Positions 1 through 64,000 of a stretch of 64,000 nt of DNA are shown piece after piece. How positions within the stretch are numbered: the first letter of the stretch is position 1; each line of letters begins with the position of its first letter. Made by a program: the position numbers and the translations under genes. Below the pieces are notes generated by a model. It made no database searches and was not told where the DNA came from. It saw nothing but the letters and a program-made list of their open reading frames with translations. This stretch comes from Ilumatobacter fluminis. Lineage in GTDB: Bacteria; Actinomycetota; Acidimicrobiia; Acidimicrobiales; Ilumatobacteraceae. The stretch spans positions 2,946,001-3,010,000 of the forward strand of contig NZ_SOAU01000001.1 of assembly GCF_004364865.1 (NCBI RefSeq). The letters run 5' to 3'.

Positions 1-1
1 G

Positions 2-442
2 GCACTCGGCGTCGAGTCGACGATCGATCACCGGGTGGACGACCCGCTGTCGGGCGACGTCCGGTACGACGTCATCGTCGATACCGGTGGGAACCGGCGC
101 CTGCGCGATCTGCGACGAGCACTCGCCCCGGACGGCACCCTCGTGATCGTCGGCGGCGAGGGCGGCGGCCGCTGGTTCGGCGGCCTCGACCGCCAGCTGC
201 GTGCCGTCGCCTGGTCGTCGGTCTCCACCCAGCGCATGACCACGTTCGTCGCGTCCGAGGACGCCGACCACCTCGAGCGGCTCGTCGACCTCGTCGAAGC
301 GGGCGCGGTCGCACCGGTCGTCGACCGGCGGTTCCCGCTGCACCGGGCCGCCGACGCCATGCGTTACCTCGAATCGGGAGCAGCTCGCGGCAAGGTCGCA
401 CTGACCGTCGCCGACGCCGATCCGGTCGTCGGCGAGCGCTGA
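2..442 (+). CDS. MDR-family zinc/NAD(P) alcohol dehydrogenase, C-terminal fragment
   Basis: The reading frame is open from the window edge, so the N-terminus (GroES-like domain and start of the Rossmann fold) is missing. What remains matches the end of a medium-chain dehydrogenase/reductase. It has the second half of the nucleotide-binding fold (VDTGGNRRLRDLRRALAPDG, then LVIVGGEGGG) and the C-terminal segment with the FPLHRAADAMRYLESGAARGK pattern typical of quinone-reductase-like and NAD(P)-dependent alcohol dehydrogenases. The substrate cannot be inferred. The stop lies about 90 bp before mutA. Confidence 0.75.
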   Translation, partial: ALGVESTIDHRVDDPLSGDVRYDVIVDTGGNRRLRDLRRALAPDGTLVIVGGEGGGRWFGGLDRQLRAVAWSSVSTQRMTTFVASEDADHLERLVDLVEAGAVAPVVDRRFPLHRAADAMRYLESGAARGKVALTVADADPVVGER

Positions 443-531
443 TCCCCGGGGCCGAGTCGTGGGCCGATCGCCGTTCGAGCGGTCGGTGCTGCGGCTTGGC
501 CCCGTCCGCGTGGATCGGCTTGACTGAAGAC

Positions 532-2379
532 GTGGGCCAGACGACCGAACCGCTGCAACCAGGGGCCGATTTCCCGAGTGCCGACCGCGACGACTGGCTC
601 GCCGGCGTCCGCAAAGTCCTCACCCGCAATCGCCCCGACGCGACCGACGACGAGGTCGCTTCGCTCTTCGCGAAGCAGCTCGTCACCCACACCGAGGACG
701 GCTTCGATCTGCAGCCGTTGTACACCGCCGACGATGCGCCGACCGGTCGACCCGACCCCGGCGAGTTCCCGTTCGTTCGAGGCACGCACCGCGAGCCGCG
801 TGACTGGGAGATCCGCCAGCGCGTGTGGCCGACGGTCGACGGCTCCGACGCCATCACCGAACTCGAGCAGGGCGCCACCGGCGTCCTGGTCGAGGTCCCC
901 GGCGACGTGACCTCCGATCAGCTCGAACGCGTCCTCGACGGCGTCCTGCTCGATCTCGCACCGGTGTCACTGTCCACGCCTGCCGACTCGGCCGGCGTCG
1001 GAGCCGCCCGGGCGCTCATGACGGTGTGGGACGCACGCTCGATCGGCCCAACCGTTCGCCGTGGCTCGCTCGGCGTCGATCCGATCGGAGCGTGGGCTCG
1101 CTCCGGTGGCGGCACCGAGATCGACATCGCTCCGGTCGCCGACATGGTGAACGAACTCGCCGAGAGCGCACCCGAGGCTCGTGCCCTCGTCGCCGACGGC
1201 ACGGTCTGGCACGACGCCGGTGCCTCCGACGGTCAAGAACTCGCCTGGACGATCGCCGCAGCCGTCGACACGGTGCGCCGCCTCGCCGATGCGGGCGTCG
1301 AGACCCGGCGCGCCTTCGCCTCGATCGAGTTCCGCTTCGCTGCGACCGCCGACCAGTTCGCCACGATCTGCAAGCTGCGAGCGGCACGCTCGCTGTGGTC
1401 GCGCATCGGCGAACTGTCGGGCCTCTCGCCCGAGCAGTGTGCGATGCGCATCCACGCCGACGCCTCACGTCCGATGCTCACCCGCTACGACCCGTGGGTG
1501 AACACCCTTCGGTCGACCGTCGCGTGTTTCGCCGCCGCGTTGGGCGACGCCGACGCGATCACGCTGACGCCGCACGATGTGCTCATCGAGCAGGGCGGCT
1601 CGTCGCTCGGCCGACGGATCGCACGCAACACCCAGTCGGTCCTGCTGCTCGAATCGAACCTCGCCCGGGTCACCGACATCGCCGGCGGCTCGTGGTACGT
1701 CGAGCGTCGCACCGATCAGCTCGCCGACGTCGCCTGGAACGAACTCCAGCGCGTCGATGGAGCCGGCGGACTCGTTGCCGCGGTCGAGAGCGGTTCGATC
1801 CACGAGGCGATCGCCGACGTGTCGTCGGAGCGATCTCGTGCGGTCGCCACGCGCAAGCGCCCGCTCACCGGACTCACCGAGTTCCCGAACATCGCCGAGA
1901 CACCACCGCCACCCTCGACGATCTCGCCGGACGCCGACGGCGGTGGGTCCTTCGAGCCGTTCACCCTGCATCGGTTGAGCGACGAGTTCGAACAGTTGCG
2001 AGGACGCGCCGACGCCGTCGCCGCCAGTGGTGAACGTCCGAGCCTGTTCCTCGCTGCCCTCGGGGGCCCGGCGGCCTCCACCGCTCGCGCCACGTTCGCC
2101 AAGAACTTCTTCGAGGTGGCAGGTATCCGCACGATCGAGGGTGAGGTCGCCGACTTCGACCCGTCGGTCACCACGTTCGCGTGTTTGTGCTCGTCCGACC
2201 CGGTGTACGAGGCGCAGGGCGCCGACGCCGCCCGGTCGCTCCGCGACGCCGGAGCCACCACCGTCTACCTCGCCGGCCGCGGTGTCGGCCTCGACGGGAT
2301 CGACGGCGAGATCGGGCTCGGCACCGACCTGCTCGACACCCTGAGTCGAACGCTCGACCAGATGGGAGTGCCGTCATGA
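532..2379 (+). CDS. mutA: Methylmalonyl-CoA mutase small (beta) subunit MutA
   Basis: Non-catalytic partner of MutB in the heterodimeric adenosylcobalamin enzyme that interconverts (R)-methylmalonyl-CoA and succinyl-CoA in propionate and odd-chain or branched-chain catabolism. The protein is about 615 aa, the usual length. It shows the TIM-barrel core (e.g. [52 protein letters not shown]) and a degenerate B12-fold C-terminus without the DxHxxG cobalt-ligand motif, as expected for MutA. The GTG start at 532 gives an N-terminus aligned with the family. An upstream in-frame TTG at 496 would add 12 residues. The stop overlaps the mutB start (ATGA). Confidence 0.93.
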
Positions 2380-4559
2380 CCATCCCCGATCTCTCCGGCC
2401 ACGATCTCCGCACCACGGCGTCGGCCGCCGGCACCGGACGCGAGGACGCCGGCGACGACGCAGACCAAGCCGTCTGGGAGACCCCCGAAGGCATCGCCGT
2501 GCACGGCGCATACGGACCCGGCGACCTCGACGGCGTCGACTTTCTCGACACCTACCCCGGCATCAAGCCGTACGTCCGCGGCCCGTACCCCACGATGTAC
2601 GTCAACCAGCCGTGGACCATCCGTCAGTACGCCGGGTTCTCCACCGCCGAGGAGTCGAACGCCTTCTACCGCCGCAACCTGGCCGCCGGTCAGAAGGGTC
2701 TGTCGGTGGCGTTCGACCTGGCCACCCACCGCGGCTACGACAGCGATCACCCTCGCGTCGCAGGTGACGTCGGCATGGCCGGCGTGGCGATCGACTCGAT
2801 CCTCGACATGCGACAACTGTTCGACGGCATCCCGCTCGACCAGATGAGCGTGTCGATGACCATGAACGGCGCAGTGCTGCCGGTGCTCGCGCTCTACATC
2901 GTGGCGGCCGAGGAACAGGGCGTCGAACCGCACCAGCTCGCCGGCACGATCCAGAACGACGTGCTCAAGGAGTTCATGGTCCGGAACACGTACATCTATC
3001 CGCCCGAGCCGTCGATGCGGATCATCTCCGACATCTTCGCCTACACCTCGAGCGAGATGCCGCGGTTCAACTCGATCTCGATCTCCGGCTATCACATGCA
3101 AGAGGCCGGGGCGACGGCCGATCTCGAACTCGGGTACACCCTCGCCGACGGCGTGGAGTACCTGCGTGCGGGCATCGACACCGGGCTCGACGTCGACAAG
3201 TTCGCGCCCCGCCTGTCGTTCTTCTGGGCGATCGGGATGAACTTCTCGATGGAGGTCGCCAAGATGCGGGCCGGTCGTCTGCTCTGGGCGAAGCTCGTGA
3301 ACCAGTTCGGTCCGAAGAACGACAAGTCGCTGTCGCTGCGCACCCACAGCCAGACCTCGGGGTGGTCGCTCACCGCCCAGGACGTGTTCAACAACGTCGT
3401 GCGCACGTGCGTCGAAGCCATGGCGGCGACGCAGGGCCACACCCAGTCGCTGCACACCAACGCGCTCGACGAGGCATTGGCGCTGCCGACCGACTTCAGT
3501 GCTCGCATCGCTCGCAACACCCAGCTGTTCCTGCAGCAGGAGTCGGGGACGACACGCGTGATCGACCCGTGGGGCGGCTCGTACTACATCGAGCGCCTGA
3601 CCCACGACCTCGCCGAACGGGCGTGGGCGCACATCCAGGAGATCGAGGAGGCCGGCGGCATGACCGCCGCGATCGAGGCCGGAATCCCGAAGATGCGCAT
3701 CGAAGAGGCCGCCGCCCGGACCCAGGCCCGCATCGATTCCGGCCGCCAGCCGGTGATCGGCGTGAACACGTTCCGGCCCGACACACCCGACCAGATCGAG
3801 GTCCTCAAGGTCGACAACAGCTCGGTCCGGGCCCAGCAGCTCGCGAAGCTCGAGCGGCTCCGCGCCGAGCGCGACGAGCAGGCATGCCAGGAAGCGCTGA
3901 CGCGGCTCACCGAGGCGGCAGCGGCGTCGACCACCGGCAGCCGCGCCCCCGGCCTCGAACAGAACTTCCTCCGGCTCGCCGTCGATGCCGCCCGCAAGCA
4001 CGCCACCGTCGGCGAGATCAGCGACGCGCTCGAGGCCGTGTTCGGTCGTCACACCGCCGCGATCCGTACGATCGAGGGCGTGTACCGGAACGAGATCGGC
4101 AACGCCCCGAACGCCCAGCTCGCGCGGGAGGCCGTCGATCGCTTCCTCGACGACCACGGACGTCGCCCACGCATCATGGTCGCCAAGATGGGCCAGGACG
4201 GTCACGACCGGGGCCAGAAGGTGATCGCCACGGCGTTCGCCGACCTCGGCTTCGACGTCGACGTCGGCCCCCTGTTCCAGACGCCGGCCGAGGTCGCTCG
4301 TCAGGCCGTCGAAGCAGACGTCCACATCGTCGGAGCGTCGTCGCTCGCTGCGGGGCACCTGACCCTGGTTCCCGAACTGCGTGAGGAGCTGGCGAAGCTC
4401 GGCCGCGACGACATCATGATCGTCGTGGGTGGCGTCATCCCGCCGGGCGACTTCGACGAGCTGCGTGAGGCCGGTGCGTCGGCGATCTTCCCGCCGGGAA
4501 CCGTCATCGCCGATGCCGTGCTCGACCTGATCAACGAACTCGACGAACGTCTCGCCTGA
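2376..4559 (+). CDS. mutB: Methylmalonyl-CoA mutase large (alpha) subunit MutB
   Basis: Catalytic subunit (727 aa) of adenosylcobalamin-dependent methylmalonyl-CoA mutase. The N-terminal TIM barrel carries the acyl-CoA site ([20 protein letters not shown] and the [19 protein letters not shown] region). The C-terminal B12 domain, residues about 590-725, carries DGHDRG at about 608-613, whose His is the lower axial cobalt ligand in this family. The ATG at 2376 overlaps the mutA stop and fits the family N-terminus. The longer open frame upstream lies inside mutA. It is followed after 4 bp by the MeaB GTPase gene, so the three genes form one operon. Confidence 0.97.
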
Positions 4560-4563
4560 GTCG

Positions 4564-5544
4564 ATGGCACGCCCGATCGACGTCGATGCGCTCGAGCAGG
4601 GTGTCCTGGCGGGCGACCGCACGACGCTCGGCCGCGCCATCACCCTCGTCGAGTCGCGACGTCTCGACCATCACGAAGCCGCTCAGGAACTCCTGCTGCG
4701 GCTCCTCCCCCGCTCCGGGGACGCCGTCCGTGTCGGCATCACCGGCGTGCCGGGTGTGGGCAAGTCGACGTTCATCGACGCGATGGGGTCGCAGCTGACC
4801 GAGTCGGGCAGCAAGGTGGCCGTGCTCGCCGTCGACCCGTCGTCGTCGCGTACGGGCGGCAGCATCCTCGGCGACAAGACCCGGATGGCACGCCTGTCGA
4901 TCGACGACAATGCGTTCATCCGCCCGTCGCCGACGTCGGGCACGCTCGGCGGCGTCGCTGCAGCAACCCGCGAAGCGATCGTCATCGTCGAGGCCGCCGG
5001 CTACGACACCGTGCTCGTCGAGACGGTGGGTGTCGGGCAGAGCGAGATCGCCGTCGCCGACATGACCGACACGTTCCTCGTGCTGATGCTCGCCCGGTCG
5101 GGCGATTCGCTCCAGGGCATCAAGAAGGGCGTGCTCGAACTCGCCGACGTCCTGGCGATCAACAAGGCCGACGGCGAGCATCGCGACGAGTGTCGACGGG
5201 CAGCCGCGGAGCTGACGACCGCTCTGCACCTGCTGTACCCGCCGGAGAGTGTTTGGGTCCCCCCGGTGCTGATGTGCAGCGCGATGACCGGCGACGGCCT
5301 CGACGAGGTCTGGCAGCAGGTCATCGCCCATCGCACGACGATGGTCGAGTCCGGCGAGTTCGAGCGGCGACGCACCCGCCAGCTGATCGATTGGATGTGG
5401 TCGTCGGTCGAGACCGAACTCGTCGATTCGTTCAAGCGGCGCGACGACGTGCGCGATCTCGCCGGTGCGCTCGAGTCGGAGCTCGCAGCCGGGTCGACGA
5501 CGCCCGCGCTCGCGATGCGTCGCCTCCTCGACCTGCGGCCCTGA
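4564..5544 (+). CDS. meaB: MeaB/ArgK-type G-protein chaperone of methylmalonyl-CoA mutase
   Basis: A 326-aa P-loop GTPase of the SIMIBI class. It gates adenosylcobalamin loading and protects the mutase from inactivation. Walker A GVPGVGKST lies at residues 61-69, the switch/Walker B-like region includes AVDPSSSRTGGSILGDKTRM, ETVGVGQSE follows, and NKADG is the base-specificity loop. The C-terminal helical dimerisation arm ends in ALAMRRLLDL. It starts 4 bp after the mutB stop, the common mutA-mutB-meaB order. Older databases call this family ArgK, but the context makes the mutase chaperone role clear. Confidence 0.95.
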   Translation: MARPIDVDALEQGVLAGDRTTLGRAITLVESRRLDHHEAAQELLLRLLPRSGDAVRVGITGVPGVGKSTFIDAMGSQLTESGSKVAVLAVDPSSSRTGGSILGDKTRMARLSIDDNAFIRPSPTSGTLGGVAAATREAIVIVEAAGYDTVLVETVGVGQSEIAVADMTDTFLVLMLARSGDSLQGIKKGVLELADVLAINKADGEHRDECRRAAAELTTALHLLYPPESVWVPPVLMCSAMTGDGLDEVWQQVIAHRTTMVESGEFERRRTRQLIDWMWSSVETELVDSFKRRDDVRDLAGALESELAAGSTTPALAMRRLLDLRP

Positions 5545-5571
5545 CAGTTCCCGTTCCGACGCGCCGGCGAC

Positions 5572-7194
<1,623 letters not shown>

Positions 7195-7509
7195 TCAGTG
7201 GGACAGCTTGAGGCCGATCACGCAACCGACGATGCCGGCGAGGAACGCCAGCTTGAGGAGCGACACCGACTCCTGGCCGGTGGCCATCGCGAACACGACC
7301 GTGCCGACGGCACCGATGCCGACCCAGATCGCGTACGAGGTACCGACCGGGAGTTCACGCATTGCGTAGGCCAACCCGGCCATGCTGAGCGCGAGACCGA
7401 CCCCGAACACGACCGTCGGGGCGAGCCGGCTGAAGTTCTCCGACCGGCCGAGTGCGGTTGCCCAGACCGCTTCGAGGACTCCGGAGACGACAAGGACGAG
7501 CCATGCCAT
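7195..7509 (-). CDS. gdx: Small multidrug resistance family guanidinium exporter Gdx (SugE-type)
   Basis: A 104-aa, four-helix SMR protein that works as a dual-topology dimer, exchanging guanidinium for protons. The N-terminus has VLEAVWATALGRS with Glu13, the conserved proton/substrate-binding residue. The last helix LAFLAGIVGCVIGLKLSH ends as in the SugE/Gdx branch, not the EmrE branch. The ATG at 7509 has an AGGAAG ribosome site. A sequence matching the guanidine-III riboswitch ends about 15 nt upstream, which strongly supports guanidinium as the substrate. Confidence 0.93.
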   Translation of the reverse strand: MAWLVLVVSGVLEAVWATALGRSENFSRLAPTVVFGVGLALSMAGLAYAMRELPVGTSYAIWVGIGAVGTVVFAMATGQESVSLLKLAFLAGIVGCVIGLKLSH

Positions 7510-7524
7510 GGCGACTTCTTCCTG

Positions 7525-7563
7525 GCCGTCTTGTCGCGCTCCGGGTACGGCTCCCTCGTCCGG
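7525..7563 (-). ncRNA. Guanidine-III (ykkC-III) riboswitch controlling gdx
   Basis: The minus strand reads CCGGACGAGG (7563-7554), then GCCGTACCCGG (7551-7541), then GACAAGACGGCC (7535-7524). I recall this as the compact pseudoknotted guanidine-III class. The CCGG/CCGG and GCCGT/ACGGC complementary pairs needed for the two stems are present. The 3' strand abuts the AGGAAG ribosome site of gdx, so ligand binding could control translation. I matched the consensus from memory, not by a covariance search. Confidence 0.87.
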
Positions 7564-7588
7564 GGGCCGGTGGCGGCCCACGATCGAC

Positions 7589-7594
7589 AGGATA
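7589..7594 (-). promoter_or_regulatory. Possible -10 box for the gdx riboswitch transcript
   Basis: TATCCT on the minus strand lies just after the tauD stop and about 26 nt before the first riboswitch base. No convincing -35 was found, and readthrough from tetR-tauD is equally possible. Confidence 0.3.
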
Positions 7595-7598
7595 TCGG

Positions 7599-8513
7599 TC
7601 AGAACGGGTGGTCGCCGATGACCGTGATCCGCTCCATCACCCGTCGTTGGGGGTGGTAGTCGGAGGTGGCGTAGTGCTGCGTCGCCCGGTTGTCCCAGAT
7701 CGCCAGATCGCCCCGCGTCCACGACCAGCGACACTGATACTCGGGATAGTCGGCCTGCCGGCACAAGTACTCGAGCAGCGCATCGCCCTCGGCCGGGTCG
7801 AGGCCGACCAGTTCGGTCGTGAAGATGGCGTTCACGTACAGCGTCTTGCGGCCGGTCTCCGGGTGAGTACGCACCACCGGATGGACCGACGGCGGGAAGT
7901 CACGCCGGGTCGCCTCACGCTGCTCCTCGGTCATGAGCGCACCGAACGTATCGATCCAGTCGTGCACGGCCTGCATGCCGTCGATCCGCTGCTTGACGTC
8001 GTCGGGGAGGCAGTCGTAGGCCGCGCCCATGTCGGCCCACAGCGTGTCCCCACCGGCGGCAGGTACCTCGACGGCGCGCAAGAGCGAGCCGAGTGACGGC
8101 ACCGCCCGCCAACTGACGTCGCTGTGCCACACGTTTTCGTAACCGCCGACGGCGTCGTTCTTCTCGAACCGGACGGCGGTCGGCCGGTCGGGGGCGTTGG
8201 TCAGGAACGGGTGGAACTCGAGTTCGCCCCAGCGGGCGCCCAGCGCAGCGTGCGACTCGGGGTCGAGGCCGGCGTCACGGAAGAACAGCACCTTCCATTC
8301 GAGCAGCGCTCGGTGGATGTCGGCGAACGTCTCGTCGTCGAGCGCCGTCAGGTCGACACCGACGATCTCGGCGCCGATGGTCGGGCTCTTCGGGATCACC
8401 TCGAAGCGGGTGTACGGCTCGTCAGCCCACGAGTCGGGGACCCGGGCTGCGACCTGGGGCCCGAACCGGAGGCCGGATCGGAACGAGGCCGGGGCTTCGG
8501 CGGTGTCGGTCAT
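7599..8513 (-). CDS. TauD/TfdA-family Fe(II)/2-oxoglutarate dioxygenase
   Basis: A 304-aa non-heme iron dioxygenase. The facial triad is visible as WHSDVSW (His130, Asp132) and TQHYA (His280). An Arg in the RRVMERI segment would bind the 2-oxoglutarate carboxylate. IGAEIVGVDLTALDDETFADI and LFFRDAGLD are typical of the TauD/alkylsulfatase branch. The substrate may be a sulfonate, a sulfate ester or another small acid. The start at 8513 overlaps the TetR stop by ATGA. It lies directly upstream of the gdx riboswitch, so a guanidine-related substrate is conceivable but untested. Confidence 0.88.
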   Translation of the reverse strand: MTDTAEAPASFRSGLRFGPQVAARVPDSWADEPYTRFEVIPKSPTIGAEIVGVDLTALDDETFADIHRALLEWKVLFFRDAGLDPESHAALGARWGELEFHPFLTNAPDRPTAVRFEKNDAVGGYENVWHSDVSWRAVPSLGSLLRAVEVPAAGGDTLWADMGAAYDCLPDDVKQRIDGMQAVHDWIDTFGALMTEEQREATRRDFPPSVHPVVRTHPETGRKTLYVNAIFTTELVGLDPAEGDALLEYLCRQADYPEYQCRWSWTRGDLAIWDNRATQHYATSDYHPQRRVMERITVIGDHPF

Positions 8514-9151
8514 GTGGAACTCCCGGTGGTTTCGGACACGCTGACGCGTGCGGTGAGAACGGCGTGGCAGGTCGCGACGAGTTCGTCGCAGAGGTCGGCA
8601 GCCGGTTGACGGGACTCGCGCTCGTGGCGGCGCCATTCCCAGCCGGCGATCGTGCCGACGAACAGGGTGCTCATCTGATCGACGCGACGCAGCTGCTGGT
8701 CGCGATCGCCGTCGAGATGGACGACGACCAGATCGACCACGCGACGGAAGCTCGACAGCACCGGCAGATCGGCGACGACGTCGCGAGCGAACGTGTCCCA
8801 TCGGGTACGGACGAGGAAACGCGCATACCAACCGCCGGTCTCGTCGACCACCTCGAGGAGCGGACGGATCGCCGCGTCGACCAGGACGAGGAGCGAGCCG
8901 TCGCGGCCCTCGGCGATGGCCTGGTCGAGCATGCGGTGACGACGTCGGTTGACCTCGCCCATTCGATACTCGAACACGGCCGCCACGAGTCCGGCACGGT
9001 CGCCGAAGTGGTACTGCGCAGCCGAGTGGTTGCGTTGGCCGGCGGCGGCAGAGATGTCGCGCAACGAGACGGTTTCGATGCCTCGCTCGGCGAAGAGCTG
9101 CTCACCGGCCTCGATCAACGCAATGCGTGCGGTCTCCCCGCGTGACGCCAT
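8510..9151 (-). CDS. TetR-family transcriptional regulator
   Basis: About 213 aa. The N-terminal TetR helix-turn-helix is clear: ALIEAGEQLFAERGIETVSL, DISAAAGQRN, AAQYHFGDRAGLVAAVFEYR. The C-terminal ligand domain is not assignable. The ATG at 9151 is preferred over 9169 because a TTGACT/TATTCT promoter with 17-bp spacing ends 6 nt before it, so the mRNA would be leaderless. The gene overlaps tauD by ATGA. It probably represses itself, tauD and perhaps the divergent thioesterase through the repeats at 9165-9194. Confidence 0.92.
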   Translation of the reverse strand: MASRGETARIALIEAGEQLFAERGIETVSLRDISAAAGQRNHSAAQYHFGDRAGLVAAVFEYRMGEVNRRRHRMLDQAIAEGRDGSLLVLVDAAIRPLLEVVDETGGWYARFLVRTRWDTFARDVVADLPVLSSFRRVVDLVVVHLDGDRDQQLRRVDQMSTLFVGTIAGWEWRRHERESRQPAADLCDELVATCHAVLTARVSVSETTGSST

Positions 9152-9157
9152 GGGCGC

Positions 9158-9194
9158 AGAATACGACAACTGTCTTAATCAGTCAACTGTCTTA
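9158..9194 (-). promoter_or_regulatory. tetR-tauD promoter overlapped by 11-bp direct repeats
   Basis: On the minus strand, TTGACT (9186-9181), 17 bp, and TATTCT (9163-9158) form a near-consensus promoter ending 6 nt before the tetR ATG. CAACTGTCTTA occurs twice, at 9167-9177 and 9184-9194, with a 17-bp period. The first copy sits inside the palindrome GACA-AC-TGTC. The repeats cover the -35 and spacer and are the best candidate operator for this TetR protein. Confidence 0.65.
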
Positions 9195-9238
9195 TTTCCG
9201 AATCGTCGATCGAGCGCCCGAACGGGAAGACTGCACGG

Positions 9239-10054
9239 ATGGCCACGCCCACGTATCGAACGGTCGACTTCGTCGATCTCCTGACCCTCGAACCGCACGG
9301 CCCCGACACCTACGTGGGTACAACGGCCGAGTATCCGTGGGGTGGGCGTCTGTTCGGCGGCCAGGTCGTGGCGCAGGCGCTTCGAGCCGCGATCGAGACC
9401 GTCGACGCCGAACGCCCCGTTCACTCGCTGCACTCGTACTTCATCCGCCCCGGCACGCCCGACGAACCGGTCCGGTTCGAGGTGGAGCGGCTCCGAGACG
9501 GCCGCTCGTTCAGCACCCGGCAGGTCGTCGCCCGTCAATCCGCCGGCGCCATCCTCAACCTGTCCGCGTCGTTCCAGTCACCGGAGGACGAAGCCGACGT
9601 CACCGTCGGCGGGGTGCCCGACGCGCTCCCCCGCCCCGACGACCCCGAAACCAGCGATCACTCGTGGGGTGCGTTGCTCGAGCGACGCAAGGTCGTCTCC
9701 CCCGACGGCCGGATCGGCTACTGGATCCGTCTCGACGCCGCGTTGCCGGACGATCCGGCGGTGCACGCGTGCGGTCTGGCGTTCATGTCGGACGCCGCGC
9801 CGAGTCGTCCGGCGCGAGCGCTGCATCCCGAGTTCGCCGGACGGGAGAACGACCGGCACTGGTTCCAGGGCGCCAGCCTCGACCATGCCGTCTGGTTCCA
9901 CCGACCGAGCCGGGCAGACGAGTGGCACTGGTTCGACGCCCGAGCCAACGGTTTGTCGAACGCACGTGGCCTCGTCACCGCCGACGCATATACCGAGTCG
10001 GGCGTGCACGCCGCCTCGATCGCCCAAGAGGTCCTGCTCCGCAAGAAGCGCTGA
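9239..10054 (+). CDS. tesB: Acyl-CoA thioesterase II (TesB-like, double hotdog)
   Basis: A 271-aa tandem hotdog thioesterase that hydrolyses acyl-CoA to free acid and CoA. The first hotdog contains WGGRLFGGQVVAQALRAA and LHSYFIRPGTPDEPVRFEVE. The second contains the characteristic ASLDHAVWFHRP segment with the catalytic Asp region, and NARGLVTADAYTESG. The gene is divergent from tetR-tauD and shares that control region. It converges on treZ across the 72-bp repeat array. Confidence 0.92.
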   Translation: MATPTYRTVDFVDLLTLEPHGPDTYVGTTAEYPWGGRLFGGQVVAQALRAAIETVDAERPVHSLHSYFIRPGTPDEPVRFEVERLRDGRSFSTRQVVARQSAGAILNLSASFQSPEDEADVTVGGVPDALPRPDDPETSDHSWGALLERRKVVSPDGRIGYWIRLDAALPDDPAVHACGLAFMSDAAPSRPARALHPEFAGRENDRHWFQGASLDHAVWFHRPSRADEWHWFDARANGLSNARGLVTADAYTESGVHAASIAQEVLLRKKR

Positions 10055-10075
10055 CGACGCCGACCGCCACACCAA

Positions 10076-10334
10076 CTCGGTGAACTGGGTCCGACATCCC
10101 GCACCACAGCCGCCGAGAAACCTCGCAGCACCCGACGCCTCACGATCTCGGTGAACACAGTCCGAGATCCCGGACCACAGCCGCCGAGAAACCCCCGCAA
10201 CACCCGACACCACACCATCTCGGTGAACACAGTCCGAGATCCCGGACCACAGCCGCCGAGAAACCCCCGCAACACCCGACACCACACCATCTCGGTGAAC
10301 ACAGTCCGAGACCCCGGACCACAGCCGCCGAGAA
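10076..10334. repeat. Four tandem copies of a 71-72-bp intergenic repeat
   Basis: Copies begin with CTCGGTGAA at 10076, 10147, 10219 and 10291. The first is diverged, the second and third are nearly identical, and the fourth is truncated at about 10334. Each unit carries TCTCGG...CCGAGA dyad symmetry (10-nt loop) and a second CCGAGA further on. The array fills the gap between the convergent genes tesB and treZ. Because 72 is divisible by three, open frames run through it, but no ribosome site or protein character supports a gene. Confidence 0.9.
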
Positions 10335-10344
10335 CGTTCGGCGG
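10325..10344. terminator. Hairpin at the treZ side of the repeat array
   Basis: CCGCCGA (10325-10331) pairs with TCGGCGG (10338-10344) around a 6-nt loop. It lies 13 bp beyond the treZ stop and has no T-run. It is a plausible transcript end for treZ or tesB. Confidence 0.4.
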
Positions 10345-10357
10345 CGGGACACCGGGG

Positions 10358-12079
10358 TCAGCGGTGGACGAGGGCGACGGCGTCGAGTGGGACGACGGCC
10401 TCGCCGTCGCGCACGACGACCGCGGGGTCGGAGGCGGCGATCAGTCGTCCGCTGGTCGGGAACCGGTGGGTGCCGGTGCCGAGGTTGACCAGCACGTCGA
10501 TGTCGCCGCGCCGGACGGTCAGCGTTCGGCTGTCGGCGTCGACCTCGACGTCGATCCGGTCGAGGCGCGGGTCGGACAGACACGGGAACGCCCGACGCAG
10601 CCCGATCAGTTCGCGGTACCAGTCGGACATCGACCGATGGATGTCGTCGTCGAACTCCGACCAGTCGAGCTTCGACCGCTCGAACGTCGAACGGTCCTGC
10701 GGGTCGGGCACGTCGGCCGGATCCCACCCGAAGTACGAGAACTCGTTCCGACGCCCCTCGCTGACCGCCCGACCGAGTTCGGGATCGTCGTGGTCGGTGA
10801 AGTACTGGAACGGCGTCGTCGTTCCCCACTCCTCGCCTTGGAAGAGCATCGGCGTGAAGGGCGAGGTGAGCAGGAGCGCCGCAGCGATGCGGAGCCGGCC
10901 GTCCGACATGTTGCGGCTCGGTCGATCGCCGACCGCCCGGTTCCCGACCTGGTCGTGGTTCTGGGTGCACACCACGAACTGTGAACCGCTCAGTCCGGTC
11001 GGCGGGCGGCCGTGGTGACGGCCGCGATGCTCCGACCAGATGCCGTCGTACACCCAGGCCTGACGCAACGCCTTGGCGAGGTGTTCGAGCGTGCCGAAAT
11101 CGGCGTAGTAGCCGCTCGTGTCGCCCGTGAGCACCGAACGGAGGGCGTGATGCCATTCATCGGCCCACGAGGCGTCGAGTTCGAACCCGCCGGCGTCGTG
11201 CGATCGGACGAACCGCGGGTCGTTCAGGTCGCTCTCGGCGACGAGGAACAGGGGTCGGCGGACGTGACTCGACAGTGCTGCGACCTCGTCGGCGAGTTGC
11301 TCGAGCAGGTGCACCGCCGAGTCGTCGACGAGCGCGTGCACGGCGTCGAGACGCAGTCCGTCGACGTGATAGTCGCGAAGCCACATGAGCGCGTTGTCGA
11401 CGACGAAGCGACGGACCTCGTCGCTGCCAGGTCCGTCGAGGTTGACGGCGGGCCCCCAGTTGGTGTGGTGGCGCTCGGAGAAGTACGGCCCGAACCGACC
11501 GAGGTAGTTCCCCGACGGGCCGAGGTGGTTGTAGACCACGTCGAGCACCACGCCGATGCCGTGATCGTGGCATGCGTCGACGAACCGTTTCATCGCATCG
11601 GGCCCGCCGTATGCGGCGTGTGGAGCGAACAAGCCGACCCCGTCGTATCCCCAGCCCCGTTCACCGGGGAACGACGCGACCGGCATCACCTCGACGGCGT
11701 CGGCGCCGAGGCCCCGGAGGTACGGCAGCATCGCGATCGCGTCGTCGAAGGTGCCGCCGGGCGTGAACGTGCCGACGTGGAGCTCGTACAGCACGGCGCC
11801 GGCGAGCGGGACACCCCGCCAGTCGTGGTCGGTCCACGCAAACGCCGTGTTGTCGACCCACTCGGACGCTGCGTGCACACCGTCGGGCTGGGAGGGCGAC
11901 CGCGGGTCGGGCAGTGGATCGCTCCCGTCGACCGAGAACCCGTAGCGAGCGCCCGATTCGGGGACGATCTCGTCGGTCGTCCACCAGCCGCCCCCATCGA
12001 CGGCGAGGTCGAACCTCCGCCCGTCGACCTCGAGGCCCACCGCTGCGGCCGACGGTGCCCACACCTCGTACCGCAACAT
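10358..12079 (-). CDS. treZ: Malto-oligosyltrehalose trehalohydrolase TreZ
   Basis: GH13 enzyme (573 aa) that releases trehalose from maltooligosyl-trehalose made by TreY. A CBM48-like N-terminal domain (YEVWAPSAAAVGLEVDG) precedes the barrel. The four GH13 regions are VVLDVVYNHLGPSGNY, VDGLRLDAVHAL, FLVAESDLNDP and CTQNHDQVGNR. ELHVGTFTPGGTFDDAIAML is characteristic of TreZ/GlgX relatives. The ATG at 12079 shares one base with the treY stop (TGATG), so translation is coupled. No treX debranching enzyme is adjacent. Confidence 0.95.
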   Translation of the reverse strand: MLRYEVWAPSAAAVGLEVDGRRFDLAVDGGGWWTTDEIVPESGARYGFSVDGSDPLPDPRSPSQPDGVHAASEWVDNTAFAWTDHDWRGVPLAGAVLYELHVGTFTPGGTFDDAIAMLPYLRGLGADAVEVMPVASFPGERGWGYDGVGLFAPHAAYGGPDAMKRFVDACHDHGIGVVLDVVYNHLGPSGNYLGRFGPYFSERHHTNWGPAVNLDGPGSDEVRRFVVDNALMWLRDYHVDGLRLDAVHALVDDSAVHLLEQLADEVAALSSHVRRPLFLVAESDLNDPRFVRSHDAGGFELDASWADEWHHALRSVLTGDTSGYYADFGTLEHLAKALRQAWVYDGIWSEHRGRHHGRPPTGLSGSQFVVCTQNHDQVGNRAVGDRPSRNMSDGRLRIAAALLLTSPFTPMLFQGEEWGTTTPFQYFTDHDDPELGRAVSEGRRNEFSYFGWDPADVPDPQDRSTFERSKLDWSEFDDDIHRSMSDWYRELIGLRRAFPCLSDPRLDRIDVEVDADSRTLTVRRGDIDVLVNLGTGTHRFPTSGRLIAASDPAVVVRDGEAVVPLDAVALVHR

Positions 12080-14697
12080 CAGCGGGCACCCCGGGTGAGG
12101 ACGGAGACGGGAAAGTCGGCGAAGAGTTCGTCGAGTCGGATGCTGCCGCCGTCGAATCGTCGGCCCGACAGTGCGTCGGTCCAGTCGCCGGGCGGCGTCT
12201 CGACCGTCGTGCCCGACCAGTCGTCGCCGCCCAGCGTCGGGACGACGACCGACAGGTCGGGGCGGGCGAAGGCGACCACCTGGCCCGAACGAGCGCCATC
12301 GACCGCGAGCGGTTCGTAGTCGGACCCGGTGAAGGAGTGCGTCCGTTCGCGGCGGAGGCGGAGTAGGTGGCGGGTCATCCAGAACTTCGGGTCGCCACGG
12401 TCGCTGCGGGCAAGCACGTCGGCGGCCGATGCTGCGGCGGACTCGGCGGCGACGAGACGCCTGAGGTCGACATCGACCGGACGCCGGTTGTCCGGATCGA
12501 CGAGGCTCAGGTCCCACAGCTCGGATCCCTGGTACGTATCGGGCACGCCGGGTGCCGTCAGCAACAGCGCAGTCTGGGCGAGCGAGTTGCGGCGGCCACG
12601 CCCGACGACGTCGTTCTCCCGGAGGAACCGCTCGATCTCGGTGGCGATCCGATCGTCGCCGACGACCGCCCGCGTGAACGCGGCGATCGCCAGGTCGTAC
12701 TCGGGGTCGGGGTCGACCCACGAGGTGTGCACCTTCGCTTCACGAGTCGCCTTGTCCATGAAGGCCACGGCGCGTTCGGCGTCGATCGGCCAGGCGCCGA
12801 CGAGCGTCTGGAAGAGCAGGTACTCGGCGTTCAGATCGTCGAACGACCGATGCGGCGTCGCCAGTTCTGCCAACCGCTCCACCGTGGCCGACCATTCGCT
12901 CGGAACCTCCGACAGCACGTTGAGCCGTGCCCGTACGTCGGCGCTGCGTTTCGTGTCGTGCGTCGACAGGGTGTTCATGGCGTTCGGCCAGGCACTCGCC
13001 GACGCAGCCGTCAGCCGATGGAACTCGTCGACGGATCGCCCGAACCTCGACGGGTCGCCGCCGACCTCGTTCAGCGAGATCAGCCGGTGGTAGCGGTAGA
13101 ACGCCGTGTCCTCGACGCCTTTGGCCATGACCGGGGCGGTCAACTGCTGCACCCTCGCCGCGAACTCGCCACCGTCGGACTCGTCGCCGACGGCGAGACG
13201 CCCGATCAGGTCGACGAGTTCGGCGTCGATGTCGGGGCGCGCCGACCGGGTCGCGCCGACGGCCGCTCCGATGACGTCGCGGTCGGCGGCGCTCGTCGGC
13301 CTGCCGCCGGCGACGTACGTTCGGTACACCGGGAAGTGGGCCACGTACTCCCGCAACGCGTCGCGCAGTTCCCGGCGTGTGTGGTCGCTGTGACGTCGCC
13401 GAGACGCGCAGGCGTCGGCGAGGAGATCGGTGACGCGCTCGACCTCGGTCACCAACTCGTCGCGCATGATCTGGTGCTTGGCCGCGTGCACGATCTCGTG
13501 GTAGTCGGTCGACTCCCCGGTGAAGTCGGCGTAGCAGTCCGACATCGCGGCCTCGTTGCCCGAGTCGACGAACAGGTCGTTGACCCGGATCAGGAAGTCG
13601 TAGCCCGAGGTGCCGGCCGATCGCCACGACGGCAGGTTCTCGTGGCCTTCGAGGATCTTCTCGACCACCACGTAGGTGTCGTCGGTCGCGTCGGCCAGCC
13701 GGTCGAGGTACTGCTCCGGGTCGCGCAACCCGTCGACATGATCGACCCGGAGCCCGTCAACGACCCCGTCGGCGACGAGCCGGAGGATGAGTTCGTGGGT
13801 GGTCTCGAGCACCGCAGGGTCTTCGACCCGGACGCCGATCAAGGAGTCGATGTTGAAGAATCGTCGATAGTCGAGCTCGTCGCTGGCGGTCCGCCAGCGC
13901 GCCAACCGGTAGTTCTGCCGTGTCAGCAGCGCGTCGAGCCGGTCGTTCTCCCCGTTGACCGTCCGGAGCTCCTCGTCGACGGCGGCAGCGATCGACGGGT
14001 CCTCGTCGAACAGCTCGATGAGATCGGCGACGAGGCGCTCGACGAGATCGTGGCGCGCCCGGGCCGCCTCGGCCTCGCTGACCCGTGGCATCGGCAGGGC
14101 GCCGAACGACTCGGCGAGGTCGGCCAGGGCCGACGAACCGGCCCGGTCGGCTGCGCCGGCGAGCACCGACTCGTACGTTCGTGGTGCCAGCGGGAACCGG
14201 TGGTCGTAGTAGCGGACGACGAAGCGGGCGCCGAGGCGCTCGATCGACAGCTCCCCGCTCTCGAGGACCCGGCCATAGTGGTCGCCGAGCACCGGGACGA
14301 GCACCGGATCGGTCACGCCGTCGGGCCGTTCGTGCCAGCCGATGTCGAACACGGGGGCGAAGCGACTCGCTGCACCGTTCGCGAGGACGTCCCACCACCA
14401 GGGGTTCGTCGCGTCCGTCACCATGTGGTTCGGCACGATGTCGAGGATCTGTCCGAGTCCGTGGTCGGCCAAGGCGGCGACGAGGGTGTCGTGTGCATCG
14501 AATCCGCCGAGCTCGGCGTTCACCCGGTGCGGATCGGCGACGTCGTATCCGTGCGTGCTCCCCGGCGCTGCCTGGAGGTACGGCGAGCAGTACAGATGCG
14601 TCACCCCGAGGTCGGCCAGATAGTCCGCGATGGCGGCAGCATCGCCGAAACCGAAACCGGGGTGCAGCTGCACCCGATACGTCGACGCACCGTCCAC
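12079..14697 (-). CDS. treY: Malto-oligosyltrehalose synthase TreY
   Basis: GH13 transglycosylase (about 872 aa) that converts the reducing end of alpha-1,4-glucan into an alpha,alpha-1,1 linkage. Motifs include DLGVTHLYCSPYLQAAPGS, ILDIVPNHMV, VDGLRVDHVDGLRDP, VVVEKILEGHE and NTLSTHDTKRS, all diagnostic of TreY. The GTG at 14697 gives MDGASTYRVQLHPGF, the normal family start. An ATG at 14724 would add nine residues. Neither has a clear ribosome site. It forms an operon with treZ. Confidence 0.94.
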   Translation of the reverse strand: MDGASTYRVQLHPGFGFGDAAAIADYLADLGVTHLYCSPYLQAAPGSTHGYDVADPHRVNAELGGFDAHDTLVAALADHGLGQILDIVPNHMVTDATNPWWWDVLANGAASRFAPVFDIGWHERPDGVTDPVLVPVLGDHYGRVLESGELSIERLGARFVVRYYDHRFPLAPRTYESVLAGAADRAGSSALADLAESFGALPMPRVSEAEAARARHDLVERLVADLIELFDEDPSIAAAVDEELRTVNGENDRLDALLTRQNYRLARWRTASDELDYRRFFNIDSLIGVRVEDPAVLETTHELILRLVADGVVDGLRVDHVDGLRDPEQYLDRLADATDDTYVVVEKILEGHENLPSWRSAGTSGYDFLIRVNDLFVDSGNEAAMSDCYADFTGESTDYHEIVHAAKHQIMRDELVTEVERVTDLLADACASRRRHSDHTRRELRDALREYVAHFPVYRTYVAGGRPTSAADRDVIGAAVGATRSARPDIDAELVDLIGRLAVGDESDGGEFAARVQQLTAPVMAKGVEDTAFYRYHRLISLNEVGGDPSRFGRSVDEFHRLTAASASAWPNAMNTLSTHDTKRSADVRARLNVLSEVPSEWSATVERLAELATPHRSFDDLNAEYLLFQTLVGAWPIDAERAVAFMDKATREAKVHTSWVDPDPEYDLAIAAFTRAVVGDDRIATEIERFLRENDVVGRGRRNSLAQTALLLTAPGVPDTYQGSELWDLSLVDPDNRRPVDVDLRRLVAAESAAASAADVLARSDRGDPKFWMTRHLLRLRRERTHSFTGSDYEPLAVDGARSGQVVAFARPDLSVVVPTLGGDDWSGTTVETPPGDWTDALSGRRFDGGSIRLDELFADFPVSVLTRGAR

Positions 14698-14804
14698 GCA
14701 GCCATCTTGCCCGATCCTGGCCACGGCGAAACAGCGAATCCGCTCGGCGCCACGATCCGCCCGACGTTCGGGACGCCCTTCGTCGGGTCGGTAGCGTCCG
14801 GGTC

Positions 14805-15704
14805 ATGGCCTCGATCGTCCGCACCGTACCACGCACCATCGGCTCACTCGGCGAGGTCGGACCGATCGCCTACGGGCAGTGGCGGGCCGACACCGACGAC
14901 ATCGACACCGCCCGCCGGCTGGTCGAGACGGCGCTCGATGCGGGCATGAACCTGATCGACACGGCTGACATCTACGGCTACGACGGCGAAGGCGGCTTCG
15001 GCACCGTCGAAGAGCTCCTCGGCAAAGTGCTCGCGTCGACCCCAGGTCTGCGTGATCGCATGGTGCTGGCGACCAAGGGCGGCATCACGCCGCCGACTCC
15101 GTACGACTCGTCGCCCGAGTGGATCACGGAGGCCTGCGAGGCGTCGTTGCGCCGACTCGGTGTCGACACGATCGACCTGTACCAGATCCACCGGCCCGAC
15201 ATGTACGCCCATCCCGCCGATGTGGCCGCCACGCTCACGACGCTTCGCGAACAGGGCAAGATCCGTGAGGTCGGCGTCTCCAACCACACCCCCGCCCAGA
15301 CCGCAGCGCTCCGCGCTCATCTCCCGTTCCCGTTGGCAGCGACGCAGCCCGAGTATTCGATCCTCCAACTCACCCCGATGCTCGACGGCACGTTCGACGA
15401 CGCCATGACCCACGACGTCGTCCCGCTCGTGTGGAGCCCACTCGCCGGTGGGCGACTGGCCACCGGCGACGGCGTCGAACCGGCCGTGCTCGACGTGTTG
15501 GATTCGATCGCGGAACGGGAAGGCGTCGACCGCTCCCACGTCGCCATCGCATTCGTGCTGGCCCATCCGTCGGCACCGATCGCGATCATCGGTACCCAAC
15601 GACCCGAACGCATCGTCGACACGAGCCGGGCGCTCGACGTCCGGCTCGATCGCGGCGACGTCTATGCACTCGTGCAGGCATCGATGGGCGAGCCATTGCC
15701 CTGA
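14805..15704 (+). CDS. Aldo/keto reductase
   Basis: A 299-aa NADP-dependent (alpha/beta)8 oxidoreductase. The catalytic tetrad is visible: Asp and Tyr in LIDTADIYGYDGEGGFG, Lys in LATKGGI, and His in YQIHRPDMYAHP. WSPLAGGRL and IIGTQRPERI make the cofactor pocket. The physiological substrate is unknown. TAGCGT at 14792-14797 is a -10 box 7 nt before the ATG, suggesting a leaderless mRNA. Confidence 0.9.
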   Translation: MASIVRTVPRTIGSLGEVGPIAYGQWRADTDDIDTARRLVETALDAGMNLIDTADIYGYDGEGGFGTVEELLGKVLASTPGLRDRMVLATKGGITPPTPYDSSPEWITEACEASLRRLGVDTIDLYQIHRPDMYAHPADVAATLTTLREQGKIREVGVSNHTPAQTAALRAHLPFPLAATQPEYSILQLTPMLDGTFDDAMTHDVVPLVWSPLAGGRLATGDGVEPAVLDVLDSIAEREGVDRSHVAIAFVLAHPSAPIAIIGTQRPERIVDTSRALDVRLDRGDVYALVQASMGEPLP

Positions 15705-15723
15705 CGCACGCGAGACTGACCGC

Positions 15724-16131
15724 ATGGCGACGATCAAGACCCAGCCGACCGGCGACGACGTCGAGACGTTCCTCGACTCGGTGCCCGGCGAGCGACGGCG
15801 CGCCGAGGGGCACGAAGTCCGGACGATGATGGAACGCATCACCGGCGCTCCGGCCGAGATGTGGGGGCCGTCGATCGTCGGGTTCGGCCGCCAGGAGTAC
15901 ACGAACACGACCGGCACCAACGACTGGTTCGTCGTCGGATTCTCGCCGCGCAAGGCGGCGATCACGATCTATGGCGTGTGGGACGGCTACGCCGCCGAGC
16001 CCGATCCGCGCTTCGACGATCTGGGGCCGCACACGACCGGCAAGGGCTGTCTCTACATCAAGCGCCTCGACGCCGTCGACGAGGCCGTCCTCGAATCGTT
16101 GGTCGAGAGCGCCTGGGCGGCAGCCGACTGA
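15724..16131 (+). CDS. DUF1801 (YdhG-like) domain protein
   Basis: A 135-aa protein with the DUF1801 fold: TGDDVETFLDSVPGERRRAE near the N-terminus, MWGPSIVGFG, WFVVGFSPRKAAITIYG in the middle and GKGCLYIKRLDAVDEAVLESL at the end. The family is common in bacteria and has no established activity. It follows the aldo/keto reductase by 19 bp and is probably co-transcribed. Confidence 0.85.
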   Translation: MATIKTQPTGDDVETFLDSVPGERRRAEGHEVRTMMERITGAPAEMWGPSIVGFGRQEYTNTTGTNDWFVVGFSPRKAAITIYGVWDGYAAEPDPRFDDLGPHTTGKGCLYIKRLDAVDEAVLESLVESAWAAAD

Positions 16132-16153
16132 GCGACCGCACGGCCCGCGCCGG

Positions 16154-17017
16154 TCAGACGTCGGCTTCGCGCTCCGCAGCCGCTGCGGCTTTCGCCGCCT
16201 TCATCGCCGCCTCGTCGGCGGCCCGCTCGGCGGCCGCCCATTTGATCCAGATGGCGGCAATCGTGATCCAGATGACGGGCATCGCGCCCACCTTCATGAT
16301 CGCACCGGCGAGCTGCTGGTCGTCGAGCGCATCGAGACCGACTCGGGGCGCGATCTCGTAGCTCGAGTAGAGCGGGCTCGACGAGAAGGTGAGGAACCCG
16401 GCCGGGATCAGCGCTGCGACACCGGCCGCCAGGAACAGATATCCGGAACGGCCGAGCGGCGACTGCACCCGGTGCTCGGGCAGCGATGAGATGACGGGGT
16501 ACCACAGCACCAGGCCGTTGATCATCCACAGCACGTCGAGCAGGAACGAGCCGAGCTGCGTGCCCCGCAGGGTGTCGACCGTCCAGGGCGAGTGCGTGGC
16601 GATCATCACGCCGTTGGCGATGATCACGGCGTGGACGGGCCGGGCGAGCCAGCCGACGAGGCGATACGACCGTGTGCGGGCCAGCACCTGACGAACCCAC
16701 CACTCGGGAGCCGCGAGCACGAACAGCGGCGCCGCGGCGAAGGTGTACAGCATGTACTGCGTCATGTGGACCGACGCGAGGTAGCCCGCTCCGAGCGCGC
16801 CGACGGGCCAGTCGGAGGCCAGCCACAGGAAGAACAGGCCGAGCCAGAACCAGACCCGTTGCCGAGTCGTCAGGTCGATGCTGCCGGTCGCCGCCTTGCG
16901 GCCGCGCAGCGCCCGCCATCGGATGATCGCGAGGGTCGCGACGACCACCCAGACACCGATGTACGGGCGCGGGGTCCACGACCACGGCTCGTACAGCTGT
17001 GAGCACCACCACCTCAT
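16154..17017 (-). CDS. ctaG: CtaG-family cytochrome c oxidase assembly membrane protein
   Basis: A 287-aa polytopic protein of the caa3-type CtaG family, proposed to help assemble the CuB centre of cytochrome oxidase. About seven hydrophobic segments are visible, with conserved His/Met residues in the membrane (VHMTQYMLYTFAAAPLFVL, MIATHSPW, MINGLVLWYPV). The C-terminus is an Ala/Lys/Glu-rich tail (AAMKAAKAAAAAEREADV). It lies at the end of the operon with cytochrome c, Sco1 and PCu(A)C, which supports a copper-delivery role. Confidence 0.9.
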   Translation of the reverse strand: MRWWCSQLYEPWSWTPRPYIGVWVVVATLAIIRWRALRGRKAATGSIDLTTRQRVWFWLGLFFLWLASDWPVGALGAGYLASVHMTQYMLYTFAAAPLFVLAAPEWWVRQVLARTRSYRLVGWLARPVHAVIIANGVMIATHSPWTVDTLRGTQLGSFLLDVLWMINGLVLWYPVISSLPEHRVQSPLGRSGYLFLAAGVAALIPAGFLTFSSSPLYSSYEIAPRVGLDALDDQQLAGAIMKVGAMPVIWITIAAIWIKWAAAERAADEAAMKAAKAAAAAEREADV

Positions 17018-17030
17018 GTCGTCATCTCCT

Positions 17031-17468
17031 TCACGAATCTTCCCACGCCAGCTCGTACAGCTGCGAAACGTCGGCGCTGACCTGGACCGGAGCGTGCTCG
17101 GCGAACCGCAGCGTGACCTCGACCTCGTCGCCCGGCTCGAGTTCGCGCACCACCTGTTCGAGCATGACGTGGTCGCCGAACGGTTCGAAGAGCACCTGGG
17201 TGTCGGCCGGGAGTTCGAACTCGTCGACCTCGATCATCGTCCCGTCGGCGCTGCCCGTGACGTGCAGGGAGGTGACGCCCGCAACGTCGGTGTCGACGCC
17301 GACGAGCCGGTCGTCGAGCGGCGACGTGACGCCGAAGTAGAGCGCCGCATCGGCGCCGATCGGTGTGGCGCCGATCCGTGGCTGCTCGACGACGAGTTCG
17401 TCGGCATCGTCGCCGCCGCACGCAGCGAGGACGAGTGCTGCGGCCAGCGCCACCATCGCTCGTCTCAC
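17031..17468 (-). CDS. PCu(A)C-type periplasmic copper chaperone, lipoprotein
   Basis: A 145-aa secreted copper carrier. The GTG at 17468 overlaps the sco1 stop (GTGA) and gives a lipoprotein signal, RRAMVALAAALVLAAC, with the lipid-modified Cys at about 18. The PCu(A)C copper site is recognisable: His in TSLHVTGSAD, Met in GTMIEVDEF, and His/Met in FGDHVMLEQV, close to the H-M-H-x-M arrangement. It would pass Cu(I) to Sco1 and the oxidase. Confidence 0.88.
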   Translation of the reverse strand: MRRAMVALAAALVLAACGGDDADELVVEQPRIGATPIGADAALYFGVTSPLDDRLVGVDTDVAGVTSLHVTGSADGTMIEVDEFELPADTQVLFEPFGDHVMLEQVVRELEPGDEVEVTLRFAEHAPVQVSADVSQLYELAWEDS

Positions 17469-18133
17469 TCCGTCACCAGCCGGGGCAGGTCGGCGAGCCA
17501 ATCGGACTGCCGCACGCCGAACGGGTAGACCCGACGGGCGACACCGTCGGCGTCGAACACGACGACCTGGGTCGCGTGACCGACGAGGTACTCGCCGTCG
17601 GCGTCGGCCGGTTCGACCACCGCCACCGGGACGCCGGCGGCGACCTGTGCGTCGCGCAGATCGTCGGCCGAGCCGGTCAGCCCGACGAAGTCGGGGTCGA
17701 ACCGGCCGAGGAAGGCGCCGAGATCGGCTGGGCTGTCGCGTTCGGGGTCGGTGGTCACGAAGACGACGTCGATCGACGCCCGCACGTCGGGAGCCAGCTG
17801 TTCGAAGGTGTGATCGAGGACCGCCATGTGGATCGGGCAGGCGTCGGGGCAGTTCAGGTAGCCGAAGTAGAGCAGCGTCACCCTCCCCTCCGATTCGGCT
17901 CGCAGGTCGTACGGCTCACCGTCGGTGTCGGTGAGGACGATGTCGGGCATCTCGACCGGCGTGCTCAGCTCGACCCAGTTCGGGGTGGGCTCGGACGACC
18001 GGGTGAAGCCGACCGCCAACCCGACCGCCAGCACGACGAAGGCGACGATCGCAATCGTGATCACACGGCGACGAGTGGTGCGGCGTTCGAGCTCGTCGTC
18101 GACCGTCGCGGGTGTGTCGATGACGTCGGTCAT
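17465..18133 (-). CDS. Sco1/SenC-family copper chaperone
   Basis: A 222-aa membrane-anchored thioredoxin-fold protein that assembles the CuA site. There is one N-terminal TM helix (VITIAIVAFVVLAVGLAVGF), the copper-binding CPDAC motif in YFGYLNCPDACPIHMA, and the distal His in LVGHATQVVVFD. The start overlaps the upstream cytochrome gene (ATGA) and the stop overlaps the PCu(A)C start (GTGA), so the four genes are tightly coupled. Confidence 0.93.
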   Translation of the reverse strand: MTDVIDTPATVDDELERRTTRRRVITIAIVAFVVLAVGLAVGFTRSSEPTPNWVELSTPVEMPDIVLTDTDGEPYDLRAESEGRVTLLYFGYLNCPDACPIHMAVLDHTFEQLAPDVRASIDVVFVTTDPERDSPADLGAFLGRFDPDFVGLTGSADDLRDAQVAAGVPVAVVEPADADGEYLVGHATQVVVFDADGVARRVYPFGVRQSDWLADLPRLVTE

Positions 18134-18531
18134 CCCAGCTCCTCCAGGTAGACGACGATATCGGCCAGTTCGTCGTCGGTGAGCTGGTCGGCACGGTACT
18201 CGGGCATGCGGATCCAGTCGCCGGTGCGCCGTTGCGCGTCGGGCGACCGCACCGAACGTTCGACGTAGAGCGCGTCGAACGTCGCGGTCGACCCGTCGTC
18301 GAGTTCGACCTCGGTGCCCCACGACCCGGTCCAGTCGGGGCCGATCGTGGCCTCCCGGTCGTCACCGCCGTGGCAACCCGCACAGCCGAGGTCGGTCGAC
18401 AGCTGTCTGCCACGCTCGCCGGGCGCGGAGAGCTCGGCCGCCGAATCGGATCCACACGCGACGAATGCCACGACAGCGGTCATGACGAGGCCGCCGACTA
18501 TCGGGAGTCGTCGATGGCGGGGGGAAGCCAC
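18130..18531 (-). CDS. Small c-type cytochrome, lipoprotein
   Basis: A 133-aa protein with one haem-attachment site, CAGCHGGDD, and a likely Met ligand in WIRMPEYRADQLTDDELADI, as in small mono-haem cytochromes. The GTG at 18531 gives a signal peptide ending in the lipobox VVAFVAC. CATACT lies 7 nt upstream and could be a -10 for a leaderless transcript. It is first in the copper/oxidase-assembly operon and probably donates electrons or acts in oxidase maturation. Confidence 0.85.
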   Translation of the reverse strand: MASPRHRRLPIVGGLVMTAVVAFVACGSDSAAELSAPGERGRQLSTDLGCAGCHGGDDREATIGPDWTGSWGTEVELDDGSTATFDALYVERSVRSPDAQRRTGDWIRMPEYRADQLTDDELADIVVYLEELG

Positions 18532-18612
18532 GTCTCTGAGTATGCCGACAGAACGGGGCCGAACGGCAGCGCCTCGAGCGGCTGCGGCGGCACGGCGGTT
18601 CGTGGCACGAGT

Positions 18613-18679
18613 GGGGCGAGACCCGTCACGCCAGCACGGGCTCCCGCCGAGGGCCGTGCGTCGGGCCGGGTCTCGCCCC
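18613..18679. other. Long structured hairpin between the bphP-like gene and the cytochrome operon
   Basis: GGGGCGAGACCCG (18613-18625) pairs perfectly with CGGGTCTCGCCCC (18667-18679). Inside, GCACGG pairs with CCGTGC, then CTC with GAG around a short loop. It lies within a 268-bp gap (18532-18799) holding no gene. There is no T-run on either side. It may be a terminator, a processed 3' end or a small RNA. I recognise no named family. Confidence 0.6.
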
Positions 18680-18799
18680 GCCCTCATGCGGACAGCACCC
18701 TATCACTCGACGAGTCAGGGTGCCTTGTCGCAGACGTTAAGTGGCCCTATCCAAGGTGGAGGACTGCTCGCGTACTCGCGTCGAGGTCTCGGCCGCACG

Positions 18800-21010
18800 T
18801 CAGAGACGACGGACCGCGAGGGCGGTGACGTCGTCGTGGGGATCGAGCCCGGCCATCAGATCGGCCAAACGCTCGGCCCAGCCGTCGATCGACGCCTCGG
18901 CCAGCAGCTGTGATTCGCGCCGGAGCACCCCGAGACCCTCGTCGATGTCGCGACCGGGCTTCTCGACGAGTCCGTCGCTGTACATCAGCAACATCTGACC
19001 GGGCACCAGTTCGAACTCGACGGCCTCGTACGGCCCGTCGAATGCGCCGAGCAAGCGGTTCACCGGCATGGACGTGTGCTGCGCGCCGTGGGCGTCGATG
19101 ACCAGCGGCGGGAGGTGTCCGGCGCCGCACAACCGGACGCGACTCGACTCGTGATCGAGCACGGCGACGACCAGCGTGACGAGTTCACCGGGCAGCATCG
19201 TGCGCAGCAGCCGGTCGAGCTTGGCGGCCGCGACCGTCGGGTCGGGGTCGTCGGCGAGGTACGCCCGCAACGAGTTGCGTGCCTGCGTCATGGTGCTCGC
19301 GGCTCTGAGTCCGTGCCCGGCGACGTCGCCGACGACGAACGCCGTCCGGTCGCCCAGCGTGACGACGTCGTACCAGTCTCCGCCGACGCGACCCTGACCG
19401 TCCGGTGCGTAGTGAGCGTCGAGTGCGTAGCCCGGGACCGACGGCAGCCGAGCCGGGAGCGCGACCTTCATCAGATCGTCGGCGATCGACACCGCTTCGC
19501 GGTCGCGACGCAGCTTCGACGAGATGAGGTGCCTCGTGAAGCGGTAGGCCGCAGCCATCTCGGGTTCGGCCCATGGCTCGCTGCGTCCCCGGACGACCTC
19601 CCGCCAGAGTTCGAAACTCCGCCGCGGGGCGAGCCGCACGCCGGGTCGCTCGGCGGCCACTTCCTTCTCGTACGGGTCGCCCGCCCAGTCGACGAACTCC
19701 ACCTGTTCGGGGCGGAACCACACGGCCAGATCGTCACGGTCGCCCGACATCGACATCGCCAGGATGCCCGCTGCGACATCGGCGTACGGCTCGGCGCCGG
19801 GCTCGATCGATGCGGCATGCTCGCACGCGAACGCATCGTCGTCGGCACTCCAATGATCGAGCACCGACCAGGTCACCGCCGCCGGAGGCACCGTGCCGAA
19901 CCGCACGACGTCGTCACCGATCCGGATCGCCGCGCCCGTGGCGTTCGCCAGCTTGAGCACGTCGGCCTCGTGTTCGGCGAGCAAGGTCGTCAGCGACCGG
20001 TGGTCGTTCGCGAGCAGGATGTCGCCCAGCGCGTTCGCCAGGTTCGTCAGCTCGGTCGTGCGTTGCCGTTCGTGGTTCCGTTCGCAGTCACCCAAGCGCA
20101 CCGATGCGAGCTGGCCGATGTATTCGGCGGTGTTCCGGACGGGCGGAGGAGGGCGGTGCGGCCCCGAGTAGTGGTGGCAGGCGATCAGCCCCCACAGCTC
20201 GTCGTCGATGATCAACGAGATCGACATCGACGCCGTCACGCCCATGTGACTCAGGTACTCGACGTGGATCGGCGAGACGCTCCGGATCGTCGAATCGCTG
20301 AGGTCGAGCGGCGTGCCGTCGGGGGTCAGGTCGTGCGGCTCGATCGGAGCAGGTTCGAAATGGATGTCGGGAATGACCCGGAGCCAGTTGCGTCGGTACA
20401 GATCCCTGGCCTGGGCCGGGATGTCGGTCGACGGATAGCGCAGGCCGAGGAAGGTGTTGAGATCGTCGCGCTTGCGTTCGGCGATCACCTGGCCGTTCCA
20501 CTGCTCGTCGAACCGGTAGACCATCACCCGGTCGAAGCCGGTGATCTCACGCACGGCTGCGGCAGCAGCATCGGCGGTCGCCGCGATCGTCGACGTCTGG
20601 TTCAACTCCATCGTCGCGCTGCGCACGAGCGAGAGCGGCAGGTTGGTCTGGCGAACCGCCTCGAGTTCGAGCACGAACCACCCGGTCGAGGCGTACAACG
20701 CCCCGGAGTACCGATCGCCGTCGAGCACGAACTGGATCTCGTCGACGCGTCCTTCGGCGGCGCGAGCGAGCTCGGCCTCGACCGTCTCGGCGGCGACGTC
20801 GTCGAGGAGCTCGCCGAGGTGGCTCCCGACGATCTCGTCCGGCGAGTTGCCGAACCAGTCGCTGATGTTCGACGACGCGGCCTGGACCACGAGATCGGCG
20901 TCGAAGGCGATCAACGCTCCGTGCGGTTGCACCGACCCGGGGATGTGGATCGGTTCGTCCTCGCAGTTGTGCAGATCGATCAGCTCGCCGCGAACCAGGT
21001 ATCCCGTCAT
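18800..21010 (-). CDS. Bacteriophytochrome fused to a SpoIIE/PP2C-type phosphatase
   Basis: A 736-aa red/far-red photoreceptor with a phosphatase output. PAS: biliverdin-binding Cys16 in LHNCEDEPIHIPGSVQPHG. GAF: PSTDIP (193-198), SHMGV (His255) and ACHHYSGP (His279). PHY (about 310-490): the tongue motif PRRSF (462-466). PP2C/SpoIIE (about 520-736): GGDWYD (543-548), GDVAGHG (561-567), YSDGLVE (Asp678) and DDVTALAV. All chromophore and metal ligands I can check are present. There is no histidine kinase or GGDEF domain. The ATG at 21010 has a GGAAGGAG ribosome site and overlaps the heme oxygenase stop, so the longer open frame upstream is not coding. Its likely substrate is a phosphorylated STAS protein such as the one at 21726. 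Confidence 0.93.
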   Translation of the reverse strand: MTGYLVRGELIDLHNCEDEPIHIPGSVQPHGALIAFDADLVVQAASSNISDWFGNSPDEIVGSHLGELLDDVAAETVEAELARAAEGRVDEIQFVLDGDRYSGALYASTGWFVLELEAVRQTNLPLSLVRSATMELNQTSTIAATADAAAAAVREITGFDRVMVYRFDEQWNGQVIAERKRDDLNTFLGLRYPSTDIPAQARDLYRRNWLRVIPDIHFEPAPIEPHDLTPDGTPLDLSDSTIRSVSPIHVEYLSHMGVTASMSISLIIDDELWGLIACHHYSGPHRPPPPVRNTAEYIGQLASVRLGDCERNHERQRTTELTNLANALGDILLANDHRSLTTLLAEHEADVLKLANATGAAIRIGDDVVRFGTVPPAAVTWSVLDHWSADDDAFACEHAASIEPGAEPYADVAAGILAMSMSGDRDDLAVWFRPEQVEFVDWAGDPYEKEVAAERPGVRLAPRRSFELWREVVRGRSEPWAEPEMAAAYRFTRHLISSKLRRDREAVSIADDLMKVALPARLPSVPGYALDAHYAPDGQGRVGGDWYDVVTLGDRTAFVVGDVAGHGLRAASTMTQARNSLRAYLADDPDPTVAAAKLDRLLRTMLPGELVTLVVAVLDHESSRVRLCGAGHLPPLVIDAHGAQHTSMPVNRLLGAFDGPYEAVEFELVPGQMLLMYSDGLVEKPGRDIDEGLGVLRRESQLLAEASIDGWAERLADLMAGLDPHDDVTALAVRRL

Positions 21011-21636
21011 GTCGCGACTCCTTCCCGAACAACCGGTTCGTCGGCTCGTACCAACTCGACGAGCAAGGCGTCGAACACCGCTCGCGCCGAGTGAACGGCT
21101 CGGTCGAGGTCGGCCTGTCCGCCGTCGAACGCGGCGCGGGCGGCGACGCGGAAGGCCGCCCAGGCGGGACGGGCGTCGGTGGCGGCGGCGTCGAAGTACG
21201 AGCGCGGCACGTCGGGCAGATCGACGGCCAACCGCTCCGCGATCACCGTCGAGCCGAGCCGCGACCCCTGCATCACGTACATCGCGCCCCACCACGAGCC
21301 GCCGTCGTCGTACCCGACCGACTCGGTCGACCGGGCCGAATCGTCGATCTCGAGGTCGATGTCGAGGCCGAGCGACCGCACATCGGCGACCAGCAGCGGC
21401 GTGAGCGGCACGAACGGGAATCGGCCGTCTCCGTACCGCACCAACGCCTGTTCGACACCCGGCAGCACGCGCGCGAGCGCCACCAGTGAAGAGCCGTACC
21501 GGTGCACGTCGAGACCGGCGGTGCCGAGCGACGACCGTTCGTCGACCGCCTGATGGAGATCGTCGACCGCTCGCCGCAGCGCACCCAATGGTTCGGTTGC
21601 ACGGTCGCTGCGCGGGTGGTTCCGACCGTCGACCAC
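21007..21636 (-). CDS. Biliverdin-producing heme oxygenase (BphO-like)
   Basis: A 209-aa all-helical enzyme that opens haem to biliverdin, the chromophore for the downstream phytochrome. The proximal His is His28 in DDLHQAVDERSSL. The distal-helix glycine motif is YVMQGSRLGSTVIAERL. The start is GTG at 21636, preceded 6 nt upstream by TAATCT, a near-consensus -10, so the mRNA is probably leaderless. Its stop overlaps the phytochrome start (ATGA), coupling chromophore and apoprotein synthesis. Confidence 0.9.
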   Translation of the reverse strand: MVDGRNHPRSDRATEPLGALRRAVDDLHQAVDERSSLGTAGLDVHRYGSSLVALARVLPGVEQALVRYGDGRFPFVPLTPLLVADVRSLGLDIDLEIDDSARSTESVGYDDGGSWWGAMYVMQGSRLGSTVIAERLAVDLPDVPRSYFDAAATDARPAWAAFRVAARAAFDGGQADLDRAVHSARAVFDALLVELVRADEPVVREGVAT

Positions 21637-21642
21637 ACGAGC

Positions 21643-21648
21643 AGATTA
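21643..21648 (-). promoter_or_regulatory. -10 box of the heme oxygenase/phytochrome operon
   Basis: TAATCT on the minus strand, 6 nt before the GTG start. It decides the start and implies a leaderless transcript. Confidence 0.55.
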
Positions 21649-21725
21649 GGAAGTGAGGTGCATCTCCTGCAACGACCGGGGCGTGGCAGCGAGCCAGGAG
21701 GACACGTTTCACCCCGACGGGTGAC

Positions 21726-22106
21726 ATGCGCGACGCCCCGGGATGGGTCAGAATGGCGCTGCTCGCCGCCCCTGGCGAGCGCTTGTGCATTGCCGTGGAA
21801 ACGCCCGACCCGATCATCATCGAACGGACCGACGCGACGGCGACGGTGCGCGGCGAGATCGACGCCCACACGGCACCTGCGGTTCGGGAGGCCGGCGAGT
21901 CGATGCTCACTTCGTACGGTTCGGCTCGTTTCGATCTGAGCGGCGTCGAGTTCATCGACTCGAGCGGGCTCGGCGTGCTCGTCGCACTCACGTCCTCTGC
22001 TCGCGACACCGGCGGCGACGTCACGCTCGTCGCGCCGAGCAAGCCGGTGGTCAGGCTCCTCGAGATCAGCGGGCTCGATCGCCACCTCACCGTCAGCCCC
22101 GGCTGA
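21726..22106 (+). CDS. STAS-domain anti-sigma factor antagonist (RsbV/SpoIIAA type)
   Basis: Up to 126 aa. The STAS core is ATATVRGEIDAHTAPAVREA, then FDLSGVEFIDSSGLGVLVAL with the DSSGLG phosphoserine motif, then LVAPSKPVVRLLEISGLD. In partner switching the dephosphorylated form binds the anti-sigma kinase and frees the sigma factor. The start is uncertain: ATG 21726, ATG 21753 and GTG 21795 are all in frame and none has a well-spaced ribosome site (an AGGAGG at 21696 is too far). It is divergent from the phytochrome-phosphatase operon, its probable activator. Confidence 0.88.
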   Translation: MRDAPGWVRMALLAAPGERLCIAVETPDPIIIERTDATATVRGEIDAHTAPAVREAGESMLTSYGSARFDLSGVEFIDSSGLGVLVALTSSARDTGGDVTLVAPSKPVVRLLEISGLDRHLTVSPG

Positions 22107-22147
22107 CCCTCCGCGCCCCGACCCACCGGTTCCGCTAGAACATCGTC

Positions 22148-22540
22148 GTGGCGAACGATGTGTCGCGTGAGCACCTGACGGTGCGCGATCGCCGCGAGAT
22201 CGCCGCCGTCCGTCGTCGTGTCCGCGACGTCTCCCGCTTGGCGTCCTCCGACGCAGCATGGCTCGACGCGATCACCCTGGCGGTCAGCGAGATCGTCACC
22301 AACGCGATCGAGTACGGCGCGGGCGGCCCGGTGGAGATCACGATCGAGGTCGACGGTGGTGTCCAGGTGGCCGTCGCCGCCGACTCGACCGGCATCCCGC
22401 TCCCTCCCGCCGGCCCGGTTCCGACGACGAGCGTACGCGGACGGGGCCTGCACGTGGTACAGGCACTGGCCGACCAGGTGTCGATCGACGTCCGGGGTGG
22501 ACGCGTGACCGTCACGTGTCGATTCGACCTGCCGATCTGA
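22148..22540 (+). CDS. Anti-sigma regulatory factor, HATPase_c serine kinase (RsbW type)
   Basis: A 130-aa GHKL-fold kinase. The N-box is ITLAVSEIVTNAIEYGAGG. A degenerate G1 box lies in AADSTGIPL, and the G2 box is VRGRGLHVVQALADQV. It would phosphorylate the STAS antagonist and hold a sigma factor, which is not encoded nearby. It starts with GTG, with TAGAAC 6 nt upstream as a possible -10. It lies 41 bp after the STAS gene. Confidence 0.87.
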   Translation: MANDVSREHLTVRDRREIAAVRRRVRDVSRLASSDAAWLDAITLAVSEIVTNAIEYGAGGPVEITIEVDGGVQVAVAADSTGIPLPPAGPVPTTSVRGRGLHVVQALADQVSIDVRGGRVTVTCRFDLPI

Positions 22541-22638
22541 GGGTTCGCCGACATCGAGTCGGGGTATCGGCCGTCCGTGTTCACGCACCGGCCCGCCGCC
22601 ACGACAGCAGTTGTCGATCGTTCGAGGGTCGCGGCGCC

Positions 22639-23652
22639 ATGAGCGTGATCGACCCGACGACCGTCGCACGCGAGGCAGGGCTCCGGCACGTCGACCCGTC
22701 TTCGCTGCCCATCGTTCGGCAGCGGCGAGGCTCCGGATTCAGCTACGTCGGCGCCGACGCCCGCCGGGTCACCGGTCGGGCGCGCGATCGCATCGACCTC
22801 CTGGCGATCCCCCCGGCGTGGTCCGATGTGCGGATCGCCGCCGACGAACGGTGCCACATCCAGGCGGTCGGTGTCGATGACGAGGGCAGGACGCAGTACC
22901 GGTACCACGAGGCGTTCCGCGCGGCGGCGGACGCGGCGAAGTTCGCACGACTGGGGCGCATCGGCGAGCGACTGCCACGGCTGCGAGCCGAGATCCGACG
23001 ACATCTCGCCGCGTGCGGGAGCGATCCGGCGAGCGACGTCGCCGGCGTCATCGCACTCATCGACCACACGCTCATTCGCGTCGGATCGCATCGCTACGCC
23101 GACGAACACGAATCGTACGGAGCCACCACGCTGCTCCGGCGGCACGTGAGCGCCGAGGAATCGAACCTGCGGCTCCGCTTCACCGCGAAGGGCGGCATCG
23201 ACCGGGACATCCTGGTCACCGACCGGGCGATCGCCGACCCGGTACTCCGTTGCCACGCCCGCGGGCTCGCCCCGGGCGAACCGATCTTCACCGGACCCGA
23301 GGGCGGACGTCTCACCGGCGACTCGGTGGCCGACGCACTGTCGACGTGGAGCGGCCTCGAGATGACGGCGAAAGAGCTCCGTACGTGGGGCGCGACGGCG
23401 ACGATGGTGACCGAACTCATGGCACCCGACCTCGCTCGCGACTCGACATCGGACGATCCCCTCCTCGCCGCCTACGACGGCGTCGCCGCCCGACTCGGCA
23501 ACACGCGCGACGTCGCACGCTCGTCGTACGTCGCACCCGTCGTCGTCGAGGCATACGAGCGGGGCACCCTCCAGGACGTCTGGAACCGGTCGCGTCGGTC
23601 GACGTTGTTCGACCGCGGCGAACAGTGCAGTCGGAAGTTGCTCGCCGGGTGA
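22639..23652 (+). CDS. Bacterial type IB DNA topoisomerase
   Basis: A 337-aa poxvirus/bacterial-type topoisomerase that relaxes supercoils by a 3'-phosphotyrosine intermediate. Characteristic segments are RRVTGRARDRIDLLAIPPAW, TQYRYHEAFRAAADAAKF, LIRVGSHRYADEHESYGATT, LRTWGATATM, and the catalytic Tyr at about 297 in VARSSYVAPVVVEAY. The family is sporadic in bacteria and non-essential. It ends 5 bp from the convergent acetyltransferase. Confidence 0.92.
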   Translation: MSVIDPTTVAREAGLRHVDPSSLPIVRQRRGSGFSYVGADARRVTGRARDRIDLLAIPPAWSDVRIAADERCHIQAVGVDDEGRTQYRYHEAFRAAADAAKFARLGRIGERLPRLRAEIRRHLAACGSDPASDVAGVIALIDHTLIRVGSHRYADEHESYGATTLLRRHVSAEESNLRLRFTAKGGIDRDILVTDRAIADPVLRCHARGLAPGEPIFTGPEGGRLTGDSVADALSTWSGLEMTAKELRTWGATATMVTELMAPDLARDSTSDDPLLAAYDGVAARLGNTRDVARSSYVAPVVVEAYERGTLQDVWNRSRRSTLFDRGEQCSRKLLAG

Positions 23653-23656
23653 CGGG

Positions 23657-24217
23657 TCAGCGTCGTCCGGTCTCCCAGTCGCTGCGGAGCATCGCCATCA
23701 CGACCTCGTCGACGAACGCTCCATCCCAGCGAAGTGTCTGTCGGAGCACCCCCTCGCGGACGAACCCGACACGCTCGTACACCGCGATCGCCCTCGGGTT
23801 GAAGGTGTACACGCCGAGCGAGATCCGGTTCACGGCGGGCTCGATCTCTTCGAAGACGTAGTCGACGAGCAGACGCGTGGCCTCGGTGCCGACACCACGA
23901 TTCCGCGCGTGGGCGCTCAACGCGATCCGGAAGTTGCACGACCGGTTGTCGGGATCGACCTCGTTGATCACGACCTCACCCAGCCACGAACCGTCGACCG
24001 GGTCGGTGACTGCGAGGTCGAGCCGATCGTCGGTGTCGCCCCGGCTGGCCGTCCACGCCTCGATCGTCGGCCGGTCGAACGTCCCCTGAGAACCGGTCAG
24101 GCGCATCCCCTCCTCGTCGGCGAGATCGGCGAACATCGACTCGGCGTCGGCGGCCACGATCGGCCGGAGGACGGTGCGGTCACCCTCGATCACCGGCTTG
24201 TGGGCGAATGTCGTCAT
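23657..24217 (-). CDS. GNAT-family N-acetyltransferase (RimJ/RimL-like)
   Basis: A 186-aa acetyltransferase. The family signature is RTVLRPIVAADAESMFADL, WLGEVVINEVDPDNRSCNFR, and the acetyl-CoA loop ALSAHARNRGVGTEATRLLV followed by RISLGVYTFNPRAIAVYERVGF. The substrate could be a ribosomal N-terminus or a small amine. CACACT lies 6 nt before the ATG. Confidence 0.88.
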   Translation of the reverse strand: MTTFAHKPVIEGDRTVLRPIVAADAESMFADLADEEGMRLTGSQGTFDRPTIEAWTASRGDTDDRLDLAVTDPVDGSWLGEVVINEVDPDNRSCNFRIALSAHARNRGVGTEATRLLVDYVFEEIEPAVNRISLGVYTFNPRAIAVYERVGFVREGVLRQTLRWDGAFVDEVVMAMLRSDWETGRR

Positions 24218-24303
24218 GCCCCGAGTGTGCCACCGTGCCGGACGGCTCGTCTCGAGGCTCAGCCGCCGCGTTTGCCGTCACCCGGAAGGGGTACCCGTGT
24301 CCC

Positions 24304-26133
24304 GTGACCACACACGCCACCGAAGACGCTCGCCCGGACACGCCCGAGATCGACGACCACGGCGTGATCGGCGACTGCGAGACGCTCGCGCTCGTGTCGA
24401 ATCTGGGCGACATCGACTGGATGTGCTGGCCGCGTGCCGACGCGCCGTCGCTGTTCGGGTCGCTCCTCGATCCGGACGCCGGACGCTGGTCGATCCAGCC
24501 CGAATCGGCGACCCACCGGACCCAGCAGTTCTACCTGTCGGAGACCAACGTGCTCGTCACCCGGTTCCAGACCGAAGACGGGATCGTCGAGATCGACGAC
24601 GCCATGGCGATGGACGGACCCCAACGCCTGGTGCGGCGAGTGCGATGCGTACGCGGGTCGGTCTCCGTCCGCAGCGAGTTCGTGCCGCGTCCCGACTACG
24701 CCCGTGCAGCGGTCGACTGGGACTCCGACACCGACGGTGTGACGTTGCAGACGGACTCACTCCGTCTGCGCCTCCGGGCGTCCGCTGAGCTGACGCTCGA
24801 CCGCGACGCCAGCCTCGTCACCTGCGCCGAGCGACTCGACGAGGGGGACGAGCTCGCCTTCGATCTGGCCGCTGCCGACACCGATCGCGATTTCGACGAT
24901 GACACCGAAGTCGCCGAGCACGTCGCCGCCACCGTGACGGAGACGATCGACTACTGGAAGCTCTGGACCGCAGGTGGCACGTACCGTGGCCGTTATCGCT
25001 CAGCGGTCGAGCGGTCGGCGCTCGCACTCAAGCTGCTCACCAACCGCAGCACGGGTGGCATGCTCGCCGCCGGGACGACGAGCTTGCCCGAACACATCGG
25101 AGGCGAACGGAACTGGGACTATCGGTTCGTCTGGATCCGCGATGCCGCGTTCACCGTGTACGCGCTGCTCGAGATCGGACACGACGCCGAAGCCGATGCG
25201 TTCATCGGCTGGCTCGTCGACCGGGTCGACGAGTGCGACCAGGCGGACGGGTCGCCGCTCACGCCCGTGTACGACCTCGACGGCAACGCCCGCATCGGCG
25301 AGCGCGAACTCGAATGGCGCGGCTACGAGAACAGCCGTCCCGTCCGGATCGGCAACGCCGCCGCCGACCAGTTCCAGCTCGACATCTACGGCGAACTCAT
25401 CGATTCGTTGTACATCTTCGACCGCCGATCACGCGGCCTTTCGCTCGACACCTGGGACAAGATCCGTCTCATCGTCGACTACGTGATCGAGCGGTGGCGC
25501 GAGCCCGACGACGGCATGTGGGAGATCCGCTCCGAGCCGCAACGACACACTGCGTCGATCCTCATGTGTTGGGTCGCCGTCGAACGAGCGATCCGGATGG
25601 CGGAGTTCCGCGGCCGGCCAGCCGACCTCGTGGCGTGGCGACGAGCCCGAGACGAGATGCACGACACCATCCGCACGGAGGGCTGGAACGACGAACTCGG
25701 CGCGTTCACCCAGACGCTCGGTGGCGACACGCTCGATGCGTCGATCCTGCTCGCCCCGCTCGTCAAGTTCGTCGACGGCCGCGATCCGCGCTGGACCTCG
25801 ACGCTCGACGCCGTGGTCGAGCACCTGGCCCACGGTCCCCTCGTCGACCGCTACGACACCGACCGCTACGACGACGGTCTGACCTGCGGCGAGGGTTCGT
25901 TCACGATCTGTTCGTTCTGGCTCGTCGAGGCACTCGCCCGGGCCGGGCGGGTGGAGGAGGCACGACGGTCGTTCGACCAGTTGCTCGGCTACGCGAACCC
26001 GGTCGGCCTGTTCAGCGAACAGATCGGTCCCTCCGGTCGGCAGCTCGGCAACACCCCGCAAGCACTCACCCACCTGGCTTTGATCAGCGCCGCCGTGGCG
26101 CTCGACGAAGCACTCGACAGCGAGGAAACATGA
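24304..26133 (+). CDS. GH15 glycoside hydrolase (glucoamylase or trehalase)
   Basis: A 609-aa inverting alpha-glucosidase of the actinobacterial GH15 branch, which includes glucoamylases and trehalases. The N-terminal beta-sandwich (DHGVIGDCETLALVSNLGDI) precedes the (alpha/alpha)6 barrel with GERNWDYRFVWIRDAAF and the catalytic-base region LTCGEGSFTICSFWLVEAL. The GTG at 24304 gives the usual N-terminus. Its stop overlaps the G6PD-like gene (ATGA), and treYZ lie 10 kb away, so trehalase activity is a real alternative. Confidence 0.9.
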   Translation: MTTHATEDARPDTPEIDDHGVIGDCETLALVSNLGDIDWMCWPRADAPSLFGSLLDPDAGRWSIQPESATHRTQQFYLSETNVLVTRFQTEDGIVEIDDAMAMDGPQRLVRRVRCVRGSVSVRSEFVPRPDYARAAVDWDSDTDGVTLQTDSLRLRLRASAELTLDRDASLVTCAERLDEGDELAFDLAAADTDRDFDDDTEVAEHVAATVTETIDYWKLWTAGGTYRGRYRSAVERSALALKLLTNRSTGGMLAAGTTSLPEHIGGERNWDYRFVWIRDAAFTVYALLEIGHDAEADAFIGWLVDRVDECDQADGSPLTPVYDLDGNARIGERELEWRGYENSRPVRIGNAAADQFQLDIYGELIDSLYIFDRRSRGLSLDTWDKIRLIVDYVIERWREPDDGMWEIRSEPQRHTASILMCWVAVERAIRMAEFRGRPADLVAWRRARDEMHDTIRTEGWNDELGAFTQTLGGDTLDASILLAPLVKFVDGRDPRWTSTLDAVVEHLAHGPLVDRYDTDRYDDGLTCGEGSFTICSFWLVEALARAGRVEEARRSFDQLLGYANPVGLFSEQIGPSGRQLGNTPQALTHLALISAAVALDEALDSEET

Positions 26134-27449
26134 CTCCACGAACCCCCCGTTCCGAGCGCGGCGACGCGCTCGTCGTGTTCGGCCTGACCGGCGACCTCGG
26201 GCACGACGAACTGCTTCCCGGCCTCGTCCTGCTCCACGCCACGGGGCGCCTCGGCGTCCCGGTGGTGGGCGTCGGGCGCAACGCCCCCGACGACATCGAA
26301 CAACTGCTGCGCGATGCCATCGACCCCGAACTCGCCGGCCGGACCGGTCTGACGATCGAGCAACTCGTCGACGAGATCGACCTGAGCTTCGTCGAAGGCG
26401 ACGCAACCGAAGCGCAGACCTGGAACGACATCCACGACCGGCTCGGCGATGTAGGGCTCCCGGTGGTGTACGCCGCACTGCCGCCTGCGCTGCTCGGCGA
26501 CGTCGCCGAACAGGTCGCGGCGAGTTCACTCCCCGATTCGTGCCGCCTGGTGCTCGAGAAGCCGTTCGGTGAGGACCGGGCGTCAGCGCTCGACCTGCAC
26601 GAACGCATCACGGACCAAATCGACCCGGCTCGGCTCTTCCTCGTCGACCACTTCCTCGCAAAGGCGGCGGTGCGCAACCTGGTCGACGCGCGACGCACTC
26701 CGGTGCTCGACCTGGCGTTGCAGGCAGAACATCTCGAGTCGATCACGATCGAGTTCCCCGAGGTCGGCGGACTCGACGGCCGAGGCTCGTTCTACGAGGG
26801 CGTCGGCGGCGTCGTCCCCGACGTGGTGCAGAACCACCTCCTGCAGACCGTGGCGAGCGCACTGGCGACGCCTCCGGGTGCACCGTCGGACGGCGACGCC
26901 GAGCGGGCCGCTCGAGTCGACCTCCTGCGACGGATCGCACCGATCGATCCGAACCGCAGCGTGCTCGGACAGTACGACGGGTACCGCGATCTCGACGACG
27001 TCGACGACGACTCGGCGGTGCCGACGTTCGTGTCGGCCGAGCTGGAGATCGACCACGATCGTTGGCGCGGCGTGCCGATCCGGTTGCGAACCGGGAAGCG
27101 GGTCGCGTCCGGGGCGTTCGCGATCGACTGGCGCCTCCGCGGCGCCGGCCTCGCCCGGTCCGTCCGAGCACAGATCAAGCCGCAGGCGGCAATCCAGATC
27201 GACCTCGACGAGCTCGACCCCGACACCCACGGCACCGTCGTGGCGACGGCGTGCACACCGGTGCGTTCGGATCACGGCGCACTCGACGCCTACGCCACTG
27301 TGCTCGGTGACGCCCTGACGGGCGAGCGGCACCACATGACCTCGCTCGACGAGGTCGTCGAGGCATGGCGCATCGTCGAGCCCCTCCTCGGCCCAACGAC
27401 CGATCTGCGCGCCTACGCACCCGGCACCCCCCTCGACGACATCACCTGA
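26130..27449 (+). CDS. zwf: Glucose-6-phosphate dehydrogenase family protein, divergent
   Basis: A 439-aa G6PD-fold protein that would oxidise glucose-6-phosphate to the lactone with NAD(P)+. The Rossmann start is VVFGLTGDLGHDELLPGL, and LVLEKPFGEDRASALDLH and LRTGKR are conserved. The catalytic segment reads LVDHFLAKAAVRNL where typical enzymes have RIDHYLGKE, and the K-R-K of the NADP loop is H-D-E, so the substrate or cofactor may differ. Its start overlaps the GH15 stop. It may be a second paralogue; the housekeeping zwf is not in view. Confidence 0.85.
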   Translation: MTPRTPRSERGDALVVFGLTGDLGHDELLPGLVLLHATGRLGVPVVGVGRNAPDDIEQLLRDAIDPELAGRTGLTIEQLVDEIDLSFVEGDATEAQTWNDIHDRLGDVGLPVVYAALPPALLGDVAEQVAASSLPDSCRLVLEKPFGEDRASALDLHERITDQIDPARLFLVDHFLAKAAVRNLVDARRTPVLDLALQAEHLESITIEFPEVGGLDGRGSFYEGVGGVVPDVVQNHLLQTVASALATPPGAPSDGDAERAARVDLLRRIAPIDPNRSVLGQYDGYRDLDDVDDDSAVPTFVSAELEIDHDRWRGVPIRLRTGKRVASGAFAIDWRLRGAGLARSVRAQIKPQAAIQIDLDELDPDTHGTVVATACTPVRSDHGALDAYATVLGDALTGERHHMTSLDEVVEAWRIVEPLLGPTTDLRAYAPGTPLDDIT

Positions 27450-27468
27450 ACCCGCCAACGTCACCGGA

Positions 27469-27526
27469 GTCGGGTGATCTCCTGAAACGTCGACTCCGTC
27501 GCCGTTCCCTCCGACACCCGACCCGG
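27469..27526 (-). repeat. 58-bp dispersed intergenic repeat, single copy
   Basis: Read on the minus strand, this stretch matches 46638-46695 at 56 of 58 positions. Its ends carry GTCGGGTG and CACCCGAC in inverted orientation. It sits between the convergent genes zwf and the flavin reductase. Confidence 0.9.
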
Positions 27527-27542
27527 AGCGGGCTTGCTGATG

Positions 27543-28151
27543 TCAGGCGGGGCGGGTGATGTCGAACAGATCGGTGGCGCGGCTGTAGGTGTTGCCGACG
27601 TGGCGTCCGATCGCCTTCAGCTCCGCTTGGTCGACCCGGGTGCCGTCGAGCAGCGATTCGGCGACGTGGATCTCGACCGCCTCACCGATCACCAGCGCGT
27701 TGCCGTGATCGGGGTGGCCGATGTCGACGATCTGGGTCACGACGCATTCGATGTTCGCCTTGCACTCCCCGACCATCGGCGGCCGGATCGACGTGGACGG
27801 CACCGCCGTCAACCCACACGCCTCGAACTCGTCGACCTCGGCCGGGAACGACGCCGCCGATGCGTTCATCGCCTCGACGACCTCCTCGCTCACGACGTTG
27901 ATCGTGAACTCGCCGACAGCGCGCACGTTCTCCAACGTGTCCTTGCGGCCGCCCCGTCCGGGCGAGAACACGAACGTCGGCGGGAGGCCGCTGACGACGT
28001 TGAAGAACGAGTACGGGGCGACGTTCGGGACCCCGTCCGCCGACAACGTGCCGATCCAACCGATCGGGCGCGGCACGATGAGCCCGGTGGCGAGCTTGTA
28101 GCCGTCGACGCCTTCGAGGTCGTCGACGCGGAACCGGCGTTTCGTGGTCAT
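27543..28151 (-). CDS. Flavin reductase-like FMN-binding split-barrel protein
   Basis: A 202-aa protein of the flavin reductase/DIM6 group. LIVPRPIGWIGTLSADGVPN, NVAPYSFFNVVSGLPPTFVF, and GEFTINVVSEEVVEAMNASA are the FMN-binding signature. GNALVIGEAVEIHV completes the barrel. It could be an NAD(P)H:flavin oxidoreductase serving a monooxygenase. No partner is adjacent. CACACT lies 7 nt before the ATG. Confidence 0.88.
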   Translation of the reverse strand: MTTKRRFRVDDLEGVDGYKLATGLIVPRPIGWIGTLSADGVPNVAPYSFFNVVSGLPPTFVFSPGRGGRKDTLENVRAVGEFTINVVSEEVVEAMNASAASFPAEVDEFEACGLTAVPSTSIRPPMVGECKANIECVVTQIVDIGHPDHGNALVIGEAVEIHVAESLLDGTRVDQAELKAIGRHVGNTYSRATDLFDITRPA

Positions 28152-28178
28152 GACTGCCAGTGTGGCAGCGAGATCACG

Positions 28179-28706
28179 TCACGCAGCCAGGAACGGCTCC
28201 CATTCGGCGCGCGGGTTCGAGATCGACGACACCAGGACCTCGGTGCGCGTCGGCACGTACGGCGCCCGCCGCAGATCCCAGCCGTGTCGGAGCTGCATCT
28301 CCTCGAGCGAACGATCGGCCTTGGAGTGGTTGTGGTGTCGGCACGCAGCGACCAGGTTCAGCCAGCCGTTCCCGCCACCTCGCGAACGAGGGAACAGGTG
28401 GTCGACCGAGTCACCCCGGCGATCGCAGGGCAACCCGTCGATGACGAACTGGCACTGATGGGCGTCTCGCTGGCGCACCCGCCGTGGCGAGCACGTCGGG
28501 GTGCGGCGTTGCGCCGCGTGCAGCCGCCCGCTGCGTGCGATCACCGAGGGAACGGCGACCTCGATCGACGGCGAGTGCAGGACCTGTGCGATGTCGCTCG
28601 ATGCCGCGACGGCCTTGCCCGTCACCAGCAGTTCGCAAGCGAACTCGACACCGATGACGCGGTCGACTCGCCAGCCGGCGTCCAACAGCAGCACAGGGAT
28701 CGGCAT
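28179..28706 (-). CDS. HNH endonuclease-domain protein
   Basis: A 175-aa protein. The ATG at 28706 has an AAGGAGG ribosome site at good spacing, so an upstream ATG at 28763 is rejected. The N-terminal half (VLLLDAGWRVDRVIGVEFAC) is a conserved extension of actinobacterial HNH proteins. The C-terminal HNH module runs from CQFVIDGLPCDRRGD through SVDHLFPRSRGGGNGWLNL to VAACRHHNHSKADRSL. Stand-alone HNH proteins of this kind have no known cellular role. Confidence 0.86.
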   Translation of the reverse strand: MPIPVLLLDAGWRVDRVIGVEFACELLVTGKAVAASSDIAQVLHSPSIEVAVPSVIARSGRLHAAQRRTPTCSPRRVRQRDAHQCQFVIDGLPCDRRGDSVDHLFPRSRGGGNGWLNLVAACRHHNHSKADRSLEEMQLRHGWDLRRAPYVPTRTEVLVSSISNPRAEWEPFLAA

Positions 28707-28834
28707 GGGCCACGCCTCCTTCGAAGTCGTGTGATCTCGTCGGTTGCCGTATGTGCCTATCACGTCCGGAGCACTCGGCGGGGGAAGGTTCCCGACTGTT
28801 CACGCTGCGTACACGGCGCGAACGGGTGCTCGGC

Positions 28835-28922
28835 TACCTTCGACCGCGTGACCGCACTGCACTCCCCCTTCGGCGCGCCGCCTGCCCCCGTTTCGATCGA
28901 CGACGGGTCACCGGTCCGATGA
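28835..28922 (+). CDS. Possible 24-residue leader peptide overlapping the thiolase-like gene
   Basis: TACCTT (28835-28840) is a -10 box 7 nt before a GTG at 28848. That GTG opens a 24-codon frame reading MTALHSPFGAPPAPVSIDD and a few more residues, and its stop at 28920-28922 overlaps the ATG at 28919. The architecture is that of a leaderless mini-ORF translationally coupled to the next gene. No homologue is known to me and the evidence is positional only. Confidence 0.3.
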
Positions 28923-30385
28923 CGTCACTCGACCCGCGCACGCCGGTGATCATCGGCGCCGGGCAGATCAACGATCGCGATTTCGGTTCCGAACCGATCG
29001 ATCTGATGACCCGATGCGCCGAGGCCGCCGTCGCCGATGCCGGCGCCACCGCCGACCTGCGAGCGGCCGTCGACGCCGTTCGCGTCGTCTGGGGCATCTG
29101 GCCGTACCGCGACCCGGGCCGGCTGATTGCCGAACGGCTCGGTCGACCCGAGGCTCGCACGACGCTGACGACGACGGGCGGCAACCAGGTCTACGACCTC
29201 GTCGTCGACACCGCCGAACAGATCACGGCGGGCTCGATCGACGTCGCCGTCGTGTGCGCAGCCGAGTCGATGCGCACCCGCCGGGCCGACCACGCCCGAG
29301 GGATCGACACCGAGTACCTGACCGAACGCGACGGGGCCGCGGCCGACGAGACCGTCGGCTCCGAGGCACCACTCACGACGCCCGTCGAAGACGCGATCGG
29401 GGTGCATCATCCGGTCCGCTTCTACGCCATGGCCGAAACAGCGCTCCGGCACCGCACCGGTGAGTCGGCCAGCGAGCACCTGCGCCGGATCAGCGGCATG
29501 TGGGCGCGAGCGAGCGAGATCGCCGCCGCCAACCCGCACGCCTGGCTGCAACGAGCGCAGTCGGCCGAGCAGATCGCCACGCCGAGCGAGGCCAACCGTC
29601 CGATCACCACGCCGTACCCGAAGCTGATGACGTCGAACCTCAACGTCGATCAGGGCGGTGCGATCATCATGTGCTCGGTCGAGGCCGCCGAACGGCTCGG
29701 CGTCCCGCGTGACCGGTGGGTGTTCCCGCTGTCGGGTTCGGGGGCGGCCGACCATCCGTCGATCACCACGCGCTGGGCGTTCGACGAGTCGCCGGCCATG
29801 CGCCTCACGGGGCGCGATGCGCTCGGGCTCGCAGGCGTCGACGTCGACGACTGCGCCATCATCGACCTGTACTCGTGCTTTCCCGTCGCCGTCCAGGTCG
29901 CACAGCGCGAACTCGACATCGATCCCGCCCGCGACTGGACGATCACCGGCGGCCTCACCTTCGCCGCCGGACCGATGAACTGCTACTGCATCCTGCCGCT
30001 CACTCGAGCGGTCGGCATGCTCCGCGCCACGCCGGGCCAGCGAGCGTTCCTCACCGGCAACGGCGGCTATTTCTCGAAGCACAGCGCGATCGTGCTCGCC
30101 GGCGAGCCGGCACCGGGCGGTTTCCGCAGTTCGCGCCCGCAAGCCGACGTCGATGCGCTCCCCGCCCGCACGGCGCCGACCGAGCGGGTCGCCGAGGCGA
30201 CGCTCGAGACCTACACCGTCATCTCCGACCGCGAGATGCAGCCGTCGCGCGCGATCCTCGCCTGCCTCGACGACGAAGGCCGTCGCCATTGGGCCGACAC
30301 CACCGACGCAGCGATGATCGCCGACCTGATGGCCGACGACGCCTGCGGTCGCCGGATCGACGTCCCGCCACCGACCGAACGATGA
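28919..30385 (+). CDS. Thiolase-like acetyl-CoA acetyltransferase family protein
   Basis: A 488-aa thiolase-fold protein with a C-terminal extra domain (from about residue 410). RTPVIIGAGQINDRDFG, DVAVVCAAESM, TTPYPKLMTSNLNVDQGGA, SGSGAADHPS, and LTFAAGPMNCYCILPLTRAV are typical of the thiolase/SCP-x-like group. The segment where thiolases carry the nucleophilic Cys reads TTTGGNQVYDLV with no Cys, so a standard thiolase reaction is doubtful. It is coupled by ATGA to the amylosucrase-like gene, an unusual pairing. Confidence 0.85.
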   Translation: MTSLDPRTPVIIGAGQINDRDFGSEPIDLMTRCAEAAVADAGATADLRAAVDAVRVVWGIWPYRDPGRLIAERLGRPEARTTLTTTGGNQVYDLVVDTAEQITAGSIDVAVVCAAESMRTRRADHARGIDTEYLTERDGAAADETVGSEAPLTTPVEDAIGVHHPVRFYAMAETALRHRTGESASEHLRRISGMWARASEIAAANPHAWLQRAQSAEQIATPSEANRPITTPYPKLMTSNLNVDQGGAIIMCSVEAAERLGVPRDRWVFPLSGSGAADHPSITTRWAFDESPAMRLTGRDALGLAGVDVDDCAIIDLYSCFPVAVQVAQRELDIDPARDWTITGGLTFAAGPMNCYCILPLTRAVGMLRATPGQRAFLTGNGGYFSKHSAIVLAGEPAPGGFRSSRPQADVDALPARTAPTERVAEATLETYTVISDREMQPSRAILACLDDEGRRHWADTTDAAMIADLMADDACGRRIDVPPPTER

Positions 30386-32238
30386 ATCGATCCGACCTCG
30401 TCCGCACCTGGCTGCCCGACCTCCGTGCGGCGGTCGCCGGGTTGTACCCCGACCAGGTCGACGACGTGGTCGATCGACTCGTCGAGCGCTCGTCTCGAGC
30501 CGCCGACGAACGCGCCGACGAGCTCGTGCAACGCGATCATCGGCGCCTGATCGACCAGGCGTGGTACCAGTCGAACCAACGGGTCGGCTACATGGCCTAC
30601 CTCGACCGGTTCGCCGGCGATCTCCGCGGCGTCGCCGACCGAATCCCGTACCTGACCGAACTCGGCGTCGACACCGTCCACTTCCTGTCGGTGCTGGAGC
30701 CACGCGACGGCGAGAACGACGGCGGCTACGCGATCCGCGACTACCTCTCCCCCGATCCGCGCCTCGGCACCCCCGCCGACCTGCGCGACATGATCCACGG
30801 CTTGCACGCGAACGGCATCGACCTCTGCCTCGACTTCGTGATGAACCACACCAGCGACGACCACGAGTGGGCCGTCGCCGCCCGAAACGGCTCGGCGTAC
30901 CACCGCGGGCTGTACCGGATGTATCCCGATCGAACCGAGCCCGACCGGTGGGAACAGGGCCTGCCCGAGGTGTTCCCCGACATGGCGCCGGGCAACTTCA
31001 CGTGGGACGACACGCTCCAACAGTGGGTGTGGACGACCTTCCGCGAGTTCCAGTGGGACCTCGACTACTCGAACCCGGACGTCTTGGTCGAGGTGGCGGG
31101 CATCGCGCTCGAACTCGCCAACCTCGGGGTCGACATCCTCCGGCTCGACGCGGTCGCGTTCACGTGGAAGCGGTTGGGCACGAACTGCCAGAACCAACCC
31201 GAGGCCCACCTGATCGCGCAAGCGCTGCGGGCGACGGTGGCGATGGCGGCGCCCGCCACGATCCTGCTCGCCGAAGCGATCGTGGCGCCGACCGACCTGG
31301 TGGGCTACCTCGGCCGCCACGATCTCGAACGACGCGAGTGCGAGCTCGCGTATCACAACCAGCTCATGGTGCAGGGCTGGTCGATGATCGCGACCCGTCG
31401 CGCCGACCTGGCGCTTCGATCGCTGTCACAGCTGCCCGACCATCCGGGTCGCACCACGTGGTTCACGTACGTCCGCTGCCACGACGACATCGGCTGGGCG
31501 ATCGACGACGACGACGCGCTCGCCGTCGGCGTCACCGGCTCGGGGCATCGGGCGTTCCTCGCCGAATTCTTCCGCGGCGACTTCCCGACGTCGTTCGCGC
31601 TCGGCACGCCGTTCGGCGTGAACGAGGCCGCCGGAGACGAACGCACGAGCGGCATGGCGGCGACGCTGGCCGGCGTGACGTCGGCGCTCCGCGACGGCGA
31701 CGCTGCCGCCCTCAGCCACGCGATCGATCGCGTGATCCTGCTCTACTCGATCGCCTTCGGCTGGGGCGGCATCCCGATCATCTACATGGGCGACGAGCTG
31801 TGCCAGGCCGACGACCCGAGCTGGCGGACCGACCCGGAGCGACGCCACGACACGCGCTGGGCCCACCGTCCCACGTTCGACGACGACCTCGCCGCACTCC
31901 GCAACGACCCCTCCACCTGCACGGGGCAGATCTGGGCGCGGATCCGCGACCTCGTCGAGATCCGGCGTTCCGCCGGCGTCTTCGACGACGTCGACACGGT
32001 CTCGCGCCCGTTTGACACCGGCAACGTGCACGTGTTCGGGTGGCGGCGCGACAACCCCCGCTGGGGGACGATGATCGGCCTGGCGAACGTCGGCGAGACC
32101 GCGGTCACGGTGACCAACCGCCCGGTCGAACTCGCGCACGACCTGCTCGCGCCGAACGACCCCGACCCGTGGCTGTTGCGGCCGCTCCAGGTGCGCTGGC
32201 TGGCCGACCCGGGTCCGCTCGCGACATCGCCGAGCTGA
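30382..32238 (+). CDS. Amylosucrase-like GH13 enzyme
   Basis: A 618-aa GH13 protein, close to the length of amylosucrase (about 630), which makes alpha-1,4-glucan from sucrose or hydrolyses it. The helical N-terminal domain is followed by the barrel with GVDTVHFLSVLEPRDGENDG, LDFVMNHTSDDHEWA, nucleophile Asp in DILRLDAVAF, acid/base Glu in ILLAEAIVAP, and TYVRCHDDIGW. IYMGDELCQADD follows. Amylosucrase, sucrose hydrolase and trehalose synthase subfamilies are near neighbours; the N-terminal domain and EPRDGENDGGYA favour amylosucrase. Confidence 0.85.
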   Translation: MNRSDLVRTWLPDLRAAVAGLYPDQVDDVVDRLVERSSRAADERADELVQRDHRRLIDQAWYQSNQRVGYMAYLDRFAGDLRGVADRIPYLTELGVDTVHFLSVLEPRDGENDGGYAIRDYLSPDPRLGTPADLRDMIHGLHANGIDLCLDFVMNHTSDDHEWAVAARNGSAYHRGLYRMYPDRTEPDRWEQGLPEVFPDMAPGNFTWDDTLQQWVWTTFREFQWDLDYSNPDVLVEVAGIALELANLGVDILRLDAVAFTWKRLGTNCQNQPEAHLIAQALRATVAMAAPATILLAEAIVAPTDLVGYLGRHDLERRECELAYHNQLMVQGWSMIATRRADLALRSLSQLPDHPGRTTWFTYVRCHDDIGWAIDDDDALAVGVTGSGHRAFLAEFFRGDFPTSFALGTPFGVNEAAGDERTSGMAATLAGVTSALRDGDAAALSHAIDRVILLYSIAFGWGGIPIIYMGDELCQADDPSWRTDPERRHDTRWAHRPTFDDDLAALRNDPSTCTGQIWARIRDLVEIRRSAGVFDDVDTVSRPFDTGNVHVFGWRRDNPRWGTMIGLANVGETAVTVTNRPVELAHDLLAPNDPDPWLLRPLQVRWLADPGPLATSPS

Positions 32239-32251
32239 CAGGCGTGTGCCG

Positions 32252-33244
32252 CTAGGCCGTCGGCCGCGGCTGCAAGCCGGCCGCCCGGTAGCAGGCGTCG
32301 ATGATCTCCATGTTCCGCACGCCGTCGGCGGTCGTGGTCGGAAACGAGGTGCCGTCGACGATCGCGTCGCGGAACGCCACGAGCTGGTGGAAGTAGGTCG
32401 TCGACGAGTCGGCGATCTCGTAGCGGATCCGGTCGCCGGTGTCGACCACGAGCGTCGCCCCGTGCTGGGGAGCCAACGGGTTGGTCACGATCAAACGTCC
32501 CTGCTCGCCGATGACCCGGAGCCACGCCTCGACCTGGTCGCCTGCGGCGATCATCGAGGACTGGATCGAACCGGTGATGCCGGAGGGCCAGCGCAGCTCG
32601 GCGGTGAGCGAGCCGTCGATCTCGTCGACGGGGCACACCGCCTCGGCGGACACGACCTCGGGATCGGCGCCGGCCGCCCAGCGCACGAACTGGATCGAGT
32701 AACACCCAAGATCCATCGTGGCGCCGCCGCCGAGCGCCAGGTCCCAGCGGATGTCGTCGCGTCCGATCCGCCCGTCGGGGATGTCGAACGCCGCGTCGAT
32801 CCGGTCGATCCGTCCGAGCTCACCGCCGTCGATCACGGTGCGGATCCGGTCGATGAAGGGGTGGTACCGCCAGTGGAACGCCTCCATCACGACCACGTCG
32901 CCACGCTCGGCGGCGGCGGCGATCGCTCGGGCGTCGTCGGCATTCGCTGCCAACGGCTTCTCGCACAGCACGTGCTTGCCGGCGTCGATCGCAGCAATCG
33001 CCCATTCACGGTGCAGCGATGCCGGTGTGCCGATGTAGACGGCGTCGACCTCGTCGGATGCCAGGAGCTCCTCGTAGCACCCGAACGCCAACCCGGCTCC
33101 CCACTCGTCGGCCGCAGCACGCGCCCGGGCGTGGTCGCGTGCCGCCACCGCGACGAGTTCGACGCCGTCGACGTCGGGAAGCGGATCGATGATCGCCCCC
33201 TTCGCGATGCGAGAAGCGGCGATCAGGCCCAAACGAATCGTCAT
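32252..33244 (-). CDS. Gfo/Idh/MocA-family NAD(P)-dependent oxidoreductase
   Basis: A 330-aa sugar or polyol dehydrogenase-like protein. The Rossmann start is RLGLIAASRIAKGAIIDPL; the family signature AGKHVLCEKPLAANADDA carries the catalytic Lys; EAFHWRYHPFIDRI follows, and GGGATMDLGCYSIQFVRW carries the second-domain motif. The ATG at 33244 is preceded by TAGTTT 8 nt upstream (leaderless), which rules out the longer frame. It converges on the amylosucrase-like gene with a 13-bp gap. Confidence 0.9.
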   Translation of the reverse strand: MTIRLGLIAASRIAKGAIIDPLPDVDGVELVAVAARDHARARAAADEWGAGLAFGCYEELLASDEVDAVYIGTPASLHREWAIAAIDAGKHVLCEKPLAANADDARAIAAAAERGDVVVMEAFHWRYHPFIDRIRTVIDGGELGRIDRIDAAFDIPDGRIGRDDIRWDLALGGGATMDLGCYSIQFVRWAAGADPEVVSAEAVCPVDEIDGSLTAELRWPSGITGSIQSSMIAAGDQVEAWLRVIGEQGRLIVTNPLAPQHGATLVVDTGDRIRYEIADSSTTYFHQLVAFRDAIVDGTSFPTTTADGVRNMEIIDACYRAAGLQPRPTA

Positions 33245-33272
33245 GACGCCGGAAACTACCCGGCCGGGCGAG

Positions 33273-33932
33273 TCAGGCCGCGACGAGCGTCGTGACAGCA
33301 CCGAAGTGCAGCGCCGCGGCCAGCACCGTGAAGCCGTGCCAGACCTCGTGGTAGCCGAACACCGAGGGCCACGGATCGGGCCGACGGAGCAGCAGCACGG
33401 GGAACCCGATCGTGTAGGCGAGGCCGCCGGCGACGACCAGTGCGATCTGGAGACCGCTCAGATGTGTGCCCAGCGCCGGCGTCGCGACGACGGCACACCA
33501 CCCCATGATCGGGTACAGCGCGTAGCCCAGCCACGACAGCGAGCGGAACGCCGCCAGCTTGATCACGATGCCGAGGAGGCCGAGCCCGCCGACGACCGAC
33601 AGCAGCGGGATTCCCCAGGCGGGTGGCAGCGCGAGCAGGCAGATCGGGACATACGTGCCCGCGATGAGCAAGTAGATCATCGAGTGATCGAGCCGCTGCA
33701 TGATCGTGCGGGCCCGCACGGAGTGGGCGAGCCGGTGATAGGCGGCGGAAGTACCGAAGACGGCGAGCAGCGAACCGACGTAGACCGCGGCGGCGACACG
33801 CGCCGATGCATGGTCGGCGGCGAGGATCAGCAGGACGCCTGCGGGGATCGCCAGGACGAACGCCCAGGAGTGCAGCAACCCGCGCCACACGGGACGAGGC
33901 GCCGTCAGCACGTCGAGCCGCTCTGTGGTCAT
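33273..33932 (-). CDS. PAQR/hemolysin III-family membrane protein
   Basis: A 219-aa protein with about seven TM helices. The PAQR metal-site residues are present: TSAAYHRLAHS, QRLDHSMIYLLIAGTYVP, and YHEVWHGFTVLAAALHFGA. Bacterial members (YqfA/TrhA) are linked to membrane-energetics homeostasis; the hemolysin name is historical. TACCGT lies 7 nt before the ATG. Confidence 0.9.
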   Translation of the reverse strand: MTTERLDVLTAPRPVWRGLLHSWAFVLAIPAGVLLILAADHASARVAAAVYVGSLLAVFGTSAAYHRLAHSVRARTIMQRLDHSMIYLLIAGTYVPICLLALPPAWGIPLLSVVGGLGLLGIVIKLAAFRSLSWLGYALYPIMGWCAVVATPALGTHLSGLQIALVVAGGLAYTIGFPVLLLRRPDPWPSVFGYHEVWHGFTVLAAALHFGAVTTLVAA

Positions 33933-33997
33933 GGGCCCGACGGTACCGCACCGTCGTCCCGAACTGCAGACGGACACGAGGTGTTCACAGTGGCGTC

Positions 33998-36900
33998 TCA
34001 GTCCGGTTGCGGCGGCGTCATCGCGTCGCCGACGACGGCCAGGACCGATTCGCCGTACTGCTCGAGCTTGGCGGGCCCGACGCCTTTGACCCGGGCGAGC
34101 TCGTCGAGCGACGTCGGACGTCGGTCGGCGATCGCCGCCAACGTCTTGTCGTCGAAGACCGTGTACGCCGGCTTGCCGTTGCGGGCGCGGTCGCGGAACC
34201 GACGGAGCAGGTCGAAGACCACGACACTGCCGGCATCGACCTGGCCGGGTCGGGCACCCAGCTTGCCGCGCTGCTTCCCGATCGTCTCGACCGACGCGCC
34301 GATCCGGAATCGCCGTGTGCTGCCGTTGCGCTCGGCAACGGCAGCATCGGGTTCGATCGCCGTCACGACCCACTCCTGCCCCTGGTCGACGATGGTGAGC
34401 CCCGCGACGGCGATCACCGTGCCGCGGTCGAGCAGTGGGTGGTCGGGGGCCGTGCGCTTGGCCTTCGTCACCCGTTCGGCACGCTGGGGTCGGGGCGGTT
34501 CGGGGTGCAGTTCCGACGGGTCGGGCGGTTCGGTCGTGAGCTCGTCGACGAACGGGCTCGGTGTACCGCCGGGCACGACGGTGAGCGACTGCGACGCTCG
34601 GGTGATCGCCACGTGGAACAGTCGGCGCTCCTCCTCGTGGTCGTCGGCGAGCCGGTGCGGGAACTGGTCGGACGCCGCCTGGTGCACGACGACGTGCGGC
34701 CACTCCTGACCCTTCACCCGGTGCACGGTGGCCAGGGTGACGCCGGCGGAGGGACGGCGAGCGCCGAGGGAGCCACGCAGCCACGACTCGAACCCGTCAT
34801 CGGCCCCGGACGCGGCGTGCAGCGCAGCGAGTTGCCGGAGTGCGGTCAGGTCGTCGCCTTGCGCGCCACGGTTCATGCCGTGGCGGGTGTCGTCGAGCGT
34901 CGAGACGGCGCCGCCGAGTCCGATGTCGTCGACGAGCGTCGCGATGATGCGGTCGGTCGGCGCCCGCCGGCGCACCATCGCCGTGAGCCGGCGGATGTCG
35001 CCGACGAACTCACCGAGCTTCTCGGCGTCGCGTTCGTTGTTGAGCCGGTCGGCGAGGCGCTGGAGCGAGTCGGGGTCACCCTGCTCGGTCACCCATTCCA
35101 TGATCCGGGGGTGGAGCGAGCGCGACGGACGCCGCATCGCCTCGATCAGGTCGTCGGGGGCGAACGGACGCCCCGAGGCGAGCCGGAGCCACGCCAGCGC
35201 GGCGCGCACCGAGGTGCGATCGGCGAACTCGGTGCCGACGCCACCGTGCACGCCGATGCCGGCTGCGCCGAGCGCGACCTGGACCGGAGCGAGCAGGGCG
35301 TTGACGCGGGTGAGGACCGCGACGTCGGCGGGTGACGCCCCGGTGTCGATGGCTGCTCGAACGGCGGCAACCGTCGTGGCGACGGTGTCGTCGCCGTCGT
35401 CCACCGTCCAGGTGCCCGGAGCGTCGGGTCGGGCCCGGATCGTCTTGTCGACCCGGCGCCGGTTGTGCCGCAGCAGGCGGTCGGCGACCTCGACCACCGG
35501 TTCGGGGCAGCGGTAGTTGACCTCGAGCGGATGGTCGCCCGCGCCCGGGAACCAGCGTGCGTAGTCGATCAGCCAGCCGGGGTCGGCGCCGTTGTACCCG
35601 TAGATCGTCTGGTCGTCGTCGCCCACGCCGAACACCGATCCACCGCCGGCGCCGAGGAGCCGCACGAGGAGGAGGTGCGCGGGCGTGAGATCCTGGAACT
35701 CGTCGACCAGCAGCAGGCGGCACGCCCGCTGGGCCGCTCGGCGGGCGGCCGGATCGGCGAGCAACGTGGCGATCGCGAGGTCGATCTGTCCGTCGAAGTC
35801 GACGACGCCGCCGCGGTCGAGTTCGGCCCGAAACCGCGGGTACATCTGCGCGAGACCGTCGACGTCGCCGCCGTACCGCATCTCGGCCTGCTCGGGCGGA
35901 ACGAGACCGAGCCGGACGAGGCTCAGCGCCTCGATCCACGGCGCGATCGGGTCGACGTTGCGGCGACGTGGTGTCTGCACGAACCGCTGGATGACGCGTC
36001 GGACCTCGGGCTCGTCGATCGTGGTGCGGCGGCCGGCGGTCGGAGCGAACGGTGGCGTGCCGTTGACGATCGCCAGCGCGATCGAGTTGAGCGTGCGCAC
36101 CTGGACACCGTCGACGTCGGCGAGCCGCTCGGCCATCTCGATCTGGGCCCGCTTGTTGAACGCCACCAGACAGATCGCGCTCGGCGGGACGTTCCAGCGG
36201 GTGACGAGGTGCCGGGCCCGCTCGGTGAGGACCCGTGTCTTGCCCGAACCCGCCGGCGCGATGATGCGTGCCGACCCGGTGCCGTGGGTGACGGCGGCGA
36301 GTTGATCGGGTGCAAGCTCGGCGGTGCTGTCGTTCGGGCCGGGGCCCGTGAGGCTGCCGTGTTCGATCGCGACGCGACCGACGACGTCGACCCCGTCGAT
36401 CGATGCGTGATGCCGTGTCGGACCGCCGTCGAGCCACAGCGGCCGACCGTCGGCAGCGGTCACGTCGGCGTCCCCGCCCGCTGATGCTCCGGCAGCGAGC
36501 GCCTGATCGACGAGCAGCCAGCGGGGATGTTCGTCGTCGCGGGCGTCGACGGCGTTGGACCACACGAGGTGGTGCAGCTCGTCGAGGAGGAACTCGTGCT
36601 CGACACCGACCTCGTACGCGGGACGGGTGTCGACCTGGGCGGGCGGGTCGTCGAAGGCAGCGGCGAGTTCGAACACGACGCCGGTCGCCGACGCCGCCGC
36701 CGTACGCACCTGGTCGAGCATCTCGGCCGGCGATGCGAGCACCGACTCGTCGATGGTGATCCGGGTCGCATCGAACCACTCGGGTGGTGCGACGGCACCC
36801 GCCTCGACGACGACGTTTCGCCCGAGCGCATGCGGCCCTCGCCGCAGCGCGACGGAAGCCTGGGCGCGTGTCGCGGGTGCAACCGGGCGTCCGGCCGGAC

Positions 36901-37135
36901 GGCGACGCACCGCCGTCGATGACGTCGATGTCGTCGATGGCGCCGATGACGTGGGACGGGACTCGAACAGCGGCTCGGCGGGTGGCGGCGCCGGCGGCGC
37001 CGCGTCGTCGTCCGGTCGGGCCGGGTCCGATCGGGAGGGGCCTGCGGACTGGTTGCCGCTCTGCTGATCGGCCCAGCAGCGCTTGACGTCGGCCGGGCGC
37101 TCGTGCGCGCCTCCGCAGTACACGCAAGAGATCAC
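33998..37135 (-). CDS. UvrD/PcrA-type superfamily I helicase with N-terminal zinc ribbon and C-terminal HRDC domain
   Basis: About 1045 aa. A CVYCGGAH...KRCW zinc-ribbon at the N-terminus is followed by a Pro/Ser/Thr-rich linker and a roughly 150-aa unrecognised segment. The SF1A helicase core follows: APAGSGKTRVL, LVAFNKRAQIEMAERL, LLVDEFQDLTPAH, VGDDDQTIYGYNGADP, VNYRCPEPV, LATVHRVKGQEWPHVVVHQA, and LFHVAITRASQSL. The HRDC end is RNGKPAYTVFDDKTLAAIAD plus LARVKGVGPAKLEQYG. It resembles UvrD2 with an added front end. The GTG at 37135 is chosen because TATGGT, 7 nt upstream, is a -10 box that contains part of the earlier ATG at 37147. Confidence 0.9.
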   Translation of the reverse strand: MISCVYCGGAHERPADVKRCWADQQSGNQSAGPSRSDPARPDDDAAPPAPPPAEPLFESRPTSSAPSTTSTSSTAVRRRPAGRPVAPATRAQASVALRRGPHALGRNVVVEAGAVAPPEWFDATRITIDESVLASPAEMLDQVRTAAASATGVVFELAAAFDDPPAQVDTRPAYEVGVEHEFLLDELHHLVWSNAVDARDDEHPRWLLVDQALAAGASAGGDADVTAADGRPLWLDGGPTRHHASIDGVDVVGRVAIEHGSLTGPGPNDSTAELAPDQLAAVTHGTGSARIIAPAGSGKTRVLTERARHLVTRWNVPPSAICLVAFNKRAQIEMAERLADVDGVQVRTLNSIALAIVNGTPPFAPTAGRRTTIDEPEVRRVIQRFVQTPRRRNVDPIAPWIEALSLVRLGLVPPEQAEMRYGGDVDGLAQMYPRFRAELDRGGVVDFDGQIDLAIATLLADPAARRAAQRACRLLLVDEFQDLTPAHLLLVRLLGAGGGSVFGVGDDDQTIYGYNGADPGWLIDYARWFPGAGDHPLEVNYRCPEPVVEVADRLLRHNRRRVDKTIRARPDAPGTWTVDDGDDTVATTVAAVRAAIDTGASPADVAVLTRVNALLAPVQVALGAAGIGVHGGVGTEFADRTSVRAALAWLRLASGRPFAPDDLIEAMRRPSRSLHPRIMEWVTEQGDPDSLQRLADRLNNERDAEKLGEFVGDIRRLTAMVRRRAPTDRIIATLVDDIGLGGAVSTLDDTRHGMNRGAQGDDLTALRQLAALHAASGADDGFESWLRGSLGARRPSAGVTLATVHRVKGQEWPHVVVHQAASDQFPHRLADDHEEERRLFHVAITRASQSLTVVPGGTPSPFVDELTTEPPDPSELHPEPPRPQRAERVTKAKRTAPDHPLLDRGTVIAVAGLTIVDQGQEWVVTAIEPDAAVAERNGSTRRFRIGASVETIGKQRGKLGARPGQVDAGSVVVFDLLRRFRDRARNGKPAYTVFDDKTLAAIADRRPTSLDELARVKGVGPAKLEQYGESVLAVVGDAMTPPQPD

Positions 37136-37142
37136 GCGGCCG

Positions 37143-37148
37143 ACCATA
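37143..37148 (-). promoter_or_regulatory. -10 box overlapping an alternative ATG of the helicase gene
   Basis: TATGGT on the minus strand, 7 nt before the GTG at 37135. The ATG at 37147 lies inside it, so that ATG is unlikely to be transcribed. Confidence 0.5.
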
Positions 37149-37235
37149 CCGAAGGGGTGCGCGCCCGCGGCCCGCCCTCAAGCCCGTCGGGCGATGTGCC
37201 GATGAGACCCGCGGTGGGATTCCCGCACGGCAATG

Positions 37236-37269
37236 TTACGGTTCCATGACCACATTACGGTTTGATGAC
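37236..37269 (+). promoter_or_regulatory. Two 15-bp direct repeats upstream of the VanY-like gene
   Basis: TTACGGTTCCATGAC (37236-37250) and TTACGGTTTGATGAC (37255-37269) match at 13 of 15 positions with a 19-bp period. This is a typical arrangement for an activator or response-regulator site. It lies 25 bp before the chosen ATG at 37294 and includes the alternative ATG at 37246. Confidence 0.5.
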
Positions 37270-37293
37270 GAAGCGGGCCCGCTCAACAGGACC

Positions 37294-39234
37294 ATGACGA
37301 TCACCTCACGACTTCTCCGCACCGCGCTCGCCACCTCGATGCTGGCCACGAGCGCACTGGCCCTCTCGGCCGCCACCACGACTCCGACCGTCGGCGCCCT
37401 CGACGACACGCCCTGGACCCTGCCGGTGACGCCGCCCCGGTGCTCCGTCGCCCAGGCCGAGTCCGGCGACGTCGCCGACTGCCTGATGGTCTTCTACGAC
37501 GACCCGTCCGAGACGGGCTGGGGGCTCCCTCCGGCACCCGGCGTGGGTCCGGGCTGGAACTGGCAGGGCTACTGGTACAACGGGTCGGTCGCCCTGACCG
37601 ACTGGGAACGCACCCAGATCGTCACGAATACCGAATCGGTCGCCGGCATGTCGCCCGGCACGCTCCAGTTCCACAAGTACTCCCAGCCCTTGTTCGAGGG
37701 CTTCCTGAACGAGATCGAAGAGAACGGCTACGACGTCCAATACGCCGTCGGCTACTCGTTCCGCTGCATGAACAGCTCCGGCGGGTGGAGCTGCCCCTCC
37801 GGCGACCCCGACGACCTGTCCAACCACGCCTGGGGCCTTGCGGTCGACTTCAACTCGGCCACCAACCCGATCCGTTCCTACGCCGGTATCGACGGCAAGA
37901 CAGCATGTCAGACGCCGATGGAGACCGACATGCCCCGCTGGGTCATCCAGACCGCCGAGAAGTGGGGGCTCTACTGGGGTGGCTACGGCTGGAACAGCGG
38001 CTGCCAGAGCACGACGACGCAGCGCACGACGGTGTTCCGCGATCCGCCGCACTTCGAGTTCCGCGGCACGCCCGAGATGGCCGCTGCGATCGCTGCGCAC
38101 AACATGGAGAACGACCCACGCCGGCAGTGCTTCGAGACGGTCACCGACGACGGGGCAACCGTGGAGCAGTGCAACCTCACCGGCGTCCCCGAGGCCGAGT
38201 GGCGTCTCCCGGTCGACACCGACGCCCCCGCCGGCGCAACGGCGGCGATGATCAACCTCACGGCGACGCGGTCGTCGGCAGCGGGCCACCTGTCGCTCGA
38301 GACGTGCGGACCGGTCGACGACCACGGAACCTCGGCGGTCAACTTCGGTCCCGGCGAGACCGCCGCCGCCATGGCCGTCGTACCGGTCGACGCCGACGGA
38401 CGCTTCTGCGTCTACCGGTCGACGGCCGTCCACAGCGTGGTCGACGTGGTCGGCTACCTGACCGACTCCGGCGAGCGTCTCTGGTTCGAACCGTCGGCTC
38501 CCGAACGCCTCCTCGACACCCGACTCACCGAGACCCGGGCGCCGGTCGCCGACCAGGCCGCAGCGCAGGTGCCGACCGACGACACGGCGGCCCGCATCGC
38601 GAACCTGACCGTGGCGGCCAGCCAGGGTCCGGGCCATGCGCAGGCGGCCAAGTGCGCCGACGTGAACACCACCCCGTTCTCCAACATCAACTACGTCGAG
38701 GGCACGACTCGCGCCAACATGGTGCTCCTCGACAACGACGTCGACGGCTCGTGCGTCTGGGTGCACACCGCGACACACGTCATCGTGGACGAACTCGGCC
38801 GGCTCCTGACCCAGGATGGCCTCGGCTGGCAGGTCGATGCGGCCCGCCGAGCACTCGACACCCGCCTCTGCACCGAAGCGTTCTGCGGCGACAAGCCGTC
38901 GGGCGGTGACGCGTTCGAGGTCGATCTCGGCGTCGACGCCCCGGCCGCCGCCGTGACGCTCACGATCACCGGGGCGACCGCCCCGGGTCACGCCTGGGCC
39001 GGGCCGTGCGACGAACTGGTCGACGGCGTCGCTCCGACGAGCAACGTCAACTACGTGCCGGGATCAGCGGTCGCGAACATGGCCGTCGTGGCGCCCTCCG
39101 ACGGGATCGTCTGCGTGTACCTGCACGCCGACGCCCACGTGGTGATCGACGTGCAGGCCGAGCTGGTCGACGACCGAACCGTCGGCCTCCGCCCCGTGAC
39201 GCCCGACCGCGTCCACGACAGCCGGGAGCGCTGA
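37294..39234 (+). CDS. Secreted VanY-like D,D-carboxypeptidase with three C-terminal beta repeats
   Basis: About 646 aa. A signal peptide (SRLLRTALATSMLATSALALSAA) precedes a LAS-superfamily peptidase domain at about 60-260. Its zinc ligands are in LSNHAWGLAVDFN and RDPPHFEFRG. Three roughly 110-aa repeats follow, each with an ATAAMINLTATR-like strand, a Cys, an SNINYV/SAVNFG-like segment and a VVDVVGYL/VIVDELGRL/VVIDVQAEL strand, ending in LLDTR/ALDTR/VHDSR. Such repeats occur on secreted Acidimicrobiia-type proteins and probably bind the envelope. The start at 37294 places the upstream direct repeats in the promoter. Confidence 0.85.
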   Translation: MTITSRLLRTALATSMLATSALALSAATTTPTVGALDDTPWTLPVTPPRCSVAQAESGDVADCLMVFYDDPSETGWGLPPAPGVGPGWNWQGYWYNGSVALTDWERTQIVTNTESVAGMSPGTLQFHKYSQPLFEGFLNEIEENGYDVQYAVGYSFRCMNSSGGWSCPSGDPDDLSNHAWGLAVDFNSATNPIRSYAGIDGKTACQTPMETDMPRWVIQTAEKWGLYWGGYGWNSGCQSTTTQRTTVFRDPPHFEFRGTPEMAAAIAAHNMENDPRRQCFETVTDDGATVEQCNLTGVPEAEWRLPVDTDAPAGATAAMINLTATRSSAAGHLSLETCGPVDDHGTSAVNFGPGETAAAMAVVPVDADGRFCVYRSTAVHSVVDVVGYLTDSGERLWFEPSAPERLLDTRLTETRAPVADQAAAQVPTDDTAARIANLTVAASQGPGHAQAAKCADVNTTPFSNINYVEGTTRANMVLLDNDVDGSCVWVHTATHVIVDELGRLLTQDGLGWQVDAARRALDTRLCTEAFCGDKPSGGDAFEVDLGVDAPAAAVTLTITGATAPGHAWAGPCDELVDGVAPTSNVNYVPGSAVANMAVVAPSDGIVCVYLHADAHVVIDVQAELVDDRTVGLRPVTPDRVHDSRER

Positions 39235-39240
39235 CGCCTG

Positions 39241-40854
39241 TCAGGCGTCGAAATACTCGTCGAGCCGCAGTTGGGCGTCGTCGCCGAACAGGATCTCGGC
39301 GACTTCGCGCAGACCCGGTGACGACGCAATCGCCTCGTCGCTGACGACGAGGTCGATCTTGGAACGACGACGCATGAAATCGTCGAGCCGGACGATCATC
39401 TCGTGCTCGGCGGCGTTGTACAGCTCCGCACGCAGATAGTCGGCCGACCCCATGATGTCCTCCCCCATCCGGGGGTCGGCACGGATCGCTTCGAGCATGT
39501 CGAAGGCGCGGCGTCCGTAGCGGCGCCACAAGCGATCCGACAGCGGTTCGGTGTCGGGCTTGGAGCGGAGGCGATCGAGCTTCATGAGCCGCGCCTGACG
39601 GAAGAACTCGTCGCGCGTCGCCGTCGCCGGTTCGCCGTACCAGTTGCGCAGGTCGCGCTCGAGCGGCACGCCGAGGTGTTCGACCTCGCCACAGACCTCT
39701 TCGCCGACGTTGAGGCAATCGGTGAGCTTGCCACCGAACACGGTCACGACGCTGCGGTCGTCGTCTCGTTCGATCTCGTGCTTGCGCGACAACGACGTCC
39801 AGTCGACGTCGCGCTGATCGCCCGCACCCCGCTTGACGACCAGCGGGCGGACACCCGATCGTTCGGCGATCACGTCGTCGACCGTGAGCGGCTGATCGAG
39901 GTCGAGCCGGGCGTTGATCTGCTCGAGCAGGAAGGTGCGATCGTCGTCGTCGACCTCCGTGAACGGGGTGTCGATGCGCGTGTCGGTGGTGCCGATCACC
40001 GATCGTCGCCCCATCGGGATCACGTAGAAGAGCCGTTGGGTGTCGTCGAAGAACCCCAGCACGCGGTCGTGCTTCGTCGTCGTGAGGCGCGGGACGACGA
40101 GGTGGATGCCCTTGGAGTAGACGATGCGGTGCTCGGTCGTGAGTCCCCACTCCTCGTTCAACCCGTCGACGAACGGTCCGGCTGCGTTGACGATCACCCG
40201 CGCCGACGTCTCGAACTCCTCGCCGCTGTCGACATCGCGAAGCCGTGCGCGCCATCGGTCGCCGTCACGTTCGGCCGACACGAGTTCGACGTAGTTGGCC
40301 ACGCTCGCGCCGGCCTCGATGGCCGAGCGGACGAACGAGAACACGAAGCGGGAGTCGTTGTCGACCAGATAGGCGTCGTAGTACTCGATCGCACCGCGGA
40401 TGTCGTCGGTCTTGATCACCGGCTCGGCCGTCTCGACCTTCTCGGGCGAGTAGACCTTCGGTCGCTTGGTGCCGAACTGCCCGATCCCCCAGTAGGCGGT
40501 CGCTCCGAGGCCGGCGAACCAGGGCGCGTACGGCGCCGTGGTGCCGAGGGAGGCGAGGAACCCGATCTCCTTCACATTGTCCGGGTACGCCTTCATCAGA
40601 CGGTTGCGGGAGCGGCAGAGTCCGAACACCAGCGGCAACTCGTAGTTCTCGAGGTACTTGAAGCCACCCCACACCAGGTTGGACGACTCCTGTGACGTGA
40701 AGCCGCCGAAGTCGCCTCGATCGATGAGTGCGACCGACGCGCCACGACCTGCGAGCGCCGCCGACGAGACCGCACCGTTGATGCCCGCACCGACCACCAA
40801 CACGTCGAAGAGGCCGTTCCGCATCGTGTCGATGTTCGTCTGCCGGAGGGTCAT
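39241..40854 (-). CDS. glpD: FAD-dependent glycerol-3-phosphate dehydrogenase
   Basis: A 537-aa membrane-associated flavoprotein that oxidises glycerol-3-phosphate to DHAP and feeds electrons to quinone. The FAD fold is VLVVGAGINGAVSSAALAGRG, then IDRGDFGGFTSQESSNLVWG and FKYLENYELPLV. GLTTEHRIVYSKGIHLVVPR, RSVIGTTDTRIDTPF, and VFGGKLTDCLNVGEEVC are typical of GlpD. The ATG at 40854 is taken as the start because MTLRQTNIDTMRNGLFDVLVV fits the family. Homologues vary in the C-terminal domain, which is present here. Confidence 0.93.
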   Translation of the reverse strand: MTLRQTNIDTMRNGLFDVLVVGAGINGAVSSAALAGRGASVALIDRGDFGGFTSQESSNLVWGGFKYLENYELPLVFGLCRSRNRLMKAYPDNVKEIGFLASLGTTAPYAPWFAGLGATAYWGIGQFGTKRPKVYSPEKVETAEPVIKTDDIRGAIEYYDAYLVDNDSRFVFSFVRSAIEAGASVANYVELVSAERDGDRWRARLRDVDSGEEFETSARVIVNAAGPFVDGLNEEWGLTTEHRIVYSKGIHLVVPRLTTTKHDRVLGFFDDTQRLFYVIPMGRRSVIGTTDTRIDTPFTEVDDDDRTFLLEQINARLDLDQPLTVDDVIAERSGVRPLVVKRGAGDQRDVDWTSLSRKHEIERDDDRSVVTVFGGKLTDCLNVGEEVCGEVEHLGVPLERDLRNWYGEPATATRDEFFRQARLMKLDRLRSKPDTEPLSDRLWRRYGRRAFDMLEAIRADPRMGEDIMGSADYLRAELYNAAEHEMIVRLDDFMRRRSKIDLVVSDEAIASSPGLREVAEILFGDDAQLRLDEYFDA

Positions 40855-40968
40855 GCCACCAGCGTCGCACGGACTCGCACCGAACCCCAACACTCGTCCC
40901 CGAGAACGACGTCACATCGTCCTGCCGACCGATGATCGGACCTGCCCGCGTGGCTACCGTTGCCCGGG

Positions 40969-42195
40969 ATGAGTGTGCTGTCGCGCTGGTGGCGGTCGTT
41001 CCGTAGGGCGACCGAGGAGCACCCCTTCGCTGCCGACGTCGCGTTCGCGGCCATTATCGGCTTCTTCGCGCTCACCGGTCTCGTCAACGCCGTGGAAGTC
41101 GGCTCACAGCGTTCACCCGACGCCTTCGCCGTGGTGCTCGTGTTGTGCCAGACGGCCGCGTTCGCATTCCGCCGCCGTGCGGTCTGGTGGTCGCTGCTCG
41201 GGGTCGTCGCGTTCACGATCGTGTTCTGGGTCGCCGACTACGCGTCGAACTTCGACGCGTTCACGCTGCTGTCCGTGTACGCGGCGACCGTGCACGGCGG
41301 CGACGACCGCCGTCGCGTCTGGCGACGTGTGGGCGCGGCGGTGCTGGTGCTCACCGCCGTCGTCGTCCTGGGCGTCTTCGCACCCCAGGAAGACCTGCCG
41401 GCGATCGCCCTGTTCGGCATCGTCACCATCCATCTGACGGCCGCGTTCGTCGGCGAGGCCGTCTACGACCGCCGACGTCGGATCCTCGAGCTCCAACAGC
41501 GGGCCGAGCGCGCCGAAGCGGAGCGCGAGCTGTTGGCTCGCCAGGCCGTTCTCGACGAGCGCAGCCGCATCGCACGCGAGATGCACGACATCGTCGCCCA
41601 CGGCATGAGCGTCATGGTGATCCAGGCCGGCGCCGCCGAGCGCTCGCTCGACCACGATCCCGAGGCGACCCGGACCGCTCTCGGCACGATCGGCACCGTC
41701 GGTCGTGATTCGCTCGCCGAGATGCGTCGGCTGCTCGGCGTGCTGCGCGGGAGCGATGCCCCGGGCCTCGAACCGCAGCCGACGCTCGCCGACGTCGAAC
41801 AGTTGGTGAAGCAGTCGTCGGCGAACGGCACCGTCGTGTCGCTCGAGGTCGAAGGTGAGGCACCGGTGACGTCGGCCAGTCGCGAGGTGGCCGCCTACCG
41901 GGTGATCCAGGAGGCGCTGACCAACGTGCTGAAGCATGCCGGGCCGACCACGACGGTGAGCGTCAGGATCACCCACCGGCCCGACGGCACCGAGATCCAG
42001 GTCGACGACGACGGACGTGGCACCACGTTCACCGAACTCGATCGCGCCACCGGGCAGGGCATCGTCGGCATGCGCGAACGGGTCGAACTGTTCGGCGGCA
42101 CACTCACGGCCGTGCCCCGCGCCGGCGGCGGATTTCGCGTCCGCGCGCACCTGCCACCGAGCTCGGTCACCACCCGAACAGGAGCCATCCGATGA
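40969..42195 (+). CDS. NarL-type sensor histidine kinase (HisKA_3)
   Basis: A 408-aa kinase with about five TM segments in the first 170 residues and no extracellular sensor domain. A short coiled coil (LQQRAERAEAERELLARQAV) leads to the HisKA_3 phospho-acceptor in RIAREMHDIVAHGMSVMVIQ. The HATPase domain has VIQEALTNVLKHAG, VDDDGRG, and GQGIVGMRERVELFGG. TACCGT at 40955-40960 lies 8 nt before the ATG. Its stop overlaps the response regulator start (ATGA). The signal is unknown; envelope stress is usual for this architecture. Confidence 0.93.
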   Translation: MSVLSRWWRSFRRATEEHPFAADVAFAAIIGFFALTGLVNAVEVGSQRSPDAFAVVLVLCQTAAFAFRRRAVWWSLLGVVAFTIVFWVADYASNFDAFTLLSVYAATVHGGDDRRRVWRRVGAAVLVLTAVVVLGVFAPQEDLPAIALFGIVTIHLTAAFVGEAVYDRRRRILELQQRAERAEAERELLARQAVLDERSRIAREMHDIVAHGMSVMVIQAGAAERSLDHDPEATRTALGTIGTVGRDSLAEMRRLLGVLRGSDAPGLEPQPTLADVEQLVKQSSANGTVVSLEVEGEAPVTSASREVAAYRVIQEALTNVLKHAGPTTTVSVRITHRPDGTEIQVDDDGRGTTFTELDRATGQGIVGMRERVELFGGTLTAVPRAGGGFRVRAHLPPSSVTTRTGAIR

Positions 42196-42860
42196 TCCGA
42201 GTCGGCGTCGTCGACGACCAGACCCTCGTGCGAACGGGATTCGCCATGATCCTCGACTCCGAGCCGGGCATCGAGGTCGCGTTCCAGGCGGCGGACGGGC
42301 GGGAGGCGATCGAACTCGCACAGCGACACCGCGCCGACGTCATCTTGATGGACATCCGGATGCCCGAGCTCGACGGGATCGCCGCCACGCGGGAGATCAC
42401 GTCGTCGACCGACGCCCGGATCCTGATCCTCACCACGTTCGATCTCGACGAGTACGTCTACGCCGCGGTCCGCGCCGGAGCGAGCGGCTTCCTCCTTAAG
42501 GACACACCACCCGACGAGCTGGTGCACGCTGTTCAGGTCGTCGCGGACGGCGAGGCGCTGCTCGCCCCCTCGGTGACCCGCCGCTTGATCGAGGAGTTCG
42601 TCGCCGGATCGTCGACGCTCACGCCGGCCCCCGGACTCGATCAGCTGACCGACCGCGAGCAGGAGGTGCTCAGCCTCATGGCGCGGGGCTGGTCGAACGC
42701 CGAGATCGCCGGCGAGCTCATCCTCGGCGAGACGACGGTCAAGACCCACGTGAGCCGCGTGCTGTTGAAACTCGACGTCCGCGACCGCGTCCAGGCCGTG
42801 GTCGCGGCGTACGAGTCGGGACTGGTTCGCCCGGGCCAGCACCCGACGACCGGCACGTGA
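42192..42860 (+). CDS. NarL/FixJ-family response regulator
   Basis: A 222-aa regulator. The receiver domain has GVVDDQTLVRTGF, phospho-acceptor Asp in DVILMDIRMPELDG, LTTFDLDEYVYAAVRAGASG, and Lys in FLLKDTPPDELV. The LuxR-type HTH is LTDREQEVLSLMARGWSNAE followed by LGETTVKTHVSRVLLKLDVR. It is the partner of the kinase upstream. Its targets are unknown; the surface protein downstream is a candidate by position. Confidence 0.94.
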   Translation: MIRVGVVDDQTLVRTGFAMILDSEPGIEVAFQAADGREAIELAQRHRADVILMDIRMPELDGIAATREITSSTDARILILTTFDLDEYVYAAVRAGASGFLLKDTPPDELVHAVQVVADGEALLAPSVTRRLIEEFVAGSSTLTPAPGLDQLTDREQEVLSLMARGWSNAEIAGELILGETTVKTHVSRVLLKLDVRDRVQAVVAAYESGLVRPGQHPTTGT

Positions 42861-42964
42861 GACGCGTTCCTTTCACCGAGTGACCACTTTGAGTGCTCGT
42901 GCAACCGATCTTCGTGAGCGTTACTCGGATACCGTCAGCAATTTCTGAAGATATGGCAGATCAG

Positions 42965-42995
42965 TTGACAGAGAGCTGGCATTCCTGAGTACGGT
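42965..42995 (+). promoter_or_regulatory. Candidate promoter of the LPPTG surface protein gene
   Basis: TTGACA (42965-42970) and TACGGT (42990-42995) are 19 bp apart. A leader of about 85 nt would follow. Confidence 0.45.
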
Positions 42996-43009
42996 GCGTG
43001 AGCAAATCC

Positions 43010-43069
43010 GGCGGGGAACCTCACAGCGTGTTGCAACGAGGCCCCGCCACGGTGCCACCGACGGTGGCA
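43010..43069 (+). other. Two-hairpin 5' leader before the surface protein gene
   Basis: GGCGGGG (43010-43016) pairs with CCCCGCC (43042-43048), and CCTC (43019-43022) with GAGG (43038-43041), leaving an AA bulge. A second hairpin, TGCCACC/GGTGGCA (43053-43059 and 43063-43069), ends 18 nt before the ATG. No named riboswitch family fits. Confidence 0.5.
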
Positions 43070-43087
43070 GAGCGGGAAAGGCAGCCC

Positions 43088-45259
43088 ATGTTCCGACGAA
43101 TCCTGATGTTGATGACGATGCTGATCGGTGGCGTCGTCGTCCTGGCGCCACAGTCGGCGTCGGCACACCACCCTGAAGTCAGCGGCTCCGCCGAATGCAA
43201 CGACGACGGCTCGTGGACCATCACCTGGACGGTCCGGCCGTGGGCCAACCAGCCCAACTACGACTGGAAGATCACGAGCAGCAACGCCGACCTGTATTCC
43301 CCCCAGGGGCGTCAGCAGGCGGTGGGCAGCAGCCGCTTCATCCGCACCGAGGTTCGCCCCGCCACCGACCAGTGGGAGACCGAGACGGTGTCCGCCAGCT
43401 GGTACGACGGCAGCCGTCACATCGCCGGAGGCACGCGCACGTCGGCTCGGGTGTACCGCCCGGACGGCTGCACGTCGAACTGGACGTACCCCGCCCCCGA
43501 CTGCTCCGCACTGACGGTGACGTACCCCGAATGGTTGCCCGCCGGACAGGCCAATGACGTGAACGTTCGGATCGAGAATCTCGACAACCCGGGCGAGAAG
43601 ATCACCCTGAACTTCCACAACGACGACGGCGACTGGAGCGGCACGCAGGCCTTCGAGTTCGCATCGCACCCCAACTGGCCCGGCTGGACCTACTTCCAGG
43701 TCGAGTGGGCGCAGGTCGCCGGCACGAACTACCACTGGGAGGGCGAGGTGTCGTGCGGTCAGCCGACGACCACCACGACGACGACGACCACCACCACCAC
43801 GACCACGACGACGCTGCCGTGCGAGTACAACCCGCAGCTGCCGCCCGGTCACCCCGACTGCGTCCCGCCCACCACCACGACCACGACCACGACGCTGCCG
43901 TGCGAGTACAACGAACAGCTCCCGCCCGACCACCCCGACTGCGTCGAGCCGACGACCACCACCACGACCACCACGACGTTGCCCTGTGAGTGGAACGACC
44001 AGCTCCCGCCCGACTCGCCCGACTGCCAGCCGGACGTCACCATCACGGTGATCTGTGCAGAGCTGTCCGTCACGGATGAGTTCGAGACGTACTGGTACGA
44101 GGTCACGAACAACGAAGACGTCACCCTGGAAGTCACCTGGGCCGGCGGCTCGGTCGTCCTCGACCCGGGCGCCAGCAAGATCGTCGGCGCCGACCAGAAC
44201 GGCGTCGCCATCTCGGTGAACGGTGAGATCGTCGCCACGGCCGACTCGCTCGACACGAGTTCGACCGACCCGGCGACGAACGACGACATCTGTCAGATCG
44301 ACGTCGAGTTCACCAAGGACGTCGAGGGCCCCGGCCCCGATGCCGACACCCTCTACACGATCAAGGTGTCTCGCCTGTCCGTCGACGGCGAAGTCGCGGA
44401 GTTCGAAGAAGAGGTCACGTTCGATCTGCTCGACAACGAGAGCAAGATCGTGCCGCTGCCCTCGACCATGAACCCGCTCGGCATCGAGTACAAGATCGAG
44501 GAGATCGCCGACGGTGGTGCCAGCCTGTCGGCCGTCAACCCGAACTCGTTCGTCCTCGACGGTCACCGCGGTGAGACGATCAGCGTGGTCGTCGTCAACT
44601 CGTTCGCCTCGGTCGAGATCGAGAAGGACTCCTCGGCGACCACGGTGTTCGAAGGCGACGAACTCAACTACACCCTCGACGTCACCAACACCGGTGTCCT
44701 CACCCTCGACCCGGTCGTCGTCGACGACCTGCTCCCGGCCGGCGTCACCTACGTCGACTACGAGGTCGAGGGCGACGCCGGATCGTGCAGCCTGACGCAG
44801 GCCGCCAAGCCGCAGCTCGTCACCTGCACCTTCGACGACGCCTTGGCCCCCGGCGCCGAAGCGCCCCGCATCACCCTGCTCGTGACGGTCGACAGCATCG
44901 ACCCCGGCGAGCAGATCGTGAACCAGGCCCGGGTGCGCGGCACCTACGAGGCTCCCGAAGTGAACGGCAACGCCAACTTCCTCGACGAGGCCGCCGGCCT
45001 GTCGTGCGAGCCCACCGAGGGTGAAGTGTGCGACATGTCGCCCCGAGCCGGCGTGACGGGCGGGACGCCCACCACCACGTCGACGGCGTCCGGCGGCCCG
45101 ACCACCACCGTGGTCGGCTCGAACTCGGCCACGACCACGATCGCCGCCGAGCTGCCCCCGACCGGCTCCAACGGCACGAACACGATGGTGTGGCTCGGCG
45201 CCCTGCTGCTCGGCGCCGGTGCGGCGATCAGCCTGCTGGTCCGTCGTCAGACCGCCTGA
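43088..45259 (+). CDS. LPPTG-anchored surface protein with Thr-rich Cys repeats and a DUF11 domain
   Basis: A 723-aa secreted protein. A signal peptide (ILMLMTMLIGGVVVLAPQSASA) precedes a beta-rich N-terminal domain to about residue 225. Then come three alternating poly-Thr tracts and short Cys modules (LPCEYNPQLPPGHPDC, LPCEYNEQLPPDHPDC, LPCEWNDQLPPDSPDC). Further beta domains include a DUF11 unit (TVFEGDELNYTLDVTNTGVL). The C-terminus has LPPTG, a hydrophobic helix (MVWLGALLLGAGAAISLLV) and RRQTA, a sortase-type sorting signal. No sortase gene is in the window. The function is unknown; an adhesin or envelope structural role is inferred. Confidence 0.86.
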   Translation: MFRRILMLMTMLIGGVVVLAPQSASAHHPEVSGSAECNDDGSWTITWTVRPWANQPNYDWKITSSNADLYSPQGRQQAVGSSRFIRTEVRPATDQWETETVSASWYDGSRHIAGGTRTSARVYRPDGCTSNWTYPAPDCSALTVTYPEWLPAGQANDVNVRIENLDNPGEKITLNFHNDDGDWSGTQAFEFASHPNWPGWTYFQVEWAQVAGTNYHWEGEVSCGQPTTTTTTTTTTTTTTTTLPCEYNPQLPPGHPDCVPPTTTTTTTTLPCEYNEQLPPDHPDCVEPTTTTTTTTTLPCEWNDQLPPDSPDCQPDVTITVICAELSVTDEFETYWYEVTNNEDVTLEVTWAGGSVVLDPGASKIVGADQNGVAISVNGEIVATADSLDTSSTDPATNDDICQIDVEFTKDVEGPGPDADTLYTIKVSRLSVDGEVAEFEEEVTFDLLDNESKIVPLPSTMNPLGIEYKIEEIADGGASLSAVNPNSFVLDGHRGETISVVVVNSFASVEIEKDSSATTVFEGDELNYTLDVTNTGVLTLDPVVVDDLLPAGVTYVDYEVEGDAGSCSLTQAAKPQLVTCTFDDALAPGAEAPRITLLVTVDSIDPGEQIVNQARVRGTYEAPEVNGNANFLDEAAGLSCEPTEGEVCDMSPRAGVTGGTPTTTSTASGGPTTTVVGSNSATTTIAAELPPTGSNGTNTMVWLGALLLGAGAAISLLVRRQTA

Positions 45260-45285
45260 CGATCACCCACTGACCTACCCCGCTG

Positions 45286-45328
45286 AAACGGGTGACCGCC
45301 TCCGGGCGGTCACCCGTTTCGCCGTTTT
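45286..45328 (+). terminator. Rho-independent terminator after the surface protein gene
   Basis: AAACGGGTGACCGCC (45286-45300) is the exact reverse complement of GGCGGTCACCCGTTT (45305-45319). The 4-nt loop is TCCG, and TTTT follows at 45325-45328. Confidence 0.92.
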
Positions 45329-45364
45329 CCGGTCGGTTCACGCCGGTCTCGTAGTGTCGTCGGC

Positions 45365-46558
45365 ATGCACCACGCCCCCACCCTCGTCCGCCGCGCCGTT
45401 CTGCTCGGCTCCGTCGCCCTGGCGCTTGCCGCCTGCGGCGGCTCCGACGACGACGCGTCCGCCACGACGACCGACGCCGCGACCGAGACGACCGCGGCAC
45501 CGGCGACCACCGCTGCGCCGGCGACGACGGCCGCACCGACGACCGAGGCACCGGCGACCACCGCCGCGCCTGCAACGACGGCCGCACCGACGACGGTTCC
45601 CGAGACCACCGCCGCACCCGAGACGACGGCACCGACCACGACGGCGCCGGCGGTCGATCCCGACTCCAGCGTTCCCGACGGAGGCGACATGGCGCTGGCA
45701 CAGTTCTGTTTCGACTCGCAGCAGGTCTACGTGTTCAACCAGGTCGTGAGCGTCCTCACCGAGCCGACGCCGGAACAGGCCGAGTCTGCGCTGTCGATCC
45801 TACGGTTCATGGTCGACGCCGCGATCGCGTCGGCCCCCGACGGGATGAGCAGCGAGCCCCAGATGATGGCGGACGCGCTCGAGCAGATCGCCGCCGGCTT
45901 TGCCGCCTACGACTACGACGTCGAGGCGTTCTCCTCGTCTCCGGAGGCCGAGGAGATCGGTGCGGCGTTCGCGACCTACGAGAACGTCGCCACCGAGCTG
46001 ACGGCGTTCATCGAGGTGCAGTGCGGTATGGACGGTCGATTGGACCCGCTCGACAGCCAGGCGGTGAAACTCGCTCCGATCATCGATCAGTTGGCCGATC
46101 TGCCGCTGCAGCCGATCTCCAATCAGGCGGGCGACATCCGACTGTTCGTTCCCACCGAGTGGTCGGAGTGGGTCGGCTCGCTCGAGTTCGCCGAGACGAC
46201 CGTGCTCCAGGCAACGACCGACATCGAAGAGTTCGAGCGTTCGTGGAACGTGCCCGGCGTGCTGGCGACGGTCGCGTTCGTGGGCGACGGGGCCGCCGAT
46301 CCGAGCGCGCTGCTCGAGGCCGTGAGTGCGAACGGCGATTGCACGCTCGAAGCAACCGAGCCGTATGCGGACGAGGTCTATGTCGGCGAGCTCCACCTGT
46401 TGAGCGACTGCGCCGGGGTCGGCACCGATGCTGCCGTCCTCGCCGCCACCGACGCCGACAGCGGCTCGATCGAGATCACCCTCGAGTTCCAGTTCCCGGA
46501 CGGGGGCGACCGCGAGCTCCTCGACCAGATGCTCGCCACCTTCGCCGCCCGAGCCTGA
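45365..46558 (+). CDS. Secreted lipoprotein with a Thr/Ala/Pro-rich linker, function unknown
   Basis: A 397-aa protein. The signal VRRAVLLGSVALALAAC gives a lipid-modified Cys at about 24. A 70-residue linker of TTAAPATTAAP type follows, then a mostly helical domain (about 100-235) and an alpha/beta C-terminal domain (about 245-397) with the look of a PsbP/LpqN-like fold (IRLFVPTEWSEWVGSLE, VAFVGDGAADPSALLEAV). No enzymatic motif is visible. TAGTGT (45352-45357) lies 7 nt before the ATG, so a leaderless mRNA is likely. Confidence 0.78.
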   Translation: MHHAPTLVRRAVLLGSVALALAACGGSDDDASATTTDAATETTAAPATTAAPATTAAPTTEAPATTAAPATTAAPTTVPETTAAPETTAPTTTAPAVDPDSSVPDGGDMALAQFCFDSQQVYVFNQVVSVLTEPTPEQAESALSILRFMVDAAIASAPDGMSSEPQMMADALEQIAAGFAAYDYDVEAFSSSPEAEEIGAAFATYENVATELTAFIEVQCGMDGRLDPLDSQAVKLAPIIDQLADLPLQPISNQAGDIRLFVPTEWSEWVGSLEFAETTVLQATTDIEEFERSWNVPGVLATVAFVGDGAADPSALLEAVSANGDCTLEATEPYADEVYVGELHLLSDCAGVGTDAAVLAATDADSGSIEITLEFQFPDGGDRELLDQMLATFAARA

Positions 46559-46563
46559 CCCGA

Positions 46564-46699
46564 CCGGGTCGGGTGTCGGAAGAAACGGCGACGGCCCCGA
46601 CCGGGTCGGGTGTCGGAGGGAACGGCGACGGCTCCGACCGGGTCGGGCGTCGGAGGGAACGGCGACGGAGTCGACGTTTCCGGAGATCACCCGACCCGG
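46564..46699 (+). repeat. Tandem 37-bp units ending in a full 58-bp dispersed repeat
   Basis: CCGGGTCGGG units begin at 46564, 46601 and 46638 (period 37). The first two are partial copies. The third extends to 46695 and matches the minus strand of 27469-27526 at 56 of 58 positions. Its ends are inverted (CCGGGTCGGG and CACCCGACCCGG). It fills the gap between the lipoprotein gene and the convergent mscS. Confidence 0.9.
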
Positions 46700-46708
46700 G
46701 CGCGACCC

Positions 46709-47734
46709 TCAGCCGACGAGTTCGGGCGACCGCTCACGAGCATCGGCCAGGCGCACCACCGGCAACTCGTCGGCTCGGCCGGCGAGGTGCGGCAACAGCG
46801 CTTCACGCAGCTCGCAGCGCAAATTCCAGAGGTCCGACGCGTCCGCAGCGGTCACGAGGATCCTCACCTGGATCGCCCGCTCGTCGAGCTCGATCACCTG
46901 CACGTTGAAGGCGCGACCGTCCCAGAGCGGATTGCGGGCCAGCAGATCGCCGACCTCACGCCGCAGCGACTCGATGTCGGCCGTGTGGTCGACCCATGCG
47001 GTGACGACACCGGTCACTGCCGACGACGAGCGCGTCCAGTTCTCGAACGGTTCGTCGACGAACCGCGACGTGGGCAGCACGAGCCGGCGGTCGTCCCAGA
47101 TCCGGACGACGACGTTCACGAGGCCGATGTGCTCGATCCGGCCCCACTCCCCTTCCACGACCACCACGTCGTCGAGGCGGATCGGTTCCGAGAACGCCAC
47201 GATCACACCGGCTGCGAGGTTCTCGATCGGCGACCGCAACGCGAAACCGGCGAGGATGCCGATCACGCCGGCGTACGTGACGATCGTCGGACCGAAGTCG
47301 CCCAGCGGGGTGACGGTGACCAGGGTGACGGCGACGGCCCCGACGATCACGATCGCCGACACGATCCGTCGGATCAGCTCCACTTGGGTGCGTCGACTGC
47401 GGGCCCGGAGATTGTCGAACGTGTCGATCCGCAGCCGACGGAAGACGACGCCCTCGACCACGACGAGGAACCGAACGACGAACCACGCCACTGCGGCGAT
47501 CACGGCGACCTCGCTGAGCGAGGTGTAGGGCTCTTCGTCGAACACCAGGTCGACGCTGCGGGCCACGATCGCCAGTGCGACGAGCCGCATCGGTGAACGC
47601 ATTCGTCTCAGGTCGGCGGCGAATTGGGTGCGACCGCGTCGCCGCAGGACGAACTGGACGATCGGGCCGAGCAGGAGGAGGCCGACGGCGACAGCACCGC
47701 CGACCACGAGAGGGGTCAGGTCGTAGTCAGACAT
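46709..47734 (-). CDS. MscS-family mechanosensitive channel
   Basis: A 341-aa channel with four hydrophobic segments, the last being the pore helix region IVTYAGVIGILAGFALRSPI. The MscS beta domain follows: ENLAAGVIVAFSEPIRLDDV, VEGEWGRIEHIGLVNVVVRI, and RRLVLPTSRFVDEPFENWTR. The C-terminal domain is short. The family releases solutes on hypo-osmotic shock. TAGGGT lies 11 nt before the ATG. Confidence 0.9.
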   Translation of the reverse strand: MSDYDLTPLVVGGAVAVGLLLLGPIVQFVLRRRGRTQFAADLRRMRSPMRLVALAIVARSVDLVFDEEPYTSLSEVAVIAAVAWFVVRFLVVVEGVVFRRLRIDTFDNLRARSRRTQVELIRRIVSAIVIVGAVAVTLVTVTPLGDFGPTIVTYAGVIGILAGFALRSPIENLAAGVIVAFSEPIRLDDVVVVEGEWGRIEHIGLVNVVVRIWDDRRLVLPTSRFVDEPFENWTRSSSAVTGVVTAWVDHTADIESLRREVGDLLARNPLWDGRAFNVQVIELDERAIQVRILVTAADASDLWNLRCELREALLPHLAGRADELPVVRLADARERSPELVG

Positions 47735-47778
47735 CGCTTCGAATCACCCTAGGAACGGTTCCACGCCGTCCCGACGTG

Positions 47779-48876
47779 TCAAACGTCGCTGCGGGGAGCG
47801 GGTGCGTCGTAGGCGGCCCACACGTCGACCTCGCCGCTGTCGGCCGTCGGCCGGGGTTCGTGGTCGCGGGTCGGGTTGGTCTGCACCGGCATCGTGCGGG
47901 TGTCTCCCGATCGGGCGACCGGTACCGGTTCGGTCGCGTCGACCTGCGCCGGCTCGGTCGGAGGCTCCGGGGTCGACCGCCGGTACTGCGGCTGCTGCGG
48001 CGGCGCCGACGGTCGGTACTGCGGCGTCGCAGCCGTGGCGGCCGTCTGCGGTGCTCGCCGGCGGGCGCGGCGATCGTCAGGACGCGAAACCGGCTCCGGA
48101 GCGGGTTCACGAGCCGGTGCATCGCGGCGCTTCGGCACGAGGAAGCTGCCGGCGATGGCAGCGATGCCGGCGATCGTGAGACCGAGGGCCCACGGCCCGA
48201 TCGGCGCGGTGTACTCGCGCACCACGACCGTTGCGGTGTCGTCGACGCTGGTACTGATCCGGGGAGCGAGCCAGGTGGCGATCGGCGAGCCGACGACCCA
48301 GAGGAAGCCAGTGGCGACGGCCCAGTAGCCGAACCGACGGGCGGTCAGGCGGGCGTCGCCGATCACGAACGAGGTGACGAAGAGGAGTGCGCTCACGAGC
48401 GCCAGCCGCCAGACCCAGTCGTCGGCCGTGTCGCGCAGCGACGACGACGTGGACACGTCGGGCAGGGAGAGGTCGGTCGGTGTCTGTTCGATGATCGGTG
48501 CGAGCTGGGGTTGGGTGCGCGCGAACTCGGTCTGGAATGCCGCGCTCGCGGCGTCGAAGTTCAGCGCCCCGGCCTCGCTCACGAACGCGTCGGCAATCCG
48601 TTGTCGCGCCGCCGGGTCGGTGAGGACGGCGACGAGTGCGGCGTCGACCTGGTCTTGGGTGACGCCGAACTCGGCCGGGATCGCCGACATGACCTGGCCA
48701 CGCACCGGGGCGAGCACCTCGTCGCGAGCGCCGGGGTCGTCGAGCACCGCGTTGGTGACCCGGGTCGTCGTGGCAGGATCGGCCCAGGTGTTGAGGTAGA
48801 CCCAGCCGGCCCACGCGACCGACCCGGCCACGATTGCGGCCAGGCACAGCACCCACGTGATCCAGCGCCGGAACAT
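47779..48876 (-). CDS. Membrane protein with a Pro-rich cytoplasmic tail, function unknown
   Basis: A 365-aa protein with one TM helix at the N-terminus (ITWVLCLAAIVAGSVAWAGWVY), an extracytoplasmic helical domain of about 140 residues (TWADPATTTRVTNAVLDDPG, PAEFGVTQDQVDAALVAVL), then three more TM helices and a charged, Pro/Gln-rich tail of about 110 residues. It resembles widespread actinobacterial proteins of unknown role. TAGGGT lies 7 nt before the ATG. It lies 44 bp upstream of mscS and may be co-transcribed. Confidence 0.75.
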   Translation of the reverse strand: MFRRWITWVLCLAAIVAGSVAWAGWVYLNTWADPATTTRVTNAVLDDPGARDEVLAPVRGQVMSAIPAEFGVTQDQVDAALVAVLTDPAARQRIADAFVSEAGALNFDAASAAFQTEFARTQPQLAPIIEQTPTDLSLPDVSTSSSLRDTADDWVWRLALVSALLFVTSFVIGDARLTARRFGYWAVATGFLWVVGSPIATWLAPRISTSVDDTATVVVREYTAPIGPWALGLTIAGIAAIAGSFLVPKRRDAPAREPAPEPVSRPDDRRARRRAPQTAATAATPQYRPSAPPQQPQYRRSTPEPPTEPAQVDATEPVPVARSGDTRTMPVQTNPTRDHEPRPTADSGEVDVWAAYDAPAPRSDV

Positions 48877-48945
48877 GCCATCGACCCTACGGGTTCGGGC
48901 CGCACGAATGCCGTCACATTCGGCGCGGGCGGGCTCCGGAGCTGG

Positions 48946-50196
48946 TCAGTCGCTCTCGATGGCAGGCGGGAACCACTCGCCCGCTCGCACGTTCGCCCGA
49001 GGGATGTACGTGCGGAACGTCAGCGAGAACGGATGGCCGTCGGGCGTGGGCAGCCAGTTCGCTCGTCGGGGTCCGTCCGGCGCCACCGGCGAGCAGTACA
49101 GATCGAGCGAACCGTCGTCACCGAACTCGAGCGGCGAGTACGAGTTGAGGTTGAAGCGATCATCCGGGTTCGGGATGACCCGATAATCGGGCAGGCTCAC
49201 GAGGATGATCGACCAGTAGCCGTCCACGGCCTCCGCCGGCACGTCACCCGGCCCGAAGTGAAGTCGGTACGACCGGCTCCCGTCGAGCGGCTGCCCGTCA
49301 CCGCCGCGCGTTCCGACGAAGTAGATGCACTCGCTGGCGCTGTTCGCCCAGATGCCGACGAGGTTCGCCGCCGACCGGATCAGGTAGTCGTCGCCGTAGT
49401 TCCCGACCGTGATCGTCCCGAGCCATCCGTTGCGGAACACGCCCGACTTCGTGACGGCGTAGGCGAGGAACCACGGCACCACGTCGGCGTGGATGGCACG
49501 GTCGATCTCCGCACGAGCCTCCGGCGACGAAGCGACGTACGCGGCGACCGACCGGGCGAGCCGCTGTGGCTCGGCTGTTGCACCACACACGTCGCTCGCG
49601 GCGTCGATCAATTCGTTCGCATGGTCGAACAGGCCGACGTCGGCGAGGTGCTGGTTGTCGAAGTCGTCGATGGCGATCGTCGGTGCGATCCGGGGCGTAC
49701 CGACACTGCGGAGAGTGAACTGCCGAGCCAGGTCGACGGCGTCGTCGGGCGAGTCCTGGAGCTCGACGCGGGCGAGCATCTTCGCCTTGTCGGAGTGCAG
49801 CTCGATCGGCACGGCTCCGTCGGGGACGGACGCTGCGGCACCGGGGGCGACGAGCGCGAACGTGCCCGACGGGTGGTCGGGGAAGTTGCGTTCGTTGATG
49901 TTGACGATCACCTCGCCCCACTCGTCGAGGAACTGTGCGGTGTAGTAACGCCCCTCGATCCGGGGTATCTCGAGCAGCACAGGCGTCTCGTCGTCGACGG
50001 CGACCCACGCTTCGAGATAGGCGACGTCGAAGTTCGGGTTGACGAACTCGGCCGATCCCAGCGGGTTGTGCTTGATGACGTTGTAGTCGACACCCTCCTC
50101 GGCGAGATCTCGTCGCTCCTGTCGGACGACCAGCGCCCTCCCGAGGAGGTAGCCGTACGCAGTACGGAGTTGATCGTCGTCGAATGTGCGCTCCAT
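48946..50196 (-). CDS. DUF1254/DUF1214 domain protein
   Basis: A 416-aa protein. DUF1254 at about 10-140 includes NPNFDVAYLEAWVAVDDETP, IEGRYYTAQFLDEWGEVIVN, and GTFALVAPG. DUF1214 at about 280-400 includes YRLHFGPGDVPAEAVDGYWS and ILVSLPDYRVIPNPDDRFNL. No signal peptide is seen. The ATG at 50196 has an AGGAGG ribosome site, so the frame running back to 50280 is not used. The function of the family is unknown. Confidence 0.87.
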   Translation of the reverse strand: MERTFDDDQLRTAYGYLLGRALVVRQERRDLAEEGVDYNVIKHNPLGSAEFVNPNFDVAYLEAWVAVDDETPVLLEIPRIEGRYYTAQFLDEWGEVIVNINERNFPDHPSGTFALVAPGAAASVPDGAVPIELHSDKAKMLARVELQDSPDDAVDLARQFTLRSVGTPRIAPTIAIDDFDNQHLADVGLFDHANELIDAASDVCGATAEPQRLARSVAAYVASSPEARAEIDRAIHADVVPWFLAYAVTKSGVFRNGWLGTITVGNYGDDYLIRSAANLVGIWANSASECIYFVGTRGGDGQPLDGSRSYRLHFGPGDVPAEAVDGYWSIILVSLPDYRVIPNPDDRFNLNSYSPLEFGDDGSLDLYCSPVAPDGPRRANWLPTPDGHPFSLTFRTYIPRANVRAGEWFPPAIESD

Positions 50197-50292
50197 CGTC
50201 GGAGCCTCCTGCCGTTCCCGCCGGGTCCCATCACCCGAACAGCACGCACTGTAGTGAGCGGTCCCGTCGCGATCTGGCACGCCGGAAGGTTC

Positions 50293-50298
50293 TACTGT
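50293..50298 (+). promoter_or_regulatory. -10 box of the first SulP gene
   Basis: TACTGT, 8 nt before a GTG at 50307. It favours that start over the GTG at 50319. Confidence 0.45.
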
Positions 50299-50306
50299 GC
50301 ACGTTC

Positions 50307-52037
50307 GTGGGCACCCCCGTGACCGATCCCGACGACGAACTCTTCGGCGGCGATCCGCTCCCGCTCGTCGCTCCGCGCCGGCGTTCGCTCACGACCGTCC
50401 TGCCGGTCATCGCGTGGCTACCGGACTATCGCTGGAGGTCCGACCTCCGTCCCGACCTGATCGCCGGCCTGACCGTCGCAGCGCTCATGATCCCCGAGTC
50501 GATGGGGTACGCAGGCGTGGCGGGTGTGCCGCCCGAGATCGGTCTCTATGCGGCGCTCGGTGCGATCGCCGCGTACTTCCTCACCGGCGGCACCTCGATC
50601 CTGTTCGTCGGACCGGCCTCGGCCGTCGCTGCCCTGTCGGCGTCGATCGTCGCCGACTTCACCGGCGACGTCGACCCGATCGCGTTGACGTCGGCGCTCG
50701 CGATCACCTCGGGCGTGCTCTTACTGGTGGCCGGTGCACTTCGCCTCGGTTGGGTGGTCAACTTCATCTCCAAACCGGTCCTGCATGCGTTCGTCGCCGG
50801 CCTGTCGATCTCGATCCTCGTCGGCCAGCTCGACGAGCTCGTCGGCATCGACATCGACGGGGAGTCGGCCGTCGCCAAGTTCGTCGACACGATGTCACAG
50901 CTCCCCGACTGGCAAGGGTGGACAGTCGTGGTCGGTTTCGGCGGCCTGGCCGCACTGCTGCTCATGGAGCGGTTCGTGCCTCGCCTCCCGGGCGCGCTGT
51001 TCGTGGTCATCGTCGGCATCGTGCTTGTCGTCTTGTTCGGGCTCGACGACAACGGGGTGGCGATCGTGGGCGACATCCCGAGCGGTCTCCCGGGTGTGGG
51101 AATCCCCGACCTGTCGGCGACGCGCTGGATCGAGCTGTTCGGCGGTGGCGCAGCCCTCCTGCTGGTCGGTTTCTCCGAGGGCTACGCAGCTGCCTCCACC
51201 GTTTCGGAGTCGACCGGCGAAGACGTCGACTCCGACCAGGAACTGATGGGCGCCGGCGCCGCCAACATCGCCGCTGGGCTCGTCGGCGGCCAGGCCGTGT
51301 CGGGAAGCCTTTCGAAGTCGGCAGCGGCCGAGGAGGCGGGCGCTCGCACCCAGATGTCGAACCTGATCAGTGGCGTCGTGCTGCTGATGACGCTGCTGTT
51401 CCTCGCACCCGTGTTCGAGCAGTTGCCGGAGCCGATCCTCGCAGCCGTCGTCATCGCCGCCGTCGTCAAGTCGGCCGACCCCCGTCGTCTGCTGGGCCTG
51501 TGGAACGTGAACCGGTTCGATTTCGTCGCCGGTGTGGTCACCTTCACGCTCGTGTTGGTGTGGGAGGCGCTCCCGGCGATCTTGGTCGGCGTGGCGATGT
51601 CGCTGGCGTTCCTGGTGCGGCGGGCCACGTTCCCCGACGTGGTGGAGCTGCGCCCGTCGACGGATGGCGTCTTCCGGCGATCGGTGCGACGCGTCGACGG
51701 ACCGGCTCGCGACGGCGTCGTCGCGCTCCGTCTCGAAGGGTCGTTGACCTATGCGAACGCCGAACGCTTCATCCGAGGTGCACGTCTGCTCGCCGATCGA
51801 GGGGGCGTCCGTGTGCTCGTCGTGGATGCCGAGATGATGGCCGACCTCGACACGACCGGGGCCGAGGCGCTCGAGTTCGTCGACGACGACCTCGGCGAAC
51901 GTGGCATCGAGGTCAGGCTGGCCGCCATCCACGCCCGCGCCCGAGCCCAGATCGCCCGCTCGCGCCTGTCGGACCGCTTCGAAGGACGCCTGTACGACTC
52001 GGTCGAGGCCGCGGCGGGTCAGACCACCGCGAGCTGA
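50307..52037 (+). CDS. SulP-family anion transporter with C-terminal STAS domain
   Basis: About 576 aa. The transporter domain starts with WLPDYRWRSDLRPDLIAGLT and IPESMGYAGVAGVPPEIGLY, the SulP signature, and has 12-14 hydrophobic segments. The STAS domain at about 460-570 includes VVALRLEGSLTYANAERFI and DLDTTGAEALEFVDDDL. The family moves sulfate, bicarbonate or dicarboxylates, and the substrate here is not determined. The GTG at 50307 follows a -10 box. The 3' end overlaps the convergent methionine aminopeptidase gene by 19 bp. Confidence 0.88.
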   Translation: MGTPVTDPDDELFGGDPLPLVAPRRRSLTTVLPVIAWLPDYRWRSDLRPDLIAGLTVAALMIPESMGYAGVAGVPPEIGLYAALGAIAAYFLTGGTSILFVGPASAVAALSASIVADFTGDVDPIALTSALAITSGVLLLVAGALRLGWVVNFISKPVLHAFVAGLSISILVGQLDELVGIDIDGESAVAKFVDTMSQLPDWQGWTVVVGFGGLAALLLMERFVPRLPGALFVVIVGIVLVVLFGLDDNGVAIVGDIPSGLPGVGIPDLSATRWIELFGGGAALLLVGFSEGYAAASTVSESTGEDVDSDQELMGAGAANIAAGLVGGQAVSGSLSKSAAAEEAGARTQMSNLISGVVLLMTLLFLAPVFEQLPEPILAAVVIAAVVKSADPRRLLGLWNVNRFDFVAGVVTFTLVLVWEALPAILVGVAMSLAFLVRRATFPDVVELRPSTDGVFRRSVRRVDGPARDGVVALRLEGSLTYANAERFIRGARLLADRGGVRVLVVDAEMMADLDTTGAEALEFVDDDLGERGIEVRLAAIHARARAQIARSRLSDRFEGRLYDSVEAAAGQTTAS

Positions 52038-52999
52038 TCGAGTGTGCCGACGGCGGTGTCGCCGTCGGCGGTGATCGTGAGGATCTCGACACCGTCGTCG
52101 GTGACGAGGACCGTGTGTTCGAACTGAGCCGACGGCCGGTTGTCGTTCGCGTGCTCCGTCCAGCCGTCGTCGGCCTGGTGGAACGTCGGGCGGCCGGTCG
52201 TGAGCATCGGCTCGACGGTGAGCGTCATGCCCGGCCGCAACACGTACCGGTCGTGGGCGTCGATGCAATGGTTGACGTGCGGATCGGCGTGGAACGTGAC
52301 GCCGATGCCGTGGCCGCCGTACTCGCGGATGACGCCGTAGCCGCGTGCTGCTGCGAACGGCTCGATGGCGCGGGCGATGTTCTGGATCGACTCGTTCGGC
52401 CGGATGGCGGCGATGCCGCGCAGGGTCGCCTCGCGGGTCGTCTCGATCAGGCCGCTCACGGCGTCGCTCGGCTCACCGACGACGAACATCGCCGAGTTGT
52501 CGCCGTGCATGCCGTCGACGTAGGCGGTGACGTCGACGTTGACGATGTCGCCCTCGCGCAAGGGTCGGTCGTCGGGGATGCCGTGGCAGATCACACCGTT
52601 GACCGAGGTACAGATCGACTTGGTGTAGCCGCGATACCCCAGCGTGCTGGGGTATGCGCCGAGTTCGACGTAGGTGTCGTGGGCGACGACGTCGAGCTCG
52701 TCGGTGGTGACGCCGGCAGCGACCGCGGCGCCGGTTCGCAGCAGCACCTCGGCGGCGACCTGACAGGCGTGACGATGACGGGCCAGCGACTCGGCGTCGT
52801 GGATGTGGGCCGCCTTCGGCGTCGAGATGCGACCGGTGGTGACGTAGTCCGGGCGGGCGATCGTCTCGGGGACCGGACGCATCGGCGACACCTGGCCGAG
52901 TTCGACCGGCGGCCGGTCGAGGGCCTGACGGTCGCCGTGGCATCGCTTGTGCTTCCGGCCGCTACCGCACCAGCACGGATCGTTCGACTTCAACTTCAT
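52019..52999 (-). CDS. map: Type I methionine aminopeptidase with N-terminal SEC-C zinc motif
   Basis: A 326-aa enzyme that removes initiator Met. The first 22 residues carry a SEC-C motif (CWCGSGRKHKRCHG). The catalytic domain has all five metal ligands: Asp in IVNVDVTAY, Asp in GMHGDNSAMF, His in GGHGIGVTFH, and Glu in LTVEPML and QFEHTVLVT. HGIPDDRPL carries the conserved His. TAGACT lies 9 nt before the ATG. It is divergent from the small HTH gene, with an inverted repeat between them. Confidence 0.95.
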   Translation of the reverse strand: MKLKSNDPCWCGSGRKHKRCHGDRQALDRPPVELGQVSPMRPVPETIARPDYVTTGRISTPKAAHIHDAESLARHRHACQVAAEVLLRTGAAVAAGVTTDELDVVAHDTYVELGAYPSTLGYRGYTKSICTSVNGVICHGIPDDRPLREGDIVNVDVTAYVDGMHGDNSAMFVVGEPSDAVSGLIETTREATLRGIAAIRPNESIQNIARAIEPFAAARGYGVIREYGGHGIGVTFHADPHVNHCIDAHDRYVLRPGMTLTVEPMLTTGRPTFHQADDGWTEHANDNRPSAQFEHTVLVTDDGVEILTITADGDTAVGTLDQLAVV

Positions 53000-53008
53000 C
53001 AGCGAACG

Positions 53009-53059
53009 AGTCTATGGGCGTAGACGTGCGATGTCTACACCCCTCGACACGGCTACGAT
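53009..53059. promoter_or_regulatory. Shared map/HTH control region with GTAGAC-GTCTAC inverted repeat
   Basis: GTAGAC (53020-53025) and GTCTAC (53033-53038) are separated by 7 bp. The repeat sits between the map -10 (TAGACT, minus, 53014-53009) and the HTH gene -10 (TACGAT, 53054-53059), over the expected -35 regions of both. It is a plausible operator for the HTH protein. Confidence 0.5.
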
Positions 53060-53065
53060 CGTGGC

Positions 53066-53266
53066 GTGGCACCGATGGTCAACACCGAAGAGCTGATCGA
53101 TTCTCGCGAGCTGGCGTCGATCCTCGGCCTGTCCCACGCCAACAGCGTGAGCCTCTACCAGCGCCGGTACGCCGACATGCCCCGCCCGGTCGTCGACCTC
53201 GGCAACGGGCGCCCCCGCCTCTGGCTCCGCAACGAGATCCTCGACTGGCTCGATCAACGCAGGTAG
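53066..53266 (+). CDS. Small AlpA/MerR-like helix-turn-helix protein
   Basis: A 66-aa DNA-binding protein: DSRELASILGLSHANSVSLY forms the HTH, YQRRYADMPRPVVDLGNGRP is the wing of excisionase/AlpA-like proteins, and LRNEILDWLDQRR closes it. The GTG at 53066 is 6 nt after TACGAT, so the mRNA would be leaderless. An in-frame ATG at 53075 is the alternative. It may autoregulate through the inverted repeat upstream. Confidence 0.8.
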   Translation: MAPMVNTEELIDSRELASILGLSHANSVSLYQRRYADMPRPVVDLGNGRPRLWLRNEILDWLDQRR

Positions 53267-53308
53267 CGCGTCGTTGCCACGCCCGCGCAGACGACGTACG
53301 GTCGAGCC

Positions 53309-53503
53309 ATGTCGATGCGGGGGTTTCTCAGGGCGCTGTTGCAGCAGCAGCCCGAACGGCAACCACAGCCGCACAGCGGCGACCAGCTCGCCGACGAGAT
53401 CCGCCAGACGATCGGGCCGCTTGCGAGCGGCCCCGGGGCGGGCGGCGGACGCATGACCGGCCGCTCGGTCTACCGCCACCTCGAAGACCGAAACCGCTCC
53501 TGA
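53309..53503 (+). CDS. Small hypothetical protein, Gln/Gly-rich
   Basis: A 64-aa protein beginning MSMRGFLRALLQQQPERQPQ, with a short amphipathic start and a GPGAGGGR segment. TACGGT (53297-53302) lies 6 nt before the ATG, matching the leaderless pattern of neighbouring genes. Its codon use (G/C third positions) looks coding. No known domain. Confidence 0.5.
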   Translation: MSMRGFLRALLQQQPERQPQPHSGDQLADEIRQTIGPLASGPGAGGGRMTGRSVYRHLEDRNRS

Positions 53504-53679
53504 GCACGGCCTTCGCAGAGCCCGGCGTGTTCACGACCTCGGGCCCCGGATCAACGACACCCGCACGGCCGCGCGGCCCGCGACGGGCGCCGATCGTCGC
53601 GCCCGTCGGCGCGATGAGATCAGCAGTGCCGGGAGCGCCGCCGACGCCCCGCCAGGCATCACCCAGGGGCCGTCCGTGC

Positions 53680-53723
53680 GATATCGACATAGTGTCGCTA
53701 TCTTGTCGACACCATGTTGACAA
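53680..53723 (+). promoter_or_regulatory. Pair of palindromic operators before the ABC/TetR operon
   Basis: Operator 1 is 53680-53702, GATA-t-CGACA-tag-TGTCG-c-TATC, 9 of 11 positions symmetric. Operator 2 is 53703-53723, TTGTC-g-ACA-cca-TGT-t-GACAA, 8 of 10 symmetric. They share CGACA-NNN-TGT and their centres are 22 bp apart, two helical turns. TATCTT (53699-53704) could be the -10. They are the probable sites for the TetR protein encoded at the end of the operon. Confidence 0.72.
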
Positions 53724-53738
53724 ATGATCGGAGTCGTC

Positions 53739-54821
53739 GTGTTCGTCGCTAGGAAAGATCTGTGGTTCGCCCGCGGGCGGTTCGCGCTCGTGGGGCTCGT
53801 CATCGGACTGGTCGCGCTGATGGCGACGCTGCTGTCGGGGTTGGCGAACGGACTGGTCGATGACGGAGTGTCCGGTCTCCGGCAGCTGCCCGCGTCCCAT
53901 CTCGCCTTTCAACCAGGCGCCGAATCGACCTTCAGCCGTTCGACGCTGACACGCGAGGCCCTCGAACCATGGGACGAACTCGACGGTGTCGAGTCGGCAC
54001 CCATCGGCATGTCGTTCTTCAACGCGCGTCGAGACGACGGCACCACGATCGACCTGGCTGTCTTCGGGGCACCCGCGGAGAGCTTTCTCGCAGCTGCGAT
54101 CGGCGGTCTCGACGACGCAGCGTCCGCGCCAGGTTTGATCGTGTCCGACACGTACGAGGACGTCCTCACTGTGGGAGACGTGGTGACGATCGTCGGCCTC
54201 GACCAAGAGATTCCGATCGTCGGCTTCGCCTCGCTGGGGTCGTACGGTCACGTCGACGTCGCTTTCACGTCGCTGACCACGTGGCAGTCGTTGCTCTATG
54301 GCGACAACGCTGCCGACCGGTTCTCGGCGATCGCAGTTCGGTCCGATGATCTCGAGGCGGTTTCCTCGGCGGCGACCACATCCGGCACCGAGTTGGAGAC
54401 TCGCGAGTCAGCTTTTCGCGGGTCGCCCGGCTACACGGGCGAGACCCAGACGATGTCGATGATGCGCACGTTCTTGCTGCTGATCTCCGCCCTCGTCGTC
54501 GGAGCCTTTTTCACCGTCTGGACGGTGCAACGCAACAGCGAGATCGGGCTCCTCAAAGCACTCGGGGCGTCGACGTTCTACGTGATCAAGGACGCGATCG
54601 GCCAGATGGTGGCGGTGTTGCTCGCAGCGTCGACCATCGGGGCCCTGATGGGGGTCGGACTGGGAAGCTTGGTCGGCTCCAGCGTCCCGTTCCGCCTCGA
54701 GGCTGCCCCCGTCATCTCGTCGATAGCGCTGCTGGTCGCATTCGGCGTCATTGGATGCCTCGTGGCGCTACGACGCATCGTGTCGGTCGACCCGATCATC
54801 GCCCTCCGGGCACGGACCTGA
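53739..54821 (+). CDS. ABC transporter permease, MacB/FtsX-DevC type
   Basis: About 360 aa. One N-terminal TM helix (ALVGLVIGLVALMATLLSGL) precedes an extracytoplasmic domain of about 220 residues, followed by three C-terminal TM helices in an FtsX domain (FLLLISALVVGAFFTVWTVQ, EIGLLKALGASTFYVIKDAI). This fits the DevC/MacB architecture that drives export by mechanotransmission. The GTG at 53739 has GGAG 5-6 nt upstream. An ATG at 53724 touches operator 2 and has no ribosome site. It forms an operon with the ATPase and TetR genes. Confidence 0.87.
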   Translation: MFVARKDLWFARGRFALVGLVIGLVALMATLLSGLANGLVDDGVSGLRQLPASHLAFQPGAESTFSRSTLTREALEPWDELDGVESAPIGMSFFNARRDDGTTIDLAVFGAPAESFLAAAIGGLDDAASAPGLIVSDTYEDVLTVGDVVTIVGLDQEIPIVGFASLGSYGHVDVAFTSLTTWQSLLYGDNAADRFSAIAVRSDDLEAVSSAATTSGTELETRESAFRGSPGYTGETQTMSMMRTFLLLISALVVGAFFTVWTVQRNSEIGLLKALGASTFYVIKDAIGQMVAVLLAASTIGALMGVGLGSLVGSSVPFRLEAAPVISSIALLVAFGVIGCLVALRRIVSVDPIIALRART

Positions 54822-54868
54822 CCTCCACCAACCTGTTCAATCCTTCCGAGAATGGAGAACCCGAACTC

Positions 54869-55555
54869 ATGAGTATCGAACTCGATGACATCGTCGTGAC
54901 CGTCCCAGACGGCGACCAGACCCGCACGCTGCTCGATCACGCAAGTCTGGTGATCGGCCGCGGCGAGGTCGTCGCCCTGTCCGGCCCCTCCGGCTCGGGG
55001 AAGTCCACGCTGCTCGCCGTTGCAGCCCTGCTGTTGCGAGCCGACCGTGGAACCGTGAGAATCGACGGCGTGGACGCCCACGCAGCCAACGATCGCGATC
55101 GCACGCTGCTCCGCCAGCAACACATCGGCGTTGTGTACCAGAACGCCAACCTGTTCCCGTCGCTCACAGCCCGTCAGCAGGTCGAACTCGTCGCGCACGT
55201 TCGTGGTGAACTCGACCACCATGCTCGTGAGCGGGCGGCAGACCTGCTCCGCACCGTCGGGCTCGATTCGCGCCTCGACGCACGACCTGCCGAGTTGTCC
55301 GGTGGCGAACGGCAGCGGGTGAACATCGCTCGCGCCCTCATGGGGCGACCGTCGGTCATCGTCGCCGATGAGCCGACCGCTTCACTCGACGCCTCGCGCG
55401 GTGAGCAGATCATGAAGCTCTTGGTCGACCGGGCACGCGAAAGCGGGGTCGCGACACTCGTCGTCACTCATCTCCCCGAACAGGTCGCAGCGACGCGCCA
55501 CGTTACGATCGAACACGGCGGACTCGTCGAGCGAGACTGGTCCGACGCTGCGTAG
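54869..55555 (+). CDS. ABC transporter ATPase, LolD/MacB/DevA type
   Basis: A 228-aa nucleotide-binding protein. Walker A SGPSGSGKSTLL, Q-loop GVVYQNANLFPSL, signature ELSGGERQRVNIARAL, Walker B VIVADEPTASLD and the H-loop VVTHLPEQV are all intact. The ATG at 54869 follows a 47-bp gap with a GGAG at 54854. It pairs with the permease upstream. Confidence 0.95.
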   Translation: MSIELDDIVVTVPDGDQTRTLLDHASLVIGRGEVVALSGPSGSGKSTLLAVAALLLRADRGTVRIDGVDAHAANDRDRTLLRQQHIGVVYQNANLFPSLTARQQVELVAHVRGELDHHARERAADLLRTVGLDSRLDARPAELSGGERQRVNIARALMGRPSVIVADEPTASLDASRGEQIMKLLVDRARESGVATLVVTHLPEQVAATRHVTIEHGGLVERDWSDAA

Positions 55556-55557
55556 CC

Positions 55558-56196
55558 ATGCCCAAGATCACCGCTCCGACCATCGCCGAGCACGTCGAAG
55601 TGCGCGAGCGGGAGATCATGGACGCTGCGATGCGCCTGTTCGCCGAACGCGGCGTACGAGACGTGAGCATCGGCGACATCGCTGACGATGTCGGACTCGC
55701 TCGCACCTCGCTGTACCGATACTTCCGAACCAAGTCGGCGATCATTCACGCATGGTTCGACGCGACGATGGGACCGATCATCGACGAGTGCACGGCGATC
55801 GCAGACGATGTTCAGCCAGCTGCGCAACGGCTCGAACGATGGCTCGACGTGCAGTTGGACGTGCTTTCGGACCCGTCGAACCACGCGATGATCGCCGCCG
55901 CGCTCGAGGCAGACGACATGACTGACCGCCGGCAGGGGGCCATCGCAATCCAGCACCAAGCCCTGTATGCGACCCTCGAGCAGATCCTCGCCGACGATCG
56001 ACCGGTCGATGACAACGTCCGGGCCCGGACCATCGTGATCTCGGGGCTCCTCCGCACCCTGACGGATCTCGTTCAACACGGCATCCCTCCGACGGCTGCT
56101 CGCGAGCAGATCCGAGTCGCCATCAACGCGATCGAACCCGTCGCCGACGGCGAGCCACGTCTCGCAGCCGCACCGAACGCAACGGGCCGGTCCTGA
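55558..56196 (+). CDS. TetR-family regulator of the ABC operon
   Basis: A 212-aa regulator. The HTH is REIMDAAMRLFAERGVRDVS, GDIADDVGLARTSLYRYF and RTKSAIIHAWFDA. The ligand domain is unassigned. It starts 2 bp after the ATPase stop, so it is translated with the transporter. This layout, together with the two operators before the permease, indicates autorepression relieved by an exported compound. Confidence 0.92.
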   Translation: MPKITAPTIAEHVEVREREIMDAAMRLFAERGVRDVSIGDIADDVGLARTSLYRYFRTKSAIIHAWFDATMGPIIDECTAIADDVQPAAQRLERWLDVQLDVLSDPSNHAMIAAALEADDMTDRRQGAIAIQHQALYATLEQILADDRPVDDNVRARTIVISGLLRTLTDLVQHGIPPTAAREQIRVAINAIEPVADGEPRLAAAPNATGRS

Positions 56197-56435
56197 CGCC
56201 GGCAGACCGGCCGGGTCATCGAGCGGTCACTGCACCGCTTCACCGCCGCCAGCCAAGGGCAGCGGCGATCGTCGATCAGCACTGACGAACCGGCGCGCCG
56301 CAAAGCCTCAGCCCGCGGCTCACTACGCCCACGCCACAAGGATCCGACTCGGCCTGCGTTGCGACATGCACCCCGCTGTGGGCAGCCACCAACTCCGGCG
56401 CACGTACCCGAAGTGAACGATTCGTGCGCCGAACG

Positions 56436-58121
56436 TCAGTCTGCACCGAGATTCTGTCGGTACCGTCGCGCTGCAAGCAGTGCCGTGTCGTGGAGACGTT
56501 GCTGCTCATCAAGCCGCTGCCACTCAGGGAGCCGCCTCGCTGTGTCGAGCACGCGGGCTGTGAACCCGGCATACCAGAGGGTGGTGCCGGCTTTGTCGAG
56601 TTCGTCGTCGAGTTCGCGGAGCTGGTCGATGATGGTCACCGAGGTCGTGCTCGCCGGCGAGGCGTCGAGCACGAGGACGGTCGGCGAGCGTTCGGCCACG
56701 CTCTGCATGATCGCACGACGGACGCGCTTGATGTTCGCTGTGTACAGCAGCCCATCGATCCGGAGAATGAGCAGCCCGGGGAGCGATGCCGTGTCGTCGG
56801 CCGCAATGCGGAGGTCGTCGCCATCAGCTGAGAGCTGGAGTTCGGTGACACCCACTCTGTTGAGCTCCCGGAGCACCAGCAACAACGTGAGCAGGACGCC
56901 GATCAGTACGGCTGCGAGCAGCCCCAGAGTTAGGCCTGCAGCGGCGGTGGCGGCTGCGATCCAGAACGACAGCCGGTCGAGTCGCCAGTAGCGGACGAAC
57001 TGCTGGGGCTGAACGAGTCCGCCGACTGCCACGATGACCAGGGCGGCAAGCGTTGCCTCGGGCATGTCGCTGAGTACATCACCGAGAAACACGGCACACG
57101 AGACCGCGAGCAGCACGGTGACGAGTGCGCTGAGCTGAGTTCGTGCCCCGGAGCGCTGGTTCATCGCCGTCTGAGAAAAGCCCCCGGCCGCAGGCATCGC
57201 GCCGGAGACTCCGCCCACGAGGCACGCGAACCCGTTCGCGAAGAGTTCTTGATCGTTGTCGATCTGTGGCTCGGAACGTCGTCGGACTGCGCCGGCGACG
57301 GAGGCGGTCTCCATGAAACACATCAAGGCGATCGCGGCTGCGCCACCCAGCATCGGCTCGACGCTGTCGAGACGTGGTCGGACCGGGGCGGGTAGGCCCG
57401 ACGGCACTGATTCGATCAGGGCGACACCATGTGCGTCGAGCGACCAGACAGCGACCAGCACGATGCCGAGGCCCACGGCAAGGAGCGGCGCCGGCACGGC
57501 CGGGGCCACACGCGCGAGCCCGACGAGGAGCCCGATCGTGACGGCTGACAGAACGAGCGTTGCCGTGCTGGTGTCGGCGAGGTCGGCGAGCGCGCCACGG
57601 ATCTCGCTGAAGAATGCGTCGGCGTCGGGGTCGCCGGCGACGCCGAGCAACGCAGGGAGCTGACCGGCAGCGACGGTGAGGCCGACGCCGGTCCTGATAC
57701 CGGTGAGGGTCGCTTCGGAGATGTTGTCGATCAGCGCTCCGAGCCGCAGGAGGCGAGCGATCAACATGAGGAGCCCGACGAGAACGCTCAGCGTCGCAAG
57801 GTCGCGTGCGGGGTCTTCACCGCTCGTCGCAACCTCCGCTGCCAGCAGCGTCGAACCGGTGAGCACGGCGACCGTCGAGGTCGTGCTCACCGACAGCGTG
57901 CGCGATCCGCCGAGGAGCCCGTAGACGAGCATGGGAACCATGCACGTGTAGAGGCCGACCTCGGCTGGCAGCCCAGCGATCGATGCGTAAGCCATTGCCT
58001 GGGGAATCACAACGGAGCCGGCAGCGAGGCCGCCGACGAGATCCTTCGAAAGCCATGATCGCTGGTAGTCCCGAATCCACGTTGCGGCGGGCAGAGCCGG
58101 AATCAACCTGCGCACGGTCAT
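56436..58121 (-). CDS. SulP-family transporter with C-terminal STAS domain
   Basis: A 561-aa transporter. WIRDYQRSWLSKDLVGGLAA and IPQAMAYASIAGLPAEVGLY are the SulP signature; the STAS domain spans about 430-540 (ILRIDGLLYTANIKRVRRAI, LDASPASTTSVTIIDQLREL). The ATG at 58121 gives the normal N-terminus, and the longer frame upstream is non-coding. It is divergent from an arylsulfatase 257 bp away, so sulfate is the likely substrate. The 239-bp gap downstream (56197-56435), towards the TetR gene, holds nothing I recognise. Confidence 0.9.
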   Translation of the reverse strand: MTVRRLIPALPAATWIRDYQRSWLSKDLVGGLAAGSVVIPQAMAYASIAGLPAEVGLYTCMVPMLVYGLLGGSRTLSVSTTSTVAVLTGSTLLAAEVATSGEDPARDLATLSVLVGLLMLIARLLRLGALIDNISEATLTGIRTGVGLTVAAGQLPALLGVAGDPDADAFFSEIRGALADLADTSTATLVLSAVTIGLLVGLARVAPAVPAPLLAVGLGIVLVAVWSLDAHGVALIESVPSGLPAPVRPRLDSVEPMLGGAAAIALMCFMETASVAGAVRRRSEPQIDNDQELFANGFACLVGGVSGAMPAAGGFSQTAMNQRSGARTQLSALVTVLLAVSCAVFLGDVLSDMPEATLAALVIVAVGGLVQPQQFVRYWRLDRLSFWIAAATAAAGLTLGLLAAVLIGVLLTLLLVLRELNRVGVTELQLSADGDDLRIAADDTASLPGLLILRIDGLLYTANIKRVRRAIMQSVAERSPTVLVLDASPASTTSVTIIDQLRELDDELDKAGTTLWYAGFTARVLDTARRLPEWQRLDEQQRLHDTALLAARRYRQNLGAD

Positions 58122-58378
58122 GCCAATCCGGCCAGCCGTCGAACAGGTCGTTCGGTCGGTCGCCGACGTCGAGTCCCTGCCGGGACATCGACCCCACGCG
58201 ACAGCGGAGCGGCTGCCGCGCCTTCGTGATTCACCGCGAACACTCACATCGTGTCTACTGGATGGTTGGTCGGGTCTGGCGTACCGGAGGCCAGAACACG
58301 TTCGACCTGCAGCACGGAAAGCAGACGTGTCGTGCAACAATGACGCTCTGGCAGACGTACCCGAAAGGAAGCCCTGCG

Positions 58379-60706
58379 ATGTCCCAACCTGAGTTCTCCG
58401 GCGTCATCAACCTGGATGTGAACGACTCGGTTCCTGATTGGGAGCCGTACAAGCCGACCAAGGCGCCGGACGGTGCTCCGAACGTGCTGGTGATCCTCTA
58501 CGACGACACCGGACTCGCGGCGTGGTCGCCGTTCGGCGGGGGTGTAGAGATGCCGACGCTGCAGCGACTGGCCGATCGGGGGTTGCGGTACACCCAGTGG
58601 CACACGACGGCGCTGTGTGCGCCGACGCGGTCGACGATGATGACTGGTCGCAATCACCATCTGAACGGCATGTCGTGTATCACGGAATGCGCGAACGGAT
58701 TCCCCGGCTGGCACGGCCGAATCCCAGAGGCATGCACGACCGTGTCGCACCTCCTCCAAGACGCAGGTTGGTCCACGTTCTGGTTGGGGAAGAACCACGA
58801 CGTACCTGAGCAAGACGTCGCGCCGGGCGGCGACCGGTCGCGATGGCCGCTGAACATGGGCTTCGACCGGTTCTACGGATTCCTCGGTGGAGAGACGAAC
58901 CAGTGGTACCCCGATCTGGTGGAGGACAATCACTTCATCGAGCAGCCCTACGGACCCGAGGACGGCTACCACCTGTCGAAAGATCTCGCCGACCAGGCGA
59001 TCAAGATGATCAGGGACCAGAAGGCGTCGAACCCGTCCAAGCCGTGGTACATGTGGTACTGCCCTGGCGCCAACCACGCCCCGCTGCACGCGCCGCAGGA
59101 GTACATCGGCAAGTACAAGGGCCGGTTCGACGACGGCTATGAGGCGTACCGGGAGTGGGTCCTGGAACGCATGATCGACAAGGGCGTGCTTCCCGAGGGA
59201 ACCGAACTCACACCGTTCAACCCGCTGCCCGACGACCGCGCCAACCCGATCGACCAGGTGCTGCCCTGGGACGAGCTGTCCGAGGATCAGAAGAAGCTGT
59301 TCTGCCGGATGATGGAAGCATGGGCCGGCATGTCGGAATACACCGACGTCGAGATCGGACGGCTGATCGACTACTTGGAGGAGAGCGGACAGCTCGACAA
59401 CACGTTGATCTTCTACTGCGCCGACAACGGCACGTCCGGCGAGGGCGGGCCGAACGGGTCGGTCAACGAGAACAAGTTCTTCAACAGCTACCCCGACGAC
59501 CTCGACGACAACCTCCAATACCTCGACGTGATGGGCAGCCCCGACACCTACAACCACATCCCGACCGGGTGGGCTGCGGCATTGTCCACCCCGTTCCAGA
59601 TGTTCAAGCGCTACTCCCAGTTCTCCGGAGGCACCTGCGACCCGATGGTGATCTCGTGGCCGAAGGGCATCACCGACCACGGCGGAGTTCGTCACCAATA
59701 CCACCACTCCACCGACGTGGTCGCCACGATCCTCGACGTCTGCGGTCTCGAGATGCCCGACACCTACCGGGGCGTCGAGCAGGTGCCGATGTCGGGAACG
59801 TCGATGCGCTACAGCTTCGACGCCGACCCGGACGGCCAGACGACGAAGGAGCGCCAGTACTTCGCGATGTTCTCGACCCGGGGCATCTGGGCCGACGGGT
59901 GGAAGGCGTCAGCGATCCACGCACCACTCAGCGGCATCGGCGACATGGAAAACGACCGGTGGGAGCTGTACCACGTCGACGAGGACCGCTCCGAGAGCAA
60001 GGACCTTGCCTCCGAGCACCCCGAGAAGCTCCAAGCACTGGTCGACATGTGGTTCGAAGAAGCCGAGAGGAACAACGTGCTGCCGCTCGACGACCGGATC
60101 GCCGCCGAACTGCTCGGCACCGAGCGACCGAGCACCGAGCCGCCTCGCGACACCTACATCTACTACCCGAACACCTCCCCCGTGCCCGAAGGCGTGGCTG
60201 TCAACATCCGCAACCGCTCCTACAAGCTGCTCGCCAACGTCCGGATCGAGGACGGGTGCGAGGGCGTCATCTTTGCCCACGGTTCTCGGTTCGGCGGACA
60301 CAGCCTGTTCATCAAGGACGGGAAGCTTCATTACGTCTACAACTTTCTCGGCATCAAGCCCGAGCAGCAGTTCAGCTCCGACGAGCTCGCACCCGGCGAC
60401 TACACCCTCGGAATGGAGTTCGTCCGGGAAGGACAGGGCGAGAACCGGGAGTCACTCGGCACGTGCAGGCTGTACGTCGGCGACCAGGTGGTCGACGAGG
60501 GGCCGATGCGTACCCAACCCGGGAAGTTCACCCTGTCGGGCGACGGCCTGTGCGTCGGCTACGACAGCGGCGACGCCGTGAGTAGCCAGTACACCACACC
60601 GGGCCGATTCACCGGCGGCCAGATCCAAGCGGTCGAGGTGTCCGTCGGCGATGTCGAGTACGTAGACCTCGAGGCCGAAGCTGCGGCCGCATTCGCTCTC
60701 GACTGA
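58379..60706 (+). CDS. Arylsulfatase (formylglycine-dependent, type I sulfatase)
   Basis: A 775-aa sulfatase. The formylglycine site is Cys80 in ALCAPTRSTMMTGRN. Metal-binding Asp residues lie in LVILYDDTGLAAW and FYCADNGTSGEGG. A C-terminal beta domain of about 200 residues (from IYYPNTSPVPEGVAVNIRNR) is typical of the long bacterial arylsulfatases. No signal peptide is visible, so it probably acts in the cytoplasm on imported sulfate esters. The ATG at 58379 has AAAGGAAG upstream. A formylglycine-generating enzyme is not in the window. The gap 58122-58378 shows no clear promoter. Confidence 0.93.
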   Translation: MSQPEFSGVINLDVNDSVPDWEPYKPTKAPDGAPNVLVILYDDTGLAAWSPFGGGVEMPTLQRLADRGLRYTQWHTTALCAPTRSTMMTGRNHHLNGMSCITECANGFPGWHGRIPEACTTVSHLLQDAGWSTFWLGKNHDVPEQDVAPGGDRSRWPLNMGFDRFYGFLGGETNQWYPDLVEDNHFIEQPYGPEDGYHLSKDLADQAIKMIRDQKASNPSKPWYMWYCPGANHAPLHAPQEYIGKYKGRFDDGYEAYREWVLERMIDKGVLPEGTELTPFNPLPDDRANPIDQVLPWDELSEDQKKLFCRMMEAWAGMSEYTDVEIGRLIDYLEESGQLDNTLIFYCADNGTSGEGGPNGSVNENKFFNSYPDDLDDNLQYLDVMGSPDTYNHIPTGWAAALSTPFQMFKRYSQFSGGTCDPMVISWPKGITDHGGVRHQYHHSTDVVATILDVCGLEMPDTYRGVEQVPMSGTSMRYSFDADPDGQTTKERQYFAMFSTRGIWADGWKASAIHAPLSGIGDMENDRWELYHVDEDRSESKDLASEHPEKLQALVDMWFEEAERNNVLPLDDRIAAELLGTERPSTEPPRDTYIYYPNTSPVPEGVAVNIRNRSYKLLANVRIEDGCEGVIFAHGSRFGGHSLFIKDGKLHYVYNFLGIKPEQQFSSDELAPGDYTLGMEFVREGQGENRESLGTCRLYVGDQVVDEGPMRTQPGKFTLSGDGLCVGYDSGDAVSSQYTTPGRFTGGQIQAVEVSVGDVEYVDLEAEAAAAFALD

Positions 60707-60828
60707 CACAACGCCTCGTTGTCGCTTCAACGGACTGCGGATGGGCCACCTCGCGAGGGAGATCCGCCCGTCCTTCCTCGCCGACCCGCTGCGCAGCACC
60801 GCAACGAGCAGATGACGTGGAACGACGA

Positions 60829-60869
60829 ACGGGGTGTCATCTGATGCAATCCACCAGATGACACCCCGT
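60829..60869. terminator. Bidirectional hairpin between arylsulfatase and nrdJ
   Basis: ACGGGGTGTCATCTG (60829-60843) pairs perfectly with CAGATGACACCCCGT (60855-60869) around an 11-nt loop. It ends 11 bp before the nrdJ stop and serves both converging transcripts. No T-run. Confidence 0.8.
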
Positions 60870-60880
60870 GGGCGATTTCG

Positions 60881-63736
60881 TCAGCTGCAGCCGCTGGTGC
60901 TGCCGCAGCTGGGGCAGGCGTGGCAGCTGCCGGCGCGCACCATGTGGACGCCGCACTGCATGCACATCGGGGCGTCGATCGCCTTCGACGACGTCACGAT
61001 GCCGCGAGCCGGGGTGTTGTCTTCCACCGTCGGCTCGATGGCGCCCGACTCGAGACCGGCGACCAGCTCGTCGACCGACGGGATGCTCGCCGGGTCGGGG
61101 ACGATGTCGGAACCGTTGGTGGTCTCGGTGACCGCCTCCTCGACACCCGGCAGCGTCGGCTGAGTGCGCTCCTCGATCGTGAAGATGCCGAGCTCGGCAC
61201 GCTCCTCGTAGCTCATGTACTCGAGCGCCATACGACGGAACAGGTAGTCGACGATCGAGCCGGCGAAGCGGACGTCGGGATCGTCGGTCATGCCGGCGGG
61301 CTCGAACTTCATGTTCGTGAACGCCTCGACGTAGGCACGCAGCGGCACGCCGTACTGCAGACCGTGGCTGATCGACTTGGCCAGAGCGTCCATGATGCCC
61401 GACAGGGTCGACCCCTGCTTCGAGACCGTGAGCCAGACCTCACCGGGCTGGCCGTTCTCGTACTCGCCGATCGTGGCGAAGCCCTTGAGATCGGCGACCC
61501 GGAACTCGAACGTCTTCGACGAGCGGGTGCGGGGCAGCTTCTGGCGGATCGGCTTGTGGACGATCTTCTCGACGATCTTCTCGACGACCTCGGTGGCCGC
61601 CTCGACCGTTGCCTCGTCGTCGGTCTTGGCGCCCTCCTTCTTGGCGGTCGAGAGCGGCTGGGCGACCTTGCAGTTGTCGCGGTAGATGGCGACGGCTTTC
61701 AGGCCGAGCTCCCACGACAGCTGGTGCAGCGCCTCGACGTCTTCGACCGACGCCTCCTCGGGCATGTTGACCGTCTTCGAGATGGCGCCCGACAGGAACG
61801 GCTGCACCGCACCCATCATCCGGACGTGGCCCTCGTAGTGGATCGTGTTGTCGCCCATCGAGCAGGCGAAGATGGCGACGTGCTCCTCGGCGAGGTGCGG
61901 GGCGCCGAGGATCGACTTGTTCTCGTCGATGTAGGCGATGATCTCGTCGACCTGCTGGGCGTCGTAGCCCAGGCGACGCAGCGCACGCGGGATCGTCTGG
62001 TTGACGATCTGCATCGTGCCGCCGCCGACGAGCTTCTTCATCTTGACGAGGCCGAGGTCGGGCTCGATGCCGGTCGTGTCGCAGTCCATCATCAGGCCGA
62101 TGGTGCCGGTCGGGGCGAGCACCGACGCCTGGCTGTTGCGGACGCCGAACTCCTGGCCGTCGCGGACGGCGTTCTCCCACGCACGCTGACCGGCCGAGAG
62201 CAGTTCGTCGGGGACGACCTGGTCGTTCTCGATCTGGTAGCTGGCGTCGCGGTGCATGCCGAGCACGCGGAGCATGTGCTCCTCGTTGTCGGCGAAGCCC
62301 TCGAACGGGCCGAGGCGAGCGGCGGTCTTGGCCGAGGTGGCGTAGGCGTGGCCCGTCATCAGCGAGGTGAGCGAGGCGGCCCACGACCGGCCCTCGGGCG
62401 AGTCGTAGGCGTGGCCGAGCGCCATGAGGAGCGCACCGAGGTTGGCGTAGCCGATACCGAGCTGGCGGAACTTGCGGCTGGTGTCGCCGATCGGCTCGGT
62501 CGGGTAGTCGGCACGGCCGACCAGGATCTCCTGGGCGGTGAAGATCATCTCGATCGTGTGCATGTAGGCGTCGACGTCGAACGTGCCGTCCTCGTCGAGG
62601 TACTTGAGCAGGTTGATCGAGGCCAGGTTGCACGCCGAGTTGTCGAGGTGCATGTACTCCGAGCACGGGTTCGAGCCGTTGATGCGGCCCGTGGTGTGGG
62701 CGGTGTGCCACTTGTTGATCGTGGTGTCGAACTGGAGGCCGGGGTCGGCGCACTCCCACGAGGCCTGGGCGATCTGACGCCACAGGTCGCGGGCCCGGAT
62801 CGTCTTCACGACCTCGCCACTGGTGACGGCCTTCAGGCCCCAGTCGGCGTCTTCGACGACGGCCTGCATGAACTCGTCGGTGACGCGCACCGAGTTGTTG
62901 GCGTTCTGGTACTGGATCGAGAACGAATCGGCACCGTCGAGGTCCATGTCGAAGCCGGCGTCACGCAGCACACGCGCCTTGCGCTCCTCTTTGACCTTGC
63001 ACCAGATGAACTCCTCGACGTCGGGGTGCTCCACGTCGAGGATGACCATCTTGGCGGCGCGGCGGGTCTTGCCGCCCGACTTGATGGTGCCCGCCGAGGC
63101 GTCGGCGCCGCGCATGAAGCTGACCGGGCCGGAGGCGGTGCCACCGCCGTCGAGCGGCTCGACCGACGAGCGGATCTTCGACAGGTTGACGCCGGAGCCC
63201 GAGCCACCCTTGAAGATGACGCCCTCCTCGCGGTACCAGTTGAGGATCGAGCTCATCTTGTCGTCGACCGACAGGATGAAGCAGGCGCTGGCCTGCTGGG
63301 GCACGTCTTTCACACCGATGTTGAACCACACGGGGCTGTTGAACGCCGCCCGCTGGGTGACGAGGATGAACTTCAGCTCGTCGCTGAAGGCCTGTGCCTC
63401 GTCGGGGTCGGCGAAGTAGCCGCCCTCACGGCCCCAGGCCGTGATCGTGTCGACGACACGGTCGACGACCTGCTTGAGCGACGACTCGCGCTCGGGCGTG
63501 CCGGGGGTGCCACGGAAGTACTTCTGCGACACGATGTTGGTCGCATTGACCGACCACGTGGTCGGGAACTCGACACCGAGCTGTTCGAAGGCGACCGAGC
63601 CGTCCTTCCAGTTGGTGATGCGAGCGTCACGCAGCTCCCACACGACCTCGTCGTACGGGTCGACGCCCGGCGAGGTGAACAGCCGATTGAGACCGATCCG
63701 ACCGTTGGCGGCCTGTCGTTCCGGTGCGAGAGACAT
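60881..63736 (-). CDS. nrdJ: Adenosylcobalamin-dependent (class II) ribonucleotide reductase NrdJ
   Basis: A 951-aa enzyme that makes deoxyribonucleotides without oxygen dependence. Visible features are QRAAFNSPVWFNIGV and ACFILSVDD, the active-site segment GSNPCSEYMHLDNSACN, LAPTGTIGLMMDCDTTGIEP, and a C-terminal redox tail with CMQCGVHM and CHACPSCG. The ATG at 63736 has a GGAAGGAT ribosome site. No R2 subunit gene is nearby, as expected for class II. Palindromes in its leader resemble NrdR boxes. Confidence 0.96.
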   Translation of the reverse strand: MSLAPERQAANGRIGLNRLFTSPGVDPYDEVVWELRDARITNWKDGSVAFEQLGVEFPTTWSVNATNIVSQKYFRGTPGTPERESSLKQVVDRVVDTITAWGREGGYFADPDEAQAFSDELKFILVTQRAAFNSPVWFNIGVKDVPQQASACFILSVDDKMSSILNWYREEGVIFKGGSGSGVNLSKIRSSVEPLDGGGTASGPVSFMRGADASAGTIKSGGKTRRAAKMVILDVEHPDVEEFIWCKVKEERKARVLRDAGFDMDLDGADSFSIQYQNANNSVRVTDEFMQAVVEDADWGLKAVTSGEVVKTIRARDLWRQIAQASWECADPGLQFDTTINKWHTAHTTGRINGSNPCSEYMHLDNSACNLASINLLKYLDEDGTFDVDAYMHTIEMIFTAQEILVGRADYPTEPIGDTSRKFRQLGIGYANLGALLMALGHAYDSPEGRSWAASLTSLMTGHAYATSAKTAARLGPFEGFADNEEHMLRVLGMHRDASYQIENDQVVPDELLSAGQRAWENAVRDGQEFGVRNSQASVLAPTGTIGLMMDCDTTGIEPDLGLVKMKKLVGGGTMQIVNQTIPRALRRLGYDAQQVDEIIAYIDENKSILGAPHLAEEHVAIFACSMGDNTIHYEGHVRMMGAVQPFLSGAISKTVNMPEEASVEDVEALHQLSWELGLKAVAIYRDNCKVAQPLSTAKKEGAKTDDEATVEAATEVVEKIVEKIVHKPIRQKLPRTRSSKTFEFRVADLKGFATIGEYENGQPGEVWLTVSKQGSTLSGIMDALAKSISHGLQYGVPLRAYVEAFTNMKFEPAGMTDDPDVRFAGSIVDYLFRRMALEYMSYEERAELGIFTIEERTQPTLPGVEEAVTETTNGSDIVPDPASIPSVDELVAGLESGAIEPTVEDNTPARGIVTSSKAIDAPMCMQCGVHMVRAGSCHACPSCGSTSGCS

Positions 63737-63829
63737 GTGTGATCCTTCCGTCTGGGTGCGGGCCGGTGCTGCGTGTCCCTCCGGCCGGCAACCGGAGACG
63801 TCCGCCGTGCCGACCGGCCCACCAGTCGA

Positions 63830-63905
63830 CACAACTTCATTTGTCGGGGCACAACATCTTGTTGGGAAGACCCCGTTCCTGCTCGCTCGACCACAACTGG
63901 TTGTG
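63830..63905 (-). promoter_or_regulatory. Palindromes in the nrdJ leader resembling NrdR boxes
   Basis: CACAAC-TG-GTTGTG (63892-63905) is a perfect palindrome. CAACA-TCT-TGTTG (63852-63864) is another. A weaker CACAAC copy starts at 63830. CACAAC positions are 20 and 42 bp apart, near multiples of a helical turn. They lie between the promoter and the start codon. Confidence 0.5.
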
Positions 63906-63927
63906 CCTGTCGCGGGCAGGGCTCGGT

Positions 63928-63957
63928 ATTACACCACTGTAGTTACGAGAGTGTCAA
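63928..63957 (-). promoter_or_regulatory. nrdJ promoter
   Basis: On the minus strand TTGACA (63957-63952) and TGTAAT (63933-63928) are 18 bp apart. The implied leader is about 180 nt. I see no cobalamin-riboswitch B12 box in it. The remaining 43 bp to the window edge hold nothing recognised. Confidence 0.6.
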
Positions 63958-64000
63958 CGCTTGGCTCGCACTCGCGCGAAACAACTCGCTGACCAGCCGC

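Follow-up and report, generated by a model that had tools for sequence, protein, structure and literature searches.

A cassette of four genes, encoding a heme oxygenase, a bacteriophytochrome–PP2C fusion, a STAS protein and a HATPase, lies at a single locus in Ilumatobacter fluminis, and we consider it probable that these genes provide the light input to a split SigF-type partner switch. The window, i.e. the whole stretch of DNA analyzed, is 64,000 nt long (GCF_004364865.1, contig NZ_SOAU01000001.1, positions 2,946,001 to 3,010,000, forward strand). An earlier note on this DNA had named five parts here, chromophore supply, sensor, phosphatase, antagonist and kinase, and all are found where it placed them, as judged from Pfam, NCBIfam and motifs and, for the heme oxygenase, from profile, alignment and fold. 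Its reading of the locus as a light-driven partner switch that acts on a stress-type sigma factor is the best supported of those considered and gains independent evidence for the sigma link, but the roles it gave to kinase and anti-sigma factor change.

The fusion gene (18800–21010, minus strand) encodes a 736-residue protein with the domain order PAS-GAF-PHY-SpoIIE, with Pfam matches to SpoIIE (5e-41), PHY (2e-40), PAS_2 (4e-17) and GAF (6e-13) that are all above cut-off. The photosensory module contains the N-terminal biliverdin-binding Cys (Cys16), the DIP motif within PSTDIP and a PRxSF tongue (PRRSF), and the phosphatase domain harbors the metal-binding Asp motifs of a PP2C enzyme (GGDWYD, GDVAGHG, SDGL and DDVT) and scores 141 bits against a cut-off of 25 for the SpoIIE/PP2C (PPM) family PF07228. 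Pfam detects no histidine-kinase domain in this ORF, so the earlier description of a complete photosensory module joined to an intact SpoIIE-type phosphatase without a kinase holds. The protein falls outside the NCBIfam BphP equivalog NF041576, to which its sensory part only is matched, at 336 bits versus a curated cut-off of 1040 bits. Full-length relatives occur in other actinobacteria, and 18 of 19 genomes with a phytochrome–PP2C have a SigBFG match; most of those 18 belong to groups in which SigBFG is probably common anyway. The linker between the tongue and the GGD motif is 75 residues long in all 20 phytochrome–PP2C proteins measured and gapless in the 19 aligned. We considered this constancy as special evidence for light control and set it aside, since the spacing is also nearly constant (62–63 residues) in 15 control histidine-kinase phytochromes, a sample from which the search pattern missed 45 of 60 sequences, mostly kinases; the fixed linker is consistent with light control.

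The heme oxygenase gene (21007–21636, minus strand) overlaps the start of the phytochrome gene by 4 bp, and its identity emerges from profile, catalytic motif and fold, whereas Pfam and NCBIfam both miss the product. The window protein has no match to PF01126 and its ortholog reaches 21.8 bits, just below the cut-off of 23, and membership in the family therefore rests on motif and fold. A profile built from two sequences retrieves bphO genes adjoining phytochromes in several phyla, and the alignment shows invariant H28, G124 and G128 and a nearly invariant S125, corresponding to the proximal His and the distal GS-x-x-G helix of BphO/HemO enzymes. An AlphaFold model computed from a 20-sequence alignment (pLDDT 86.9) has the all-helical heme oxygenase fold, and the top Foldseek matches to it are heme oxygenases. 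These data support assignment as a divergent BphO-type heme oxygenase with predicted enzyme activity.

Divergent from the heme oxygenase gene are those of the STAS protein (21726–22106, plus strand) and the HATPase. The former has the features of a partner-switch anti-sigma-factor antagonist: a STAS domain (Pfam STAS_2, 2e-18; NCBIfam ant_ant_sig TIGR00377, 4e-21, above cut-off) with a phosphorylatable Ser in a DSSGLG motif and, as best PDB match, an anti-sigma-B factor antagonist. Translation may start at 21726, at 21753 or, as comparison with a sister species suggests, at a GTG at 21795. The 700 bp given in the earlier note extends to the start of the phytochrome gene, whereas the start codons of the divergent genes are only ~90–160 bp apart. 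Their gap contains an operator-like palindrome, TCACCC-N4-GGGTGA (21709–21724, an exact match), which recurs with a different spacer in the heme oxygenase/STAS gap of the sister species; with up to one mismatch it occurs three times in the window against 0.32 expected. We examined it as an operator common to partner-switch genes, but two of the six genome-wide copies lie inside predicted genes and two are terminator-like in their long arms or positions. Only the cassette copy and one located 60 bp before a PAS–PP2C gene still look like operators, and the palindrome is a lead only.

No sigma factor gene is found in the cassette, as noted earlier, an absence that is expected in a split system of the kind found in Mycobacterium smegmatis. 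The genome search that the earlier note had proposed yields one strong SigB/F/G-type gene, at 4.72 Mb and thus 1.76 Mb from the cassette, with a SigBFG match of 232.9 bits, just under the cut-off of 234.35; the next sigma factor scores 146 bits. Adjacent to this gene is its own RsbW-like protein, and the locus carries its own PP2C and STAS genes. Promoter sequences suggest that the flank of the cassette is read by such a sigma factor. A SigF-type promoter, GTTTG-N14-GGGTA (24270–24293, plus strand), lies 11 nt ahead of the start codon of a GH15 trehalase/glucoamylase-like protein (24304–26133, plus strand; Glyco_hydro_15, 5e-65; TREH_N, 5e-21), a predicted SigF target whose gene overlaps that of glucose-6-phosphate dehydrogenase (zwf; 26130–27449, plus strand; G6PD_C, 4e-38; G6PD_N, 4e-24), probably as one operon. 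This promoter precedes the GH15 gene with identical 11-nt spacing in three species, the window species and two others, and its consensus has 32 exact sites in the genome versus three for the reversed control. A near match (9 of 10 positions; 22542–22566, plus strand) is found upstream of the flanking DNA topoisomerase IB gene (22639–23652, plus strand; Topoisom_I, 8e-22; Top1B_N_bact, 4e-17), where the sister species has an exact site (L102, 880–856). We found no exact SigF-type promoter for the heme oxygenase or STAS gene, or elsewhere in the cassette. In G140, a member of the same order, the STAS gene overlaps that of the phytochrome–PP2C, a GH15 gene adjoins, a SigBFG gene is ~4 kb away, and looser SigF-like sites are present in the divergent gap in both directions. 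Taken together, these patterns suggest the SigBFG factor at 4.72 Mb as the candidate target and strengthen the sigma link, short of proving it.

Partner switches without sigma factors exist, and the same light-controlled switch could instead direct its STAS protein to a different regulator or to an enzyme, as SiaABCD-type systems do. The lack of a sigma gene in the cassette, the STAS and PP2C genes that the SigF locus has of its own, and a weak NCBIfam match of the PP2C domain to SiaA all speak for such a target. We nevertheless regard it as unlikely, given the SigF-type promoter on the flanking operon, the proximity of the G140 fusion to a SigBFG gene and the fact that the closest non-orthologous relative of the window HATPase, encoded in G272 as part of a STAS–HATPase pair, lies near a SigBFG gene.

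The HATPase protein (P0004; 22148–22540, plus strand) is a confirmed member of HATPase_c_2 (Pfam, 8e-16). It retains the N-box (ExxxN) and the G2 motif (GRGL) but has a degenerate G1 motif (DSTGIP versus DxGxG), which makes kinase activity doubtful. It groups with the G272 HATPase with support of 99/97, and in 12 of 17 family genomes the best non-orthologous P0004-like HATPase lies no more than 15 kb from SigBFG. In the sampled family genomes the sigma-adjacent HATPase lacks the N-box and, with one exception, G2, while second HATPases, usually also near the sigma gene, keep both (G2 as GxGL); the window protein belongs to this second type. M. smegmatis has RsbW1 as its anti-sigma factor and RsbW2 as the kinase of RsfB (PMC7693655), a division that the two HATPase types match, and the window HATPase is therefore more likely a STAS kinase of the RsbW2 type than an anti-sigma factor. 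The motif-less HATPase encoded next to the sigma gene fits as the holder of sigma. The version in the earlier note, a classical RsbW that is kinase and anti-sigma factor at once and directly holds sigma, has in its favor the HATPase_c_2 family, the retained N-box and GRGL, and the operon-like pairing with STAS; it is nonetheless improbable, since an RsbW-like protein already adjoins the sigma gene, relatives have both HATPase types near the same sigma gene, and the mycobacterial precedent gives sigma binding to the sigma-adjacent type.

The four-gene arrangement is kept in a second Ilumatobacter (G200), with identities of 82, 43, 68 and 55% for phytochrome–PP2C, heme oxygenase, STAS and HATPase, respectively, and is thus not due to chance. 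Synteny between the window genome (G000) and G200 extends into the flanks, however, and a comparison limited to this pair proves little. In a third species (G202), the TopIB–GH15–zwf island is present and the four cassette genes are absent as a unit. Most phytochrome–PP2C genes in other genomes have no STAS, HATPase or heme oxygenase gene nearby, and the I. fluminis genome contains several PP2C genes, some with other STAS genes beside them, so the fusion might have its main targets in trans, among the other STAS proteins, and sit beside the STAS–HATPase pair incidentally; the divergent arrangement in two species, the joint absence in the third, the STAS overlap in G140 and a HATPase gene divergent from the fusion in two Quadrisphaera-like loci make this very unlikely.

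A light input to the split switch would work as follows. The heme oxygenase would make biliverdin, which would load the phytochrome at Cys16, and red or far-red light would change both the PHY tongue and the helical linker of fixed length, which in turn would set how active the attached PP2C is. This phosphatase would dephosphorylate the Ser of DSSGLG in the neighboring STAS protein, which the neighboring HATPase would rephosphorylate, and unphosphorylated STAS would bind the motif-less RsbW-like anti-sigma factor at 4.72 Mb and free sigma; here we infer the dependence on light and its sign, the choice of substrate, kinase activity and anti-sigma binding. Trehalose, Dps-like and Ni-SOD genes are among the predicted members of the regulon, as is the adjacent GH15–zwf operon. 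With PP2C and STAS genes present at the SigF locus itself, the light cassette could also operate in isolation from that locus. More tentatively, the Ilumatobacteraceae may have a split SigF switch in which the motif-less anti-sigma factor stays with sigma while STAS–kinase and sensor–phosphatase genes form exchangeable input cassettes, the present one being a plug-in that gives the stress sigma factor a direct, self-contained red/far-red input.

The pigment gene, sensor–phosphatase, candidate substrate and candidate kinase lie together, and the likely sigma factor, anti-sigma factor and target promoters are located in the genome, so that the path from red light to sigma can be rebuilt and tested with a handful of proteins. 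If correct, this scheme would provide a phytochrome route for red light to a bacterial general stress sigma factor, and a compact light-switched phosphatase. Fusions of identical domain architecture appear in a published distance tree, as an effector class only (PMC9587094); among the open-license papers found, none describes a locus, target, partner or function, or characterizes a phytochrome–PP2C. The fusions are thus already listed; what appears to be new is the cassette and its link to SigF.

A close parallel is the SigF switch of M. smegmatis (RsbW1/RsbW2/RsfB/MSMEG_6131), with a separate anti-sigma factor and kinase, an rsfB–rsbW2 operon away from sigF with a PP2C gene nearby, and a similar promoter, GGWWT-N16-17-GGGTAY (PMC7693655). 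Its PP2C has a receiver-domain input beside a histidine kinase, whereas the Ilumatobacter enzyme is joined to a phytochrome, which has a heme oxygenase of its own. The RsbP/RsbV/RsbW/SigB system of Bacillus subtilis likewise joins a sensor domain through a helical linker to a PP2C whose substrate is a phosphorylated STAS antagonist (PMC12143880). RsbP, however, carries a single PAS domain and reacts to energy stress, RsbW acts as kinase and anti-sigma factor at once, and there is no bilin photoreceptor. In Bacillus and Listeria, too, a partner switch conveys light to the general stress sigma factor, from YtvA and Lmo0799 to SigB; the study describing this reports no phytochrome-like protein in either genus and an unknown mechanism for red light in Listeria (PMC3019169). 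YtvA and Lmo0799 are blue-light receptors (PMC3019169), in contrast to the red/far-red phytochrome of Ilumatobacter.

The phytochrome-PP2C gene occupies 18800–21010 (minus strand) of the window, itself positions 2946001–3010000 of a 4.78-Mb genome, and its product matches Pfam PAS_2, GAF, PHY, and SpoIIE, with no histidine kinase domain in the Pfam search. A same-genus genome labeled Ilumatobacter sp. HKST-UBA13 carries this locus too. The sensory part matches solved bacteriophytochromes (E 1e-106), and the protein retains Cys16, PSTDIP, the chromophore-pocket motifs, PRRSF, and every PP2C motif; the earlier note had rightly described a PAS-GAF-PHY-SpoIIE fusion. At E 1e-30 the genome yielded no further phytochrome. 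The trehalose synthesis genes treZ and treY lie at 10358–14697, ≈4 kb from the phytochrome gene, and the sister species has them to that side of its cassette as well.

The heme oxygenase gene (21007–21636, minus strand) lies upstream and shares 4 bp (ATGA) with the start of the phytochrome gene. Its product has no Pfam match, and its ortholog falls just below the Pfam cut-off. A profile built from these two proteins alone retrieves phytochrome-adjacent bphO genes in Paenibacillus, Microvirga, and others (E down to 6e-12); Pfam confirms four genes of this set, these four having been retrieved with a slightly wider profile. In a 20-row alignment, H28, G124, and G128 are invariant and S125 nearly so, and the best four Foldseek matches of the AlphaFold model (pLDDT 86.9) are heme oxygenases (E 6e-3 to 2e-2, probability 1.00).

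Gene order (TopIB-HATPase-STAS/HO-phytochrome-PP2C) is identical in the sister species G200, with identities of 66% (TopIB), 55% (HATPase), 68% (STAS), 43% (HO), and 82% (phytochrome-PP2C). Heme oxygenase identity is 43 to 45% (versus 1837–2433 of the G200 locus, L102) next to a phytochrome at 82%, a divergence between the two species that, judged from these sequences, is unusually fast. A third Ilumatobacter genome, G202 (83% complete), groups TopIB-GH15-zwf without adjoining STAS, HATPase, HO, or phytochrome; neither a close ortholog of the window HATPase (best match 36%) nor a phytochrome (E 1e-60) was found in this incomplete assembly. Because G200 has all four genes and G202 none beside TopIB-GH15-zwf, they appear, within the limits of three genomes, to be gained or lost jointly. 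Between the divergent genes of the cassette, at 21709–21724, is a palindrome that is rare, TCACCC-N4-GGGTGA; it occurs again at 1801581–1801596 of contig C1, 60 bp upstream of an unrelated PAS-PP2C gene, and the two may share a regulator.

Full-length phytochrome-PP2C proteins are found in Nocardioides, Aeromicrobium, Cellulomonas, Quadrisphaera, and others, most loci elsewhere lacking partner-switch neighbors. HO is close by in G215 (Pfam score slightly below cut-off), G640, and Cellulomonas; G140, G215, and two Nocardioides have STAS nearby, and in two Quadrisphaera-like loci the fusion adjoins a canonical HATPase. The tongue motif and GGD are 75 residues apart in all 20 proteins measured, and this linker is gap-free across 19 aligned sequences (gap runs: 160 in PHY, 118 in PP2C). 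In the same-order genome G107, one apparent operon (L105, 7889–12895) carries a phytochrome ending in a histidine-kinase-like part, a response-regulator-PAS-PP2C, and a heme-oxygenase-like gene, apparently light-to-PP2C coupling in two-component form.

In the genome of the window, a single SigB/F/G-type (SigBFG) match is strong (232.9 bits; next sigma 146), in a locus of STAS, membrane PP2C, RsbW-like, and sigma genes. GTTTS-N14/15-GGGTA, which resembles the SigF consensus that PMC7693655 gives for mycobacteria, recurs around SigBFG loci, with 32 exact sites in this genome (reversed control, 3). The listed sites are mostly intergenic, upstream of genes including glycosyltransferase-family-20 (trehalose-6-phosphate synthase type), ferritin/Dps-like, Ni-SOD, and MscS; one, at 24270–24293, lies 11 nt upstream of GH15, spaced equally in G200 and G202. 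Such sites often stand just ≈11 nt from the start codon, and transcripts would therefore be very short-leadered or nearly leaderless. In the same-order genome G140, looser SigF-like sites (GGTT) occur in both orientations, with the sigma gene on one side and a cluster running to GH15, STAS, and phytochrome-PP2C on the other.

A light-gated partner switch feeding a stress-type sigma factor, as the earlier note proposed, is the most probable reading of the cassette, but the HATPase, there the partner titrated to free sigma, is recast: it is most likely the kinase, the anti-sigma factor probably being the RsbW-like protein encoded with the sigma gene. That RsbW-like protein lacks the N-box Asn and GxGL; among sampled Ilumatobacteraceae loci, sigma-adjacent HATPase proteins (L106 6912–7283 among them) also lack the Asn, and GxGL except for one chance GxG match, as if this anti-sigma factor had abandoned ATP binding. 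Both motifs are kept in the second HATPases found close to those sigma genes, and the window HATPase belongs to this kind. Its best relative lies ≤15 kb from SigBFG in 12 of the 17 family genomes having both genes, and in the tree it groups (support 99/97) with the G272 HATPase, whose gene adjoins STAS in the neighborhood of SigBFG. Control by light, choice of substrate, and the binding steps are inferred. The component parts and the fusion architecture were already known; the cassette appears new and comes with a concrete candidate target system. The closest experimental model is the M. smegmatis SigF switch, where RsbW1 is the anti-sigma factor, the STAS protein RsfB is phosphorylated by RsbW2 only, and RsfB/RsbW2 are encoded apart from sigF with a PP2C gene in the vicinity (PMC7693655).
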